This document shows, in pieces, positions 1-64,000 of a stretch of 64,000 nt of DNA. Below the pieces are notes generated by a model. That model did no database searches. It saw only the letters and a list, made by a program, of their open reading frames with translations, and was not told where the DNA came from. The stretch covers positions 12,997,846 through 13,061,845 of the forward strand of contig OZ023267.1 in the NCBI GenBank assembly GCA_964006375.1, in the 5' to 3' direction. This DNA comes from Tillus elongatus. Lineage: Eukaryota; Arthropoda; Insecta; Coleoptera; Cleridae. How positions within the stretch are numbered: the first letter of the stretch is position 1; each line of letters begins with the position of its first letter. A program made the translations under genes and the position numbers.

Positions 1-1104
1 GAAAAAACCGACCATATGATTTCTGAATATCCTTCCTGCGAGGTCACTATTCTTGGCGACTTCAATGTCCATAATAAGGAATGGTTAGGATCTTCAAAAA
101 CTGATCCACAAGGGAGAGCAGCGGAGGCTTTCTCAATCAGCAATTCTTTAGCCAATATGGTTCAGCAACCTACTCACTTTCCTCACATCCCAACACACAG
201 CTCAAATCCCTTGGATCTCCTTCTTACTACAAAACCTGAATGCTATAAGACATCAGTTACTGCTTCCTGTACAATGCAACCCGAGGTCACACAGTTATCA
301 CACCCACGTATCGTTTGGCACTACAACTCCACAAACTGGGACGAAATGCGGGATTACTTTTTCTCATTTCCATGGGCGTCTGTCTGCTTCTCTCATCCTG
401 ATCCCCCTGATATCTCACAAAACGTCACCAAAATAATCCAAGCTGGTCTGGAATTATTTATTCCACGTACACAGAAAACCTCTTCAGCTACTCGAAAGCC
501 CTGGTTTTCTAAACCATGTGACAAGGCCAGACTTGAAAAGGTCAAAGCTCACAAAACACTTCTACACAATCCCAGTCAAGAAAACTGTCAACACTCAAAA
601 GCACTGGTTCTCTAAATCCTGTGACAAGACCAGGCTTGTATAGGTCAAAGCTCACAAAACACTTCTACACAATCTCAGTCAAGCATGTAACGATCCAAGA
701 AACCGGTGTGTCTGCATTCTTTATGAGGCAAAAAACTCGATTAATAACCACATCAAAAACAAAGTTCTCTCAAGCTCCAACGGCAGCAAACCCTTCTGGA
801 CTCTTGCTAAATCTATTGGGAATAATTTCTGCAAGAGCACGTTCCCACCTCTTGTTTCAGGGGATGAAATAGTTTCTACCGCCCTGGGCAAGGCTGAACT
901 TTTTGCCTCGTTGTTCGCCTGCAATTCTACTCTCAACCCACCTCCAAATGTTCAACCACCAATGTCGCACATAAAATGACGGATATCATTTTCAAAACTA
1001 AAAAGGTACTAAATATGCTCCCTTCTCTTAATACCAGGAAAGTCTCTGGCTTTGACGAGATCCCAGCAATTGTTCTCAAAAAATGTGCACCAGAACTTGC
1101 TTAA
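1..1104 (+). pseudogene. LINE family A copy 1: endonuclease and start of RT, truncated at both ends
   Basis: Conceptual translation gives the C-terminal part of an endonuclease/exonuclease/phosphatase domain (VTILGDFNVHNKEW, then NPLDLLLTT) followed by the linker that leads into a reverse transcriptase. It is about 90% similar by eye to the longer copy at 7560-10590. The frame is broken near 610, and about 90 bp around 500-590 is repeated at 603-690 (offset about 103 bp). The copy stops at 1104, before the RT catalytic motifs. It lies upstream of a POLR3C exon, so it is probably inside a POLR3C intron. Clade assignment (Jockey/CR1/L2-like) is tentative. Confidence 0.85.
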
Positions 1105-1120
1105 GTTAATATAAAATTGA

Positions 1121-1190
1121 GTTATTCAAATTTCAAGCATTTATTAAAAATTCACTTGCTGCGTCCCGAAATGTTTTATACTATTTATAT
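1121..1190. repeat. Fragment of dispersed repeat R (TGCTGCGTCC family)
   Basis: A stretch with TTCACTTGCTGCGTCC matches the arm of the inverted-repeat element at 54002-54541 and the copies at 18630-18990 and 54245-54370. It lies between LINE A1 and the POLR3C exon, close to the intron end. Confidence 0.5.
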
Positions 1191-1248
1191 ATTTAAATTG
1201 ATTATACAAAGTACATGTCAAGAAAGCTGATGTATTACCATTTTTCAG

Positions 1249-1760
1249 AAGAAGACACCAACAATATTATAGTGGAAGCTAGCATAGCTGGTGGAGGCTC
1301 ACTGGAAATTAGGCTGAAAGAAGCTTTTACACAGTTTGTATGGGAAACAGTGGAACAAGTGATTCTTGAAAAATTCGACATGAAAGCAGCTCGCATATTT
1401 AGACTTGTCAAATTGAAACCGAATATCCAGACACACGAAATACAAGAACAAGCCATGATTTTAGCCAAAGAAGCAAAGCAGCTTACCTATAAACTGGTAG
1501 AAGAGCATTTTTTGCAGGTGCAGGAGTTGAACAAAGCTCCTGCATCTGGTCCTAATAAATCTTTTCTTTATTTTTATGTAAAACTAGAACCGATTGCTCG
1601 TATGCTGCTTGATCTGTGTTACAAAACTCTGTTTAATATGATGACGAGGCGGAGCCACGAAAGAGATGTGAACAAACGTATAATTGATAAAAAACAAAGA
1701 GTTGATACAATAGCCATGGGAATGAGAGAGCAGGGTGCAGACGAAGAGCAACTAGCAGAT
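1249..1760 (+). CDS. POLR3C: RNA polymerase III subunit RPC3, penultimate exon
   Basis: This exon encodes about 170 residues of the RPC3/RPC62 subunit of RNA polymerase III, which with its partners forms the initiation subcomplex in the nucleus. Recognisable stretches are AARIFRLV, AKEAKQLTYKLVEEHFLQVQEL, ARMLLDLCYK and the terminal block with NKRIIDKKQRVDTI and MREQGADEEQLAD, all typical of the C-terminal winged-helix region. The exon probably starts after TTTTTCAG at 1241-1248 and ends at GAT before GTAAGT at 1761. The reading frame joins the exon at 6868 in phase 0. Earlier exons lie left of the window. The in-frame ATG at 1215 is intronic. Family identity rests on recognition of these blocks. 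Confidence 0.9.
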
Positions 1761-2021
1761 GTAAGTATTTTATTAGAGTTGTATTCATTTATAGTCATAT
1801 GCGTGTTCTTTCTCATAATTAGTATAATTTTGGTGCATTCACATGCTCTGCCCGCTAAGCCACCGAGGCAGCAAATATTTATATTAAAATGTAATAGTAT
1901 AATCAATGATAATAACAATAATAACTTGACTTAGCTTGGAGCTATCTTCTTTTTTTACAACAATATACATACATTTGTTTCAAACTGTTTTGGCTTTTGG
2001 GGCTTGTTCCAAAAAAATTTT

Positions 2022-3632
2022 GTCCGTCCCGATCCTCTTTTGCATGAGTCGGTAAATATGACTGTGCTGATATTATTGATCGTATCTGTAGTTTGAAAGA
2101 TAAACTTACTTACGGTCCAGATGGAATCCCCTCCCATCTGTTAAAATCTTGTGCCTTCACCTTGGCAATTCCACTGAGGATTCTCTTTAACAGGTCTTTG
2201 TTGTCTGGCAAGTTTCCACATGTTTGGAAACATTCTTATTTGATGCCCGTTCATAAGCAGGGGCCAAAGCATTTGGTTACTAATTATAGAGCTGTTTGTA
2301 TTCAGTCAGAGATACCTTCTAGACTTTTTTGTCTCTAGACATATAACTTGGGAATGCAGACATGTTTTCGTCACACAGCAGCATGGTTTTCTTAAAGGAA
2401 GATCTACAACAACCAACCTTCTTCTGTACCAGCATATATTGGTCTCAGCTTTGGAGGATAGGTTACATGTTGATTCGGTGTATACAGATTTCTCCAAAGT
2501 GTTTGATAAGGTTAATCACGCCTTATTATTGTCAAAACTTGCATTGTTGGGTTTTAATGCCAATTTGTTGTCTTGGATGCGCAGCTTCCTTACAGGTAGG
2601 TCCCAGAGTGTAGAGATCAGAAACTTCATTTCTGATAGTATTACTGTTTCTTCAGGAGTTCCTCAGGGTTCACATTGTGGACCAGTCCTCTTTAATATTT
2701 TTATCAATGATGTCATACATTCACTTAAGCATAGTCAGAGTTTGATGTTTGCTGATGATATCAAAATTTTCAAGATTGTTCGTTCCAGGCAGGACGCTTT
2801 ACTTTTACAGGAAGACTTAAATCGTTTTGCTCAGTGGTGTGGTGACAATCTTCTGACTCTGAATGTTGATAAGTGTTTCTGCATTACATTCACTAGAGCT
2901 CAGTTGCCCATTGACTTTGTGTACTTCATAGGCTCTAACGCTTTACAGAGGAAGGAAATGATTAAAGACTTGGGCATTGTATTGGATAGCGAATTATTCA
3001 TAGATCAACTCTGGATTTTTCATGCAATAGCTTGAGAAGACTGTATTGTGGTCTGGTTCGCTCTTTGTTGGAATGCTCTTCTGTAGTCTGGAGTCCGAAT
3101 TACAATATTTATATCAATCAGATTGAGGCCATACAAAATAAATTCTTAAGAATTTGTGCTTACAGAATGGACTTGCAGAGAAATGATCTTAACTTTTCTT
3201 ATTTGCGGAATCGGCTGCACTTGCAGTCACTCAGTGGTAGAAGGATTGTCAGTGATGTTTGTTTTCTGCATAAATTATTAGTGAATAAAATTGATAGTCC
3301 TTCTTTGCTTGAGTTAGTCTCTCTAAGGATTCCGGACCGCACGAGACAAGGGAGGTTTTCGTGGTTCCCTTCCATCGAACCAATTATGGCCTTTTCAGTC
3401 CAATGTCGAGAGTAGTGAGAGCTTCAAATGAGTATTTGGAGCTCTTGGATATGTTTAATGATTCTGACCGTTCAATTAGAGGCATTTTGAGAGGTGTTAT
3501 TGATTGAATTGTCATACTGTTATGTTTTACCTTTCCGTTATGTTGTCATATTGAGATAGATTATTTAAGACTAATGTAGTTTTAGATGTTCTTATTATTA
3601 TTGTAAATGGTTGATCCGTTGAATAAAAAATA
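2022..3632 (+). pseudogene. LINE family B copy 1 (5'-truncated, frameshifted RT)
   Basis: The translation shows reverse transcriptase blocks: LTYGPDGIPSHLLKSC, a VYTDFSKVFDKVNH palm motif, SGVPQGSHCGPVLF, and MFADDIKIF, which holds the catalytic FADD. A C-terminal thumb-like region follows (YCGLVRSLLECSSVVWSP). Compared with copy B2, the stretch between about 2990 and 3010 lacks roughly 80 bp, and there are further frameshifts near 2330 and 3310. The 3' end is A-rich (TTGAATAAAAAATAAAA). It sits in sense orientation in the POLR3C intron. Confidence 0.85.
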
Positions 3633-3927
3633 AAAAAATCACTAATTTAATTAAATGTTCTTTATTCGACATAACGCAAAGTTCTACTTTATGATTAAAT
3701 ATTAAACATTTCATCAGAATCATATCTTCGACAGGCAACCAATCTAAATCTTTTTTAGAATATCTTCAATTCTTGAATATTTATCCCTTCACAATTTAAA
3801 TCTCGTGCCTCTGTTTTTATATCATACTGATTTCTTTTTCCACTTATTAGTACTTAGCAAAAATGTGAAAACAACTATAAATTTACTCTATGATGGTTTT
3901 AAATATCAGTTAAAAGACTTATTTTTA

Positions 3928-4155
3928 TTAATTGTACAGAGTATGTACTATACATAATTTTATGTTAATGTCTATGCTTATATTTGAAATCTCTCGTTTG
4001 TTTACTGGTAAATAAATTAGATTCCCAGGTTCGATGTCGATTGCATAACCAGGATCAACCATCAGTGCAAACTCATAAAACGTATGTGAAGGTTTTCCAT
4101 TATAGTAAGAACCAGACACAATATTAGTTTCTATACGAATCTGTTTAACATCCAC
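3928..4155 (-). pseudogene. Unassigned 75-aa ORF fragment
   Basis: A minus-strand open frame includes IETNIVSGSYYNGKPSHTFYEF and, later, GNLIYLPVNKREISNISIDI. The alternating hydrophobic C-terminal strand pattern resembles a protein often seen in multiple copies in arthropod genomes, but I cannot name the family. It may be a transposon or integrated-element passenger. There is no start or splice context to suggest a gene. Confidence 0.3.
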
Positions 4156-4194
4156 TATTTCAACAGGTAAATCAGATTCATGGAAGACACATAT

Positions 4195-4330
4195 ATCGCA
4201 AAGCCGTCGGTTCCGTGTTCCATGTGAAGTTGTACGTGTTAAATATTCTTACTCTCCTTACAGAAAATAAATGGTTTCACAAAATTTCTATGATGGTAGG
4301 TACGGTGAAACTGATTTTTAGTGCGAGGGA
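4195..4330 (+). repeat. Degenerate partial copy of the SINE body
   Basis: The segment with AAAGCCGTCGGTTCCGTG, then CTCTCCTTACAGAAA, then GTGAAACTG follows the body of the SINE at 4419-4760 in the same order and orientation, but it is more diverged and lacks the tRNA-like head. Confidence 0.5.
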
Positions 4331-4418
4331 TTGTTATTTTTACTTTTATAATCAGGGAAATGGGTAGACCAAATTTAAAAAATGAAAATATTCATGCATG
4401 CATACATATAAATATATA

Positions 4419-4760
4419 GAGCCTCGGTGGTTAGGGGTAAGAATATGTGCCTCTGAACCGAAGGGTACTGGGTTCGATCCCAGGGTTCTCCTTTCACTTT
4501 TTCAGTACAAACTGTAACATTAACAACAACCCAGGTTCTGGCATTGGATTTGAGCACTTTACGCACTTCGGAGGGGGCGTAAAGCCGTCGGTCCCGTGGC
4601 CATGCGATGTTAGGCACGTTAAAGATTTCTACCCTCCTTACAGAAAGGCGGGTGTTCGGCAAAATTGCCAGGATAGTGGGGTGAAACTGCTGCCTGGCGT
4701 TGGTGATTGGCCATAGTCGCGGAAATAGGCCGACGTTAAAAAACAACACACACACACACA
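4419..4760 (+). mobile_element. tRNA-derived SINE with (CA)n tail
   Basis: The 5' head has a Pol III A-box-like TGGTTAGGGGT near 4428 and a B box GGTTCGATCCC at 4471-4481, spaced as in a tRNA. The non-tRNA body carries AAAGCCGTCGGTCCCGTGG and CTCCTTACAGAAAGGCGGG, and the tail is (CA)n. Imperfect direct repeats, TGAAAATATTCAT at about 4383 and TGAATATATTCAT at about 4761, may be the target duplication. It cannot be a functional tRNA because the acceptor stem does not close. Confidence 0.7.
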
Positions 4761-5089
4761 TGAATATATTCATTCTAACCGTCAAAACGTCTAGGTGTGA
4801 CATAACCACATATGGCTTGAATAAAAGAGGCTCTTCTTCCGGACACAATTTATTTACTATACACGTTTCGACTGTTATAACAGCCACACCCTCAAGGGTA
4901 AAAACCAATTTAAAAAGAACATAACTAAACGAAACCTTATACAAGTTGAAGTTTCATTTAGTGTCCTCATTAATTCCAAACAATTTACTATATTAGAAAT
5001 TATCTTTTTAATTTGTAGTTTCTATATTATACAATTAAGTGATAATATTATAAAATAATATTTAAATTAAGAATTTAATTAACATCTCT

Positions 5090-5240
5090 CTAAAAGTTCT
5101 ATTTTTCAAAGCTTTGTTTTTGATGACTTTTGCATAAAATCTGATAATTTATATAAAGTCGCAATCTCCTTAAAAAGCGATTTTTTTTTAACGAAAATTC
5201 GCTAAAAATTAAATATAGACGTTAAGTCTGCATACACCAA
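5090..5240. repeat. Dispersed repeat R fragment
   Basis: The AT-rich stretch ending in GCGATTTTTTTTTAACGAAAATTCGCTAAAAATT resembles the inner part of repeat R seen at 18630-18990. It has no coding potential. Confidence 0.4.
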
Positions 5241-5299
5241 TTAATTATGATGCCGAGTTTCACTTCATTCCAAGTAGATTTGAAAAGATCAGACGACGG

Positions 5300-5455
5300 A
5301 CGTGCAGTTAACAGTAAAAGATTCACTACAGTACCCACTACTCACAAAGGATTCATTCTCTATGATTCGGATTCAGTACCCAGTACCCACAAAAGGATTC
5401 GATCTTTAAAAGGATTCAAGACCCAATGATTCGATCCTCAAAAGGATTCAATATT
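5300..5455. repeat. Degenerate short tandem repeat (AAAAGGATTCxx)
   Basis: Irregular copies of a motif around AAAGGATTC and ATGATTCG alternate with AGTACCCA blocks. It looks like a decayed minisatellite inside the POLR3C intron. From 5456 to 6867 I see no genes or repeats I can name. Confidence 0.5.
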
Positions 5456-6867
5456 TCCCATCACTAGACATAACCTCAAACAACGACGGAGGTTGGCGCT
5501 GTTTTTGACAAACCTTCCCATATGGACACGCTAGCCGTTGAAGGGTTATTACTCCTTGTACAGTAGATTGTAAATTTTAATAATACAAAAAAATTATTCA
5601 TTTTGAAAATGTAGTTTATTGTATTACAATTTTTATGTAGGTATATAAATTTCAATGGTCCGAAATATTGTTATTCGAATGCCAACAATTAAGTTAAAAA
5701 AAAGTCTTATATTCTACTTTAATATTACACTTTCATAAATGGATAGAATTAATGGACAGCGAACCAGGCGCCAAAAGGCAAATAATGTTTATTTTTCATA
5801 TACCATTAGTTTATTGTGCCATCTATCACATGTATTATGAACTTTCTGATGCAACTAATTTCTGCCTTCTGGTGGCCAACATAAGAAGTTCTAAACCATT
5901 TATTGTAGTATTCTGATAGTGTATAAAGAACCACCTGCTCGTGAGTGTTTTCACATTGTTTTCTGTATAAAACCTGATTTCGTATTGAAACAAAGAGCAA
6001 AAGAAGTAAATTAATTGTGGAAATGGCCCAGAAACAATCTAAGCTACTTTTGGAGAAGCTGAGTTACATGTTTATGCTTCAATAAAGAAAAAAATAATTG
6101 TTGTGGTTCTGTTTACACAAATGACACTTTAAGAAACCATGTCACTTGATTCCAAGTTTTGTCGCTTGGATCTTTATCACTTAACAATAATCTTCCTTTG
6201 AACAAAAAACAATGTGTTCAGAATGATGTGGTTTCTTGTAAAATAGTTGATTTCGATTATTTTTAAAATGTCTTTCAAAAATATTTGTTCAGTGTTCACT
6301 GAATTCTGAGTAGGTTTTATTACTATCACTTATTCAAATTAAGTATATAATGTAATTGGGAACCAGATGGTTGGTACTGGTTTGAATAACACAATATTGA
6401 AATAAATGTCATTTTGCGGAAACCAAACACCGCAAAATGTCATAAAAACATATTTCCAAAGATGAAAAGAGAAATTTCAAATAGCGTATGTGATTATTAT
6501 GTCTCGAAGTACACTGAGCAGTTTTCAACCATCTGGTAGGAAAATCATAGTTCATACAGTTAAAATAGCTTCATACCTCGATTTCTCATATTCATAAATT
6601 CGCGAGTGGTTCTTTGTCCGTTAACACCATCCAATTATTAGTCCTTGTCGTTACAAAGCATAATCTTACAGCTTTCTGGCAATTTTTTATTGTGAAGGTT
6701 TGTAAATATAAGGAATGAGTACATTTTAAAGGCGATTGTTTATATTATTCATACATATTTGCATTATTTTTTTATGTTTATTTGATTATATATATATTTA
6801 TTATTGTTACAATAACGAAAAATTGATTTTTCTTTTTTCAAAGTTAATGAAACAAACTTATTTACAG

Positions 6868-7002
6868 ATTGAAGAGATGATAACTCCACCGGAGAGGGAA
6901 ATTTTGGAAAAGGTAGATAGAACAATGAAAAAACTGAATGCTATAGAATTAGAAATAGATGATAATATATTTTTGTTACAAATGTATTTAAAATATCAAT
7001 AA
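6868..7002 (+). CDS. POLR3C: RNA polymerase III subunit RPC3, last exon
   Basis: The exon starts after TTTACAG and encodes the RPC3 C terminus: IEEMITPPEREILEKV, then ELEIDDNIFLLQMYL, ending at a TAA at 7000-7002. In known RPC3 proteins the preceding exon ends in a GAEEAQLQE-like stretch and continues into IEEMITAPER, which matches this junction. The frame across the 5.1-kb intron is phase 0. The open frame upstream to 6736 is intronic. Confidence 0.92.
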   Translation: MEEMITPPEREILEKVDRTMKKLNAIELEIDDNIFLLQMYLKYQ

Positions 7003-7003
7003 A
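6998..7003 (+). promoter_or_regulatory. POLR3C: Polyadenylation signal overlapping the POLR3C stop codon
   Basis: AATAAA at 6998-7003 includes the TAA stop at 7000-7002. A TTTTTTTTGTCTG stretch at about 7028-7040 could be the downstream U/GU element. If used, the 3' UTR would be only about 15-25 nt. Confidence 0.55.
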
Positions 7004-7080
7004 AGAGATACAAATGTTTTTAGTATCTTTTTTTTGTCTGTTAAGTCGAGCAAATTGAAATCAAACATATAAAGGGCTCA

Positions 7081-7296
7081 ATAAGTGAAGATTGGAACCT
7101 ATGATGAGATGAGGACTCATAAGTACAATTTGGAGAATCCAATTCATCACAATACAGTTTTTAGACCTGATGATCGTTTCACTAACAATGTTAGCGTTAG
7201 TTTATTCATTCATCTGATGACGCTAATTTTGTTAGCGAAACGATCATCAGGTCTGAAAACTGTATTGTGACTTATTGAGTTCTCCAAATTGTACTT
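7081..7296. mobile_element. Foldback element H1 (216 bp) with hammerhead-like core
   Basis: Arms of about 75 bp are inverted repeats (GTACAATTTGGAGAA to the left, TTCTCCAAATTGTAC to the right). The element is flanked by a 14-bp direct repeat, ATATAAAGGGCTCA, at 7067-7080 and 7297-7310. The right arm holds CTGATGA at 7214-7220, a GCTAAT/GTTAGC hairpin and GAAAC at 7237. It has the same outer sequences as H2 and H3, in the opposite orientation. Confidence 0.75.
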
Positions 7297-7559
7297 ATAT
7301 AAAGGGCTCACCTTTTTCTTTCACCATCTGCTTAAAAGTTTTGTCATGTAAGTCACAGTGCACAGTTGGGAGTGTTGACTGAATATATAAATATTTGGAA
7401 TTTTATTCTACTTACAATGCTGTAAAAGCGAAACCAGTTAGTAAGAAGCTATTGTGAGGCCATAGGCAAAATCTTTACATCTGTATTTAGCATGGAATGG
7501 TTTCACCAAATTAAGGCGACATAATAAATATTTTCATACTATAGCTAAGAATTGTAGTG

Positions 7560-10500
7560 TAGGGTAGGTGGTAGTGGAATTTTCCTTTACGTGATAGTAA
7601 AGGATTTTTTTCACGCCCGAGGAGGTACCACCCCTTACATCAAGGGGCCGGTGAAGTCCCAACGGACGTTTCCGGTTCTGGTGTATGAGTCGGTTTCCCT
7701 TATAAGCAAAAATTATGATGGCTCCTCCTTGTACAAAAGATTACGGAGGTAAGATACACCTCCAGTAGGATCTCCGGGAGAGGGGTGTACAGGGAGCGCC
7801 AGCATCAAGATTTAACATATCCTTCTCGAATATATGTAGCCTAAATTCTAACCTGAACTCCGTCCACCATTCTCTCCAGGCTAATAGGCCCCAACTCCTC
7901 TTCCTCACTCAAAACTCAAATCAGTGTCAAAACAGCCACTAATCAGCTTAATTTCCCGGGGTATGAGCTCCTTACTTCTTTTAGATTGCATGGAGGCGTG
8001 TGTGCGTACGTCCGTAGCAATCTACCCTTCACCAAACTCCCCAATTTAGAAGCTGGAAGAAAAGACATACTATGGATAAAACTCTCTCTCAGGGCTGCAA
8101 CTAAATTCATCTGTTGCATTTACCAGTCACCTTCTGACAACAACTTTCTCCAGCTCTTTGACTGCCTTTCTGAAAAAACCGACCATCTGATTTCTGAATA
8201 TCCTTCCTCCGAGGTCACTATTCTTGGTGACTTCAATGTCCATAATAAGGAATAGCTAGGATCTTCAAAAACCGATCCACAAGGAAGAGCAGCGGAGGCC
8301 TTTTCAGTCAGCAATTCTTTAGCCAATATGGTTAAGCACCCTACTTACTTTCCTCACATCCCAACACACAGCTCAAATCCCTTGGATCTCTTTCTTACTA
8401 CACATCCTGACTGCTATAAGATATCAGTCACCGCCCCTCTGGGTCGCTCAAACCAGGGCATGGTCACTGCTTCCTGCGCAATGCAACCCGAGGTCACACA
8501 GTCATCACACCCACGTATCGTTTGGCACTACAACTCCACGAACTGGGACGAAATGCGAAATTACTTTTCCTCATTTCCATGGGCGTCTGTCTGCTTCTCT
8601 CATCCTGACCCCTCTGATATCTCACAAAACGCCACCGAAACTATCCAAGCTGACATGGAATTATTTATTCCACGTACACAGAAAACCTCTGCAGCCACTC
8701 AAAAGCCCTGGTTCTCTGAATCATGTGACAAGGCCAGACTTAAAAAGGTCAAAGCTCACGAAAAGCTTCTACACAATCCCAGTCAAGAAAGAAAACCCTT
8801 CTGGACTCTTGCTAAATCTATTGGATATAATTTCTGCAAGAGCACGTTCCCACCTCTTGTCTCAGGGGATGAAATTGTTTCTACTGCCCTGGGCAAGGCT
8901 GAACTTTTTGCCACGTTGTTCGCCGGCAATTCTTCTCTCAACCCACCTCCAAATGTTCAACCACCAACAGTCCCCAACGTCGCGCATAAAATGACTGATA
9001 TCATTTTCAAAACTAAAAAAGTACAAAATATGCTCTCTTCTCTTAATACCAGGAAAGCATCTGGCATTGACGAGATCCCAGCAATTGTTCTCAAAAAATG
9101 TGCACCAGAACTTGCTCCTGTCCTGACTCGTCTGTTTCAGACATCTTATAGAGGCATATTCCCTAGTAACTGGAAAACTGCTAGAGTACAGCCCGTCCTC
9201 AAGAAAGGGTCCAAAGCGCTTCCTAGCAACTACAGACCTATTTCTCTCCTTTCAGTCGTCTCTAAAGTGATGGCAAAGTATATAAATACCGAATTACTAA
9301 AATTTCTTGAAAAACACAGTCTAATCCACAACAGTCAGTATGGATTCCATCAGCGCAGATCAACTGCAGACCTCCTTTCCTTTGTCACCCATTCTTGGAA
9401 CAAGTCTATGGAACTACACGGTGAATCCCACTAGACATATCAGCATTCGACCAGGTCTGGCACGCAGTGCTGCTTAATAAACTACTGGCCTATGGCCTAC
9501 CACCAAAACTTTGTATGTGGACAGCAAATTTCCTCTCCAACCAGAGCATTTCTGTTGGCATAGATGGCCATTCCTCTAAACTGTATCCAATTAATGCAGG
9601 AGTTCCTCAAGGTTTAGCTTTAGCCCTTACTTTGTTTCTTCTCCACATCAATGACCTCCTCTCTAGCAGATCGAACCCAGTTCCCAGTTACGCGGACAAC
9701 AGCACCCTCCACTCAAATATACAATATTCTAAGCCTGTCTCTTTAGCCCAATTAGATGAGGATCGCACACTGATGGAGGGTTCTATCTCTGTGGATCTTC
9801 AAAAAATATTAGACTGGGGAAGTAGAAATCTTGTACAATTCAACCCCACCAAATCACAGTTTTGCTTTCTTTCTCATAAGAGATACACCAGCCCTAGACC
9901 CATCACAATAAACAACCAAGTTATTCAAATTAATGAGTCCTTTTCACTTGTTGGCATTTCTGTGGATTGAAATCTCAATTGGCACCAACATGTCACATCA
10001 ATTGCAGAAGCGGCTGCTAAGAGATTAGGTTTCCTCTTCTGGGCTCGAATATACTTTTCACCAGATAACCTCTATACCTTATATACTTCACAAATAAGAC
10101 CAAACCTCGAATACTGCTCCCACATCTGGGGTGCTGCTGCCGCTTCTACACTCGCTATCCTGGACTCCATTCAGAAGAGAGCTATATGTCCCATCGGTGA
10201 CCTTACCATCACCCAAAGGCTGCCATCCCTTGCCCACCAACGTGCCGTTGGTGACCGCTCTCTCTTTTATAGATATCTGCACGGGCACTGCTCAGAGGAG
10301 CTTTCTTCCATAGTTCCTCCACCTGCTGCCCCCAACAGATCTACCAGGGGAACAGAGCAAATGCACCCTTTTACTGTCCAGGTCACCAGACATAGAACGT
10401 CTTGTTATGCCCGCTCTTTTGTCCCGAGGACTTCCAGGTTGTAGAATTCCTTGCCGGCACATGTTTTTCCTTCTCCCCCGAACCTTCACGTCCAGAATTA

Positions 10501-10590
10501 ACAAGTTGCCTCTTTCCTCATTGTCGACACCCACGGTACGATAGTATTTAGGCTGTAAGCCCTCGTGGTGTGTTGTTGAAATAAAAAATT
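7560..10590 (+). pseudogene. LINE family A copy 2, near full length but broken
   Basis: This copy preserves the order of a single-protein LINE: GC-richer 5' UTR (7600-7830), endonuclease (about 7930-8400, with VTILGDFNVHNKE), RT (about 8990-9970, with GIDEIPAIVLKK, SNYRPISLLS, a degraded GVPQGLALALTLF and SYADN where YADD is expected), and a C-terminal domain. The 3' UTR ends TGTTGTTGAAATAAAAAA. Disruptions include a stop at 8253, a frameshift near 9432, a stop at 9968 and loss of the second catalytic Asp (ADN). It was once an autonomous element of about 3 kb and is now inactive. Confidence 0.85.
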
Positions 10591-11044
10591 GACTTACAAA
10601 AATTAAGACCAGTTTTGGTTCAAATTAGCTTTTAAGCTGTTGTTAAGTTTACTGATGAATGTAGAAGTTTTGTAGCTTTAACAAAAATTAACTGAAGATT
10701 ATACAACACTGAAAACATTTTTGGTAAATTAAAATTACGAAATTTTATTTTAACAGCGTGTTCCACCTTTTGATCGCGATTGATGGGGCGTGAAGTCATG
10801 TATCATGTCAGTTTTTAGCCAGAGAAGGGGGTTCTTACAAGTGCATTCATTAGTTTCATTAATTATTTTAATGTGGTGTAAAATTTTGCTAACATTTACA
10901 GGCTGTTTACGTTTTAAAAGCAAGAAATTAATTAAATAAATCACTCGAAATGCGTCCAGACAGAGTCTTTTGTAAAACAGGACACCATATTACCATATTA
11001 TTGTAACGTTCTACGGGGTACTGGATTTGTTAACTAGTTAGCAT
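10591..11044. other. Intergenic, nothing recognised
   Basis: AT-rich sequence between LINE A2 and the palindrome. No ORF, RNA or repeat signature could be supported. Confidence 0.5.
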
Positions 11045-11886
11045 CATGATATAATGACTCATGATACAAATAACGAGAGATATGATATTCCGACTGCCTA
11101 TTTTTAGACCTGTCACGCGCATGGTGTCAAGTGGTGAGTCCAATGCAAAAATAATATGCTGTCGTACAGTGAGGTTTGACGTTTCATCACAACCTCTTAA
11201 CAAATTACGTATTTTACTAATATTTAAGTGCATACAGTTGGAAGTAATAAAAATAAAAAAGGTTAAAATTAGTGCTGTGATCTATATTATTTGAAAAAGA
11301 CAATATAGGCGTAACTTCAACCGCATTAAACTGACGTATAGAAACTTTTTGATTGCGAATGACTTTGTTTTAAGTGTGTAGTTGGACATCTATAACGTTA
11401 CTCACCGCGTGACGTCAGAGGAGGGGGCGGGGCATATGCGCAATATCATATCTCTTCTAAGTCATTATATCATGTAATGACTTAGAAGAGATATGATATT
11501 GCGCATATGCCCCGCCCCCCTCCTCTGACGTCACGCGGTGAGTAACGTTATAGAAGTCCAACTACACACTTAAAACAAAGTCATTCTCAATCAAAAAGTT
11601 TCTATACGTCAGTTTAATGCGGTTGAAGTTACGCCTATATTGTCTTTTTCAAATAATATAGATCACAGCACTAAATTTAACCTTTTTTATTTTTATTACT
11701 TCCAACTGTATGCACTTAAATATTAGTAAAATACGTAATTTGTTAAGAGGTTGTGATGAAACGTCAAACCTCACTGTACGACAGCATATTATTGTTGCAT
11801 TGGACTCACCACTTGACACCATGCGCGTGACAGGTCTAAAAATAGGCAGTCGGAATATCATATCTCTCGTTATTTGTATCATGAGT
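11045..11886. repeat. Near-perfect palindrome, 842 bp (inverted dimer of a MITE-like unit)
   Basis: The left arm from 11060 to about 11467 is matched in reverse complement by about 11475-11886 with only a few differences. The left unit alone (11045-11474) is bounded by inverted CATGATATAATGACT and AGTCATTATATCATG, suggesting one TIR element joined head to head to an inverted copy. GTTAGCAT occurs at both outer flanks (about 11037 and 11885) and may be an 8-bp target duplication. Mirror-image ORFs inside it are a by-product of the palindrome. Confidence 0.85.
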
Positions 11887-11990
11887 TAGCATAACACAGC
11901 TTTTCAATTTTCAAACTACTAAATACTATATAATAACAATACGGGACACTCCTATGCTTTAGCATTGGTGATATTTGTGACAAGTACACT

Positions 11991-12000
11991 AGCGCCACCT
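11991..12000 (-). promoter_or_regulatory. CTCF-like core motif
   Basis: The reverse complement reads AGGTGGCGCT, the core of the CTCF recognition sequence known in insects and vertebrates. It lies 1.3 kb upstream of the zinc-finger gene. A single motif match is weak evidence. Confidence 0.35.
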
Positions 12001-12009
12001 CGCGTGAAA

Positions 12010-13060
12010 TACTGACAACTGAGCGGGTAATTTGAATTGTATTCTTAATTTAGACAATTGGTTTATTATAGATGAATATAAAAACTTGTAGATGACAAAA
12101 CAGTGAAAATTTTCTGATTATATAGTTATAAATAGAATTTGTATCAACAATCAGCTTGAAAGCTAAATGAATTCAGCATGAATAATTTTGCAAATTTCTC
12201 TTACCCATAATCTTATTTCATCATAATTTAAAGTACTACCTTGAAACAGTCGTTAAACTACTATTTCAAGGGTAGATATAGGAATATACTGAAAGCTCTT
12301 TCTGACGATATTAAGTTACAATCTGTACTTACCTATAAATAATTGTTCTAGTTATAAATGGTAGCACAGTACTCAATTTGCTATATCTCTATATGAAAAC
12401 TGTCTTATTAATCTAATATTTTAAAATATGTAACTGATATACTTAGTACCTAATTAAGAAATTGTTAATATGAAAGGTGAGACTAACTCTTACTTCCGTG
12501 AATAAATCTATCATAGGGCTGAATCTGCTATTTCTATTTGTCTCTTTAAAAACTTGTTTCGGGAAGATAATTAAAAAATGTGACAATTTATGCCATACTG
12601 GAATAAAAAAGGACAGAGAAGAATATAGAAAAACAGTTTTCCTATATCATGTATATTATATTAATGCAAAACTTTTTTTGTCTTCATATTTATTTATTTT
12701 TTTGATGCACTGGAATAGAAGTTATGATTAAAGCCTTTCAACCATCCGTTTACGAAGTTTATCTACAAATAGGTACATGATGGTAAGTATTACACAATAA
12801 ATTATCTTCTGCGAACTGTACATATTGGCATAAAAGTGATTCTGAATTTGTCTTCTGCATCAAATCATATTCACGTTTCGCCAACCTTTTGAAACCTATG
12901 AAATGTCTTTGATAAATTTAGCACGTTATAATTTGAACAATTATAGATTGCACACACCCAACCACTAACATTTATTGTAAAAAACACAGCTTAAACTTAA
13001 TTATACACATTTAAACACCAGCAATTGCTAGTGTTACACTTTCTCGAACGACGTAACATC
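12010..13060. other. Upstream region of the zinc-finger gene, nothing recognised
   Basis: AT-rich, with short open frames (for example 12477-12731) that lack family resemblance or splice context. Promoter and 5' UTR exons of the downstream gene may lie here. Confidence 0.4.
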
Positions 13061-13068
13061 AGTACTGT

Positions 13069-13083
13069 CCGCTAGGGGCGCTG
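13069..13083 (+). promoter_or_regulatory. CTCF-like motif
   Basis: CCGCTAGGGGCGCTG resembles the CTCF consensus with one G fewer in the central run. It is about 260 bp upstream of the zinc-finger start codon. Confidence 0.35.
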
Positions 13084-13343
13084 ATATTCTTGAAACACGA
13101 AATCAGCCGGTGTGTTCTGTATAACCTGTATTGTCATTATAGAGAATTTGCAGCACCCACAGCATTATACTGTGACATATAATTGTTTTATCCTTGACAG
13201 ATGACAGCGGACTGCACCTTTACCTCCATCTCCAGCCGTTTGTGCAAACAAAACAGTTTTAAGAGAAAATTTCGCCAATATAATATTTGTACAACCTTAA
13301 ATTCATTTTAGAGTTAATTGTGATTTTAATATCAAAATTAACC

Positions 13344-15599
13344 ATGAGTGTGAATAAAGGGAGTCAACTTGGTGATTGCAACTGTACAACATTTCATAGG
13401 AGTGACTGCATGTATAGCGGTGATGACATCTTCGTAGATGGCTTTGATACTGAAGACAAAGATTTAGTGTTAAAACACGAACGAAACTCCGATCATTATC
13501 AGATAGGGGCAGTGGAAATTACACACAACACAGGATATAATACGATGTCATTTACTATTAAAATGGAGAAGATCGAAGGACAGTGTTTAGATGGAGCAGA
13601 ACGTGACTTTATAAGCGAGATGAATATAGATGAAGTAAGCAATGAGAGAACTGGAGCCTTTGAAGGTGTTGCAGGTGAACAGATAACTGATGAAAAAATT
13701 GAAAATGCTTTTAATAAAAGTGAAATGATTATAGAAGGTGTCAAAATTGAAACGCTGGACCATGGGTGCGCAGGCCTCGGTAATCATAACATTGTCGATC
13801 TGAAAGATGTATTAGTGAAAAATGAAGTAGATACAAAATTAAAAGACAATGCAAAATGTTCTTACAATTGCAACACAGACAATTACAAAACTGCAAGGAA
13901 AATCGATGTACCACAACCCATACAGTCGAAACGGACTAGAGAAGAACCTTTTAAATGTTATCAGTGTGACTTAAGTACTGCCCACAGGCACACTTTACCA
14001 TGTCATATGAGCACAGAACATTCTAAAAAAAGACTTTATAAATGTGATCGGTGTGATCATTGTACTGTTACAAAGTTTCAGTTATCACTACACATAGAAG
14101 CAAGACACACTAAAGAAAGACCTTTTAAATGTGATCAGTGTGATTATTGTACTGTTACAAAGTCTAAGTTAACACCACACATAATGGCAAGGCACAGTGC
14201 AGAAAGGCCTTATAAATGTGATCAGTGTGATTATTGTGCTGTGAGAAAATCGCTCTTAACACAACATATAACATCAAGACACAGTGAAGAGAGGCCTTAT
14301 AAATGTGATCAGTGTGATCATTGTACTGTTACAAAGTCTAAGTTATCACAACACATTAGAGCAAGGCACACCAAAGAAAGGCCTTATAAATGTGATCAGT
14401 GTGATTATTGTACTGTTACAAAGTCTAAGTTAACACAACACATTACAGCACGGCACACTAAAGAAAAGCCTCATAAATGTGATCAGTGTGATTATTGTAC
14501 TGTTACAAAATCTAAGTTAACACAACACATTACAGCAAGGCACACCAAAGAAAGGCCTTATAAATGTGATCAGTGTGATTATTGTACTGTTACAAAGTAT
14601 ATATTTACACAACATATTATGGCAAGACACACTGAAGAAAGACCTTATAAATGTGATCAGTGTGATTATTGTACAGTTAAAAAATCTAACTTAACACAAC
14701 ACATACAAGCAAGACACACTGAAGAAAGACCTTATAAATGTGATCAGTGTAATTATTGTGCTGTTGCAAAGTCTCAGTTAACAAGACACGTAAAAGCAAG
14801 ACACACTGAAGAAAGGCCTTATAAATGTGATCAGTGTGATTATTGTACAGTTAGAAAATATAATTTAACAGAACACATAAGAGCAAGACACGGTGAAGAA
14901 AGACCTTATAAATGTGATCAGTGTGATTACTGTACTGTTACAAAGTCTAGCTTGACACAACACATTACAGCAAGGCACACTAAAGAAAGGCCTTATAAAT
15001 GTGATCACTGTGATTATTGTACTGTTACAAAGTCTAAGTTAACACGACACATAATGGCAAGACACAGTGCACAAAGGCCTTATAAATGTGATCAGTGTGA
15101 TTATGGTACTGTTAAAAAGTATATATTAACACAACATATTATGGCAAGACACACTAATGAAAGGCCTTATAAATGTGATCAGTGTGATTATTGTACAGTT
15201 AAAAAATCTAACCTAACACAACACATAAGAGCAAGACACACTGAAGAAAGACCTTATAAATGTGATCAGTGTGATTATTGTACTGTTACAAAGTCTAAGT
15301 TAACACCGCACATAATGGCAAGACACAGTGCACAAAGGCCTTATAAATGTGATCAGTGTGATTATTGTTCAGTTACAAAGTCTAAGTTAACACTGCACAT
15401 AATGGCAAGACACAGTGCACAAAGGCCTTATAAATGTGATCAGTGTGATTATGGTGCTGTTAGAAAATCTGTCTTAACACAACATATAACATCAAGACAC
15501 AGTGAAGAAAGACACAAATGTGATCATTGTGATTATTGTAGTGTTACAAAGTCTCTGTTAACACAACACATCAAGACACACAGAAGAAAAACCTTATAA
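13344..15599 (+). CDS. Tandem C2H2 zinc-finger protein (18 complete fingers)
   Basis: The protein is 751 aa, taking the ATG at 13344 (context AACCATGA); the upstream open frame has no ATG. Residues 1-200 are acidic with no domain I recognise. From about residue 203 there are 18 complete fingers at a 28-residue period, C-x2-C-x12-H-x4-H, with TxERPYK linkers, so sequence-specific nucleic-acid binding in the nucleus is expected. Most fingers read KCDQCDYCTV plus a variable helix plus HxxARH. Variation is concentrated at helix positions -1, 2, 3 and 6. A 19th finger is cut by a small frameshifting deletion near 15570, and the stop at 15597 is the result. More finger sequence follows out of frame. 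An acceptor-like ATTCATTTTAG ends just before the 5' leader, so a non-coding exon may lie upstream. Confidence 0.85.
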   Translation: MSVNKGSQLGDCNCTTFHRSDCMYSGDDIFVDGFDTEDKDLVLKHERNSDHYQIGAVEITHNTGYNTMSFTIKMEKIEGQCLDGAERDFISEMNIDEVSNERTGAFEGVAGEQITDEKIENAFNKSEMIIEGVKIETLDHGCAGLGNHNIVDLKDVLVKNEVDTKLKDNAKCSYNCNTDNYKTARKIDVPQPIQSKRTREEPFKCYQCDLSTAHRHTLPCHMSTEHSKKRLYKCDRCDHCTVTKFQLSLHIEARHTKERPFKCDQCDYCTVTKSKLTPHIMARHSAERPYKCDQCDYCAVRKSLLTQHITSRHSEERPYKCDQCDHCTVTKSKLSQHIRARHTKERPYKCDQCDYCTVTKSKLTQHITARHTKEKPHKCDQCDYCTVTKSKLTQHITARHTKERPYKCDQCDYCTVTKYIFTQHIMARHTEERPYKCDQCDYCTVKKSNLTQHIQARHTEERPYKCDQCNYCAVAKSQLTRHVKARHTEERPYKCDQCDYCTVRKYNLTEHIRARHGEERPYKCDQCDYCTVTKSSLTQHITARHTKERPYKCDHCDYCTVTKSKLTRHIMARHSAQRPYKCDQCDYGTVKKYILTQHIMARHTNERPYKCDQCDYCTVKKSNLTQHIRARHTEERPYKCDQCDYCTVTKSKLTPHIMARHSAQRPYKCDQCDYCSVTKSKLTLHIMARHSAQRPYKCDQCDYGAVRKSVLTQHITSRHSEERHKCDHCDYCSVTKSLLTQHIKTHRRKTL

Positions 15600-15801
15600 A
15601 TGTGATCAGTGTGATTATTGTACTGTTACAAAATCTAACTTAAGACAACACATAACATTAACACACAGTGAAGAAAGGCCTTATAAATGTGATTAGTGTT
15701 ATTAGTGTACCTGTAGAAAGGCTCGGTTAACACAACACATTACAGTAAGACACACCAAAGAAGACCTTATAAATGTGATCAGTGTGATTATTGTACTGTA
15801 T
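15600..15801 (+). pseudogene. Decayed 3' continuation of the finger array
   Basis: In the frame one step from the annotated stop, at least one further full finger is readable (KCDQCDYCTVTKSNLRQH), followed by a finger with in-frame stops at about 15694 and 15703. The array then reaches KCDQCDYCTV at about 15770-15800 and is cut by the hAT-like insertion. This was coding sequence before the frameshift at about 15570. Confidence 0.8.
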
Positions 15802-18040
15802 CAGGGGCGTGCGGTGACATTTTAAATAAGGGAAGCAATTTTCAGAAACTTACCTATTTGTAGTGTAACTCAATTCTTCTGTTGCTCTTTGCAAATTCGT
15901 TAATAATGTCATAAAACTGTGGATTCAGGGACATTTCCGCGACGAAGTTATTTTCAATTGACAAAATTGAAATTTGGGAAAGTCTTTCCTGTCCCGTTGA
16001 ATTCCTAACAAAACTCTTGATACGTTTCAATGTAGAACAATTTCGTTCTACAGACGCACTAGTAGCAGAATTGTTAATACTAATTCACATAATTTGAACG
16101 CTTCAGAAAATGCATTTTCCAATTTTGATTCTTTTAAGAAATAACATCGGTTTCATAAATGACTGTAAGTTCTGATCGTAATAAGGCTTTGTCAAAATAA
16201 TGTCCATAGTGGTGGAATAATGATTTGAATGAATCTTCTGGGAAATGTATCCCTACAAATCCTCCAAAATTACACAATTCAAGAAATTTCAGGTTACTGA
16301 GATGATCAAATCTGCAGTTAATTTGCTGCTGAATTTGATCCATGATTTTGTAGAAAAGGCGGCGATAAGAAGTCTTCTACATTATCAGTGCGCAGACGCT
16401 TTCTTCGTGGTTCCTAATTCCATTGTTTTTTCCAGAACTTATCAAATTCATTCCTTTTTTGAATTATAATGGATTTAAATCACTAATTTTCTTCAGGCAA
16501 AAACCAATGTCATATGTTTTACATTGCAATATGTTAAATACATTATCTGAAAACGGAAATATTTCCGAAAATATATTAAGTAAAAAATTAAAGTCTCTTT
16601 TCAAACCATCCAAAAATCCTCTAGAACTATTTATTGTTTCTGCATCCCAATTTTTGCTATTTTCTATTATGTTTTCAAAAAGTTCAATTAACGATTCACG
16701 GTGTTCAAATATAATTCACACAAGTCTGCTGTTGTAGTTCCATCGGGTTGCAGCTACTTTGGTTAAACGTTTTTTAACAATTGAGTCTAAGGCTTGTGTG
16801 CGCTTCATAGATTTGGAAGAAAAGCAGCCATTCCACTTAGGGTAGCAAAAAACACCTTACATTCTTTAATATGATTTATGGGATAAAATTAAATTTAATT
16901 TATGAACACAACAGTCTACAAATAGAGCACTGGAAAACGTTTCCCGCACTTTAGCTTGAAGACCTCCTAAATGTCCGGCTATAACAGCAGCCCCATCATA
17001 GCTTTGGGCAATTAACTTATTATCAGTCTCCTCAATATATTTCATAATATTAAGCACAATTTTATATAAGGCGTTTGCGTTACGATTTTATGTCACATTT
17101 TTAAAGCCTAAAAATCTTTTTTGCTCGCATCCATTTTAACATAGCGTATTACTACAGATAGTTGACTTAAATAAGTTACATCGGTTGTTTCATCTAGAAC
17201 GATAGCAATGAAACGAGTCTGTTTAATTTCAGATTTAATTCTGTTCAAAATAATAGTGGCAGCAGCCGCAATTAAGTCATTCTGAATGCGATTTGGTGTC
17301 CCGCCAAAAAACGTTAGACTGTTCCAAGTGATTTTTTAAACAAATGTATTTGGCTATTAAAAAAACTAGGTCTTGAAAGTTTCCTCTATTTGCAGATGTA
17401 GTTGTTTCGTCATGACCCCTGAACCTGAATTCATGCTGACCAAGAAAACGCACATCAATAAGTCTCTTTAATATGTTTCTGTTTTTATCAACCAGTTCAT
17501 TGTGTTGGCAATGACTAATTTCTATCTGCTTGTTAACGGCATGTTTAATTCGCGTTTTTTCCAGACACTTAATTTTAAAATGGTCTGTAAATGCGCTTTA
17601 GACATAACATGTCTTTTTACTACTTTATGTACATTATTCAAGTCGGAAAACCCACTTTTATTCCACACCTCCTTTTCAATCACAAATAGACTACCAGGCC
17701 AACAAAACAGTTTATTCCTGTTAACCATTCATATTGTTTATAAGTTTTTTCCGCGTTGAAATGTCGAATACATGTTTTAATTCTTTACTGGGATGACGTC
17801 CTTGCTAAGAGCGCATAGTGCATATACAAGTACAGTATGATGCATAATAAATAATTATGTGTGAGCTTGCGAATAAAAAATTGTAATAGATAAATTAGTT
17901 TTAGAATTTGAAATTTAATATTTAAAATACAAAATGGATTTTAATTAAGCGGTTTAATACAAATTATTTTTAAGTAGGTATGTGGTCGTTATTTTAAGGG
18001 AAGCAATGCTTCCCTTGCTTCCATGGACCGCACGCCACTA
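15802..18040 (-). mobile_element. Degenerate hAT-like transposon (ZMYM1/DUF4371-type transposase)
   Basis: The ends are inverted: CAGGGGCGTGCGG at 15802 and, in reverse complement, TAGTGGCGTGCGG ending at 18040. Minus-strand reading frames show QSYDGAAVIAGHLGGLQ, FVDCCVHKLNLILSH (16866-17057), RFLGQHEFR, and an N-terminal piece WPGSLFVIEKEVWNKSGFSD near 17700, in the order of DUF4371/hAT C-terminal-type transposase genes related to ZMYM1. Many stops make it inactive. The 8-bp flanks (TACTGTAT, TGCTAAAC) are only weakly alike, so the target duplication has decayed. It splits the zinc-finger array tail. Confidence 0.75.
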
Positions 18041-18160
18041 TGCTAAACTTGACACATTAAGGCAAAGCACCAACAGAAGACCTTTTAAATGTGATTATTG
18101 TGCCCTCAGAAAGCCTTGGTCATTAGAACACACAGACACTTAAGAGAGGCCATATATGTA
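18041..18160 (+). pseudogene. Last remnant of the zinc-finger array
   Basis: On the far side of the hAT insertion the reading resumes: CTAAACTTGACACATTAAGG, then an RRPFKCDYCALRKP-like finger half ending at about 18150. It completes the finger cut at 15801, showing that the insertion hit the array. Confidence 0.7.
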
Positions 18161-18164
18161 TTGA

Positions 18165-18510
18165 ATTTGGTTCCAGCAACGACGCCATAGGCGGCTGTTA
18201 GGGTTGGTCATGTACTAAAGCCTTACTTAACATTTCTCAAGATAGTTCATCGCAAGCATTTCTGATTTTTCTTTTGAATGTTGACAGATGGTGTTCTGTA
18301 AACTTTATTTTTCAAGTTACCCACAAGAAGAAGTCTAGTGGGGCCAAGTCCGGTAATTTAGGTCCTCCTTTATCGGTCCATTTATAGCTATGCAATTTTC
18401 TCGATAAGGTTCATTTAAATATTGTTCCACAATTCTTACTTTATGTAGTGGAGCTGCGTCATGCTGGAAGACATGTTTACTTGCAGAGGTAATGCCACAT
18501 TTTCGAAAAG
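18165..18510 (-). pseudogene. DDE transposase remnant (IS630/mariner-like)
   Basis: The minus strand reads HVFQHDAAPLHKVRIVEQYL, then a GPI segment and an RTWPH segment. This is the layout of the second catalytic block (QDGAPPH followed by the SPDLTPLDFF block) of DDE transposases common in insects. The last catalytic block is lost to frameshifts. Confidence 0.5.
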
Positions 18511-18629
18511 TACAAGAAGTTGTTTTTGATCAAATTTGGTGAGCACCTTCCTCCTTCAAGTGCCTTGGATAAGTTCTTTGGCCAGGAAAATCGGCCCAGT
18601 TGGACAGTTTTTTTGAAAAGCGTTCGGGA

Positions 18630-18990
18630 GCTAATGCTGCAAATTTACCGAAAATTCGCTACAAAAACGCACTGCGTCCAGATTTTTTCTTACAAACGCA
18701 TCATATTTCGATAAAAAATGCAAAAACGAATTTGTTCAACGAAAATTAGCTAAAAAAAAATATACACCCATACTCACTCCTAGTCCCGTAACTTCTTTGG
18801 CAGGTTTCTGAAAACAGTTTTTTGAAAAGCGTTCGGGAGCTAAACAGCAAGTTTACCGAAAATTCGCTACCAAGACGCACTTACTGCTTCCAGATTTTTT
18901 TCTTACAAACGCATCATATTTCGATAAAAGACGCAAAAATACATTAACGCATTTGTTCTACGAAAATTAGCTAAAAAAATTATAGACCAT
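18630..18990. repeat. Two tandem copies of dispersed repeat R inner segment
   Basis: Two similar blocks, 18600-18770 and 18800-18990, each carry AAAGCGTTCGGGAGCTAA, AAATTCGCTAC, a CTGCxTCCAGATTTTTT block and CATCATATTTCGATAAAA. The same motifs occur at 54245-54370. They do not code. Confidence 0.65.
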
Positions 18991-18999
18991 TAAACCATA

Positions 19000-21077
<2,078 letters not shown>

Positions 21078-21089
21078 GGTCACGTGACC
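21078..21089. promoter_or_regulatory. Palindromic E-box GGTCACGTGACC
   Basis: A perfect 12-bp palindrome about 103 bp upstream of the NAA15 start codon. GTCACGTGAC is the high-affinity site of the MITF/TFE and USF bHLH-ZIP families. Its position in the probable proximal promoter makes a regulatory role plausible. Confidence 0.5.
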
Positions 21090-21191
21090 ACGATCGACAT
21101 TGGAAAAAGGTTTATGGCCACGAGGTTTTGATTTTCTAACAAAATTCATTTACCGGGTTAAATCAGTTCAAGTTCTAGTGTAGACATTAAA

Positions 21192-21248
21192 ATGCCGTCA
21201 AGCAATCCATTACCACCAAAGGAAAATGCCTTATTTAAACGAATATTG
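21192..21248 (+). CDS. NAA15: NatA auxiliary subunit, exon 1
   Basis: The start codon is at 21192, with codons for MPSSNPLPPKENALFKRIL, matching the NAA15/NAA16 N terminus, which typically has PPKENALFKRIL right after the start. The donor is GTTAGT at 21249. NAA15 anchors the NatA complex to the ribosome and holds the catalytic subunit NAA10, acetylating nascent N termini in the cytosol. The exon is 19 codons and ends in phase 0. Confidence 0.93.
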
Positions 21249-21533
21249 GTTAGTATACGCCCTCTCAAATAAACCACCAAAGTGAACCTTCAACAAATTT
21301 TACTAATTTTAAAACTACTGAATCATTTTTTTCCTGTCAATAGAATCTCGAATTGTTTTGCAGCCGTTATATTCAAACATGAACGAATGTTTAATGAAGA
21401 TGTTTTTAAATAGGAACCCCCAGACTGGCTTGTTGTCCAATTCTATTAATAAACCCTGTATTTCCAGCTTTTATATATTTTTTTGTTGCTTAAGGTCGTT
21501 AGTTAGTTTTAACGATCCATTCTTTTTTTTCAG

Positions 21534-21618
21534 CGATGTTACGAACATAAACAGTACAAGAATGGCTTAAAGTTCGCAAAACAGATTTTGTCAAATCCCA
21601 AGTTTCAAGACCATGGAG
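21534..21618 (+). CDS. NAA15: NatA auxiliary subunit, exon 2
   Basis: The exon begins after TTTTTTTTCAG and encodes [19 protein letters not shown] and SNPKFQDHG, the first TPR helices of NAA15. It ends in phase 1 (GGA G) before GTTAGT at 21619. It is 85 nt and too short to show as a separate ORF. Confidence 0.92.
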
Positions 21619-21623
21619 GTTAG

Positions 21624-21986
<363 letters not shown>

Positions 21987-23041
21987 TAATGCATTTACTT
22001 CCCAGCCAGTGTTAATCCTGTAATTTTTGTGTTCACTCAACATCTCAACTTCCTTTTAGTAAAGGAACGGTAATGTACTGTGAGAGTATTTTAAAACAAA
22101 TTTCTTCATGTGGCCTTCACAGCTATAATTCTAATTAAAGTTATATGGAATAGACTTACAAAAAAAGTTCTTAAACCTAAATTTATGAAGTAAATGTTCG
22201 CTTTGGGTCGTGCAAAATATTTACATAATGCGTATATGTGGGATTTAAACTTCTGAAGTGAATCGTATGAATCTGTTAGGTATTAGATCTGGTTGCGCTT
22301 CTTTTTTTTTAGTTTTAGTTTCAGTGCTATTCAGTGATAATAAAAATGTGTTATTGTTATTTTGTGGCATAGTAATAAATTGAGGTTATGTGTTTATATT
22401 GTATTGTACAGCCCTTTGACTATCTACCTACGGATAGACCAGGCATCTCCCAATGCGATGCGTTGGAATGTTTGAAACCGACATTGGCTGAAAGGTTTGT
22501 TTAGACGGTCCTCGACACCATAGGCGTCTCGAGGATTAGGATTGATATATTCATAAATACGATTAAAATAATAAAATAAAATTTAAAAGATGTTTAACTA
22601 CCTATACATTATTTAAGTATATTGTTACAAAGCACTTCAATAGATGTATGTGCGGTGTTGCCACATCTCCAGAACTTCCCCAACATCTGGGAATTTTTGC
22701 ACAATCTGGCAACACCGCCTCCCCACGCCCCTGGGGGTGCCTGGGGTGACCCCCCACAGGCGAAGTCTCAACCATCTAGGACCAAAAATAATGAAGTTAC
22801 CAACTTTTACCCCGTCGGAACGGATAACTGAGGTCTGCGCATTCCGAACATCCTGTATATAGACCCTGTATACGCAGAGACCCCTTTACACCCTGTATAC
22901 ACAGAGAGATCTTATAGTACGAGAAACACCTCTTGTGTAACATAGGAGTGATGACCACATTTGGATCACCTATATATACATCCCCTGTATACACACGGGG
23001 CTGATCTGTAGTCACAGAACCTTCTAGCAAAAGAAGGTCCT

Positions 23042-23055
23042 GGAATATTCTGGAA
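23042..23055 (+). promoter_or_regulatory. Heat shock element
   Basis: GGAATATTCTGGAA contains GAA-nn-TTC-nn-GAA, three perfect alternating units of the HSF-binding consensus. A further GGAA and a TCGCGAA follow. It lies about 40 bp upstream of the LTR TATA box. Confidence 0.6.
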
Positions 23056-23092
23056 TGGAAGGCTCGCGAAACAAGGTAGAGGGTACGACGTG

Positions 23093-23100
23093 TATATAAA
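23093..23100 (+). promoter_or_regulatory. TATA box of solo LTR
   Basis: TATATAAA follows the heat-shock-type element and precedes CAGTTCAGTTCAG by about 25-30 bp, the expected distance to a start site. Confidence 0.6.
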
Positions 23101-23387
23101 GACGAAAGCAAGCCAGGGCAGTTCAGTTCAGTTAGAGAATGTGGAAGTGACTCGAAGAAGCAGTAACTAGTGTGAAGTGTTATAGAGTAGCGACTGTAGT
23201 TTCAGTGTATTAGTGACTTTTGTCCAAATTAGTGATTGTAAGGCCAGATAAACTAAGTGTTTTGTGAGAGAGAGACATTCTAGAACTTTTATTGTATCCA
23301 TATTTAGAGAGTAAATAAAGTTGTTTTGTTAAAATTAAAAGTCTCACTTATCCAGAACCCAGAGAAAACGCAACAATATTATTAACT

Positions 23388-23545
23388 TAAAAGTCTGGAC
23401 GCAGCAAGTGCGTTACGGTAATGAATTTTTATAGAAATGATTTCTTGAGTAACATGTTCGAAAGTCTCAATGTTGCAATGTTGTGATCTCGCCACAAGCG
23501 ATTTTTTTCTATGCAAATTGAGTAAAAAGTGTTTTCAACAAAAAT
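23388..23545. repeat. Repeat R terminal segment next to the P-like transposon
   Basis: AAAGTCTGGACGCAGCAAGTGCGTTA and the following GAATTTTTATAGAAATG match the terminal inverted repeat of the 540-bp element at 54002-54541. It directly abuts the 3' end of the THAP/P-like transposase remnant. It may be that element's terminus. Confidence 0.5.
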
Positions 23546-25315
23546 TTAAAAAAAAATTAAAAAGAACCTTCCAATATCTTGCAGCTCTACCAGTTTTTCT
23601 AGAAATGACCACCTGATTTGTCTGCCGCCATGTTTTATGGATCTACAACTTGCCGGGAAATTTCTTATTAATTTCATCATGTGGAAAGTATCTAGAAAAA
23701 TATATACATTTTCATGGGTTACAGGATGCGGCAAATAAGCCTTTAAACCTCCTTGAATAAATGTATCTTAATTTGCTCCCAAACATTTAACCATGATTAT
23801 ATTTGCAGCTGCTCCATCAAAAGTTACGGAAGTTACAAATATTTTTGCCTGATGGATAAAATTATTAAATCCTGATTTAATAGGCTTCCTTTTTCTTCAC
23901 AAGAAATGCCAGCTAGGAAGAAATAACCCACTGGAACTTTCCAGTGGCCATTTAAAACAACTAATAAGAAAAGCAAAACTTCTTTAGCCTCTGGAAGCTC
24001 GTCTGAATTATCCATATCCACGCCAATATCTACATTACTACAAAACTTTATTCCTGTCCACTCAACTTAACATCTTATGAACATCTCGTCGATAACTAGG
24101 TTACAAAGTATTTTGCAACCTTTTTCAGCTGCTTCTCTTCTTTTTGGATCCAAAACCGCTAATGCTTTTTTGCAGAATCCAAGAATAATTTAGAAATGAT
24201 TTGAGGATGTGGCAAAGATTTCATAAATTTTTCTCGAACGTAATTATAAGCTTTGTTTAAATAAAAATTTAGGGGAATAGTAAACGACCTTACGTCTGGT
24301 GAATAGTTCCGTTGTGGACCTTTTAAAAGCTGTTTAATCAGGTCTATTTGTGTGGGTAAACAGGCCTAAAATATTACAAGCAATGATATAAATTCAATAA
24401 CACTCAAAAGTGACACGTTCAGGGATGTTTCTCTATTTTCTGTAAAAGCAATTCGACTTAAAATGCTCAATCAGTGATATCTGGTGAGAAACTCTTAAGA
24501 CGTCTTTTCTTTCACAATATATTTATTTTCCCGTTTTGCTTTTTTATTACTCATTTAGCAATAGTCCATTTTTTAAAAGATGTTTTTGGAGTTCCTGATA
24601 AATTGGAAATATCTACAAAATAACGAAGTTTTTTCTTAAGAAATGGACGATATTTGGTAAGGTTACAGTGAACAGAGTATAAAATGGTTTCTAGTATTTT
24701 TCCCTCAATTCTAAGTCCAGTCATATTAACTTACTTTTGACCTGGAGTAATGTTAGCTTTTGGTGTTAATTCAGGAGGGCTGCCAAGTGCCGCACCTGTT
24801 GAACATGATAGTTCCCAGGCAGTGAGAGTTGATGATAACGATGATTTATCTCTATTTTCTTCAAAACTGTGACCGCAATTTTTATCGGGTAATTTATTAA
24901 TTTTAACAATAATAAATGTTTACAAAATAGGAAGCTAAAAAGAATTCTTTACCTTCTTTCTGCATGAGCAAGAGCTTTCATGCCAGAAGTAGAAAGCACT
25001 GGAGAACTTAAAACTGATGGAGACGCTGCGTTTTTCATACCCTTCTTCCACTTGGGTAAATAATAAAAGTCTTCATTAAAATGCTGTGAACATAAATAAG
25101 AATATTTCGGCCGCGTATCCGATTTTATATTTAAGGGAGCGCACCATGTTTCTCTCATTTCTTTAGTAGATGGAAACCTAAAAATAGTGCCAAACTGACG
25201 TGCCGCCACTGAAAATCGCAAACAGCAATGTACTTACGGATGCAGAGACACCGCTGCAACATCCCCAGGTAATCTTCTACAAGCAATATACTTTTTCATC
25301 ATTTTGCAAAAACAA
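23546..25315 (-). pseudogene. P-element-like / THAP9-like transposase remnant
   Basis: The minus strand gives, N to C: MMKKYIACRRLPGDV with a possible GTAAGT donor near 25230; a THAP-like block (FRFPSTKEMRETWCAPLNI, then SYLCSQHFNEDFYYLPKWKKG, where CSQH is the C-x2-H metal ligand pair); a middle block (EAKEVLLFLLVVLNGHWKVP, VGYFFLAGISCEEKGSL at 23833-24021); and HPVTHENVYIFLDTFHMMKLIRN (23546-23734). This order is that of P-element/THAP9 transposases. Stops and frameshifts between blocks, and the lack of the C-terminal third, show that it is dead. Confidence 0.75.
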
Positions 25316-26416
25316 AACTCAAAACCTTTATTGCAAAGGAAAGTAACACATAAAAATAAACTCTCAGTATACTTGCATACTATTCGCAGACAAAGACAAG
25401 CCACAACTGTGGATTAATACAAATCTAGATACTTCACATGCAGCAAGATAAAGATTTTAAATTGAGTTTTCTGGTTATATTTACATAAAGAAGGGAGAAA
25501 CCTAGGAATATAATGTTAGTAAATCTTTATATTCATAAGTAAGCCCTAATGTAAGTGTAATTATGTCTTAAGTAACAGAAAAGTATTAAATTTATCATTC
25601 TCAACTTGTCATCATATTCGGCGATTTAAGGATGAATTATTACATAGCGGCAACGCTTGAGTCACCACCCAATCAGAGCAGAGGACCGATGTAAACATAG
25701 AGTCCCTTGAATGTTGGCTTCAAACAATTCGGCTGTGTACCCAGTCTATTCTCTGATATATAGTCAAAGGTACCGCCTATTTTGTTTGGCCTAAGACTAT
25801 TGGGTCATTAATATGTAATTTAATCTAGTGACGGTTGTAGATTGTCACACTTTATATTGGCATCAATTAGTTGTACTCATATTTTCTATACTATTTAAAA
25901 TACCTATTTAGCGTAGATGTGGCAGATTGTAATAGTAGTAGACGTTTATTAAATCCTAATGTTTGTTTATTTAAAAAAATCATTTATTATCTTAATTGTT
26001 TTAGTGTTTAGTTCAGTTAGAATTTGTTGGGTGAAATTACTTTGTCTTATCAAAAATCACTGGGAATATCTATGGGTTACCATCATCATAGACGCTACAA
26101 AAATATAGATCAAATAACTGCAGAGATTAGATCTTTGACTAATGATACTAATGGATCTAGCTTACTGAAATAGGGGTCATTTTGCTGATGGGTTAAATGT
26201 TGAAAACTAAATTCGTAATGGTCACAAAATCGTTAATTTTATGTGAATGGTGGAGACACCAGTTGAGCTTGATGGTAAAAATACATAGGAAAAAACAAAA
26301 TTTGAAAAACAGACATACTACAGGTTCCGAGTAAAAGCTGCTGCATTTGGAGTTACTTCAAAAACAAATGTTATGATATACAAACCAAATTTTCTATGGA
26401 ATTTGGATTTACCATT
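25316..26416. other. Intronic, nothing firmly recognised
   Basis: AT-rich DNA with short frames. A small open stretch near 26240-26370 (VETPVELDG, then YRFRVKAAAFGV) may be a protein remnant, but I could not assign it. Confidence 0.4.
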
Positions 26417-29190
26417 TATTTATTTATTTACGGGCCAGGAGCCCATTTTAGATAAGTACAAACAGAAACAATATATACAATAAAGGCAGTTAATAAAGCA
26501 TACAAAAGGGTTACAAGTTAGACAAAATGAAAAAAATAAAAAAATAAAAATAGGCAATATAGGCAAAATATAGGCAACAAATATTAAGTACCGTTTAACT
26601 AAACTTACAAAATGACAGCTGTTTTAAGAAAACTGATTTTCTTGTGAAAAAGTCAAGTTCATCTGACAATTTGTTGGCCAACACCGAGCATCTAATCAAA
26701 TAAGAGTTGTGACTGTAGTTGGTACGATGAAAAGCGACAAGAAATGAACTCTTTGAACGAGTTACTCTTGGTGGAACAAAGAAGTTGATCATAGAAAGTA
26801 AGTGAGGACAAGATACCTCGAAGTTAATTATATTATAAAAAAGTTTTAATTCTTTTTGTTTATGTCGAACATCAAGAGGCATGATATTAAAATATGTTAG
26901 TAAATCATCGATACCACTACAGTCATGGCGGCTTTTGAAAGCAAGAAACTTTAAAAATTTGCACTGTACTTGTTCAAGACTGACTGAATGACATGCATAG
27001 TAGGGAGACCATACAGAAGAGACATATTCAAGATGAGGACATACAAGAGAAAAATAAAGAATTTTAACAGATCTGATGTTGGTGAAATCAGAGGTACATC
27101 TTTTAACAAAGCCAAGCAACTTCAGAGACTTAGAAATCACATTAGAAACATGAGGAATAAATGAAAAAGATGAATCAAATGTAACACCCAAATCTCTAAC
27201 TAATTCAACAGACTTCAATGGTACACCGTTGATGTAATAGGTATGTTCAAGTCTGTTCCTTCCTCTATAAAAAGAAATTGATTGGAGTTCCTCAAGGTTC
27301 AGCTTTAGCCCCTACTTTGTTTCTTCTCCACATCAATGACCTCCTCTCTAGCACATCCAACCCAGTTCACAGTTACGCGGACGACAGCACCCTCCACTCA
27401 AACATACAATATTCTAAACCTGTCTCTTTAGCCCAATTAGATGAGGATCGCAGACTCATGGAGGGTTCTGTCTCCATAGACCTCCAAAAAATATTAGGCT
27501 GGGGAAGTAGAAATCTTGTACAATTCAACCCCACCAAAACTAAGTCTTGCTTTCTTTCTCACAAGAGATACAGCAGCCCTAGACCCATCACAATGAACAA
27601 CCAAGTTATTCAAAGTAATGAGTCCTTTTCTCTTGTTGGCATTTCTGTGGATCGAAATCTTAATTGGCACCAACATGTTACATCAATTGCAGAAGCGGCT
27701 GCTAAGAAATTGGGTTTCCTCTTCCGGGCTCGCAAATACTTTTCACCAACTAATCTCTATACCTTATACACTTCACAAATAAGGCCAAACCTCGAATACT
27801 GCTCCCACATCTGGGGTGCAGCTGCCGCTTCTACACTCGCTATCCTGGACTCCATTCAAAAGAGAGCTATATGTCTCATCGGTGACCCTACCCTCACCCA
27901 AAGGCTTCCATCCCTTGCCCACCGACGTGCCGTTGGTGACCTCTCTCTTTTATAGATATCTGCACGGGCACTGCTCAGAGGAGCTTTCCTCCATAATTCC
28001 CCCACCTGCTGCCCCCAGCAGATCTACCAGGGGAACAGAGCGAATGCACCCTTTTAATGTCCAGGTCACCAGACATAGAACATCTTGTTATGCCCGCTCT
28101 TTTGTCCCGAGGACTTCCAAGTTGTGGAATTCCTTGCCGGCACATGTTTTTCCTTCTCCTCTGAACCTCCAAACCTTCAAGTCCAGAATTAACAAGCTGC
28201 CTCTTTCCTCCTTGTCAACACCCACGGTACGATAGTATTTAGGCTGTAAGCCCTCGTGGTGTGTTGTTGACATAAAAAAAAATAAAAAAAAATTTAGATG
28301 GATTGAGTTCCATCCCATTGTTAAGACACCAGCTTATTAAGTTGTCAATGTCGTACTGAATCTTGAAAAAGTCTGAGGGACTTGTAATCCCGGAGAATAA
28401 TTTCAGATCGTCAGCAAACAACAAAAATCTACAATGAGCAAAACACTCATGAATATCATTAATGAAGATATTAAATAGCAAGGGCCCCAAGTGAGAACCT
28501 TGTCGCACACCAGACAAAACCTTTATTCCATTGGACATAAAATTCCATATCCGCACCACCTGATATCTGTCAGAAAGGTAACTACCTATCCAGCTGAGAA
28601 GAGGGTCGCCAACACCAAACATATGTAGCTTATGGATTAAGAGGTTATGGTTCACTCTGTCAAAGGCCTTGGAAAAGTCAGTATAAACAGAGCCAACCTG
28701 AATACCCGCCGCCAAGGACTCCGACAAGTAGGCACTGTACACCAACAGGTTTAGGTCAGCAGAACGACCTGATATAATTCCAAATTGCTGGTCAATGATT
28801 GAACCTCTAAGGAGAGAAGTAAGAGTCTCACACAGAAGATCCTCAAAAATTTTAGGAATAACGCTAAGAATACTTATCGGTCGGTAGTTCTCAACAAGAC
28901 CTCTGTCACCAGATTTAAAAATTGGAAGAATGAAACTAAGTTTCCAGCATGTAGGGAAAACACCCATTTCCAGAGATAAATTAAAGATGAACCATAAAGG
29001 TCTAGACAAATTAAAACTACAGCACCTAAGAAGAGATGGGGGAATACCGTCTGGCCCAGGACTTTTACTGACATCTAGGGCTGCAAGTTTAGTATAAATG
29101 TCTTATATTTTAATGTGGTGCACTGATAGATTCAGCTCAGCATAAGAAAATTCATTTGGTGTCGACATTTTAATTTTATTTCTCCACATC
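26417..29190 (-). pseudogene. LINE family D, split by a nested LINE A insertion
   Basis: The minus strand from 29110 down to 28280 encodes RT blocks: SPGPDGIPPSLLR, NYRPISILSVIPKIF, SVYTDFSKAFDRVNH, SGVRQGSHLGPLLF and LLFADDLKLFSG (FADD intact). The protein resumes at 27218-26595 with VRDLGVTFDSSFSFIPH and SLVCPHLEYVSSVWSPYY. The break falls at NPSKF, where LINE A3 is inserted. The 3' end near 26417 is a run of TAAATAAATAAATGG type. It lies antisense in NAA15 intron 3. Apart from the insertion the RT frame is unusually open. Confidence 0.88.
27277..28279 (+). pseudogene. LINE family A copy 3, 5'-truncated, nested in LINE D
   Basis: It begins in the RT at GVPQGSALAPTLFLLHINDL and reads through HSYADDSTLHSN (YADD intact) to the thumb and C-terminal domain, ending in the family 3' UTR and TGTTGTTGACATAAAAAAAAATAAAAAAAA. 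There is one frameshift near 27950. Direct repeats AAAAAGAAATT (about 27264) and AAAAAAAAATT (about 28280) are a likely target duplication. The 5' truncation and A-rich tail are typical of target-primed reverse transcription. Confidence 0.88.
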
Positions 29191-29466
29191 AAACATATTC
29201 GTAACGACACTTCCATTTGAAACTGACAACAATATGTACAACTTAGTGTCTCAAGTGGAATTCCTGCAAATGTACTTTATGATGTTTTTTTTTTACTTGA
29301 CCCAAAGTAAGCATTTAACTTTTATGAGTTTAAAATATTGATTATGGATACCTGTTATTTAGTTCAGCTTTATATTTTCAAAATATGTTCGCTAAATTCT
29401 GTTACCTACTGCAAAACAAACTGTTACTTATTTTTTATAATTTTGGCATGTTTTCCTTGATTTTAG

Positions 29467-29601
29467 GAAACCAGATATCAACTTTTAATGTTGAGACCAA
29501 CACAGAGGGCATCATGGATAGGATATGCTATGTCGTTTCATCTGCTAGAAGATTATAAAAATGCTTTGAGTATTTTAGATACTTTCTTGGATCAACAACA
29601 G
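29467..29601 (+). CDS. NAA15: NatA auxiliary subunit, exon 4
   Basis: After TTGATTTTAG the exon encodes [20 protein letters not shown], then [17 protein letters not shown], continuing NAA15 in phase 0 from exon 3 (GYR then ETRYQLL). The donor GTGAGT is at 29602. The exon is 45 codons. Confidence 0.93.
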
Positions 29602-29740
29602 GTGAGTGTTCCAACAAATACTTTGAAAGGTAATGCATGTTACTGGTAACAGTTTCCATACAATTAACTTATATCCACTGAAACAGCACTTGCCAGTGGT
29701 CCGAGATGTGAACTACAAAATCATCATAGTATGTTTAATA

Positions 29741-31025
29741 CGATCAATAAGTACGTGACTTTTTGAATTTCCTGCCTCATCACAGGAAGGGCAACACTGC
29801 TCCTGTCAACAAGCATCTGTCAGTTGACTCCTGTCAAATGTTCAACAAGCTGTGTCATTTAGTTTGTGTTAGATAGCTATTGAAAGCAGATAACCTCTTG
29901 AGTTATAACGAAAATGGAAAAAAGTGAATTTCATGTACGCATCAAACATTATTTTTTGTGAAAAAAAAAACAACACTCAAACCAAGGCTAAGCTTAACAA
30001 ATACTATGGGAACTCTGCACCATCAATTTCCATGGTAAAAAAGTGTTTTACTTAATTTCGTTGCGGCCGCACAAGCACAAATGAGGCCGAACGTTCTGGA
30101 CGCCCAGTTGAGGCCACTACATCCGAAACAATTGAAAAAATTCACGATATGGTGTTGGCCAATCGGAGATTGAATGTGCAGGGGATTGTGGAAGCCAGAG
30201 GCATATCACATGGCTCAGTGGTTTTGATTTTGCATGATCACTTGGGTATGAAAAAGCTATCCGCAAGATGGGTGCCGCGTTTGCTCACATTTGACCACAA
30301 ACACAATCGTGTGACAACTTCGAAGGAGTGTTTGGCATTGTTCAACCGCAATAAGGACGACTTTTTACGCCGTTTCGTAACCGTTGACGAAACATGGATT
30401 CACCACAACACACCAGAGACCAAGCAGCAGTCAAAACAGTGGGTTTCTCCGTGGGAATCGGCGCCGAAGAAGGCCAAGGTGGGTTTGTCAGTCAATAAAG
30501 TCATGCTGACCGTTTTTTGGGATGCACGTGGCATAATCCATATTGATTACCTTCAAAAGGGAAGAACAGTCAATGGCGAATATTATACCAACTTATTTGA
30601 CTTATTTAATAAAGATTTGAAGAAAAAACGACCGCATTTGACCAAGAAAAAAGTTTGTGTCCACCAAGACAATGCAAGGGTGCACACATGTGTAGTCTCC
30701 ATGGCGAAATTGCATAAATTGGACTACGAATTGCTTCCTCATCCGCCCTATTCTCCGGATTTAGCCCCGAGTGACTATTTCTTGTTTCCAAACTTAAAGA
30801 AAGAGCTCGGCAGAAAGAGATTTAACTCCAATGATGAAATTATCTCACAAACAAATACCTATTTTGAGGGCCTCTGCAAATCTTATTTTTTGGAAGGGAT
30901 AAAAAAATTGGAGAAACGTTGGATGAAGTGGAGCTGAAAGGAGACTATGTTGAGAAATAAGATGATTTTTTGTCAAAAAACCTGTGTTTCATCTAAAAAG
31001 TCACGGAATTATTGACCTGCCCTCA
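29741..31025 (+). mobile_element. mariner element 1 (1.29 kb, flanked by TA)
   Basis: The ends carry inverted AAGTxCGTGACTTTTT-type repeats; the left terminal 8 bases have decayed (CGATCAATAAG instead of CGAGGGxxxGTCAATAAG). TA dinucleotides flank at 29739 and 31026. The size matches mariner. Sister copies are at 55371-56625 and 62038-62966. Confidence 0.85.
29914..30937 (+). pseudogene. mariner transposase, N terminus broken
   Basis: The original start is the ATG at 29914 (MEKSEF). A poly-A slip at about 29960-29970 and a stop near 30052 break the N-terminal helix-turn-helix. From 30149 a 262-aa frame is open with VTVDETWIHH, VCVHQDNARVH and SPDLAPSDYFLF, giving the DD34D triad (34 residues between the second and third Asp). 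SHGSVVLILHDHLGMKKLSARWVP precedes the catalytic core. It is inactive as it stands, but the catalytic domain is preserved. Confidence 0.88.
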
Positions 31026-31059
31026 TAGTTTCAGATCTTAATTATTTCATGTAACTGTA

Positions 31060-31350
31060 AGTACACTTGGAGAACACCCAAAATCACCACAACACATATT
31101 TCAAAGACCTTACGATCGTTTCGTTGACAATGTTAACATCTTCAGAGGAAGAAAATTCACATAGTAAAGTATACAATGATAGACCAGAAGTAAAAGTATT
31201 TTAGAAGAATTTAGCAGAATTTTCTTCCTCTGAAGATGTTGACATTGTCAACGAAACGATCGTAAGGTCTTTGAAATATGTGTTGTGGTGATTTGGGTGT
31301 TCTCCAAGTGTACTTATTAGTGCTCATCACAGGTTCCAGTTTTCACATAG
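31060..31350. mobile_element. Foldback element H2 (291 bp) with two hammerhead-like cores
   Basis: The arms are inverted repeats (GTACACTTGGAGAAC and its complement). A 13-bp duplication TCATGTAACTGTA flanks it at 31047-31059 and 31351-31363. The right arm on the plus strand has CTGAAGA at 31230-31236, a GTTGAC/GTCAAC hairpin, GAAAC at 31253-31257, GATC and GTA then AGG. The left arm carries the same on the minus strand (31106-31145). Confidence 0.8.
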
Positions 31351-31364
31351 TCATGTAACTGTAG

Positions 31365-32190
31365 TTGTCAAAAATTTATAGATGCTAAAGACTACAAAAA
31401 TATATTTACGGGTCTTTATTCACAAGCTAATTAAACTTAGAAAAACACCTGTTTTGAACTGGGGCACATATCTAAGGATATCCCAGACCCTACTAAATGC
31501 CCTTGCTCTTATAAAAACTTATCGGACTATACAAAAGCAGTATGTTATGATAAGAGATAGTATGGATAGAGGTAAAAAAGGGTATCCCACAAGAGTCAAC
31601 TTTGGGCCCAGTGTAATATATTTTATTCACAAACACCTACCATCATTACTAAAGCATCAAACGGTGCCTTTTGCAGATGGCACATCTTTGATTTTGATGA
31701 CAAAAGAAGAGATATATGCTTGGATTTGTGAAGCGTTTAATATCTTGGAGAAATGGTTGAGTGCAAACAAACTTATATCTCATAAAAACAGCATTCATAA
31801 GGAGCTTCCAAGTGCGCTTAATATAAATTACAAAGATACAGAACTTACCTCAAGCAAAAGTACACAGTTTCTGGGTGTCTGGATAGAGTCACTTCTTAAT
31901 TGAAATTCCCATATGAGTTGCCTGGCTGGTTTTATTGCATCGTTTGCATTTGTGTTGCATACAGTTACTGGTGTAGTGAGTCGAGAGAGCATTTAGGGCC
32001 TTTAATGCATTTATCCAGTCTTGCATAAGGTATTGACTTACGTTTTGGGGCAACTCGTCAGACACATTAAGAATATTTAAGCTGCAGAGAAGGTGTCAAC
32101 AAGGTGTTTTCAACTTGAAGAAAAGAGCTGTCTGTGTTAAAAGCTTTAAAAATTATGAGATACCTTTCATTGTCTTTATACACGGTGTCC
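31365..32190 (+). pseudogene. LINE family E remnant (RT palm to C-terminal domain)
   Basis: Frames include LPSLLKHQTVPFADGTSLIL (FADG where FADD is expected), EAFNILEKWLSANKLI, and DTELTSSKSTQFLGVWIESLLN. Further frames downstream resemble the RT thumb (SCIRYxLTFWGN, LQRRC). The catalytic second Asp is lost and frames shift repeatedly. It begins right after element H2. Confidence 0.7.
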
Positions 32191-32716
32191 TGATTATACT
32201 TTAAAAAATTAGGGTGTGAGTTGCCCTTGAAAAAATAGTGTGGATAGTTCGTATAACATTTATCATTGTAAGGTCGTGGTACTGAAATACAGGTGTTAAA
32301 GTTGTTACGCTAAAAGCGATTTTCATTAATTATCTTTAAAACGGCTAAAGACAAGATTTTCAAAATTTGTACACGAGTAAATATTAATAGCATACAAAGA
32401 AAAACTCAAAATCCTATTTATTATGTGAAGCAGTGGCACACGTGGGGGCATTCAGCATTATAATTTAGAAAAAGTAAAAATTTCTGAAATTTTCCAACGG
32501 TTTAAAAAAATTCAAAGGCCAATACAAAAATAAGGTATACTGGTAGAAATGCCATAGGATGTACAGTTTTCAAGAAAAATGGAGTTAAAATTGTTTATTC
32601 ACTAAAGACGCACGAGTATTAATTTAGATTTTTAAACTGAAAGTTTATGTTACTATGGATACAGCAAAAGTTGTCAGCAGAAGCTTAAATTGTTAAACAA
32701 TAAATTTTTGCTTTTG
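32191..32716. other. Intronic, nothing recognised
   Basis: No ORF or repeat signature could be assigned between LINE E and LINE G3. This lies within NAA15 intron 4. Confidence 0.4.
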
Positions 32717-33108
32717 ACCCCCCCCGAGTGAACTGGCACCCAGTTGAGGGTGACCTCATTCTGCCCAGCCAGGTCGCTCGTCTCGTCTCTGCATGCTGGG
32801 GGTGTCCAGCAATACCTCCATGGCGGCTGTTGGGGTCGAGGTCATGGCCCCTGTGATGCCGAGGCAAGCCATCCTTTGGATCTTGCCTAGTTTTTGTTTG
32901 GCACTGGATTGTGTCACCTTAGGCCACCAAACCAGTGCCCTTGTGTACAGCCAGTGGGCCATACTGGGTCTTAGTCCCCACGTTTTTCCATATAGCCTAG
33001 TGATGGCTAGGGTCATAACTGCCTTGCGCAGTATTTTTTCAACGTGCCCATTCCAGGTTAGCTTAAGAGTCCAATACGACCCAAAGATATTTTACCTCCC
33101 CGGCCCTC
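32717..33108 (-). pseudogene. LINE family G copy 3 (RT C-terminal piece joined to RNase H start)
   Basis: The minus strand reads RPSMAHWLYTRALVWWPKV and KLGKIQRMACLGITGAMTST, a post-RT region of RNase H-bearing LINEs (R1/I-type), then jumps to the DLAGQNEVTLxWVPxH beginning of RNase H. The material between is deleted. The same deletion style is seen in copy G2 at 53022-53945. Confidence 0.7.
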
Positions 33109-34240
33109 GGGATGTTTCTACCATATAGAGTGAGAGTTCTGTGGCCCTCCCACTTCATCCTCCTCGTAAATGGTATGACGGTGGCTTTGATTCCGTATTA
33201 CAGTATGATGAGGGTTTTCATCGCTCCAATAATGCATGTTATGTATGTTGAAAACACCATCGCGAGTAAAACTAGCTTCATCGGTAAACAAAATTAATGA
33301 CTGAAAATTTTGCCCTTGATTTTGCAACCACTTATATAGGGGGTGTTATTCGTTTGGCAATCTATGTCATAGAGTCTTAAGTTTTGGATCTCAGGTAACC
33401 CCCTAGATGTCATTGAAAAAGTGAGAAAATGAGTTTTATCCGAATTTTCAAGGTTAACAGATCCGAGTCAAGCCAGTTGTTTAATCTTTGCCATCTCCTC
33501 TCCGGCCTTGTCAATTGTATTTTTCCAAGTCCCATCTCTGAGCAGCACAACTGTATCATCTGCGAAACATATGACCCTGCTCTCCTTGGATACTTCTGTC
33601 AGAGAATTGACATACGTCAAGAAAATGATAGAACCCAGCACTGCCCCCTGTGGGACACCACACACCGCAGGCTTTGAACTACTTCTATTTTCATCTATTT
33701 TTACTACTTGAGTTCTGCCTCTTAGATATGACTCGAGTAAATTTAAGGCCAGTCCTCTTATGCTGACTTTTTCCAATTTTGACAACAAGATCTCGTGGTC
33801 TACAGTGTTGAAATCCTGTTCAGTAGGTGATGAATTTTTAGGGAATGAAATCGGTGAAGAAGTTTTTCTTTGGGGACTTGCCTTACTGACTCACGGTTAA
33901 CATTCGGTATAGCAGCACTTATTCTTGTGCTGCTTATTCTCAGATTATTTTCTACTATTTGCAATGTAGCTTATTCGTTTGCAGCAGTATGACGAGTTCT
34001 GGGACCCCAGGTACAACTTTTGCTTTTTCAAAGCAGCCATCTTCTCCCAAGCGCCTATGCACTTCAATAAATGTTCTAACATAAGGAACTTGTCTTATTG
34101 GATATCTCTATTGATAGACACGTTGAGCTTCGGAACAATTTGATCCGGCTTCGCCAAGTAAAATGAAAAGGCATATACAAGGTGATTCATTAGCCTGTTT
34201 ACAAACTTTGGCAATGAAAAATATAATTAGTTTCATAAAA
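33109..34240 (-). pseudogene. DDE transposon (HTH/DUF4817 type) split by LINE H
   Basis: The N-terminal part at 33840-34240 (minus) has pieces like PKLNVSINRDIQ, FLMLEHLLKCIGAWE and the following AALKKQKLY, resembling the helix-turn-helix region of this family. The catalytic part at 33109-33420 has LILFTDEASFTRDGVFNIHN, which holds the first Asp. Between them lies an RT fragment (33425-33835). The second and third catalytic blocks are missing. Confidence 0.6.
33425..33835 (-). pseudogene. LINE family H, RT fragment nested in a DDE transposon
   Basis: The minus strand encodes LNLLESYLRGRTQVVKI, VCGVPQGAVLGSIIFLTYVN and VICFADDTVVLL (FADD intact), then EEMAKIKQLA. The fragment ends in DNA matching neither neighbour. 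It differs in sequence from all other LINE families in the window. Confidence 0.75.
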
Positions 34241-34289
34241 AAATGTTAATATAAACCCATGTAAACAGAAAGATTGACATTGTGCACTG

Positions 34290-36250
34290 ACTTTGCTAAG
34301 TGATACCCTGCATTTAATGCTCTTAGAGTGCGGCTTAGTAAGGAGTATGTGCATCACTTACAGGCCACAAAGACACAATATTATGACAATCGAATGGAGA
34401 ACTCTTCAAATAAGACAAAGGCTATGTGGGACATTATCCATCAGATTAGAAACAGGGATTAAAATTAAAATGATTTAACAATAAAAATAGATGGTAGGCA
34501 ACTTCCTTATCCTCAGTTATCCAATTAACTCAATAGACAGTATCCACATATGCATGGAGATGATGGTGTTGAGGTGGTTTTCTCTTTTTGGACTCTTGTG
34601 TGCCTTTTATGTCCCAACTCTGTATTCTTGCTGCCTCTTGATGAATGTGATGTTTTGGACATAATTACAAATCTAAAGCGTTTAAAGTCATCTGGCTGCG
34701 ATGAGGTGCCAACAGACTTGCTGAGAAGTGTGCATGATCTTGTTTGTATGCCGTTTGTTTATATTATTAATTTGTGTTTTGAGCATGGAATATTTCTGAC
34801 AAGATTCAAAGAGGCTTTGGTTATGTTACTTTATAAAAAGTGACCCATACATATTTCTAAACTATCATCGTCAGCCTTTTGTCATCTTTTTCTATCATTT
34901 TTGAGCAGACTATTAACAGCCAATTTGTTGCATTCTTCAATAAAAAATAATATTTTACGTTGTCGCAGCATGATTTTACTTGAGGTAGGAGTATGGATAC
35001 TGCTTTCTCTGATTTTGTGTGCCAAATTGTAGATGCTGTAGACAGAAAGATTAACTGTATGGGGTTGTTTATTGATTTCTCGGGTGCTTTCGTCTGTGTG
35101 GTGCACGAAATCTTGCTACATAAGTTATATGGTGTTAGGGGATTGCCGTTGAAGCTAATTTCATCATATTTGCAAGGCAGAACTCAAAGAGTTAAGTTGT
35201 CAAATGATGCCGTCAGTGAAGCACTGCCTATAAACTTGGGAGTTCCGCAGGGTTCTATTTTGGGTCCACTGCTTTACCTTGTGTATGCAAGTACACTTGG
35301 AGAACCCAAATCACCACGAACACATATTTCAGAGACCTTACGATCGTTTCGTTGACCATGTCAACATCTTCAGAGGAAGAAAAATTAAAAAAAAAATTAT
35401 TTTTAGAGTAAAAAGAATTTTTTAGAATTTTTCTTCCTCTGAAGATGTTGACATGGTCAACGAAATGATCGTAAGGTTTCTGAAATATGTGTTGTGGTGA
35501 TTTGGGTTCTCCAAGTGTACTTGTTAGTGCTCATCACAAGTTCCAGTTTTCACATACTGGTGTATGCAAATGACCTGTCCGTCTTCCTTAAGAACATTAA
35601 TAATATAACTACTACAGACAAAAACTGAGACTATTCTTTGGGTCAGGACGCTCAACAAGTATTTGTAATTTACCAGATGATTCTTCCATGTAAAGATTTT
35701 GGGTGTGGTCTGTGACTGTGATATGCAATGGCTTTCACATGTCGAGTTTTTTGTGGCAAATTGAAAACATGTTGTTGCACAAAATCGGTGAGCAGTGTCT
35801 GTAGCGTGGGAGTTGTTTTGAATATGTACCATGCATGTTTTCACTCCCTTGTGCGGTATGCATTCTGTTTTGGGGAGGTGTTTCGGAGGCAGAGCGTGTT
35901 TTTCGCATACAAAAGTTGATTGTTAGAATTATTGCTGGTGCTGCATTTCGTGATTCTTGCAAACATTTATTTAGGCATCTCAATATTCCAGCTGTTTACG
36001 ACACATACATCTACGAGTTGTGTTGCTTCGTTTATAGGAATCACACCACTTTTTATCGGAACAGAGTGATACATGCTTACGATACAAGATGCCAGAATTT
36101 GCTACCTGAAGCTCACTCAATGGCCTTTTGCCAGAAAAATGTTTTTATAATGGTTGTCGTTTTTATAATGCCCTGCCTAGTGAAATTAGAGGATTAAACA
36201 CATTTAGTGTTTTCCAAAAATCTTTGAAAGATTTTTTTATAAATATATTT
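34290..36250 (+). pseudogene. LINE family F, split by foldback element H3
   Basis: Decayed frames show LKSSGCDEVPTDLLRS, LFIDFSGAFVCVVHE, LISSYLQGRTQRVKLSND, LGVPQGSILGPLLYLVYA, then, after element H3, YANDLSVFLKNINN, and later IVRIIAGAAFRDSCKHLFRHL. The 5' part from 34290 contains a spacer-like region (ENSSNKTKAMWDIIHQIR). The order is that of a Jockey-like LINE. Stops are numerous. LINE A4 follows at 36255. Confidence 0.75.
35290..35559. mobile_element. Foldback element H3 (about 270 bp) with two hammerhead-like cores
   Basis: It has inverted arms as in H2 and is flanked by GTGTATGCA(A) at 35281-35290 and 35560-35569. Removing the element and one duplicate restores the LINE F frame exactly at LVYANDLS. 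The left-arm core (minus, 35334-35373) is fully preserved: CTGAAGA, GTTGAC/GTCAAC, GAAAC, GATC, GTA, AGG. The right-arm core (plus, 35439-35478) has one change (GAAAT). Confidence 0.85.
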
Positions 36251-36254
36251 TTTT

Positions 36255-37535
36255 ATATTTCAACAACACACCATGAGGACTTACAGCCTAAATACTATCG
36301 TACCGTGGGTGTCGACAAGGAGGAAAGAGGCAAGTTGTTAATTCTGGACTTGAAGGTTTGGAGGAGAAGGAAAAACATGTGCCGGCAAGGAATTCCACAA
36401 CTTGGAAGTCCTCGGGACAAAAGAGTGGGCATAACAAGATGTTCTATGTTTGGTGACTTGGACAGTAAAAGGGTGCATTCGCTCTGTTCCCCTGGTAGAT
36501 CTGTTGGGGGCAGCAGGTGGAGGAACTATGAAAGAAAGCTCTTCTTAGCAGTGCCCGTGCAGATATCTATAAAAGAGAGAGAGAGGTCACCAACGGCACG
36601 TCGGTGGGCAAGTGATGGCAGCCTTTGGGTGAGGGTAGGGTCACCGAGAGACTTATAGCTCTCTTCTGAATGGAGTGCAGGATAGCGAGTGTAGAAGCGG
36701 CAGCGGCACCCCAGATGTGGGAGCAGTATTCGAGGTTTGGCCTTATTTGTGAAGTATGTAAGGTATAGAGATTAGCTGGTGAAAAGTATTTGCCAGCTTG
36801 GAAGAGGAAACCTAATTTCTTAGTAGCCGCTTCTGCAATTGATGTGACATGTTGGTGCCAATTGAGATTTCGATCCACAGAAATGCCAACAAGTGAAAAG
36901 GACTCATTACTTTAAATAACTTGGTTGTTCATTGTGATGGGTCTAGGGCTGGGGTATCTCTTATGAGATAGAAAGCAAGACTGAAATTTGGTGGAGTTGA
37001 ATTGTACAAGATTTCTACTTCCCCAGTCTAATATTTTTTGGAGATCTACAGAGACAGAACCCTCCATGAGTCTGTGATCCTCATCTAATTGGGCTAAAGA
37101 GACAGGCTTAGAATATTGTATATTTGAGTGGAGGGTGCTGTCGTCCGTGTAACTGTGAACTGGGTTGGATGTGCTAGAGAGGAAGTCATTGATGTGGAGA
37201 AGAAACAAAGTAGGGGCTAAAACTGAACTTTGAGGGACTCCTGCATTAATTGGATACAGTTTAGAGGAATGGCCATCCACGCCAACAGAAATGCTCCGGT
37301 TGGAGAGAAAATTTGCTGTCCAGGTACAGAGTTTTGGTGGTAGGCCATAGGCCGGAAGTTTATTAAGCAGCGCTGCGTACCAGACCTGGTCTAATGCTTT
37401 GAATATGTCTAGGGCGACAATCTGGGATTCACCGTGTAGTTCCATAGACTTGTTCCAAGAATGGGTGACAAAGAAAAGGAGGTCGGTAGTTGATCTGTGC
37501 TGACGGAATCCATACTGCCTGTCATGGATTAGACT
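36255..37535 (-). pseudogene. LINE family A copy 4, 5'-truncated
   Basis: The minus strand reads from the RT (QYGFRQHRSTTD region near 37520, VALDIFKALDQVWYAALLNK) through VGVDGHSSKLYPINAGVPQ, HSYTDDSTLHSN (YTDD, first residue pair changed) to the C-terminal domain. The 3' end at 36255 is the family TTGTTGTTGAAAT end. Frames are broken near 36900 and 36570. It lies at the 3' border of LINE F. Confidence 0.88.
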
Positions 37536-37914
37536 GTGTTTATGTTGATTTTAGTGTGTTTATAATTTTTTATACCTTACTTGTGTTTATTTATACCTTG
37601 TGTGCTATACTTTTGTGTGTTAATTGATAGACATGAAATTTTTTTGACAAGATCACGAACTAGGAACATTATAATTCTGTAACTGGTATCTGTGTCATAT
37701 TGTTTTTTGTTGTGAACTTATAACATTTATAATCTAGTAAATGAACAATCAATTTGTTTCAAATAAATTGTGAAAATACAAACTATAAGTTGGTAGTAAT
37801 TATATAATGCTATAATACTTGGCTTATGATAGACAATTTATTTATGATAAATTAAAATTATACTGTACTGTACTATCGTTATTTTTATTCATAACCCTAT
37901 AATTTTTGTTGCAG

Positions 37915-38637
37915 AAAGGAAACAATTTCGACTACGAACATAGCGAATTGCTTTTCTATCAGAATATGGTCATTCAAGAATCTGGTGATTTGAAAAATGC
38001 CTTAAAACATTTGGAGTACTTCCAAGATCAAATTGTAGACAAATTAACATTGAAAGAAAACCTTGGTGACCTTAATTTGAAAATGAAGCAATTCGACAAA
38101 GCCACGAAATATTTCGAGGAACTGATCCAGAGGAATCCAGAAAACACTGGTTACTATAAGAAGCTAATTGAAGCAATGCAACTAACCAAAAGTGAGGATA
38201 TTGTAAAGTTTTACCTGGAATACTCTGAAAAGTATCCAAGAGCCATGCCTCCCAGACGTTTGCCTTTGAATTATGCCAGTGGCGAGCAATTTAAAGAACT
38301 AGTCGACAAATACATGCGCAGGGCGCTGTCTAAAGGTGTTCCACCACTTTTTGTGGACTTACGTTCATTGTATTCAGACCAGGAGAAAGCTAAAGTCATA
38401 GAAGAGTTAATTATGCAATATATAAATAATCTAGCAGCGTACGGGAAGTACACAAGCAATGAAACTAGCAATGGACCAAAGGAACCTGCTTCGGCACTGT
38501 TGTGGGTCTATTATTACCTAGCACAACATTTTGATTACTTACATGACACAGAAAAGGCTCTTCACTATATTGATCTCGCCATAGATCATACGCCAACGTT
38601 GATTGAACTCTTCGTAGTCAAAGGACGTATTTATAAG
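37915..38637 (+). CDS. NAA15: NatA auxiliary subunit, exon 5
   Basis: After TTTGTTGCAG this 241-codon exon encodes NFDYEHSELLFYQNMVI, then NPENTGYYKKLIEAM, PRAMPPRRLPLNYASGEQFK, LLWVYYYLAQHFDYL and TPTLIELFVVKGRIYK. These are the central TPR repeats of NAA15, which wrap around NAA10. It joins exon 4 in phase 0 and ends in phase 0 before GTAAGA at 38638. Confidence 0.95.
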
Positions 38638-38689
38638 GTAAGATCCCTTCTATCCCTGATTAATGTTTTGATATTTAGGGAGGCCCTGC

Positions 38690-41290
38690 TTTCATTTGAA
38701 GAATGTTTCACTGTGTAAGAATAGTAAAATAACATTTCACTCAACATGTTGTGAGCTGTTTAAAAATAATTAAATTGTGTTCCCTTTTTCCTGCTACTGC
38801 ACATCATGTGCCCCTGGATATTTCTTTTTCACTTGAGACTCCTCCAACTGAACCTTATGAAGAGTATTTTTATGACTTTCGTAATGCCGATTATTGTCAT
38901 CTGAAGAATGTTTCACTGTATAAGAATAGTAAAATAACATTTCACTCAACATATTGTGAGCTGTGTAAAAATAATTAAATTGTGTTCACTTTTTCCTGCT
39001 ACTGCACATCATGTGCCCCTGGACATTTCTTTTTCACTTGAGACTCCTCCAACTGAACCTTATGAAGAGTATTTTTATGACTTTCGTAATGCCGATTATT
39101 GTGCCATGAATTATTTTCTTTCCGAATTTGACTGGAAATATCTTGAGTCATTGGAGATAAATGATGTTGTGAAATGCTTTTATGCCGTTCTGTTTAATGC
39201 TGTGGATCGGTTTGTTCCAGTTAAGAGATGTAAAAAATCATGTTTCCTTCCTTGGTTTAGTATCGAGCTTAGAGGCATGATAACTGAGAAGAAGAGGGTA
39301 CACAGTCAATATAAGAAATATGGTAGAATAGATGATTATATTAGGTCTTCTGGTCTCCGAGAGGAATGTAGGAATCTTCGTGATACCTGTTACAAAAATT
39401 TTATTGCTTATACTGAGAATAATTTTGAAAACAATCCGGGTTCTTTCTGGTCTTATATTAATAAGTTGAGGATGGTTTATGATCTTCCTGAGGCTATGTA
39501 TTGTGATGATGTTGGGAGTGATTCTTTGCATGATTCGGTGGGTCTTTTTGCTAGTTTTTTCTCATCTATGTATGAGGGTCAAGCTGGGAGTGTCGGTCCC
39601 GATCCTTTTTTGTGTGAGTCGGTAAATATGACTGTGCCTAGTGTTACTTCTGCTGATATTATTGATCGTATCTGTAGTTTGAAAGATAAACTTACTTACG
39701 GTCCAGATGGAATCCCCTCCCATCTGTTAAAATCTTGTGCCTTCACCTTGGCAATTCCACTGAGGATTCTCATTAACAGGTTTTTGTTGTCTGGTAAGTT
39801 TCCACATGTTTGGAAACATTCTTATTTGGTGCCCGTTCATAAGCAGGGACCAAAGCATTTGGTTACTAATTATAGAGCTGTTTGTATTCAGTCAGAGATA
39901 CCCAAACTTCTGGACTTTTTTGTCTCTAGACATATAACTTGGGAATGCAGACATGTTTTCGTCGAACAGCAGCATGGTTTTCTTAAAGGAAGATCCACAA
40001 CAACCAACCTTCTTCTTTACCAGAATGTATTGGTCTCAGCTTTGGAGGATAGGTTACATGTTGATTCGGTTTATACAGATTTCTCCAAAGCATTTGATAA
40101 GGTTAATCACACCTTATTATTGTCAAAACTTGCATTGTTGGGTTTTAATGCCAATTTGTTGTCTTGGGTGCGCAGCTTCCTTACGGGTAGGTCCCAGAGT
40201 GTAAAGATCAGGAACTTCATTTCTGATAGTATTACTGTTTCTTCAGGAGTTCTCAGGGTTCACATTGTGGACCAGTCCTCTTTAATCTTTTTATCATTGA
40301 TGTCATACATTCACTTAAGCATAGTCAGATTTTGATGTTTGCTGATGATATCAAAATTTTCAAGATTGTTCGTTCCAGACAGGACGCTTTACTTTTACAG
40401 GAAGACTTAAATCGTTTTGCTCGGTGGTGTGGTGACAACCTTCTGACTCTGAATGTTGATAAGTGTTTCTGCATTACATTCACTAGAGCTCAGTTTTCCA
40501 TTGACTTTGTGTACTTCATTGGATCTAGTGCTTTACAGAGGAAGGAAATGATTAAAGACTTGGGCATTGTATTGGATAGGGAATTATCTTTTAAGGATCA
40601 CATAGAATACATAGTATCTAAGGCATATAAAATGTTAGGATTTATTCATAGATCAACTCTGGATTTTTCATGCAATGGCTTGAGAAGGCTGTATTGTGGT
40701 CTGGTTCGCTCTTTGTTGGAATGCTCTTCTGTAGTCTGGAGTCCGAATTACAATATTTATATCAATCAGATTGAGGCCATACAAAATAGATTCCTAAGAA
40801 TTTGTGCTTACAGAATGGGCTTGCAGAGAAATTATCTTAACTTTTCTTATTTGCGGAATCGGCTGCACTTGCAGTCAGTCAGTGATAGAAGGATTGTCAG
40901 TGATGTTTGTTTTTTGCATAAATTATTAGTGAATAAAATTGATAGTCCTTCTTTGCTTGAGTTAGTCTCTAAGGATTCCGGACTGCACGAAAGCAAGGGA
41001 GGTTTTTGTGGTTGCCTTCCATCAAACCAATTATGGCTTTTTCAGTCCGATGTCGAGAGTGGCGAGAACTGCAAATGAGTATTTGCAGCTCTTGGATATG
41101 TTTGATGATTCTGACCGTTCAAATAGAGGCATTTTGAGAGGCGTTATTGATTGAATCGTCATACATATGATGTACAGGTTATGTTTTGCTTTTTTGTTAT
41201 GTTCTCATATTGAGATAGGTTATTTAAGACTAATGTAGTTTAAGATGTTCTTATTATTATTGTAAATGGTTGATCCTTGAATGAATAAAA
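38690..41290 (+). pseudogene. LINE family B copy 2, longest B copy
   Basis: A 459-aa frame (38956-40335) has a pre-RT region (FYAVLFNAVDRFVPVKRC, NNPGSFWSYINKLR), then LTYGPDGIPSHLLKSC, SVYTDFSKAFDKVNH and VSSGV, where a 1-bp loss at about 40250 breaks the frame before PQGS. The frame resumes at 40332 with MFADDIKIFKIV and runs to 41078. The 5' end carries a 205-bp tandem duplication (38698 and 38903). The 3' end is TGAATGAATAAAAAAAA. No endonuclease is present. Confidence 0.88.
38698..39107 (+). repeat. 205-bp tandem duplication at the 5' end of LINE B2
   Basis: GAAGAATGTTTCACTGT at 38698 recurs at 38903, and the two units are about 97% identical by eye. Each includes TTTCCTGCTACTGCACATC and the CTTATGAAGAGTATT stretch. 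The first unit starts only 60 bp after the exon 5 donor. Confidence 0.85.
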
Positions 41291-41375
41291 AAAAGAGAAA
41301 CTCAGCTTTGTAACTTAATTATCTGTGAAGATTTCACTGCCTGGTCGTTATATTTGTTTCATTTTGTCTTTCTAG

Positions 41376-41657
41376 CATGCTGGGGATCCCCAGGAGGCAT
41401 ACCAACACCTGGACGAGGCACAGGCCCTAGACACAGCTGACCGATACATAAACTCAAAATGCGCCAAGTATATGTTAAGAGCCAATCATATTAAAGAAGC
41501 GGAAGAAACCTGTGCCAAGTTCACGAGAGAAGGTGTGTCCGCCATGGAGAACCTGAACGAAATGCAGTGTATGTGGTTCCAGACTGAATGTGCTCAAGCC
41601 TACCAAAGACTAGGAAAATATGGGGATGCTTTAAAAAAGTGCCACGAAATCGATAGG
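41376..41657 (+). CDS. NAA15: NatA auxiliary subunit, exon 6
   Basis: After TTTCTAG the exon encodes [20 protein letters not shown], then [39 protein letters not shown] and [11 protein letters not shown]. The last three are highly conserved in NAA15. It is 94 codons, phase 0 on both sides, with the donor GTGAGT at 41658. Confidence 0.95.
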
Positions 41658-41671
41658 GTGAGTCAACTGTG

Positions 41672-41800
41672 TGAAAACTGGAACCTGTGATGAGCGCTGA
41701 TAAGTACACTTGGAGAATCCAAATCACCACAACACATATTTTTAAAGACCTTACGATCGTTTCACTAACCATGTTAGCATCCCCAGATAAACGAACTAAG
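41672..41800. repeat. Foldback/Penelope end fragment with decayed hammerhead-like core
   Basis: GTGTGAAAACTGGAACCTGTG, then AAGTACACTTGGAGAATCC and AAAGACCTTACGATCGTTTC match the single arm of H1-H3. On the minus strand the core shows GCTAAC/GTTAGT, GAAACGATCGTAAGGTC, but CTGGGGA in place of CTGANGA. It starts 14 bp after the exon 6 donor. Confidence 0.7.
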
Positions 41801-41994
41801 CTGATGGTAAAAATTATTGTCGGAGACACACCTTTTGTCTATTGTGTCTATATTGCAAGGACGAGGTTGACAAACTACTTTAATCTTCTAGTTGACAAAT
41901 GTATGAGCTTTTATCTAGTTTAAAGGATAATGGCTTAAAATTAAAGGTGCCGCTTTATTTAAGGAAGCTCACGTTCTTTTTAGATATATAAATT

Positions 41995-42150
41995 CACAAT
42001 GTGAATATTGGAGCCTGTGATGAGTGCCGACAAGCAACATCTGGCAAACAAACCAATAAGTCCCGCACATCTTTTATATCAAAAACGACTGTTTGCCCAC
42101 AATGTTAACTTTAACAGAGGATGAATATTCCAACTAATATTCTACATAAA
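41995..42150. repeat. Second, more diverged foldback/Penelope end fragment
   Basis: ATGTGAATATTGGAGCCTGTG and GATGAGTGCCGACAAG resemble the outer end of H2. The later ACAATGTTAACTTTAACAGAGG resembles the arm around the hammerhead-like core, which is no longer readable. Confidence 0.45.
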
Positions 42151-42329
42151 AACAAGTATTTATATTGATTTCTTGTTCTACATAAAAATAAGTATTTATA
42201 TTGATTGAAACTAAAGGGGATTTTTATGTGGAGAACTCAACATAGAGCCAAGTATCTGTGTAGACCGGCCGAGTTATTGACAATACTTTATTATTCTGCC
42301 CGACAGATTAGGAGTGTTTAGCTGATCAA

Positions 42330-42610
42330 ATGCAAAGTGAGAATAAAGGGCTTGAAATCAAAAGTACCACACGATTTAATGACATTTCGTTCTTAATCGA
42401 TCTTGATATACATACGCTTTCATAAGCGTCAAGCATAGTTTGATGTGTAACATTTTTGACAAGTTTAAAAAATTTTCTTGTCAATGTGGTGATTATTATC
42501 CTATATATGTTGTGCCACACATGGTTTGTCTACCGTACCATTTCGTAAGATGTTCACGAAATCTGGTGGCTATGTTTCTCTTGGTTTGACCCACGTAATG
42601 TCACAATGTC
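42330..42610 (-). pseudogene. Penelope-like element, GIY-YIG C-terminal remnant
   Basis: The minus strand contains GITWVKPRET-type text, then NILRNGTVDKPCVAQHI and DNNHHIDKKI, which fits the VAQHIWDNNHHID segment after the GIY-YIG motif of Penelope-like element endonucleases. Several stops are present. Confidence 0.5.
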
Positions 42611-42619
42611 AATGCGCTT

Positions 42620-43060
42620 GCTTCTCTGTGTTTACATCACCACGATGTTGAGAAACAAGCGACAGTACTTATCATACCATAAGGCAAATGTAAACATGTC
42701 ATTTATTCACTGTCCAAGTACGTCACTACTAATAACAGAACGTTCGCGGTCACATGATAATAATTCGAAATTTTTTATTTTAAAAGTCTTTCTGTCCACT
42801 ACATTTGTTTTGGGGTATTTTCATGCATGTAATGAGGATATATGTATGAAAAACTATTAGGTAAATGTTAAATTCATGTAATGGAAAGTCTATGCAAATT
42901 GTCTATTCAATTCACACATATCAGGTCAAAAGTGCACACAACGAAGCTTTACGTTTTGGTCGTTGTTATACTAGAAACGACATTTTGATTGTCCAGGAGG
43001 TAATACAAATACCGAAACATGTCTGCGTAATTTTCTTGGTGCATCTAGGCTTTTTTGCTC
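42620..43060. other. Intronic, nothing recognised
   Basis: Short frames without resemblance to known families, inside NAA15 intron 6 between Penelope and LINE G remnants. Confidence 0.4.
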
Positions 43061-43871
43061 CCTCAGGGCTTGTCCGCGGCTTTGCCGCCCCGATAGCACT
43101 GCAACCTTTGGCTTATTGTGCATGCCCTTAATATTTTTACTCCACCCATTCCAAAATCACTGTGCCTTGAGCTAGTCTGCACAGCGATTGGTAGGATGAA
43201 GTTTTATAATGCTCTGTCTCCGGTCTAGACTGACCGTCAATCAGTTGTCTTCTGCGGTCCAGAGCTTTACACTCGCACAAGATGTGCTCGGCTGATTTCT
43301 TCCTCTCGCCGCAGAGTCTGCATGCGAGGTCCCCCTCGAACCGCCCCATTTTATGCAGGTGTTTCTTGACGGCTATGTGTCCCGTCAAGAGACCTGTTAT
43401 GTTTCTGAGCTGTCCTCTGCTAAGATGTAACAGCTCCACAGCTCTCTTTGAACTGGGTTCATCAATTATCGACTTCCCATGTCTGAGCCCTGGACAGTCT
43501 GGCCAGTACACCTTGTGTTGGTTTCTGACCCAGGACTTAATGGCTCCCCTGGCAGTGTTCTTTGTCACGCCCAGAGCCGGTTCTGGTCCCATAAATGGTT
43601 CTGCTGACCCTCTTTTCGCGAGACTGTCAGCTTTTTCATTGCCTTTGACCCCTGAGTGGCCCGGCACCCAGATGAGGGTCACCTCATTCTGCCCAGCCAG
43701 GTCGCTCGTCTCGTCTCGGCACTCACTCACCAGCCAGGAATTTACCTGTGGGTTACTTAGTGCCTTAAGGGCTGCCTGGCTGTCTGTGGCTATGAGGATC
43801 CGCTTGTTGGTGTAGCACCTCCTCTTGTTCTCCTACACACAGTGCAGGATGTCGTACATTTCGGCTTGAAA
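43060..43871 (-). pseudogene. LINE family G copy 1 (RNase H domain and C terminus)
   Basis: The minus-strand frame of 197 aa (43730-43137) holds the RNase H block VTLIWVPGHSGVKGNEKADS, then a C-terminal zinc-knuckle-like CRLCGERKKSAEHILCECKALDRR motif typical of R1/I-type LINEs. Upstream, ALKALSNPQVNSWLVSECRDE leads into it. The 3' UTR extends to about 43060. The RT part is absent. Confidence 0.85.
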
Positions 43872-44640
43872 AACTATCTTTAAAAACTTGCTAGGTAACC
43901 CAAAAGACAAGGATAGCACGGTCAAAATGTCGGGAATTTATGAAATAAGTTGTAAAGATTGTAATCTTAAGTACGTCGGACAAACAAAAAGATCGATTGG
44001 AATTAGATTCAAAGAATACTTAGCCCAATTACGATACGGTACTATAGACAGATCATCCGTCGCCAGACATATTTGGGATAATAATGATCACATTAATGAA
44101 GATAATCTAAAATTAATAAAAAACCGTTAGACAACCAGGACAGCTGAACGTGTTCGAGAGTATATATATTACGAAATATAGTTACAACAAAAAATATATG
44201 AACGTTTTTCCTCCCCCGATTCCTAGTCACCTGATCGATTGCTTTGTAAAATAAATTCCCACGTTTCAACACGTCCTCGAGATAACATAAGAATACTGAT
44301 ATTTTCGCCAAACGAAACTATGTTAATTTAGTTGTCGTTGTCTTCCCAAAATTATTAGAGATCGACACCTTTTAGATTAGTTAATAAAGACAGTTCAAAG
44401 ACCTCGTCCGGCGATAAAAATACAATACACTGCAGAATTTGCCTGCGACTAGTTCCCCTCTCCATTCCATTTTTTTACCTAAGATCCGGTATATAAGGTG
44501 ATGTTAGTTTTTAAAGCAGTTAGCATTTTTCATCCCCTTATGACGCCAACTTGGTTAGTGAAACGATCGTCAGGTCTTTTTTAAAATGTGTTGTGGTGAC
44601 TCCAAGTGTATTTATCAATGCCTATTGTTGTGTCAGTGGA
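43872..44640 (+). pseudogene. Penelope-like element 3' part: GIY-YIG endonuclease and hammerhead-like 3' UTR
   Basis: The frame 43888-44130 has SGIYEISCKDCNLKYVGQTK (GIY and the equivalent of YIG), RFKEY, and SSVARHIWDNNDHINEDNLK, the layout of Penelope-like GIY-YIG domains. After a frameshift at about 44128 the text continues with LNVFESIYI and MNVFPPPIPSHL-like words. Downstream, 44537-44576 is a hammerhead-like core. The reverse transcriptase part is not present. The element ends near the motif CTCCAAGTGTATTTATCAATG shared with H2/H3. Confidence 0.75.
44537..44576 (+). ncRNA. Hammerhead-like ribozyme core in Penelope 3' region
   Basis: CTTATGA (expected CTGATGA), C, GCCAAC-TTG-GTTAGT hairpin, GAAAC, GATC, GTC then AGG. 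The stem III of one C-G pair closed by palindromic GATC, with a GUC triplet, is the minimal form reported in Penelope-like elements. Two changes in the first motif suggest this copy is inactive. Confidence 0.5.
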
Positions 44641-45000
44641 TACGCCCAACCAGGTTTTTTGATGTTGAAAGCAACCATGGATTATTTCGTGCTATTTCAA
44701 AAAGTACTGAATTGATGGGACCGATGTCTGCATAAATCAAATTCTGTGCCTTGCGGATTTCCAAACTTTCCAAAGCATCTAACTTGGGATAATCCGTGGT
44801 TGCCTCCAACAACTTAAGATTACTATCGCCTACCTTATGTCCCGCGTCAACATATGTTGGGCAACGCTAGATTTTTCTGCTCTATTCAATCTTAAATGAG
44901 CTATGTGCTCTTAGAATCTTGTTGTTACTGACCTCCGTGTTTGCCCAATATAAATTTTCTGGCAATTATTACAAGATGTTTAAAAATCAAGAATCTAAGT
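44640..45000 (-). pseudogene. Penelope-like element, second GIY-YIG remnant
   Basis: The minus strand gives NCQKIYIGQTRR-like text near 44960, RAEKSSVAQH-like text, then GDSNLKLLEATTDYPKLDAL and ESLEIRKAQNLIYADIGPIN, ending NNPWL. This is the C-terminal half of a Penelope-like endonuclease, diverged from the plus-strand copy and broken by frameshifts. Confidence 0.6.
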
Positions 45001-45178
45001 TGTGTTAGATTACAGACACAAGCAATAAGCGTAATTGTAGGACAGACTGTATGATTGCCATAAATAAACTGTACTAAACCAAAAAAGAAAAACTATAGCA
45101 GATTTATAATATAGGTGTCTTCGGGTCATATAGTAATTTTCATGTATTAATAAAAATCATATTGATCATTGTAATTCA

Positions 45179-46018
45179 TAGAGGTGTGCGAACCCATGTT
45201 TTGTTCGAACCGAACTATGAACGAACCCAAGCAAATATGTTGCCTCGAACTTCGAACGTCTGAAATAGTATGTGTAAAGTTCACAGTCGAACTTCGAACT
45301 TCTCAGAAATTTAAAATCGAACATCGAACTACCCAAAATTCTTCAATGTTCATATATCATTTCCTTAAACACAAAATTTGGGAATATTGTACCATACAAT
45401 ATTTGATATGTGAAAGATTTCCATTCTTTTAACAAAAAGGAAGAGTTCGGCAAATTTGCAGGTTGAATGGGTGAAAATGCCTTCTGGTGCTGATCGTTTT
45501 GGCTCATGGTGAAATAAATCATGTTGAAACCAGTGTTTTCCAAAGTTAATCTGCAATTATCCTCATAAATTCTGAAAATTTACGTTACCGATCGCTTTCG
45601 AACACCGCCATCATAATGTTGTTACTGAAAAAGGTGTTGGGAGGCTAGGATATATAAGAAAAATAATTCTCTTATTGCTAAATGGCTCCGTCATGTCTCA
45701 ATGTGCCCACCAGCTGTCAAAAATATGCATGAGTGAAATCTCCTAAAATTATACTATCCACTCAATGAGACCGATAACGAGTTTAAAGCGCCGCTACCGA
45801 GTTAACGGGGCCGCAACTTTGCTATCTTTGGCAGCATTCAATACCTGTAAAGTTAAATTTGGAAGCATTTTTGAGCAACGAACTTCGAACTATTTTGGAG
45901 AATTACATATTTCGAACTTCGAACAACTTCAACATCGCTAGTGCGAACATATTTTCGAACCGAAGGTTCGGTTCGAGTTCGGGTTCGGTTCGAAACTTCG
46001 AAGCTTCGCACACCTCTA
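45179..46018. mobile_element. Non-autonomous hAT element (840 bp) with perfect 8-bp target duplication
   Basis: The ends are TAGAGGTGTGCGAAC and, in reverse complement, TAGAGGTGTGCGAAG. GTAATTCA is repeated at 45171-45178 and 46019-46026. Subterminal regions are packed with TTCGAAC/GTTCGAA words, probably transposase-binding sites. The centre has SINE-body-like text (45400-45560). It ends 50 bp before NAA15 exon 7. A decayed sister is at 54545-55135. Confidence 0.88.
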
Positions 46019-46067
46019 GTAATTCACTATTTCAACCTCTTTTTACCATAACATTTATTTGTTACAG

Positions 46068-46281
46068 CATTTTTCTGAAATAATTGAAGATCAGTTTGAT
46101 TTTCACACGTACTGCATGAGAAAAATGACACTCAGATCTTATGTGGGCTTGTTAAGACTGGAAGACGTTCTCAGAGGTCACCCCTTCTACTTCAAAGCAG
46201 CCAAATGTGCCATAGAAGTGTACCTTCACCTTTTTGATGAACCCTTGAAGAGTGAAAGTGCTGAAGAAGAACTCAATACAG
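46068..46281 (+). CDS. NAA15: NatA auxiliary subunit, exon 7 (last exon found in window)
   Basis: After TTTGTTACAG the exon encodes [40 protein letters not shown] and [20 protein letters not shown], matching the NAA15 segment [19 protein letters not shown]. It ends in phase 1 before GTAAGT at 46282. The seven exons total 1759 nt (about 586 codons), against roughly 860 residues in known NAA15 proteins. The lysine-rich linker and the C-terminal TPR block were not found up to 64000. Confidence 0.95.
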
Positions 46282-46399
46282 GTAAGTGCTTTATTCTTTT
46301 CTTTTTTTTTGTTAACCTGATGCATAAACTTTACATGCCTCTGGTTCATGAAGCGTACATTCGTACCTTATATTCAGTATTATCAGTGTTACTTTTTAT

Positions 46400-46965
46400 A
46401 TAGAATAGAATAACTTTATTAGCCACAAGATCACACAAAAAATGAAATTGGCCAGTCAAGATAAAAAATTATACATAAAGCACATGTAAATGTGAAACTA
46501 AAAATTAACAAAAATACATACACATCTAAAACACATAATATCTGCTTATCACTAAAACAGTGGATCACCTGGCCATCGAGAATCTCAACTGCGGCACTAC
46601 ATTAAAATATTCATCTGTTCTGTATAGACAAGCCTGTATTAAAAAATCTCTAATAATTGTTCGGAATTTATTAATAGGTTCATTTCTCAACCACCTTGGG
46701 AGTGCATTGAAAAAGTCGACATTAACCGTTTTAGTTTTATTTATCTGATGCCTCGGTTGGATTAAATTATCTTTATGTCTGGTGTTATAACTATGCACTT
46801 CAGCATGTTTGTCAAAACTCTTCCTGTTCTCTCTCACCACCAACAATTGTCTGTAAACCACCAGTGAGTATAGTGACATTATGCTAAGTTCCTGAAAGAT
46901 GGGTTTACAGTGAGCACAGCAACTGGCCCCGAGAATACATCTGACATCTGCTTTCTGCAACACAA
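46400..46965 (-). pseudogene. LINE family I, RT C-terminal end
   Basis: The minus strand reads LQKADVRCILGASCCAHCKP, IFQELSIMSLYSLVVYRQLL, HSYNTRHKDNLIQP and VDFFNALPRWLRNE, the tail of a Jockey-like LINE protein. The 3' UTR on the minus strand has CTAATAAAG at about 46420. It is cut at about 46965 by LINE C in the opposite orientation. Confidence 0.8.
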
Positions 46966-49165
46966 AGAGTCTAAGAAACCATGGATTACTAAAGGATTGA
47001 AAGTATCATCAAGAAACATGTGTTGCCTGCATACAATTAGAAAATATGCTGGTAACAATGCCTCCTTCATATTCTATTTTAATAATTATCGACGGATATA
47101 CAGAAGGGTTTTAAAGGTTGCAAAACAACAATATTATAGACAAAGGATACTGCGGTCTTCAAACAGGCAGAGAGAGTCATGGTCGATTGTTAATGATCTT
47201 TCGGGAAGGCATGGTTCACATAGGGTGACTCCTGAACTGGATCCTAATCATCTCAATGATTATTATTGTTCTATTGCTTCTGGGCTGATACAGTGGAGGG
47301 TCCCTTGGACGGATCCACTGGGCTTCATGGATGATGTTTTTATCCTTGACACCTTCTTTTTTACGCCGGTCGATTCTGCTGAGATTCATGGAGTGCTCCA
47401 TGACTTTAAGAACAAGGACTCTATCGGGTGGGATGGTATCTCTGTCAAACTGCTTCTTCACCTTCCTAACTGGGTTCTTGAAATCTTGGCAGATGCAATT
47501 AATAGTTCGATTGTAACGGGATCTTTTCCTTCGTCTCTGAAAATGGCTAGAGTAATTCTTGCATATAAAGGAGGTGAAACAGATTCTCCAAATAGTTTTC
47601 GTGCTCTGTCTCTACTTCCTGCCATCTCTAAAATAGTTGAGAAATTAATTAAAAATAGAATGCAGGTATTTATTTGTAAACACAAGATCCTAACACCTTC
47701 CCAGTTTGGATTTCAACCTAAAAAAGGTACAGATGATGCAATATTTTCTTTTCTTGAAAATCTGTACCTTTCACTGAATAACAATCAGGTGGCTGCGGCA
47801 GTGTTCTGTGATCTCACTAAAGCATTTGATTGTGTTGACCATGGGATACTGTTACGCAAGCTTCCTACTTATGGCTTTAGGGGGACTTTGCTTGAATGGT
47901 TGAGGTCCTATTTATCTGATCGTCAGCAGAGTGTTCAACTTGGTCATGTTAGCTCTGGGTACCAACATATTCACCATGGTGTTCCGCAGGAGTCTGTTCT
48001 TCGCCCACTGCTGTTTTTACTCTATATTAATGACCTGTCTATGTTGAAAATTAAGGGTCATATGACTATCTATGCTGATGATATAACCATCTTGTGGAGT
48101 AGTGATAGTGTTGGAGCACTGGAGTGCACTGTGGCAGAGGATATGAAGATGATAGAAAACTGGTTTATTTCAAATATGTTAACTTTGAATGTCTCTAAGA
48201 CTAATATCATGCATTTTAAATGTAGTCTGCCTGCTGTGACTCTAGCAGCTGAGGAACTTGGAAACGAGAGCTGTGTTAGGTTTTTGGGACTATACATTGA
48301 TCAATCGTTAAAATTTGAATCACATATAAATCATCTATGTAAGAAGCTTTCATCAGGTTGTCACGCACTAAGAGTTGTTTCAAAAAGCTTGGACAAGAGT
48401 ACATCTAGAAGTGTTTACTTCTCACTTGTGGAGTCCCATCTAAGACATGGCATTTGTTACTGGGGCTCTTGTGCAGGTTATCTTTTCAATTCTGTATTTA
48501 TTCTGCAGAAAAGAGCCAATAGATATTTGTGTGGGGTTAGTGTCCGTGACTCTTGTAGACCTTTATTTGTTTCTGAGCGGATATTGACCCTACCGTCTCT
48601 GTTTGTTTTGGAGACTGCATGCCTTATGCATGAAAAATATAAAGATGAAATCAGGTCAGTGTCTTCTCGTGATACAAGACAAAAGAACTGCATTCCTCTT
48701 CCTATACCGTCCACATCATTATTAAAAAGGTCATTGATATATAATAGTAAAAAGATATTTAACCAGATACCACTAAACTTGAGGAGGATTGGTGACATTG
48801 AAATTTTTAGGAAAGAGCTTAAGGAATTTTTAATTGAAAAATGTTATTATTCAATAGATGAATTTTGTAATGAGGCACTACTGTGACAGATTCGATTGGT
48901 TGTTTTCATTTGAGCTGCTTTCTATATATTGTGTGTTTTTATTATATTGTTAGTCAGCTGTGTATTTATGTTTATATTGTTTTTTATATTGTTATTTATA
49001 TATAGTTATACTAGTTACATATGCACTTATATTACTATTTGTTGTGAACTTATATTTTTGTGTTTTTATCTTTTGACAACTTTTACTTTTATATGTTAAC
49101 ACTTTGCTTGTCAATAAGATTTTTATCTTTGGACAATAAAGCACCTATCTATCTATCTATCTATA
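46966..49165 (+). mobile_element. LINE family C with a 640-aa open RT frame
   Basis: The open frame 46966-48886 lacks internal stops. It has a pre-RT region (KPWITKGLKVSSRN, RESWSIVNDLSG), then DSIGWDGISVKLLLHLP, SFRALSLLPAISKIVEKLI, FGFQPKKGTDDAIF, AVFCDLTKAFDCVDH, HGVPQESVLRPLLFLLYIND and MTIYADDITILW (YADD), then a full C-terminal domain. GVPQG has become GVPQE and LGP has become LRP, so activity is doubtful. The endonuclease is missing (5' truncation). The tail is CTATCTATCTATC at about 49140-49165. Confidence 0.88.
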
Positions 49166-49500
49166 TATCGAAGTGCACACTCGCTGCATTTCCCCATGCA
49201 AGCAAACAGTAATTCAGACGTGAGTAAAACAACCCATAATAGGTGATCAAAGCTGCCTCAGGTCCAGCCATTGCAAAAAATTTACGCACTGCATACACTG
49301 ATCAGGCTAGTCTACCAGCCAACGAGTCTATTTGGCTCCTCCATACAAGAGTTAAGAATTTTAGACATTGGCACAAAAGTACTGTTTTGCACCTGGATGC
49401 TGGCTACAACACTAAAGAAAATATTCTTTACTTAAAGTTCCTGAAAACAAATTAAAAAAGCGGAGCGATGTGACACCCAGTGCGAACAGGCATTTAAAAG
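49166..49500. other. Unassigned segment
   Basis: A 70-aa frame (49243-49455) includes SIWLLHTRVKNFRHWHKSTV, but I cannot connect it to any family. No splice or start context is seen. Confidence 0.35.
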
Positions 49501-50720
49501 TTCCAGATACTTTATGTGAAAAAACATTTTTCAAAAGATGTAATATGTGAAGTTTGCTCGGTGGTGTGGTGACAATCTTCTGACTCTGAATGTTGATAAG
49601 TGTTTCTGCATTACATTCACTAGAGCTCAGTTTCCCATTGACTTTGTGTACTTCATGGGCTCTAGTGCTTTACAGAGGAAGGAAATGATTAAAGACTTGG
49701 GCATTGTATTGGATAGGGAATTATCTTTTAAGGATCACATAGAATACATAGTATCTAAGGCATATAAAATGTTAGGATTTATTCATAGATCAACTCTGGA
49801 TTTTTCATGCAATGGCTTGAGAAAGCTGTATTGTGGTCTGGTTCGCTCTTTGTTGGAATGCTCTTCTGTAGTCTGGAGTCCGAATTACAATATTTATATC
49901 AATCTGATTGAGGCCATACAAAATAGATTCTTAAGAATTTGTGCTTACAGAATGGGCTTGCAGAGAAATGATCTTAACTTTTCTTATTTGCGGAATCGGC
50001 TGCACTTGCAGTCACTCAGTGGTAGAATGATTGTCAGTGATGTTTGTTTTCTGCATAAATTATTAGTGAATAAAATTGATAGTCCTTTGCTCGAGTTAGT
50101 CTCTCTAAGGATTCGGGACTGCACGAGAGCAAGGGAGGTTTTTGTGGTTGCCTTCCATCGAACCAATTATGACTTTTTCAGTCCGATGTTGAGAGTGGCG
50201 AGAACTGCAAATGAGTTCTTGGATATGTTTGATGATTCTGACTGTTCAATTAGAGGCATTTTGAGAGGTGTTATTGATTGAATTGTCATACATATGATGT
50301 ATAGGTTATGTTTTGCTTTTTTGTTATGTTCTCATATTGAGATAGGTTATTTAAGACTAATGTAGTTTTAGATGTTCTTATTATTATTGTAAATGGTTGA
50401 TCCGTTGAATAAATAAATAAATAAATTACAGAAACTTATTCTGTAAGTCTTGTAATGGGTGTCCCATTGTAACCGCCCATTTTGAAATTTGAAAAGAATG
50501 CATGTTTTTATTGTCATAAAGAGTGTAGGTATGAAACACAATATACTTTATGTGAAAAAAGAAGATGTAATATGTGAAGTTATTACAGAAACTTATAGTC
50601 TTGTAATGGATGTGCCATTGTGACTGCCTATTTTAAAATTTGAAAAGAACGGGGATGTTTTTATTGTAATAAAGAGTGTAGGTATGGTACACAATATCCA
50701 TAAATAGCCGTCTCATGGCT
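49500..50720. repeat. Tandem repeat (about 157-bp unit) interrupted by LINE B3
   Basis: ACTTTATGTGAAAAAA and GATGTAATATGTGAAG occur at about 49510-49545 and again at 50547-50580. TTACAGAAACTTAT at 50426 and 50583, TTGAAATTTGAAAAGAA and TAAAGAGTGTAGGTATG also recur at about 157 bp. LINE B3 sits between GTGAAG and TTACAG of one unit. Confidence 0.65.
49545..50425 (+). pseudogene. LINE family B copy 3, 5'-truncated
   Basis: A 244-aa open frame starts at RWCGDNLLTLNVDKCFCITF and covers the RT thumb and C-terminal region: LGIVLDRELSFKDHIEY, STLDFSCNGLRKLYCGL, LLECSSVVWSPNYN. It ends at 50281, with the tail (AATA)n at 50410-50425. It begins after the FADD motif, so it cannot encode an active RT. 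It is the least-decayed B copy in this stretch. Confidence 0.88.
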
Positions 50721-50772
50721 GATTGCATTCGTTGGTTATTTTGACTAAATCCTTAAAGCTCCTGAAAACAAT

Positions 50773-50944
50773 GCAAGGCTAGATGCATTCTCGCAACAAT
50801 TAGAACCGTAGACCAGTTTCGCTCTCATTAGAGCTCTTCAGTACGGCATACTAATTGCAGCAAAAATACATCTATAAAGTAATACAGCTATAGTAGCCAG
50901 CCTTTCAACACTAATTAGGTGGCGGACGTGCTGCCACCTAGTTG
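50773..50944. repeat. Second-family foldback unit (single arm) with hammerhead-like core
   Basis: CTAGATGCATTCTCGCAACA, then GAACCGTAGACCAGTTTCGC and CTCATTAGAGCTCTTCAG match 19845-19904 almost exactly. The core on the minus strand lies at 50803-50841. It ends in GTGGCGGACGTGCTGCCACC, matching the arm of 19838-20367, and is joined to LINE A5. Confidence 0.75.
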
Positions 50945-51502
50945 CTTCCGGCCTATGGCCAACCACCAAAAGTCTCTACCTGGACAGCAAGTTTCCTCTC
51001 CAACCGGAGCATTTCTGTTGTCGTGAATGGCCATTCCTCTAAACTGTATTCAATTAATGCAGGAGTCCCTCAAGGTTCAGCTTTAGCCCCTACTTTGTTT
51101 CTTCTCTACATCAATGACCTCTCTAGCACATCCAACCCAGTTCACAGTTATGTGTATGATAGCCCCCTCCACTCAAATATACAATACATCTATAAAGTAA
51201 TACAGCTATAGTAGCCAGCCTTTCAACACTAATTACGTGGCGGATGTGCTGCCACCTAGTTGCTTCCGGCCTATGGCCAACCACCAAAAGTCTCTACCTG
51301 GACAGCAAGTTTCCTCTCCAACCGGAGCATTTCTGTTGTCATGGATGGCCATTCCTCTAAACTGTATTCAATTAATGCAGGAGTCCCTCAAGGTTCAGCT
51401 TTAGCCCCTACTTTGTTTCTTCTCCACATCAATGACCTCCTCTCTAGCACATCCAACCCAGTTCACAGTTATGTGGATGATAGCCCCCTCCACTCAAATA
51501 TA
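50867..51502 (+). repeat. 318-bp direct tandem duplication
   Basis: TCTATAAAGTAATACAGC at 50871 and 51189, and CTTCCGGCCTATGGCCAACC at 50945 and 51263, keep the same 318-bp offset. Each unit joins the end of a second-family foldback unit to a piece of LINE A. The units differ by a few substitutions. Confidence 0.9.
50945..51184 (+). pseudogene. LINE family A copy 5 (part of tandem duplication)
   Basis: It encodes LPAYGQPPKVSTWTASFLSN, then GVPQGSALAPTLFLLYINDL and HSYVYDSPLHSN, where the YADD motif is changed to YVYD. It ends where the second duplication unit starts. Confidence 0.85.
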
Positions 51503-52365
51503 CAATATTCTAAGCCTGTCTTTTTAGCCCAATTCGATGAGGATCGCAGACTTATGGAGGGTTCTATCTCCGTGGATCTCCAAAAAATATTAGACTGGGG
51601 AAGTAGAAATCTTGTACAATTCAACCCCACCAAATTACAGTCTTGCTTTCTATCTCATAAGAGATACACCAGCCCTAGACCCATCACAATGAACGACCAA
51701 GTTATTCAAAGTAATGAGTCCTTTTCACTTGTTGGCATTTCTGTGGAACGAAATCTCAATTGACACCAAGATGTCACATCAATTGCAGAAGCGGCTGCTA
51801 AGAAATTAAGTTTCCTCTTCCGGGGTCGCAAATACTTTTCACCAGCTAATCTCTATACCTTATATACTTAACAAATAAGGCCAAACCTCGAATACTGCTC
51901 CCACGTCTGGGGTGCCGCTGCCGCTTCTACACTAGCTATCCTGGACTCCATTCAGAAGAGAGCTATACTTCTCATCGGTGACCTTACCCTCTCCCAAAGG
52001 CCACCATACCTTGCCCACCGACCTGCCGTTGGTGACCTCTCTCTCTTATAGATATCTGCACGGGCACTGCTCAGAGGAGCTTTCTTCCATAGTCCCCCTA
52101 CCTGCTGCCCCCAACAGATCTACCAGGGGAACAGAGCAAATGCACCCTTTTACTGTCCAGGTCACCAGAGATAGAACATCTTGTTATGCCCGCTCTTTTG
52201 TCCCGAGGACTTCCAAGTTGTGGAATTCCTTGCCGGCACATGTTTTTCCTTCTCCTCCAAACCTTCAAGTCCAGAATTTACAAGTTGCCTCTTTCCTCCT
52301 TGTCGACACCCACGGTACGATAGTATTTAGGCTGTAAGCCCTCGTGGTGTGTTATTGAAAAAAAA
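51263..52365 (+). pseudogene. LINE family A copy 6, 5'-truncated with full 3' end
   Basis: It is the same as copy 5 but continues through the thumb (DEDRRLMEGSISVDLQKIL, YTSPRPITMNDQ) to the C-terminal domain and the 3' UTR TGTTATTGAAAAAAAAA. YADD is YVDD. There are stops at 51763 and 51868 and a frameshift near 52050. It ends at 52365. Confidence 0.88.
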
Positions 52366-53020
52366 AATCTTTGGATTTTCTGTATAATAGCAACTTTATT
52401 ATACTTGGGGATTTTAATATTCCTGAATTTATTACTCATTCTGAATCTTGTACTGTGGTTAACTGCAGGTGTTGTGTCTTGTTGAATACTGTGTGTTTCT
52501 ATAATGCCCAGCAGTTTAATTTGGTGTTAAATCATCAGGGACAACTACTTGATCTGGTTCTGTCTACTGTTTCAATGATTTTTTTTTAATGTTATTTTGA
52601 TAACCCTCAGTGCAAGGTAACGAGCTTTTTCAGGATGAAAAATGCCACCTTTTTTGTTTATACATACTCGGATGTGATTATTGAACGTTGCAGCGACACA
52701 GTAATATATTTGGGCATCATATTCGATTCACAGCTTTTTAGTTTTCATGGTTTACAAATAGTTTTATGAGCTCTAGGCATGCTCGGCTTTTTGATAAGAA
52801 ACTTCAGTACTTTACATATTTGTAAGCTCTGGAATCACTTCTTTGTTTACATTAGGTGGAGCCCATATTATAACCGTTATGTATCCAGCCTGGAGGCAGT
52901 TCAACACAAGTTTTTCAAGTGCCTCTATTTTAAAGTTAATAGTTCATATCTGCCTAGAGGAATCGATCAGCTGATCTTGCAACTATATTTTGACAAGACT
53001 TCATTACTTTTTTTTTTCCC
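52366..53020 (+). pseudogene. LINE family J: endonuclease start fused to RT end by internal deletion
   Basis: NSNFIILGDFNIPEFITHS and QGQLLDLVLST are endonuclease blocks. They are followed within 120 bp by VIYLGIIFDSQLFSFHG, RWSPYYNRYVSSLEAVQHKF and FKVNSSYLPRGID, from the RT C-terminal part. The whole RT palm is deleted. It is closest in style to families B and D. Confidence 0.7.
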
Positions 53021-53021
53021 T

Positions 53022-53945
53022 TAGGGCTCGTCCGCATCTTTGTCGCCCCGATAGCACTGCAGCCTTTGGCTTATTGTGCATGCGCTTTGTCTTTTCTACT
53101 CCACCCATTCTAAAATCACTGTGCCTTGAACTAGTCTGCACAGCAATTGGTACGGTGAAGTTTTATATTGCTCTGTCTCCAGTCTAGGCTGTCCGTAGAT
53201 CAGTTGTCTTTTGGCGTCCAGAGTTTTACACTCGCACAAAATGTGCTGGGTTGATTCCTCCCCCTCGCCGCAGAGTCTGCATGCCAGGTCCTCCTCGAAC
53301 CACACTATTTTATGCAGGTGTTTCTTGACAGCCATGTGTCCCGTCAAGAGTCCTGTTATGTTCCTGAGCTATCCTCTACTAAGATTTAGCAGCTCCACAG
53401 CACTCTTTGGACTGGGTTGCCCAATTAGTGACTACCCGTGTTTGAGCTCTGGACGATCTGCCCAGTATGCCTTATGCTGTTCCCTGGCCTAGGACTTGAT
53501 GGTTCCCCTGGCCGAGCCTTTCGATACGTCCAGGACCAGTTCTGGTCCCATAAATGGTTCTGCTGATCCTCTCTTCGCGAGACTGTCAGCTTCTTTACTG
53601 CCTTTGACCCCCGACACTTACATGGCGGCTGTTGGGGTTGACGTAGTGGCCCCTCTGATGTCTAGGCAAGCCATCCTTTGGATCTTGCCTAGTTTTTGTT
53701 TGGCACTGGATTGTGTCACCTTAGGCCACCAGACCAGTGCCGCGTATGTTAACGATGTTCTGACCACCCTTGTACAGTCAGTGGGCAATACTACGTCTTA
53801 GTACCCACGTTTTTCCATATAGCTGTCTAGTGACGGCTAAGGTCATGACTGCCTTGCACAGTATTTTTGCAACGTGACCATTCCAGGTTAAGTTGGAGTC
53901 CAGTACGGCCCCAAGATATTTTACCTCCCTGGCCATACGTCATTA
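53022..53945 (-). pseudogene. LINE family G copy 2
   Basis: The minus strand has MTGHMAVKKHLHKIVWFEED, CRLCGEGEESTQHILCECK and the same C terminus as copy G1 (GTVILEWVE). Upstream it carries decayed RNase H and the RT C-terminal region (MACLxIRGATTSTPTAA). The 3' UTR matches that of G1. There are several stops. Confidence 0.8.
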
Positions 53946-54001
53946 CTTGGCCGCAGAGTAATTATGTCACTGAAGTTTTTATATAGTCTGCTACATAATA
54001 A

Positions 54002-54541
54002 AAAACGTCTGGATGCAGCAAGTGCATTATGTAAGTGAATTTTTATAAAAATGTTTTTAACACAAATATGTCTCTCTAATGCAAGCAGGCATGAATCTGG
54101 TCACAGGTATAGCGTATGTAGTAGAAACAATGTACCATATTTTATCAAAATAACTTATTGTTTGAAAATGTACAAAAATTTTCCGAAAATAAACTTAAAA
54201 GGTTCAGAGAAAACTTGTTTCCTAGCCGACAAACCTTAGGTTAATAAATTGAGTTATTGAAATTTGAAAGCATTTAGAAAAATTCGCTACCAAAACGCAC
54301 TTACTGCGTCTCGATTTTTTCTTATAAACATGCATCATATTTCGATTAAAAAATCCAAAAAATTCGAAAATGTAATAAGTTATTTTGATAAAATATGGTA
54401 CATTCTTCTACTATATAGTAGGTATAACCTATATAGGTTATACGGTGCCCAAAGTGATGCCAGCTTGCATTATACAGACATTTGCTATTAAAACATTTGT
54501 ATGAAAATTCACTTCCATAAAGCAGTTGCTGCGTCCAGGCT
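54002..54541. mobile_element. Repeat R complete copy: 540-bp element with long terminal inverted repeats
   Basis: AAAACGTCTGGATGCAGCAA at the left and its near complement GTTGCTGCGTCCAGGCTTTT at the right are inverted, with homology extending about 60 bp (GTGAATTTTTATAAAAATG against CATTTGTATGAAAATTCAC). The interior holds the AAATTCGCTAC and CATCATATTTCG blocks common to other copies and a TTTTATCAAAATAACTTATT internal inverted repeat. It has no coding capacity. Confidence 0.7.
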
Positions 54542-54544
54542 TTT

Positions 54545-55135
54545 TTGTCTTTAAACTTACAGACCTAAGTTTTGGTACTTGGTTCACTCTTTAAAATAGA
54601 AACGTGCATACCAAATTTGGTTGCCCTTAAAACTTTAACTGTCTTCTGATTGTGAATATTTAATTTTGGCTTGGCTCATTGTGAAAGAAAGCATGTTTAA
54701 CCTAGTGTTTTCAGAAGGCGGCGTACAATTATCGTCATAAATTCTCAAAATTTACATTAACGATCGATTTCGGACACCGCTATCATAATGTTATAACCAA
54801 AAAAGGCGTTGGTATGCTAGGATGTATGTAAAAAAATGTAATTGTTAAGTGGCTGTCAGATATCAATGTGTCCCACCAACTGTCAAAAATAAGCATTAGT
54901 GGAATCTCTTGAAATTACTCCACTGACTCAATTAAGGCAACGAACTTCGAAGTATTTTGGAGAATTACATATTTCGAACTTCGAAGTATTTTGGAGAATT
55001 ACATATTTCCAACTTTGAACTATTTTGGAGAATTACATATTTCGAACTTTTAACTACTTTAACATCGCCTAACGTGTACACTTTTTGGAACCGAGGGTTC
55101 GGTACGAAATTTCGAAGCTTCGCACAGACCTGTAA
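54545..55135. mobile_element. Decayed sister of the non-autonomous hAT element
   Basis: The order of segments follows 45400-46018: GGCTTGGCTCATTGTGAAA, TTTCGGACACCGCTATCATAA, GGAGAATTACATATTTCGAAC (repeated three times here) and AAGCTTCGCACAGACCT at the right end. The left end is lost. Confidence 0.65.
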
Positions 55136-55370
55136 AGTACACTTCCCTTAGTCGTGGAAAATTTTAATTGTGAGTCAAGGAAGTCTGGGAAATTAAAATC
55201 ACTTTTAAGGTGGGAACTCTGCTAAAGTATCGAGTAGTACTTTTCATTTGAGACAACTTTACCTTATCTGATTGCTTTCATTTTGCGTTTTAAACAATTA
55301 TCTATAAATATGTTTTATTTGATGTACCCTAAACTAACCTGTTTGTTTTGCTTTGCATTTAATATAAATA

Positions 55371-56625
55371 CGAGCGTGGGTCAATAAGTCCTAGACATTT
55401 TGAATTAAACAGGTTTTTTTGACAAAAAATCATTTTATTTCTCAACATAGTCTCCTTTGAGCTCTATACACTTCGTCCAACGTTTCTCCAATTTTTTTAT
55501 CCCTTCCAAAAATTAATATTTGTCGAGGTCCTCAAAATAGGTATTTGTTTGTGAGATGATTTCATCATTTGGGTCAAATCTCTTTCCGCCGAGCCATTTC
55601 TTTAAGTTTAGAAACAAGAAATAGTCACTCGGGGCTAAATCTGGAGAATAGGGCGGATGAGGGACCAATTCGTAGCCCAATTTATGTAATTTCGCCATGG
55701 AGACTACACATGTGTGCACTCTTGCATTGTCTTGCTGGAAAATAACTTTTTGTTTTAGCCAAATGCAGTCGTTTTTTCTTCAAATAGTCATTGAATCGGT
55801 GCAATAAGTTGGTATAATATTCGCCATTGATTGTTATTCCCTCTTGAAGGTAATCAATGTGGATTATACCGCGTGCATCCCAAAAAAACGGTCTCCATGA
55901 CATTATTGACTGACAAACCTACGTTGGCCTTCTTCGGCGCCGATTCGCACGGAGAAACCCACTGTTTTGACTGCTGCTTGGTCTCTGGTGTGTTATGGTG
56001 AATCAATGTTTAGTCCACGGTTACGAAACGGCGCAAAAACTCTTCCCTATTGCGGTTGAACAACGCCAAACACTCCTTCGAAATTGTCACATGACATCTT
56101 GCGGATAGCTTCCTCATACACAAATGATCATGCAAAATCGAAACCACTGAGCCATGTGATATGCCTATGGCTTCCACAATCTCCCGCACTTTCAATCTCC
56201 GATCGGCCAACACCATATCGTGAATTTTTTCAATTGTTTCGGGTGTAGCGACCTCAACTGCGTGTCTAGAACGTTCGGCATCATTTGTGCTTGTACGGCC
56301 GCAACGAAATTCAGTAAGTCACCTTTTTCCATGGAAATTGATGGTGCAGAGTTCCCATAGTATTTATCACGCTTAGCCTTGGTTTGAGCGATGGTTTTTT
56401 CCGCAAAAAATAATGTTTGATGAGCACACGAAATTCACTGTTTTCCATTTTCGTTATAACTCAAGAGGTCTGCTTTCAATGGCCAACTAACACAAACTAA
56501 ATGACGCAGCTTGTTCAAAATTTGAGAAGAGTCAACTGACATATGCTTGTTGACAGGAGCAGTGTTGCCCTTCCTGTGAAGAGGTGGGAAATTCAAAAAG
56601 TCACGGACTTACTGACTCACCCTCG
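55371..56625 (-). mobile_element. mariner element 2 (1.26 kb, both ends present)
   Basis: The ends are CGAGCGTGGGTCAATAAGTC and the complement of GACTTACTGACTCACCCTCG, with TA on both sides (55369 and 56626). The transposase on the minus strand is broken: frames 56216-56010, 55903-55682 and 55719-55513 hold VLADRRLKVREIVEAIGISH, FFWDARGIIHIDYLQEG and HTCVVSMAKLHKLGYELVPH with SPDLAPSDYFLF. The catalytic block around VDETW is frameshifted near 56010. Confidence 0.88.
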
Positions 56626-57299
56626 TATCTTTTATTTGACACTACCTCATTTGGCCTGATTGTTTTCTTTTTTTCTTTTATTACTTATTTTAGTTCTCTT
56701 TAAATTTGCTAGTTTTACAGCTATGTATACAGTATTTTATAAGTTTACCATTGATTCTTGTTATTTCACTTTCTTTCAGATATTTATACCTATATTTATT
56801 TGGGGTCATTCCCGTTGAGTATATGTACTTTTGCATGTAGGTACATACTACAGAAATAAAGAAATATATAAGTGCTTTGAAAATACAAACCTTATAATAT
56901 GTATTATTTTCAAAGTTGAAATGATTTTTGATACAATTTATTTATTTTCATTTTAACAATAATTTAAAAACAGTAAAAATATTTCATAATGATTTTTAAT
57001 TTAGATAATTTTATTGTCTCGTTATATACAATCACTATTAAGTTCTTAAAGCAACTCATTGTCTTGGAAATCATTCACTCACTGAAGGAACTACAGGCGT
57101 CACACTAGTCACCTAAATATTAGGTGCAATCTTTTAACCTCTCATGTAAGTCTTTAATGGACACTTATTTGTTATTCTTGATATTTAAATAATATTTTTT
57201 AATCACTCCCTAAGAAAATGATGACGATAATGATCACAGACCACTTTCTTTCACACTGACATATGAAAGTCACTTATTGAGAAACTAGCAATGTAAAGT
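56626..57299. other. 3' flank of the secreted-protein gene
   Basis: AT-rich. AATAAA on the minus strand at 57010-57015 is a candidate poly(A) signal about 285 nt downstream of the stop codon. No other gene is seen. Confidence 0.45.
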
Positions 57300-60200
57300 T
57301 CACCGTTGAACAGGCATAGCTTCATTCAGCTTTACGTTTTGGCTCTGTCTCTTTGTTCGTTGAGTCACTGGCTGAGAATAGTAATATCCCACACCTTGAT
57401 CCCTTCTTCTAGCTAACTGAGGTGTCAGGAAGTAGAAGTGAGCACCGTCATCTCCAGGCAATTGATACGAGATAAACGAACCTTGTCCATTATGTTCGGG
57501 AACTCGGATGGGTATCGCTCTCACTATTTCCGGATTATTGTTGAATCTTGGTCGATGTCTATTTTGTTGCTGCGCATATTGAGCAGGCCTCGCATTATAT
57601 TTAGCCACCCTAGGATAATTCGCTCTATTTTTATTAGCCACGACTTCGATGAATTCCGCATCAGGGTTTACAGTCGGTCTTGGGTGAAGATAATTGACTA
57701 GAGTATCACCCTCCAGTGATATAGGTTGCTGAGGTCTCTGTGGATGTTGCTGTTGCATCTGCGGTTGGGAATATACAGGTTGGGGCGAACGTGTTGTTGA
57801 TTCTTGACGGAGTAGAGGTGTTGTGGCATTTGGAATTTTCTTGCCGAACACTGTAAAATATTTCTTTGTTTGATCATCAAAATAACCCTCATCTGGTTTA
57901 GTGTAGAAACCGTGATATAAGGGGTTTGGTGTAACTCCAAGGTTTGCTGTTTTTTCACTGTTAGGTGCAGCACCAAATGAAAATTGATTCACCGGGCTTG
58001 GAGTGGCTGTGTTTTGTTGCTCATGCCTCTGATTGTTGTCTTCATAGTCATAATCTGGTCTAGGTCTGCTATAATATCTGGATGGCACTGGTCTTTCATT
58101 GTTAGACTGGTAATAAACAGGTTGTTGCTGGTTTTCGTACATTGGGCGCTCACTCGGTGACAAATCTACAGCTGGTTGTATCTGCACGCTGTACCTCGGG
58201 ATGGGCCTGAATTTATCTTGCTGATCCTGTTGTGGTGTTCTGAAGTCTCGGTGTTGTTCCTGTTGATATGGAATATTTTGGTATTGCTGCACTGGTTGGG
58301 AGTTAGACTGAGGTTCTTGCTGGTATGGAACATTTTGGTATTGTTGGACTGGTTGTGAGTTATGCTGAGGTTCTTGTGGGTACGGAACATTTTGGTATTG
58401 TTGCACCGGTTGTGCGTTATGCTGGGGCTGGTAATTGGCAGCCTGATAACTGTATTGGTACACTGGTCTAGGAGAAAAGATTGGCCTGTGGGGCTTGGAT
58501 GTTGTGTATTGTTGTATTTGCTTCTGTAGCCTTGCTATGTGAATCTTAAACGAATCTGGTTTCGAAGTCTGCTGTAAAATTTGATAGTGGGCGTTTTGAT
58601 TGTTGTTATATGGCCTTTGTGTTACGTAAAAATACTTCGGTTGCTGCCTCGGAGGCACCACAGGCTTTGCAGGTTCGTAATAATTTTGTGGTATGTTGTA
58701 AATTACATCTTGCAGTTCTTGCAAGGTTTTTGGTGTCGTGACACCATTTGGATGTCGTTTTTCATCATAATAGTAGTAATTTGCATCTGGATTGTATGCT
58801 TTGATGGATTTCTGACCGTTTCTGATTCCGTGTTGGAAATCTGCAGGAAGATCTGTCACGGAATTGCTTTCTATATCATTTGATGTGGTAATGTAAACCT
58901 TGATTGGTATTTGAGTAGTTGATGTGGTAGTTTTGGTGCGACTTGGTGGCCCATATATTTTAAATGGCTTGCCAGTTACTTCATTATTGTATATGTATAT
59001 ATCAGGTTGGGGTGTAGCTTCGATGTTGACTGGTTTTGAAGTAAGTTTGATGTTGACAGGCCGTTCGGTCGATTTTGTATTGATTGGTTTTAAAATTGTT
59101 ACACCAGCTTGAGGTTTTCTTTGTTTTGCTATGGTGGTTGGTCGTATCTTTGTAATCTGTATTGGTTTTACTGGCAAAACAGTGACGACCTTTTGAACAG
59201 GTCTAAGCGTTGTAATTCTGGGTGTTAGTTCGTTGTTTATTTCAGTCGGTGTTTGGGCTGGAACTGTCCTCATGGGATTCCTTGTAGTTTTGCGTTCGAG
59301 CACTGACGTCAAAGGTACTGGGGTAGTTGTAGGTCTTATCTGCTTCAGCGGTTTTGTCGTGGTTTTTGATCTATATTTAGGTGTAGGTTTCGCTGTAGTT
59401 GTTTCCTCTAGTGGAGCAAAAAAGTTTGGTGGGGGCGGCAAAATTATACCTGGCACCAACGGACCTGCTCTTATTTGCGTGTTGTTATCTTTTGGGTAGT
59501 AAAAGCTGTAAGGCGGAGGATAGTAGATCGAAGGGTCGTCTTCGTCGTACACTTCTGTTATGTTGTTTGGCGGGGGCAGGAACACTGCTCCTGGGGGTAA
59601 AGAAGCGAAGTACGGGGGCAAGGTACCGTTCAAAGATGTCGAAGGGGGGAACGGCGCCCCCAGTTTGTAGTCCCCCGGCGGCGAAGGGAGATGAGCATTT
59701 GAGAACGAAGCCCGCCCGGGAGTAGCGTTGGCCGGATATGGATAGGGGGGTGGGAAGAAGGGGCCTGTACCGGGGATATAGCCTTCCGGGGGTGGTAGGG
59801 GGTAGGCGTTTTCATCGAGCGTTCCATTAAGCGTTCGCGAAGAGTTTGTGCCCAGGATTTGAAGCGGCCCGTCTTCGGTGAGCTGGACGGGAAAGGGCGG
59901 CGGCACTTTCGGATGGGCTGGGAGTTTCACTGGGCGGTCTGGTGCCTTGTAGTTGTCTATCGCGGGCCATATTGGAGCGAAATTGTCCTGTTTGTCGTCG
60001 TGAGGTGGATAAACGCCACCCCTTAGCACGAGCAGGTGGTTCTCGGCTAGCCATATGTCGTTCTTGCTCAGTCCTCCGAGGTTATTGATGTTGTCTTTGG
60101 GAATTTCGGAGTTACTCTCATAGCTGAGTACTCCTGGCCTTTTCGACGGCGTGCTGAAAATTTCTTTCTGTATAAGGGCGTATTTGCCGTCGGCTACTTG

Positions 60201-60419
60201 CTGAGATAGAGTTTTTCGCTCTTCATCGTCTTGTTTTTGTTTCTTGTCCTTGGAACCGCTGGCGCTAGCCGTTAGCAGTTCGGTGTCGTTAGGGTCTTCG
60301 TTCAAGATACGTAAATGGCCCCCGGCCAGCACATGGAGTGTTCTGCCTGGCTTGTTTTCTATCGATATAACTGTTGTGACCATCAGAAGAAGTAGCCACA
60401 GCAGGTGTGGATCCGACAT
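57300..60419 (-). CDS. Secreted proline- and glutamine-rich protein (1039 aa)
   Basis: The start is taken at the ATG ending at 60419 because TTTCTTCTTTTCAG sits immediately before it, making the longer frame to 60527 intronic. The N terminus MSDPHLLWLLLLMVTTVIS is a clear signal peptide. Residues 20-150 are charged and look like a distinct region (HVLAGGHLRILNEDP, NDIWLAENHLLVLRGG). Residues 170-340 are rich in PPP/YPP, with NxT/S sites. Residues 350-480 are Thr/Lys/Pro rich. Residues 590-900 are Tyr/Gln/Pro rich, with three tandem copies of a 20-residue SQPVQQYQNVPYQQEPQ unit (about 666-730). RTKR near residue 1021 may be a furin-type site. An extracellular matrix or cuticle-like role is possible, but I do not recognise a named family. 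The full length in one exon is notable. Confidence 0.85.
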   Translation of the reverse strand: MSDPHLLWLLLLMVTTVISIENKPGRTLHVLAGGHLRILNEDPNDTELLTASASGSKDKKQKQDDEERKTLSQQVADGKYALIQKEIFSTPSKRPGVLSYESNSEIPKDNINNLGGLSKNDIWLAENHLLVLRGGVYPPHDDKQDNFAPIWPAIDNYKAPDRPVKLPAHPKVPPPFPVQLTEDGPLQILGTNSSRTLNGTLDENAYPLPPPEGYIPGTGPFFPPPYPYPANATPGRASFSNAHLPSPPGDYKLGAPFPPSTSLNGTLPPYFASLPPGAVFLPPPNNITEVYDEDDPSIYYPPPYSFYYPKDNNTQIRAGPLVPGIILPPPPNFFAPLEETTTAKPTPKYRSKTTTKPLKQIRPTTTPVPLTSVLERKTTRNPMRTVPAQTPTEINNELTPRITTLRPVQKVVTVLPVKPIQITKIRPTTIAKQRKPQAGVTILKPINTKSTERPVNIKLTSKPVNIEATPQPDIYIYNNEVTGKPFKIYGPPSRTKTTTSTTQIPIKVYITTSNDIESNSVTDLPADFQHGIRNGQKSIKAYNPDANYYYYDEKRHPNGVTTPKTLQELQDVIYNIPQNYYEPAKPVVPPRQQPKYFYVTQRPYNNNQNAHYQILQQTSKPDSFKIHIARLQKQIQQYTTSKPHRPIFSPRPVYQYSYQAANYQPQHNAQPVQQYQNVPYPQEPQHNSQPVQQYQNVPYQQEPQSNSQPVQQYQNIPYQQEQHRDFRTPQQDQQDKFRPIPRYSVQIQPAVDLSPSERPMYENQQQPVYYQSNNERPVPSRYYSRPRPDYDYEDNNQRHEQQNTATPSPVNQFSFGAAPNSEKTANLGVTPNPLYHGFYTKPDEGYFDDQTKKYFTVFGKKIPNATTPLLRQESTTRSPQPVYSQPQMQQQHPQRPQQPISLEGDTLVNYLHPRPTVNPDAEFIEVVANKNRANYPRVAKYNARPAQYAQQQNRHRPRFNNNPEIVRAIPIRVPEHNGQGSFISYQLPGDDGAHFYFLTPQLARRRDQGVGYYYSQPVTQRTKRQSQNVKLNEAMPVQR

Positions 60420-60735
60420 CTGAAAAGAAGAAAATTTTATTAGTGAAACTATAAAATAATATAGAAGAATGATTTTAATAAGAATGTACAATCTGGCGCC
60501 ACCTAGGATTGGGTGATGCAATCTCAATGATAGTTACGTCAGTTGTAACTGTACCTTTCGCGAGGCAACAAGTGTCAACTTTCTAGATTTCACTGGTTGG
60601 AATTTATTAGTGTTGGTTGCTCTGACTGTTAATGGTCCAAAATCGTACATAAAAATTGACACTTTACGTGGCAAAGACAACGGAAGCTCAGAGTTTTTGC
60701 GTGAAATTTGAGTAGGACAATTTCCCGCTGGACGA
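60420..60735 (-). other. Upstream intron of the secreted-protein gene
   Basis: The acceptor tract TTTCTTCTTTTCAG lies at about 60420-60433 on the minus strand. The first, non-coding exon was not located. A CTCF-like motif lies at 60493-60507. Confidence 0.5.
60493..60507 (-). promoter_or_regulatory. CTCF-like motif
   Basis: CTGGCGCCACCTAGG; its reverse complement CCTAGGTGGCGCCAG is a close match to the CTCF core (AGGTGGCGC). It is the best of three such matches in the window. Confidence 0.45.
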
Positions 60736-60739
60736 CTCG

Positions 60740-61200
60740 TTTTCGTGAAGAACGTGTCAACATTAAGCGTGACCAAATATCATGAGAAAAACTGTGCGAA
60801 AATTCTCAGTTCTTTGCGCGAAGTTCGTGACGAGCAGGCACCAGACGTTAGCACAAGGTCCCGCAGGGTTTTTAACGCAAATGGCCTTAGAGCTACCGAA
60901 ATTCATCGCCAATTGACGGAAATGTATGTAGTCTTGCATGGATGTGAAAACCCCCCTCAATTGGTAAAGGGAGTTTCCAGTTGGACGCACTGAAATTTAC
61001 CATGAAGAAAGAAGCGGAAGACAGTCAATTTCCGATGACATTCGCGAAGATTGAAAAAATAATGCGTCAAGAGAGGGCACTCTCGATGATTTCTGCATTT
61101 TGGTTCCTGAGGTCTCTCGAAGCATCATTTATGGGGCTTTGTATGGTATGGTATGAGAGAGACCTCAAAACACGCAAGGTTCGTTCTAAAATGTCTTATT
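60740..61200 (+). pseudogene. mariner-like helix-turn-helix remnant
   Basis: Frames give RRVFNANGLRATEIHRQLTE, then, in shifted frames, WCREF-like and HEERSGRQSISDDIRED-like text, and MISAFWFLRSLEASFMGLC. The sequence of motifs resembles the N-terminal DNA-binding half of SETMAR-like mariner transposases. No DDE part follows. Confidence 0.5.
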
Positions 61201-62037
61201 TGTATCAAATACAATGGACGAGAATTTTTCACGAAAAATATTATTTCGCTTCTACTCCATAATTTATGCTCGTTCTGTGTAGGTATATTTTTTCAGCATA
61301 ATTACGCAATTTTAACGAAATTACAACTATCGCTAATCACTATCAAGTTGATCCAAGTAATTAGGTACATACAAAGTACCAGCGAATATAATTGAATAGA
61401 GGGGAAAAAACATAAACTAGAATAGAAAAGACATGCAAAAATTTATGTGGTTTTGAAACAACGTGTTTTCCACCTTTAGAATTTAACAGGAAAAGCAACT
61501 TCTGTGACCTACATTAAATTTCAACTTGTCCACCGACTTCTACCTATACAATTCACGGAAATCCAATATCCATGAGCAATGAAAAGTAATAATTTTCTTT
61601 TTATAGCAATGTCGCATATTTCTCTACCGGTATCGGTTCTGTCAAGGCTATGACATGCTCGGCGGGCGTGTGCCTTTCTGTTGTTAACTGGACCAGAACA
61701 TTTGAGACCCGTTCACTAACATTTCTCCAAATGTATTCATGACAATAAAATAATGCTTTGCCCCCAAGTCATCAACATAATAATGTTGGTAAATATTGTT
61801 GTGAAATATTCGGTACGTGAAGAGATTTCGTGGTCGTCCACAATGCGGTCTTGTACAGCATAATTTACACGGTTTAAATGTGTTATAAGGGCGGATCTAA
61901 AGCATGAAGCGTCCCCAGTCCACGTGAATGTTAATTCATTCTGAAGGAAATGTGGGTGTGTAGGAAACACTATAATCTGTAGGTCAACAATGGGGATTTT
62001 TCAGAGCAGTGTTGTTCTCAATAGCATATTTGTGCTA
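61201..62037. other. Intergenic, weakly suspected transposon debris
   Basis: A minus-strand frame at 61737-61970 (HPHFLQNELTFTWTGDASCF) could be a decayed DDE transposase block, but no catalytic residues can be placed. Nothing else was recognised. Confidence 0.3.
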
Positions 62038-62966
62038 CGAGGGCGGGTCAATAAGTCCGCGACTTCTTTAATTTCCCGCCTCTTCACAAGAAGAGCAACA
62101 CTGCTTCTGTCAACAAGCATCTGTCAGTGGACTCCTGTAAAAGTTCGAACAAGCTGCGTCATTTAGTTTGTGTTAGATAGCCACTGAAAGCAGACAACCT
62201 CTTGAGACGAAAATTAAAAAAAGTGAATTTCGTGTGCTCATCAAACATTTTTTGCGGAAAAAAAACCATCACTCAAACTAAGGCTAAGCTTGATAAATAC
62301 TATGGAGACTCTGCGCCATCAATTTCCATGGTAAAACAGTAGTTTACTGAATTTCGTTGCGGCCATACAAGCACAAATGACGCCGAACGTTCTGGACACC
62401 CAGTTGAGGTCACTACACCCGAGACAATTGAAAAAATTCACGATATTGTGTTGGTCGATTGGAGATTGAAAGTGCGGGAGATTGTGGAAGCCATAGGCAT
62501 ATCACATGGCTCAGTGGTTTCGATTTTGCATGATTTTGTGTATGAGAAAGCTATCTGCTGGGTGCCGCGTTTGCTCACAATCGACCACAAACGCAATCGT
62601 GTGACAACTTCGAAGCAGTGTTTGGCGTTGTTCAACCGCAATAGGGACGAGTTTTTGCGCCGTTTCGTAACCGTGGACGAAACATGGATTCGCCACAACA
62701 CAGCAGAGACCAAGCAGCAGTCAAAACAGTGGGTTTCTCCGTGCGAATCGGCGCCGAAGAAGACCAAGGTGGGTTTGTCAGCTAAAAAAGTCATAGCGAC
62801 CGTTTTTTGGGATGCACGCTGTATAATCCATATAGACTACCTTCAAAAGGGAAGAACAATCAATGGCGGATATTATACCAACTTGGACAGATTCAATGAG
62901 AATTGAATTGAAGAAAAAACGACCGCATTTGGGCAAGAAAAAGTTATTTTCCACCAAGACAACACA
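62038..62966 (+). mobile_element. mariner element 3, 3'-truncated
   Basis: The left end CGAGGGCGGGTCAATAAGTC is the best-preserved TIR of the three copies, preceded by TA (62036). The transposase frame 62448-62906 has VREIVEAIGISHGSVVSILH, FVTVDETWIRHNTAETKQQS and KVIATVFWDARCIIHIDYLQ, then a frameshift at about 62900. The element stops at about 62966, inside the HQDNA block, so the right third is gone. Confidence 0.85.
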
Positions 62967-63600
62967 TGAAACGCCTATGTAGAACTGAGTTATAATTTAA
63001 CACATTACACAAAAAATGAATATATTTCTGGAAACCACTATTAATTCTGAATGCCTGCCTCTTTATGATTTGTATATTCATAAAGAAACTACTATATACG
63101 TGTGTATGTTGTATTTATATTGTATCGATTTATTTCCGCTACAAGTGTCAATCACCGACGCCAGGGAGCATTACATCTCGTTAACCTGAAAATTATTGCC
63201 GATCTCATTTCCTTTCTATAAGGAAAGTAGGGACCTTTAACGTGGCGAACATAGCATGGTACATGGGACGCACGTTTTTACGCCCCCTGTACAAACATTT
63301 ACAGGGTTCCCAATCGTCTGGAAAACCGGGAAAAGTCAGGGAGTTTGCAGAAGATAAAATTTTGTCAGGGAATTTTTTCGCTGTCAGGAAAAAAATATTT
63401 GTTTCCTTTTTGGTGATAAATAATTGAAACAATGTGTTTGCTTTTTGTGCAATTCTGAACCATTTATTTAATGATTTATTTTTCCACAAAACCACACAAT
63501 TGTTTTTTGCGTTCATTGGTCGTTTTGTTTTAAATGGGGAAGTGTGTTACCATGAGGTGAAGACCTTCTGTATTCTGTAATAGTGTGTTTTAAAAAAATA
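62967..63600. other. Intergenic, nothing recognised
   Basis: Includes a GAAAACCGGGAAAAGTCAGG stretch near 63321, but no supported gene or repeat. Confidence 0.4.
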
Positions 63601-63905
63601 TATTTCAACAACACACCACGAGGGCTTACAGCCTAAATACTATCGTACCGTGGGTGTCGACAAGGAGGAAAGAGGCAACTTGTTAATTCTGGACTTGAAG
63701 GTTTGGAGGTTCGGAGGAGAAGGAAAAACATGTGCCGGCAAGGAATTCCACAACTTGGAAGTCCTCAGGATAAAAGAGCGTGCATAACAAGATGTTCTAT
63801 GTCTGGTGACCTGGACAGTAAAAGGGTGCATTCGCTCTGTTCCCTTGGTAGATCTGTTGGGGGCAGCAGGTGGAGGAACTATGGAAGAAAGCTCCTCTGA
63901 GCTAC
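63601..63905 (-). pseudogene. LINE family A copy 7, 3' end only
   Basis: The minus strand starts at the ELSSIVPPPAAPNRSTxGTE region and includes HPFTVQVTRHRTSCYARSFI, SKLWNSLPAHVFPSPPNLQT and the family 3' UTR, ending TGTTGTTGAAATATATTTTTTT at 63601. The frame is largely intact but short. Confidence 0.85.
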
Positions 63906-64000
63906 TTCCGAATGCCTCACATCATACCTACGCATAAAAAATGGCCAGTCTGAATTTTGTAGTAAACAGGTCAACTAATTTTCCTTTAAGTAGAAGTAGA
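63906..64000. other. Right window edge, nothing recognised
   Basis: No feature could be supported. The next NAA15 exon was not seen here. Confidence 0.4.

Follow-up and report, generated by a model that had tools for sequence, protein, structure and literature searches.

Three short foldback insertions, H1, H2 and H3, lie within a 64-kb stretch of Tillus elongatus DNA (the window), and their arms resemble the core of a hammerhead ribozyme. The locus raises the question of what kind of element these insertions represent, and what part the ribozyme-like motif has in their spread. A sequence-only reading had placed them at 7081-7296, 31060-31350 and 35290-35559, which is correct to within 1 nt, and had taken them for an unusual inverted-arm ribozyme element in its own right. 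The observation of foldbacks with hammerhead-type cores is real, and to that extent the reading is partly confirmed; the elements are instead head-to-head leaders (pLTRs) of Penelope-like elements (PLEs), an arrangement known for PLEs. Perfect direct repeats of 14, 13 and 10 bp, absent from the sequence-only reading, flank H1, H2 and H3, respectively, marking each as a precise insertion. The features of the window are as follows.

7067-7080, no strand: left target-site duplication of H1, 14 bp
7081-7296, no strand: H1, pair of family B pLTRs placed head to head; its left arm (minus sense) has the tail and its right arm has none
7169-7197, minus strand: H1 left-arm core, decayed, partial covariance model match (E 8.9e-7)
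7211-7251, plus strand: H1 right-arm hammerhead-type core, GATCATC, stems I and III weakened (covariance model E 3.2e-15)
7297-7310, no strand: right target-site duplication of H1, 14 bp
31047-31059, no strand: left target-site duplication of H2, 13 bp
31060-31350, no strand: H2, pair of family A pLTRs placed head to head around a 46-nt spacer; its right arm has the tail and its left arm has none
31108-31148, minus strand: hammerhead-type core of the H2 left arm, with a single mismatch in stem II by eye (covariance model E 5.9e-18)
31227-31267, plus strand: hammerhead-type core of the H2 right arm, with A9 at 31236 and a predicted cut between 31264 and 31265, in the training set
31319-31350, plus strand: H2 tail, arm positions about 115-146
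31351-31363, no strand: right target-site duplication of H2, 13 bp
35281-35290, no strand: left target-site duplication of H3, 10 bp, final base also assignable to the element
35290-35559, no strand: H3, family A head-to-head pLTR pair, tail on the right, within an apparent LINE RT frame (by eye)
35336-35376, minus strand: H3 left-arm hammerhead-type core, found by exact descriptor and covariance model, in the training set
35436-35476, plus strand: hammerhead-type core of the H3 right arm, with A9 at 35445 and a predicted cut between 35473 and 35474
35528-35559, plus strand: H3 tail
35560-35569, no strand: right target-site duplication of H3, 10 bp
41660-41790, minus strand: F4, lone tail arm, core at 41749-41789 (minus) found by covariance model, in the training set
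44509-44621, plus strand: F5, further decayed arm, core at 44534-44574 found by covariance model

The arms are identical in kind to PLE pLTRs. Arm sequence lies downstream, in sense orientation, at 14 of 20 GIY-YIG endonuclease loci sampled from at least 150 in the genome, which bears out an earlier pointer to PLEs; at two of the 20, L093 and L101, there was no arm within the stretch examined. At C1:84.496-84.499 Mb, one PLE carries on its left side a no-tail arm and a 3'UTR, both inverted, and on its right the ORF, the 3'UTR and an arm plus tail; in all five tandem-unit stretches the frame MAPRSTELNLYRK... begins 6 nt beyond the tail. In Pfam, the RT stretch corresponds to RVT_1 and the GIY-YIG stretch to GIY-YIG. 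Proteins similar to the RT ORF carry RVT_1, PF26215 and often GIY-YIG, with top identities of 50-57% among the 120 of 467 matches listed, most of them unnamed. The features by which a PLE is recognized are therefore present: an RT plus GIY-YIG ORF linked to the same termini, pLTRs that are direct or inverted with an optional tail on one inverted pLTR, and short target-site duplications. Six single-arm candidates for full-length PLEs (L026, L027, L031, L041, L044 and L047) were rejected, having no arm-linked common body upstream; at least L041 and L027 retain the stub of a second arm. Likewise, L111:1268-1760, a candidate for the 5' region of the ORF, is actually an inverted 3'UTR copy.

One 34-nt segment of the arm has 4,995 exact copies in the genome, and its reversed control has none. 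Among the first 100 places of this 34-mer, 14 of 16 arm pairs less than 500 bp apart are head to head, and five of six same-strand pairs are spaced by 3078-3080 bp, the length of a PLE unit. Leader-only pairs make up 18 of 34 loci in a stratified sample. H1-H3 had been described as sharing the same ends, a description that leaves out their asymmetry: one arm bears a tail of about 32-38 nt. In a sample not chosen on the tail, all 20 two-armed loci (19 independent) follow a one-tail rule, one arm ending near +115 with the tail and the other near +83 without it, and the outer ends are fixed. The rule also holds in the three long elements and in 66 of the 81 loci of a similarity-ranked sample, the first searches having covered the best-scoring 40 loci of 1127 and of 6944 candidates. 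Within the best-scoring sample, two of 41 family A and one of 40 family B loci appear two-tailed, and with the H1 query a tail is unclear at three of 40 family B loci; at L074, one of these three, a different query reveals it. Target-site duplications measure 7-15 bp in all 20 tail-unselected loci and 8, 12 and 12 bp in the long elements; in the first sample they reach at least 6 bp in 61 of 66 loci and at least 10 bp in 35, where by null lengths a 7-bp duplication is attainable by chance.

The inner ends vary more. By eye, a TATA-like box lies about 31 nt before the arm inner end in 13 of 14 PLE copies, and the inner ends fall mostly at the TATA-predicted RNA 5' end. In family A, the tail arm extends at least as far as position 11 in all 33 pairs, and the no-tail arm reaches 11-14 in 23 pairs and is shortened to 16-77 in the other 10; family B junctions are variable too. 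A 77-nt query for inner ends returned no candidate, its words perhaps being too common. One end-to-end junction is common to nine of the 33 family A pairs. Joining at a common RNA 5' end would account for it, as would the spread of some foldbacks as units; such spread is unsupported by arm similarity or by most junctions, although those nine pairs do share theirs. No-tail arms did not form a separate lineage when arm similarity was compared. Arms within an element are only slightly more alike than arms paired at random (of 1000 permutations, 48 and 82 reach the same identity), and a single RNA molecule behind both arms is thus unsupported.

H1-H3 are very probably short PLE insertions consisting of the 5' leader only, made by priming on both strands followed by joining. 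The PLE mRNA would start at the TATA-driven site in the pLTR, and its first approximately 140 nt would include the hammerhead-type motif as well as two sites where reverse transcription starts, at about +83 and +115 from A9, ahead of the main ORF. We propose that the PLE endonuclease nicks both target strands and that at each nick the 3' end serves as the primer for reverse transcription on PLE RNA, the tail arm from the +115 site and the no-tail arm from the +83 site. Both cDNAs would extend toward the RNA 5' end and be joined there, in many cases with a few bases of filler or of shared sequence, which would leave the arms inverted and head to head between the copies of a short target-site duplication, the hammerhead being a passenger within the leader. 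Two-strand priming, the RNA start position and the order of steps are what we infer from these ends. Since their ends are identical, leader-only copies would be moved by the PLE enzyme. For an Anolis PLE, both strands are cut and extended, and reverse transcription begins at an internal position of the RNA, 111-118 nt into the ORF, with the tail lying between two such start sites (PMC11167929).

An inverted pair could also arise from one priming event, if the first cDNA formed a hairpin and served as its own template. Such self-priming is the preferred reading of the inverted structure in the available part of PMC3846280, which describes palindromes at the inverted junctions of Adineta PLEs, and many family A junctions are almost perfect palindromes. 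It predicts a tail on both arms, however, whereas every tail-unselected two-armed locus has a single one; the no-tail arm ends within a narrow range of its own (111-118 in these 20 loci), and 13 of the 33 family A pairs leave 0-1 nt between the arms or have them overlapping by one, where a hairpin turn normally needs more. We regard self-priming as improbable. Far less credible is a DNA-transposon foldback or MITE, with a transposase acting on terminal inverted repeats: near-perfect inverted arms, the thousands of 34-mer copies and precise duplications would suit it, but the duplications vary in length, the ends are asymmetric, and the adjoining PLE ORFs largely refute the action of a transposase. 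We give equally little credence to a retrozyme, an independent small non-autonomous element spreading as ribozyme-processed circular RNA. The motif, small size and high copy number are shared with metazoan retrozymes, and L178 contains one direct join of an arm end to a cut site. Metazoan retrozymes are nevertheless described, in the available text of PMC7229834, as direct tandem repeats with canonical type I hammerheads, whereas near pairs in T. elongatus are mostly inverted rather than tandem, the arms are linked to a PLE ORF, and all but one of the six same-strand pairs keep the PLE unit spacing.

The proposed two-strand priming of PLE leaders leaves the nature of the motif itself to be considered. 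A hammerhead core is defined by C3 U4 G5 A6 N7 G8 A9, G12 A13 A14, the A15.1-U16.1 pair and H17. The complete core residues are present in the H2 right arm and both H3 arms; in the H1 left arm, F4 and F5 they are altered, and these copies lack the defining core. The order CTGA(A/T)GA, extra pyrimidine, stem II, GAAAC and GATC, attributed to the arms by the sequence-only reading, stands for most of them, with CUGANGA absent from the H1 left arm; GTA or GTC after GATC fails for H1, both arms of which read GATCATC. An exact descriptor with a 3-bp stem I found H2 right (+31230), H3 right (+35439) and H3 left (-35373) in the window, and two further matches (-50841 and -19904) have no stem I pair; 300 Markov-1 control windows gave one match with a 3-bp stem I and 12 matches altogether. 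A covariance model built from the arms found eight window sites at E < 1e-6, three of them its own training sequences, all in H1, H2, H3, the 41.7-kb fragment and the 44.5-kb copy, the next site having E 0.17; the H1 left arm aligns to model positions 10-38 only. Among tail arms, a core with stem I is present on 24 of the 32 in family A and three of the 34 in family B; among no-tail arms the corresponding figures are 12 of 32 and six of 34. Applied to other PLE families, the model gave E 5e-4 for L090 and E 0.013 for L095 and L097. A core scan of viral contigs gave a single GC-rich contig, L001, which resembles coding DNA and is taken as a chance match.

That the arms of H1-H3 bear a hammerhead-type core with covariation is supported; a ribozyme element in its own right is not, and H3 as one transcript folds into a single long hairpin (-176.8 kcal/mol, z -26.6) that buries both cores. 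The stem II differences between H2/H3 and the 41743-41790 fragment are as had been claimed, and pairing is conserved across families, with 52 of 54 cells paired over nine stem types, a result equalled by one of 20000 shuffles. MAFFT put stem II of families C and D in the wrong place, and pairs were therefore counted at stated positions. Among eight close sequences, 94.3% of stem II cells are paired (equalled by one of 500 shuffles) and two pairs are altered on both sides, no excess over shuffles (335 of 500); within family A, pair 3 changes on both sides in L156, L157 and L159. An extra base, which had been called a pyrimidine, is indeed present in A9-N-G10.1 and is not always one: the triplet reads AUG in the C and D motifs and in most of family A, ACG in most of family B, and AAG in L089. 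Because the ORF of the Anolis PLE begins where stem II begins (PMC11167929), the extra base may be the trace of an overlapping start codon.

By its structure, the PLE leader hammerhead is predicted to cleave itself. One hint of cleavage in vivo comes from arms that start exactly at the predicted cut. By eye, inner ends lie clearly at the cut in seven of 26 arms, namely L166, L167, L168 and both arms of L176 and L177. L162, L164 and L178 are ambiguous or complex; nine loci with a point variant at the cut base and an intact upstream leader do not start at the cut, nor do L170 (a 3-nt insertion) or L175 and L179 (GTC type). The sample comprised 20 loci, of which L174-L179 were chosen as close pairs and L176-L178 for short spacing, and left out most 'CAGGTCTTT' rows of at least 100; a rough background for inner ends is three events in 106 arms, two of which (59 and 64) are near the cut. 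We put at even chances the reading that the leader hammerhead cuts RNA in the living insect and that cut RNA serves as template, possibly for both cDNAs (L176, L177).

The hammerhead likeness could instead be a relic or a coincidence, the stem being kept for protein binding or translation control, for example; we hold this to be a minority possibility, though a substantial one. No Rfam hammerhead matched the whole window at gathering level, nor any of nine loci and two stretches of the window at E <= 10, which weakens the formal hammerhead claim, with the qualification that Rfam might not include minimal PLE hammerheads; miRNA-type and other sub-cut-off matches in these searches were put down to the foldback or to repeats. 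In minimum-energy folds of four isolated cores stem II forms, but part of CUGANGA pairs elsewhere, and the arm-based model misses the L092 motif. In the Anolis system, ribozyme mutants still insert, cleavage is dispensable in vitro and depends on the addition of protein, and none of the reads had its end at the presumed cut (PMC11167929). Against a relic or coincidence stand the retention of core residues and stem II across families with otherwise unlike pLTRs, the two-sided change within family A and the arms beginning at the predicted cut.

Inverted pLTRs, an optional tail, short target-site duplications and minimal hammerheads are already known for PLEs. As far as the available text of PMC3846280 and PMC11167929 extends, Penelope/Poseidon-type PLEs (D. 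virilis Penelope, Adineta Pen2a, Anolis PAc) likewise have an RT plus GIY-YIG ORF and pLTRs, an inverted pLTR on one side, target-site duplications, an optional 30-40 nt tail at one end, a hammerhead-type pLTR motif and an RT start 111-118 nt from the stem II start, the head-to-head arrangement being reported in PMC3846280. The minimal hammerheads of PLEs (Cervera and de la Pena 2014, as described in PMC6155905) likewise have a core in the pLTR and a small or absent helix III. The available sections of a D. virilis TE paper (PMC12910113) do not mention inverted pLTRs, and the word hammerhead is absent from the paper. T. elongatus differs from the Penelope/Poseidon type in that leader-only pairs are common, the main ORF begins after the tail rather than at stem II, and the A9-U-G of family A opens a 9-codon frame.

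The ends and joints of these leader hairpins are a record of how a retrotransposon is copied into DNA. With thousands of near-identical arms, both the head-to-head copying of PLEs and an in vivo role of the ribozyme become readable from junctions, which reveal a pair of fixed RT start sites that every sampled insertion used once each, joined RNA 5' ends, and a possible class of insertions beginning at the ribozyme cut. If that class is genuine, the genome would hold a countable record of ribozyme activity in vivo, kept as insertions that start at the cleavage site.

H1, H2 and H3, foldbacks of two head-to-head arms each (family B in H1, family A in H2 and H3), were proposed in the sequence-only reading as discrete elements, and the perfect target-site duplication (TSD) on both sides of each identifies them as precise insertions. 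One arm of each carries an extra outer tail of ~32-38 nt, and the H3 host site is, by eye, a LINE-type RT frame.

Arm elements in the window and their flanking repeats
7067-7080 and 7297-7310: TSD of H1 (7081-7296), 14 bp, perfect direct repeat
31047-31059 and 31351-31363: TSD of H2 (31060-31350), 13 bp, perfect direct repeat
35281-35290 and 35560-35569: TSD of H3 (35290-35559), 10 bp, perfect direct repeat
41660-41790: additional arm copy
44509-44621: additional arm copy

The window also contains mariner-like transposase frames (30056-30937 and 62343-62906) and a 771-aa frame of many C2H2-type zinc-finger repeats (13284-15599), all recognized by eye, as well as an NAA15 exon with insects among the named matches.

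Judged by sequence, the arms are pLTRs of Penelope-like elements (PLEs), apparently serving here as the mRNA leader, because of the company they keep. The 1.72 Gb genome holds at least 150 GIY-YIG matches above the cut-off, and among 20 of these loci, most of them picked for a long open frame and each read over 941-1011 nt, 14 have the arm downstream in sense; the pointer to Penelope-like elements holds, the arm sitting beside PLE ORFs. Four others (L090, L092, L095 and L097; L-numbers denote stretches fetched elsewhere in the genome) bear another hammerhead-like motif, and L093 and L101 have neither arm nor such a motif in the stretch taken. An element at C1:84.496-84.499 Mb is built, in order, of a no-tail arm and a 3'UTR, both inverted, then an RT + GIY-YIG ORF, a second 3'UTR and an arm with tail, and a long open frame starts 6 nt past the tail in all five tandem-unit stretches. 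Pfam domains are RVT_1 in the RT stretch and PF01541 in two GIY-YIG stretches. Among the matches listed, RT relatives bear RVT_1, PF26215 and often GIY-YIG, and those named with an organism come from beetles, mosquitoes, a fly and a whitefly under hypothetical, uncharacterized or unnamed labels. Short frames (MLTLSTKRS, MCCGDLGVLQ...) precede the main ORF in the PLE leader (window 31236-31350 for family A; L155-L159). H1-H3 are ordinary in kind, Penelope insertions bearing a ribozyme motif of known type.

The anatomy of these insertions was read from copies across the genome. A 34-nt arm segment lacking the tail has 4,995 exact copies (reversed control, 0), a search biased to young copies and neutral on the tail. 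Within the first 100 places, 14 of 16 pairs less than 500 bp apart are head to head; at 500-4000 bp, 8 of 15 are head to head and 6 same-strand, five of the latter spaced 3078-3080 bp. We fetched all 14 near head-to-head pairs and 20 isolated places (list order, past the first two); of the longer head-to-head pairs, which number eight, three were fetched at both ends. The 34 loci comprise 18 leader-only pairs (17 independent) and 16 that run on into the PLE 3'UTR, a split that, because sampling was stratified, is no rate. L118 and L119 (C1:6.333 and 6.356 Mb), 23 kb apart with identical TSD and arm layout, are probably a segmental duplication. One tail arm and one no-tail arm occur in 20/20 two-armed loci (19 independent; L128 scored by its outermost arms) and in 3/3 long elements, with outer ends at arm position 141-146 and 111-118, respectively; TSDs are 7-15 bp in the former loci and 8, 12 and 12 bp in the latter. 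An earlier, similarity-ranked set has this arrangement at 66 of 81 loci, the remainder being six single-arm, three apparently two-tailed, three without clear tail and three multi-arm.

Counting from A9, the last A of CUGANGA, the predicted cut directly before AGG lies at +29; no-tail arms end near +83 (family A) or +79 (family B), tail arms at +115 or +113. At its inner boundary, ~20 nt upstream of A9, the arm reads AGAATTTTC; a TATA-like box, found by eye in 13/14 PLE copies printed, stands ~31 nt ahead of this boundary, which is very likely where the RNA begins. In 33/33 family A pairs the tail arm extends to the boundary, and in 23/33 the no-tail arm gets to position 11-14. Junctions are variable, commonly with a few extra bases, one end-to-end junction being common to 9/33 family A pairs; family B junctions vary likewise. 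Tail arms of inserted copies (L011-L048, L104-L108) mostly start CAGAATTTTC, GIY-YIG ORF-bearing PLE copies having T before AGAATTT; the difference may come from an extra C or mark a source subfamily. At L014, L018 and L025 the RNA 5' end is apparently copied twice in part (AGAATTC-AGAATTTTC and similar), as if the enzyme had jumped back to it.

This anatomy would follow if each nicked target strand gave one cDNA, begun at one of two fixed RT sites and extended all or part of the way to the RNA 5' end, and the two cDNAs were then joined. The Anolis PLE enzyme cuts and extends both strands in vitro (PMC11167929), and we infer the same in this genome. Inverted arms were initially thought unusual; PMC3846280 already describes inverted pLTRs, with a tail optional on one. 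Self-priming, favoured there as the origin of the inverted pair, gives no prediction of a tail on one arm only, and we consider it improbable. The two arms of an element resemble each other hardly more than arms paired at random, and the arm comparison revealed no separate lineage of no-tail arms. Among the open-licence papers listed, no title or abstract opening states a two-strand origin of inverted pLTRs.

Hammerhead-like cores on the arms were recovered in two ways. The H2 right arm and both H3 arms match an exact descriptor made up of CUGANGA, 0-1 nt, stem II, GAAA, a short stem III, UH and a 3-bp stem I; among 300 Markov-1 windows there was one match with 3-bp stem I and 12 in total. Two other descriptor matches in the window, at 50841 and 19904 on the minus strand, have zero stem I pairs; these near-identical CTGAAGA...GAAAC stretches lie inside another repeat. 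A covariance model trained on eight arm cores finds eight window sites at E < 1e-6, three of them training rows and all on foldback or arm elements (next best, E 0.17); it also matches family C, unseen in training (L090, E 5e-4; L095 and L097, E 0.013), and leaves the L092 motif unmatched. The suggested check against Rfam was negative: no hammerhead family appears in the window at gathering level, nor in two window stretches and nine loci at E <= 10. The extra pyrimidine noted after CUGANGA stands for most copies, with U or C between A9 and stem II, and not for L089, which has A.

Stem II covaries, as had been claimed. Across nine stem types (four families and two window fragments) 52/54 cells are paired, equalled in 1/20000 shuffles. 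In eight close sequences 94.3% of stem II cells are paired and the covariation score is equalled in 1/500 shuffles; two-sided changes there affect two pairs, no excess over shuffling (335/500). Among tandem copies, GTAGAC/GTCTAC in L156, L157 and L159 versus GTTGAC/GTCAAC in L155 and L158 is a further two-sided change within one family.

A non-A base precedes AGG at 258 arm sites, of which 20 loci were fetched. Seven arms start precisely at AGG (L166, L167 and L168 on one side, L176 and L177 on both arms), coinciding with the predicted 3' cleavage product, a share that is no rate because L176-L178 were picked for short spacing. The others are nine point variants with the leader upstream intact, an insertion (L170), two of GTC type (L175, L179), and the ambiguous or complex L162, L164 and L178. 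L178 contains a direct tandem, in which an arm end abuts another arm that begins where the cut is predicted. The background is rough: 106 arms yielded three truncations across 51 positions, from which ~2 AGG starts (upper bound ~6) are expected genome-wide, against seven in the 20-locus sample alone. RT stopping at the stem could also create such starts, but would be expected near position 64; in the tail-unselected sample the ends nearest the cut are 59 (L127) and 64 (L150), neither exact. Both cores are paired away in the whole foldback fold and stem I is absent from minimum-energy folds of isolated cores; any cleavage would therefore take place in the leader RNA of the PLE, perhaps aided by protein, as in Anolis. 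The foldbacks are informative since thousands of copies supply junctions against which PLE integration and ribozyme activity in vivo can be tested.
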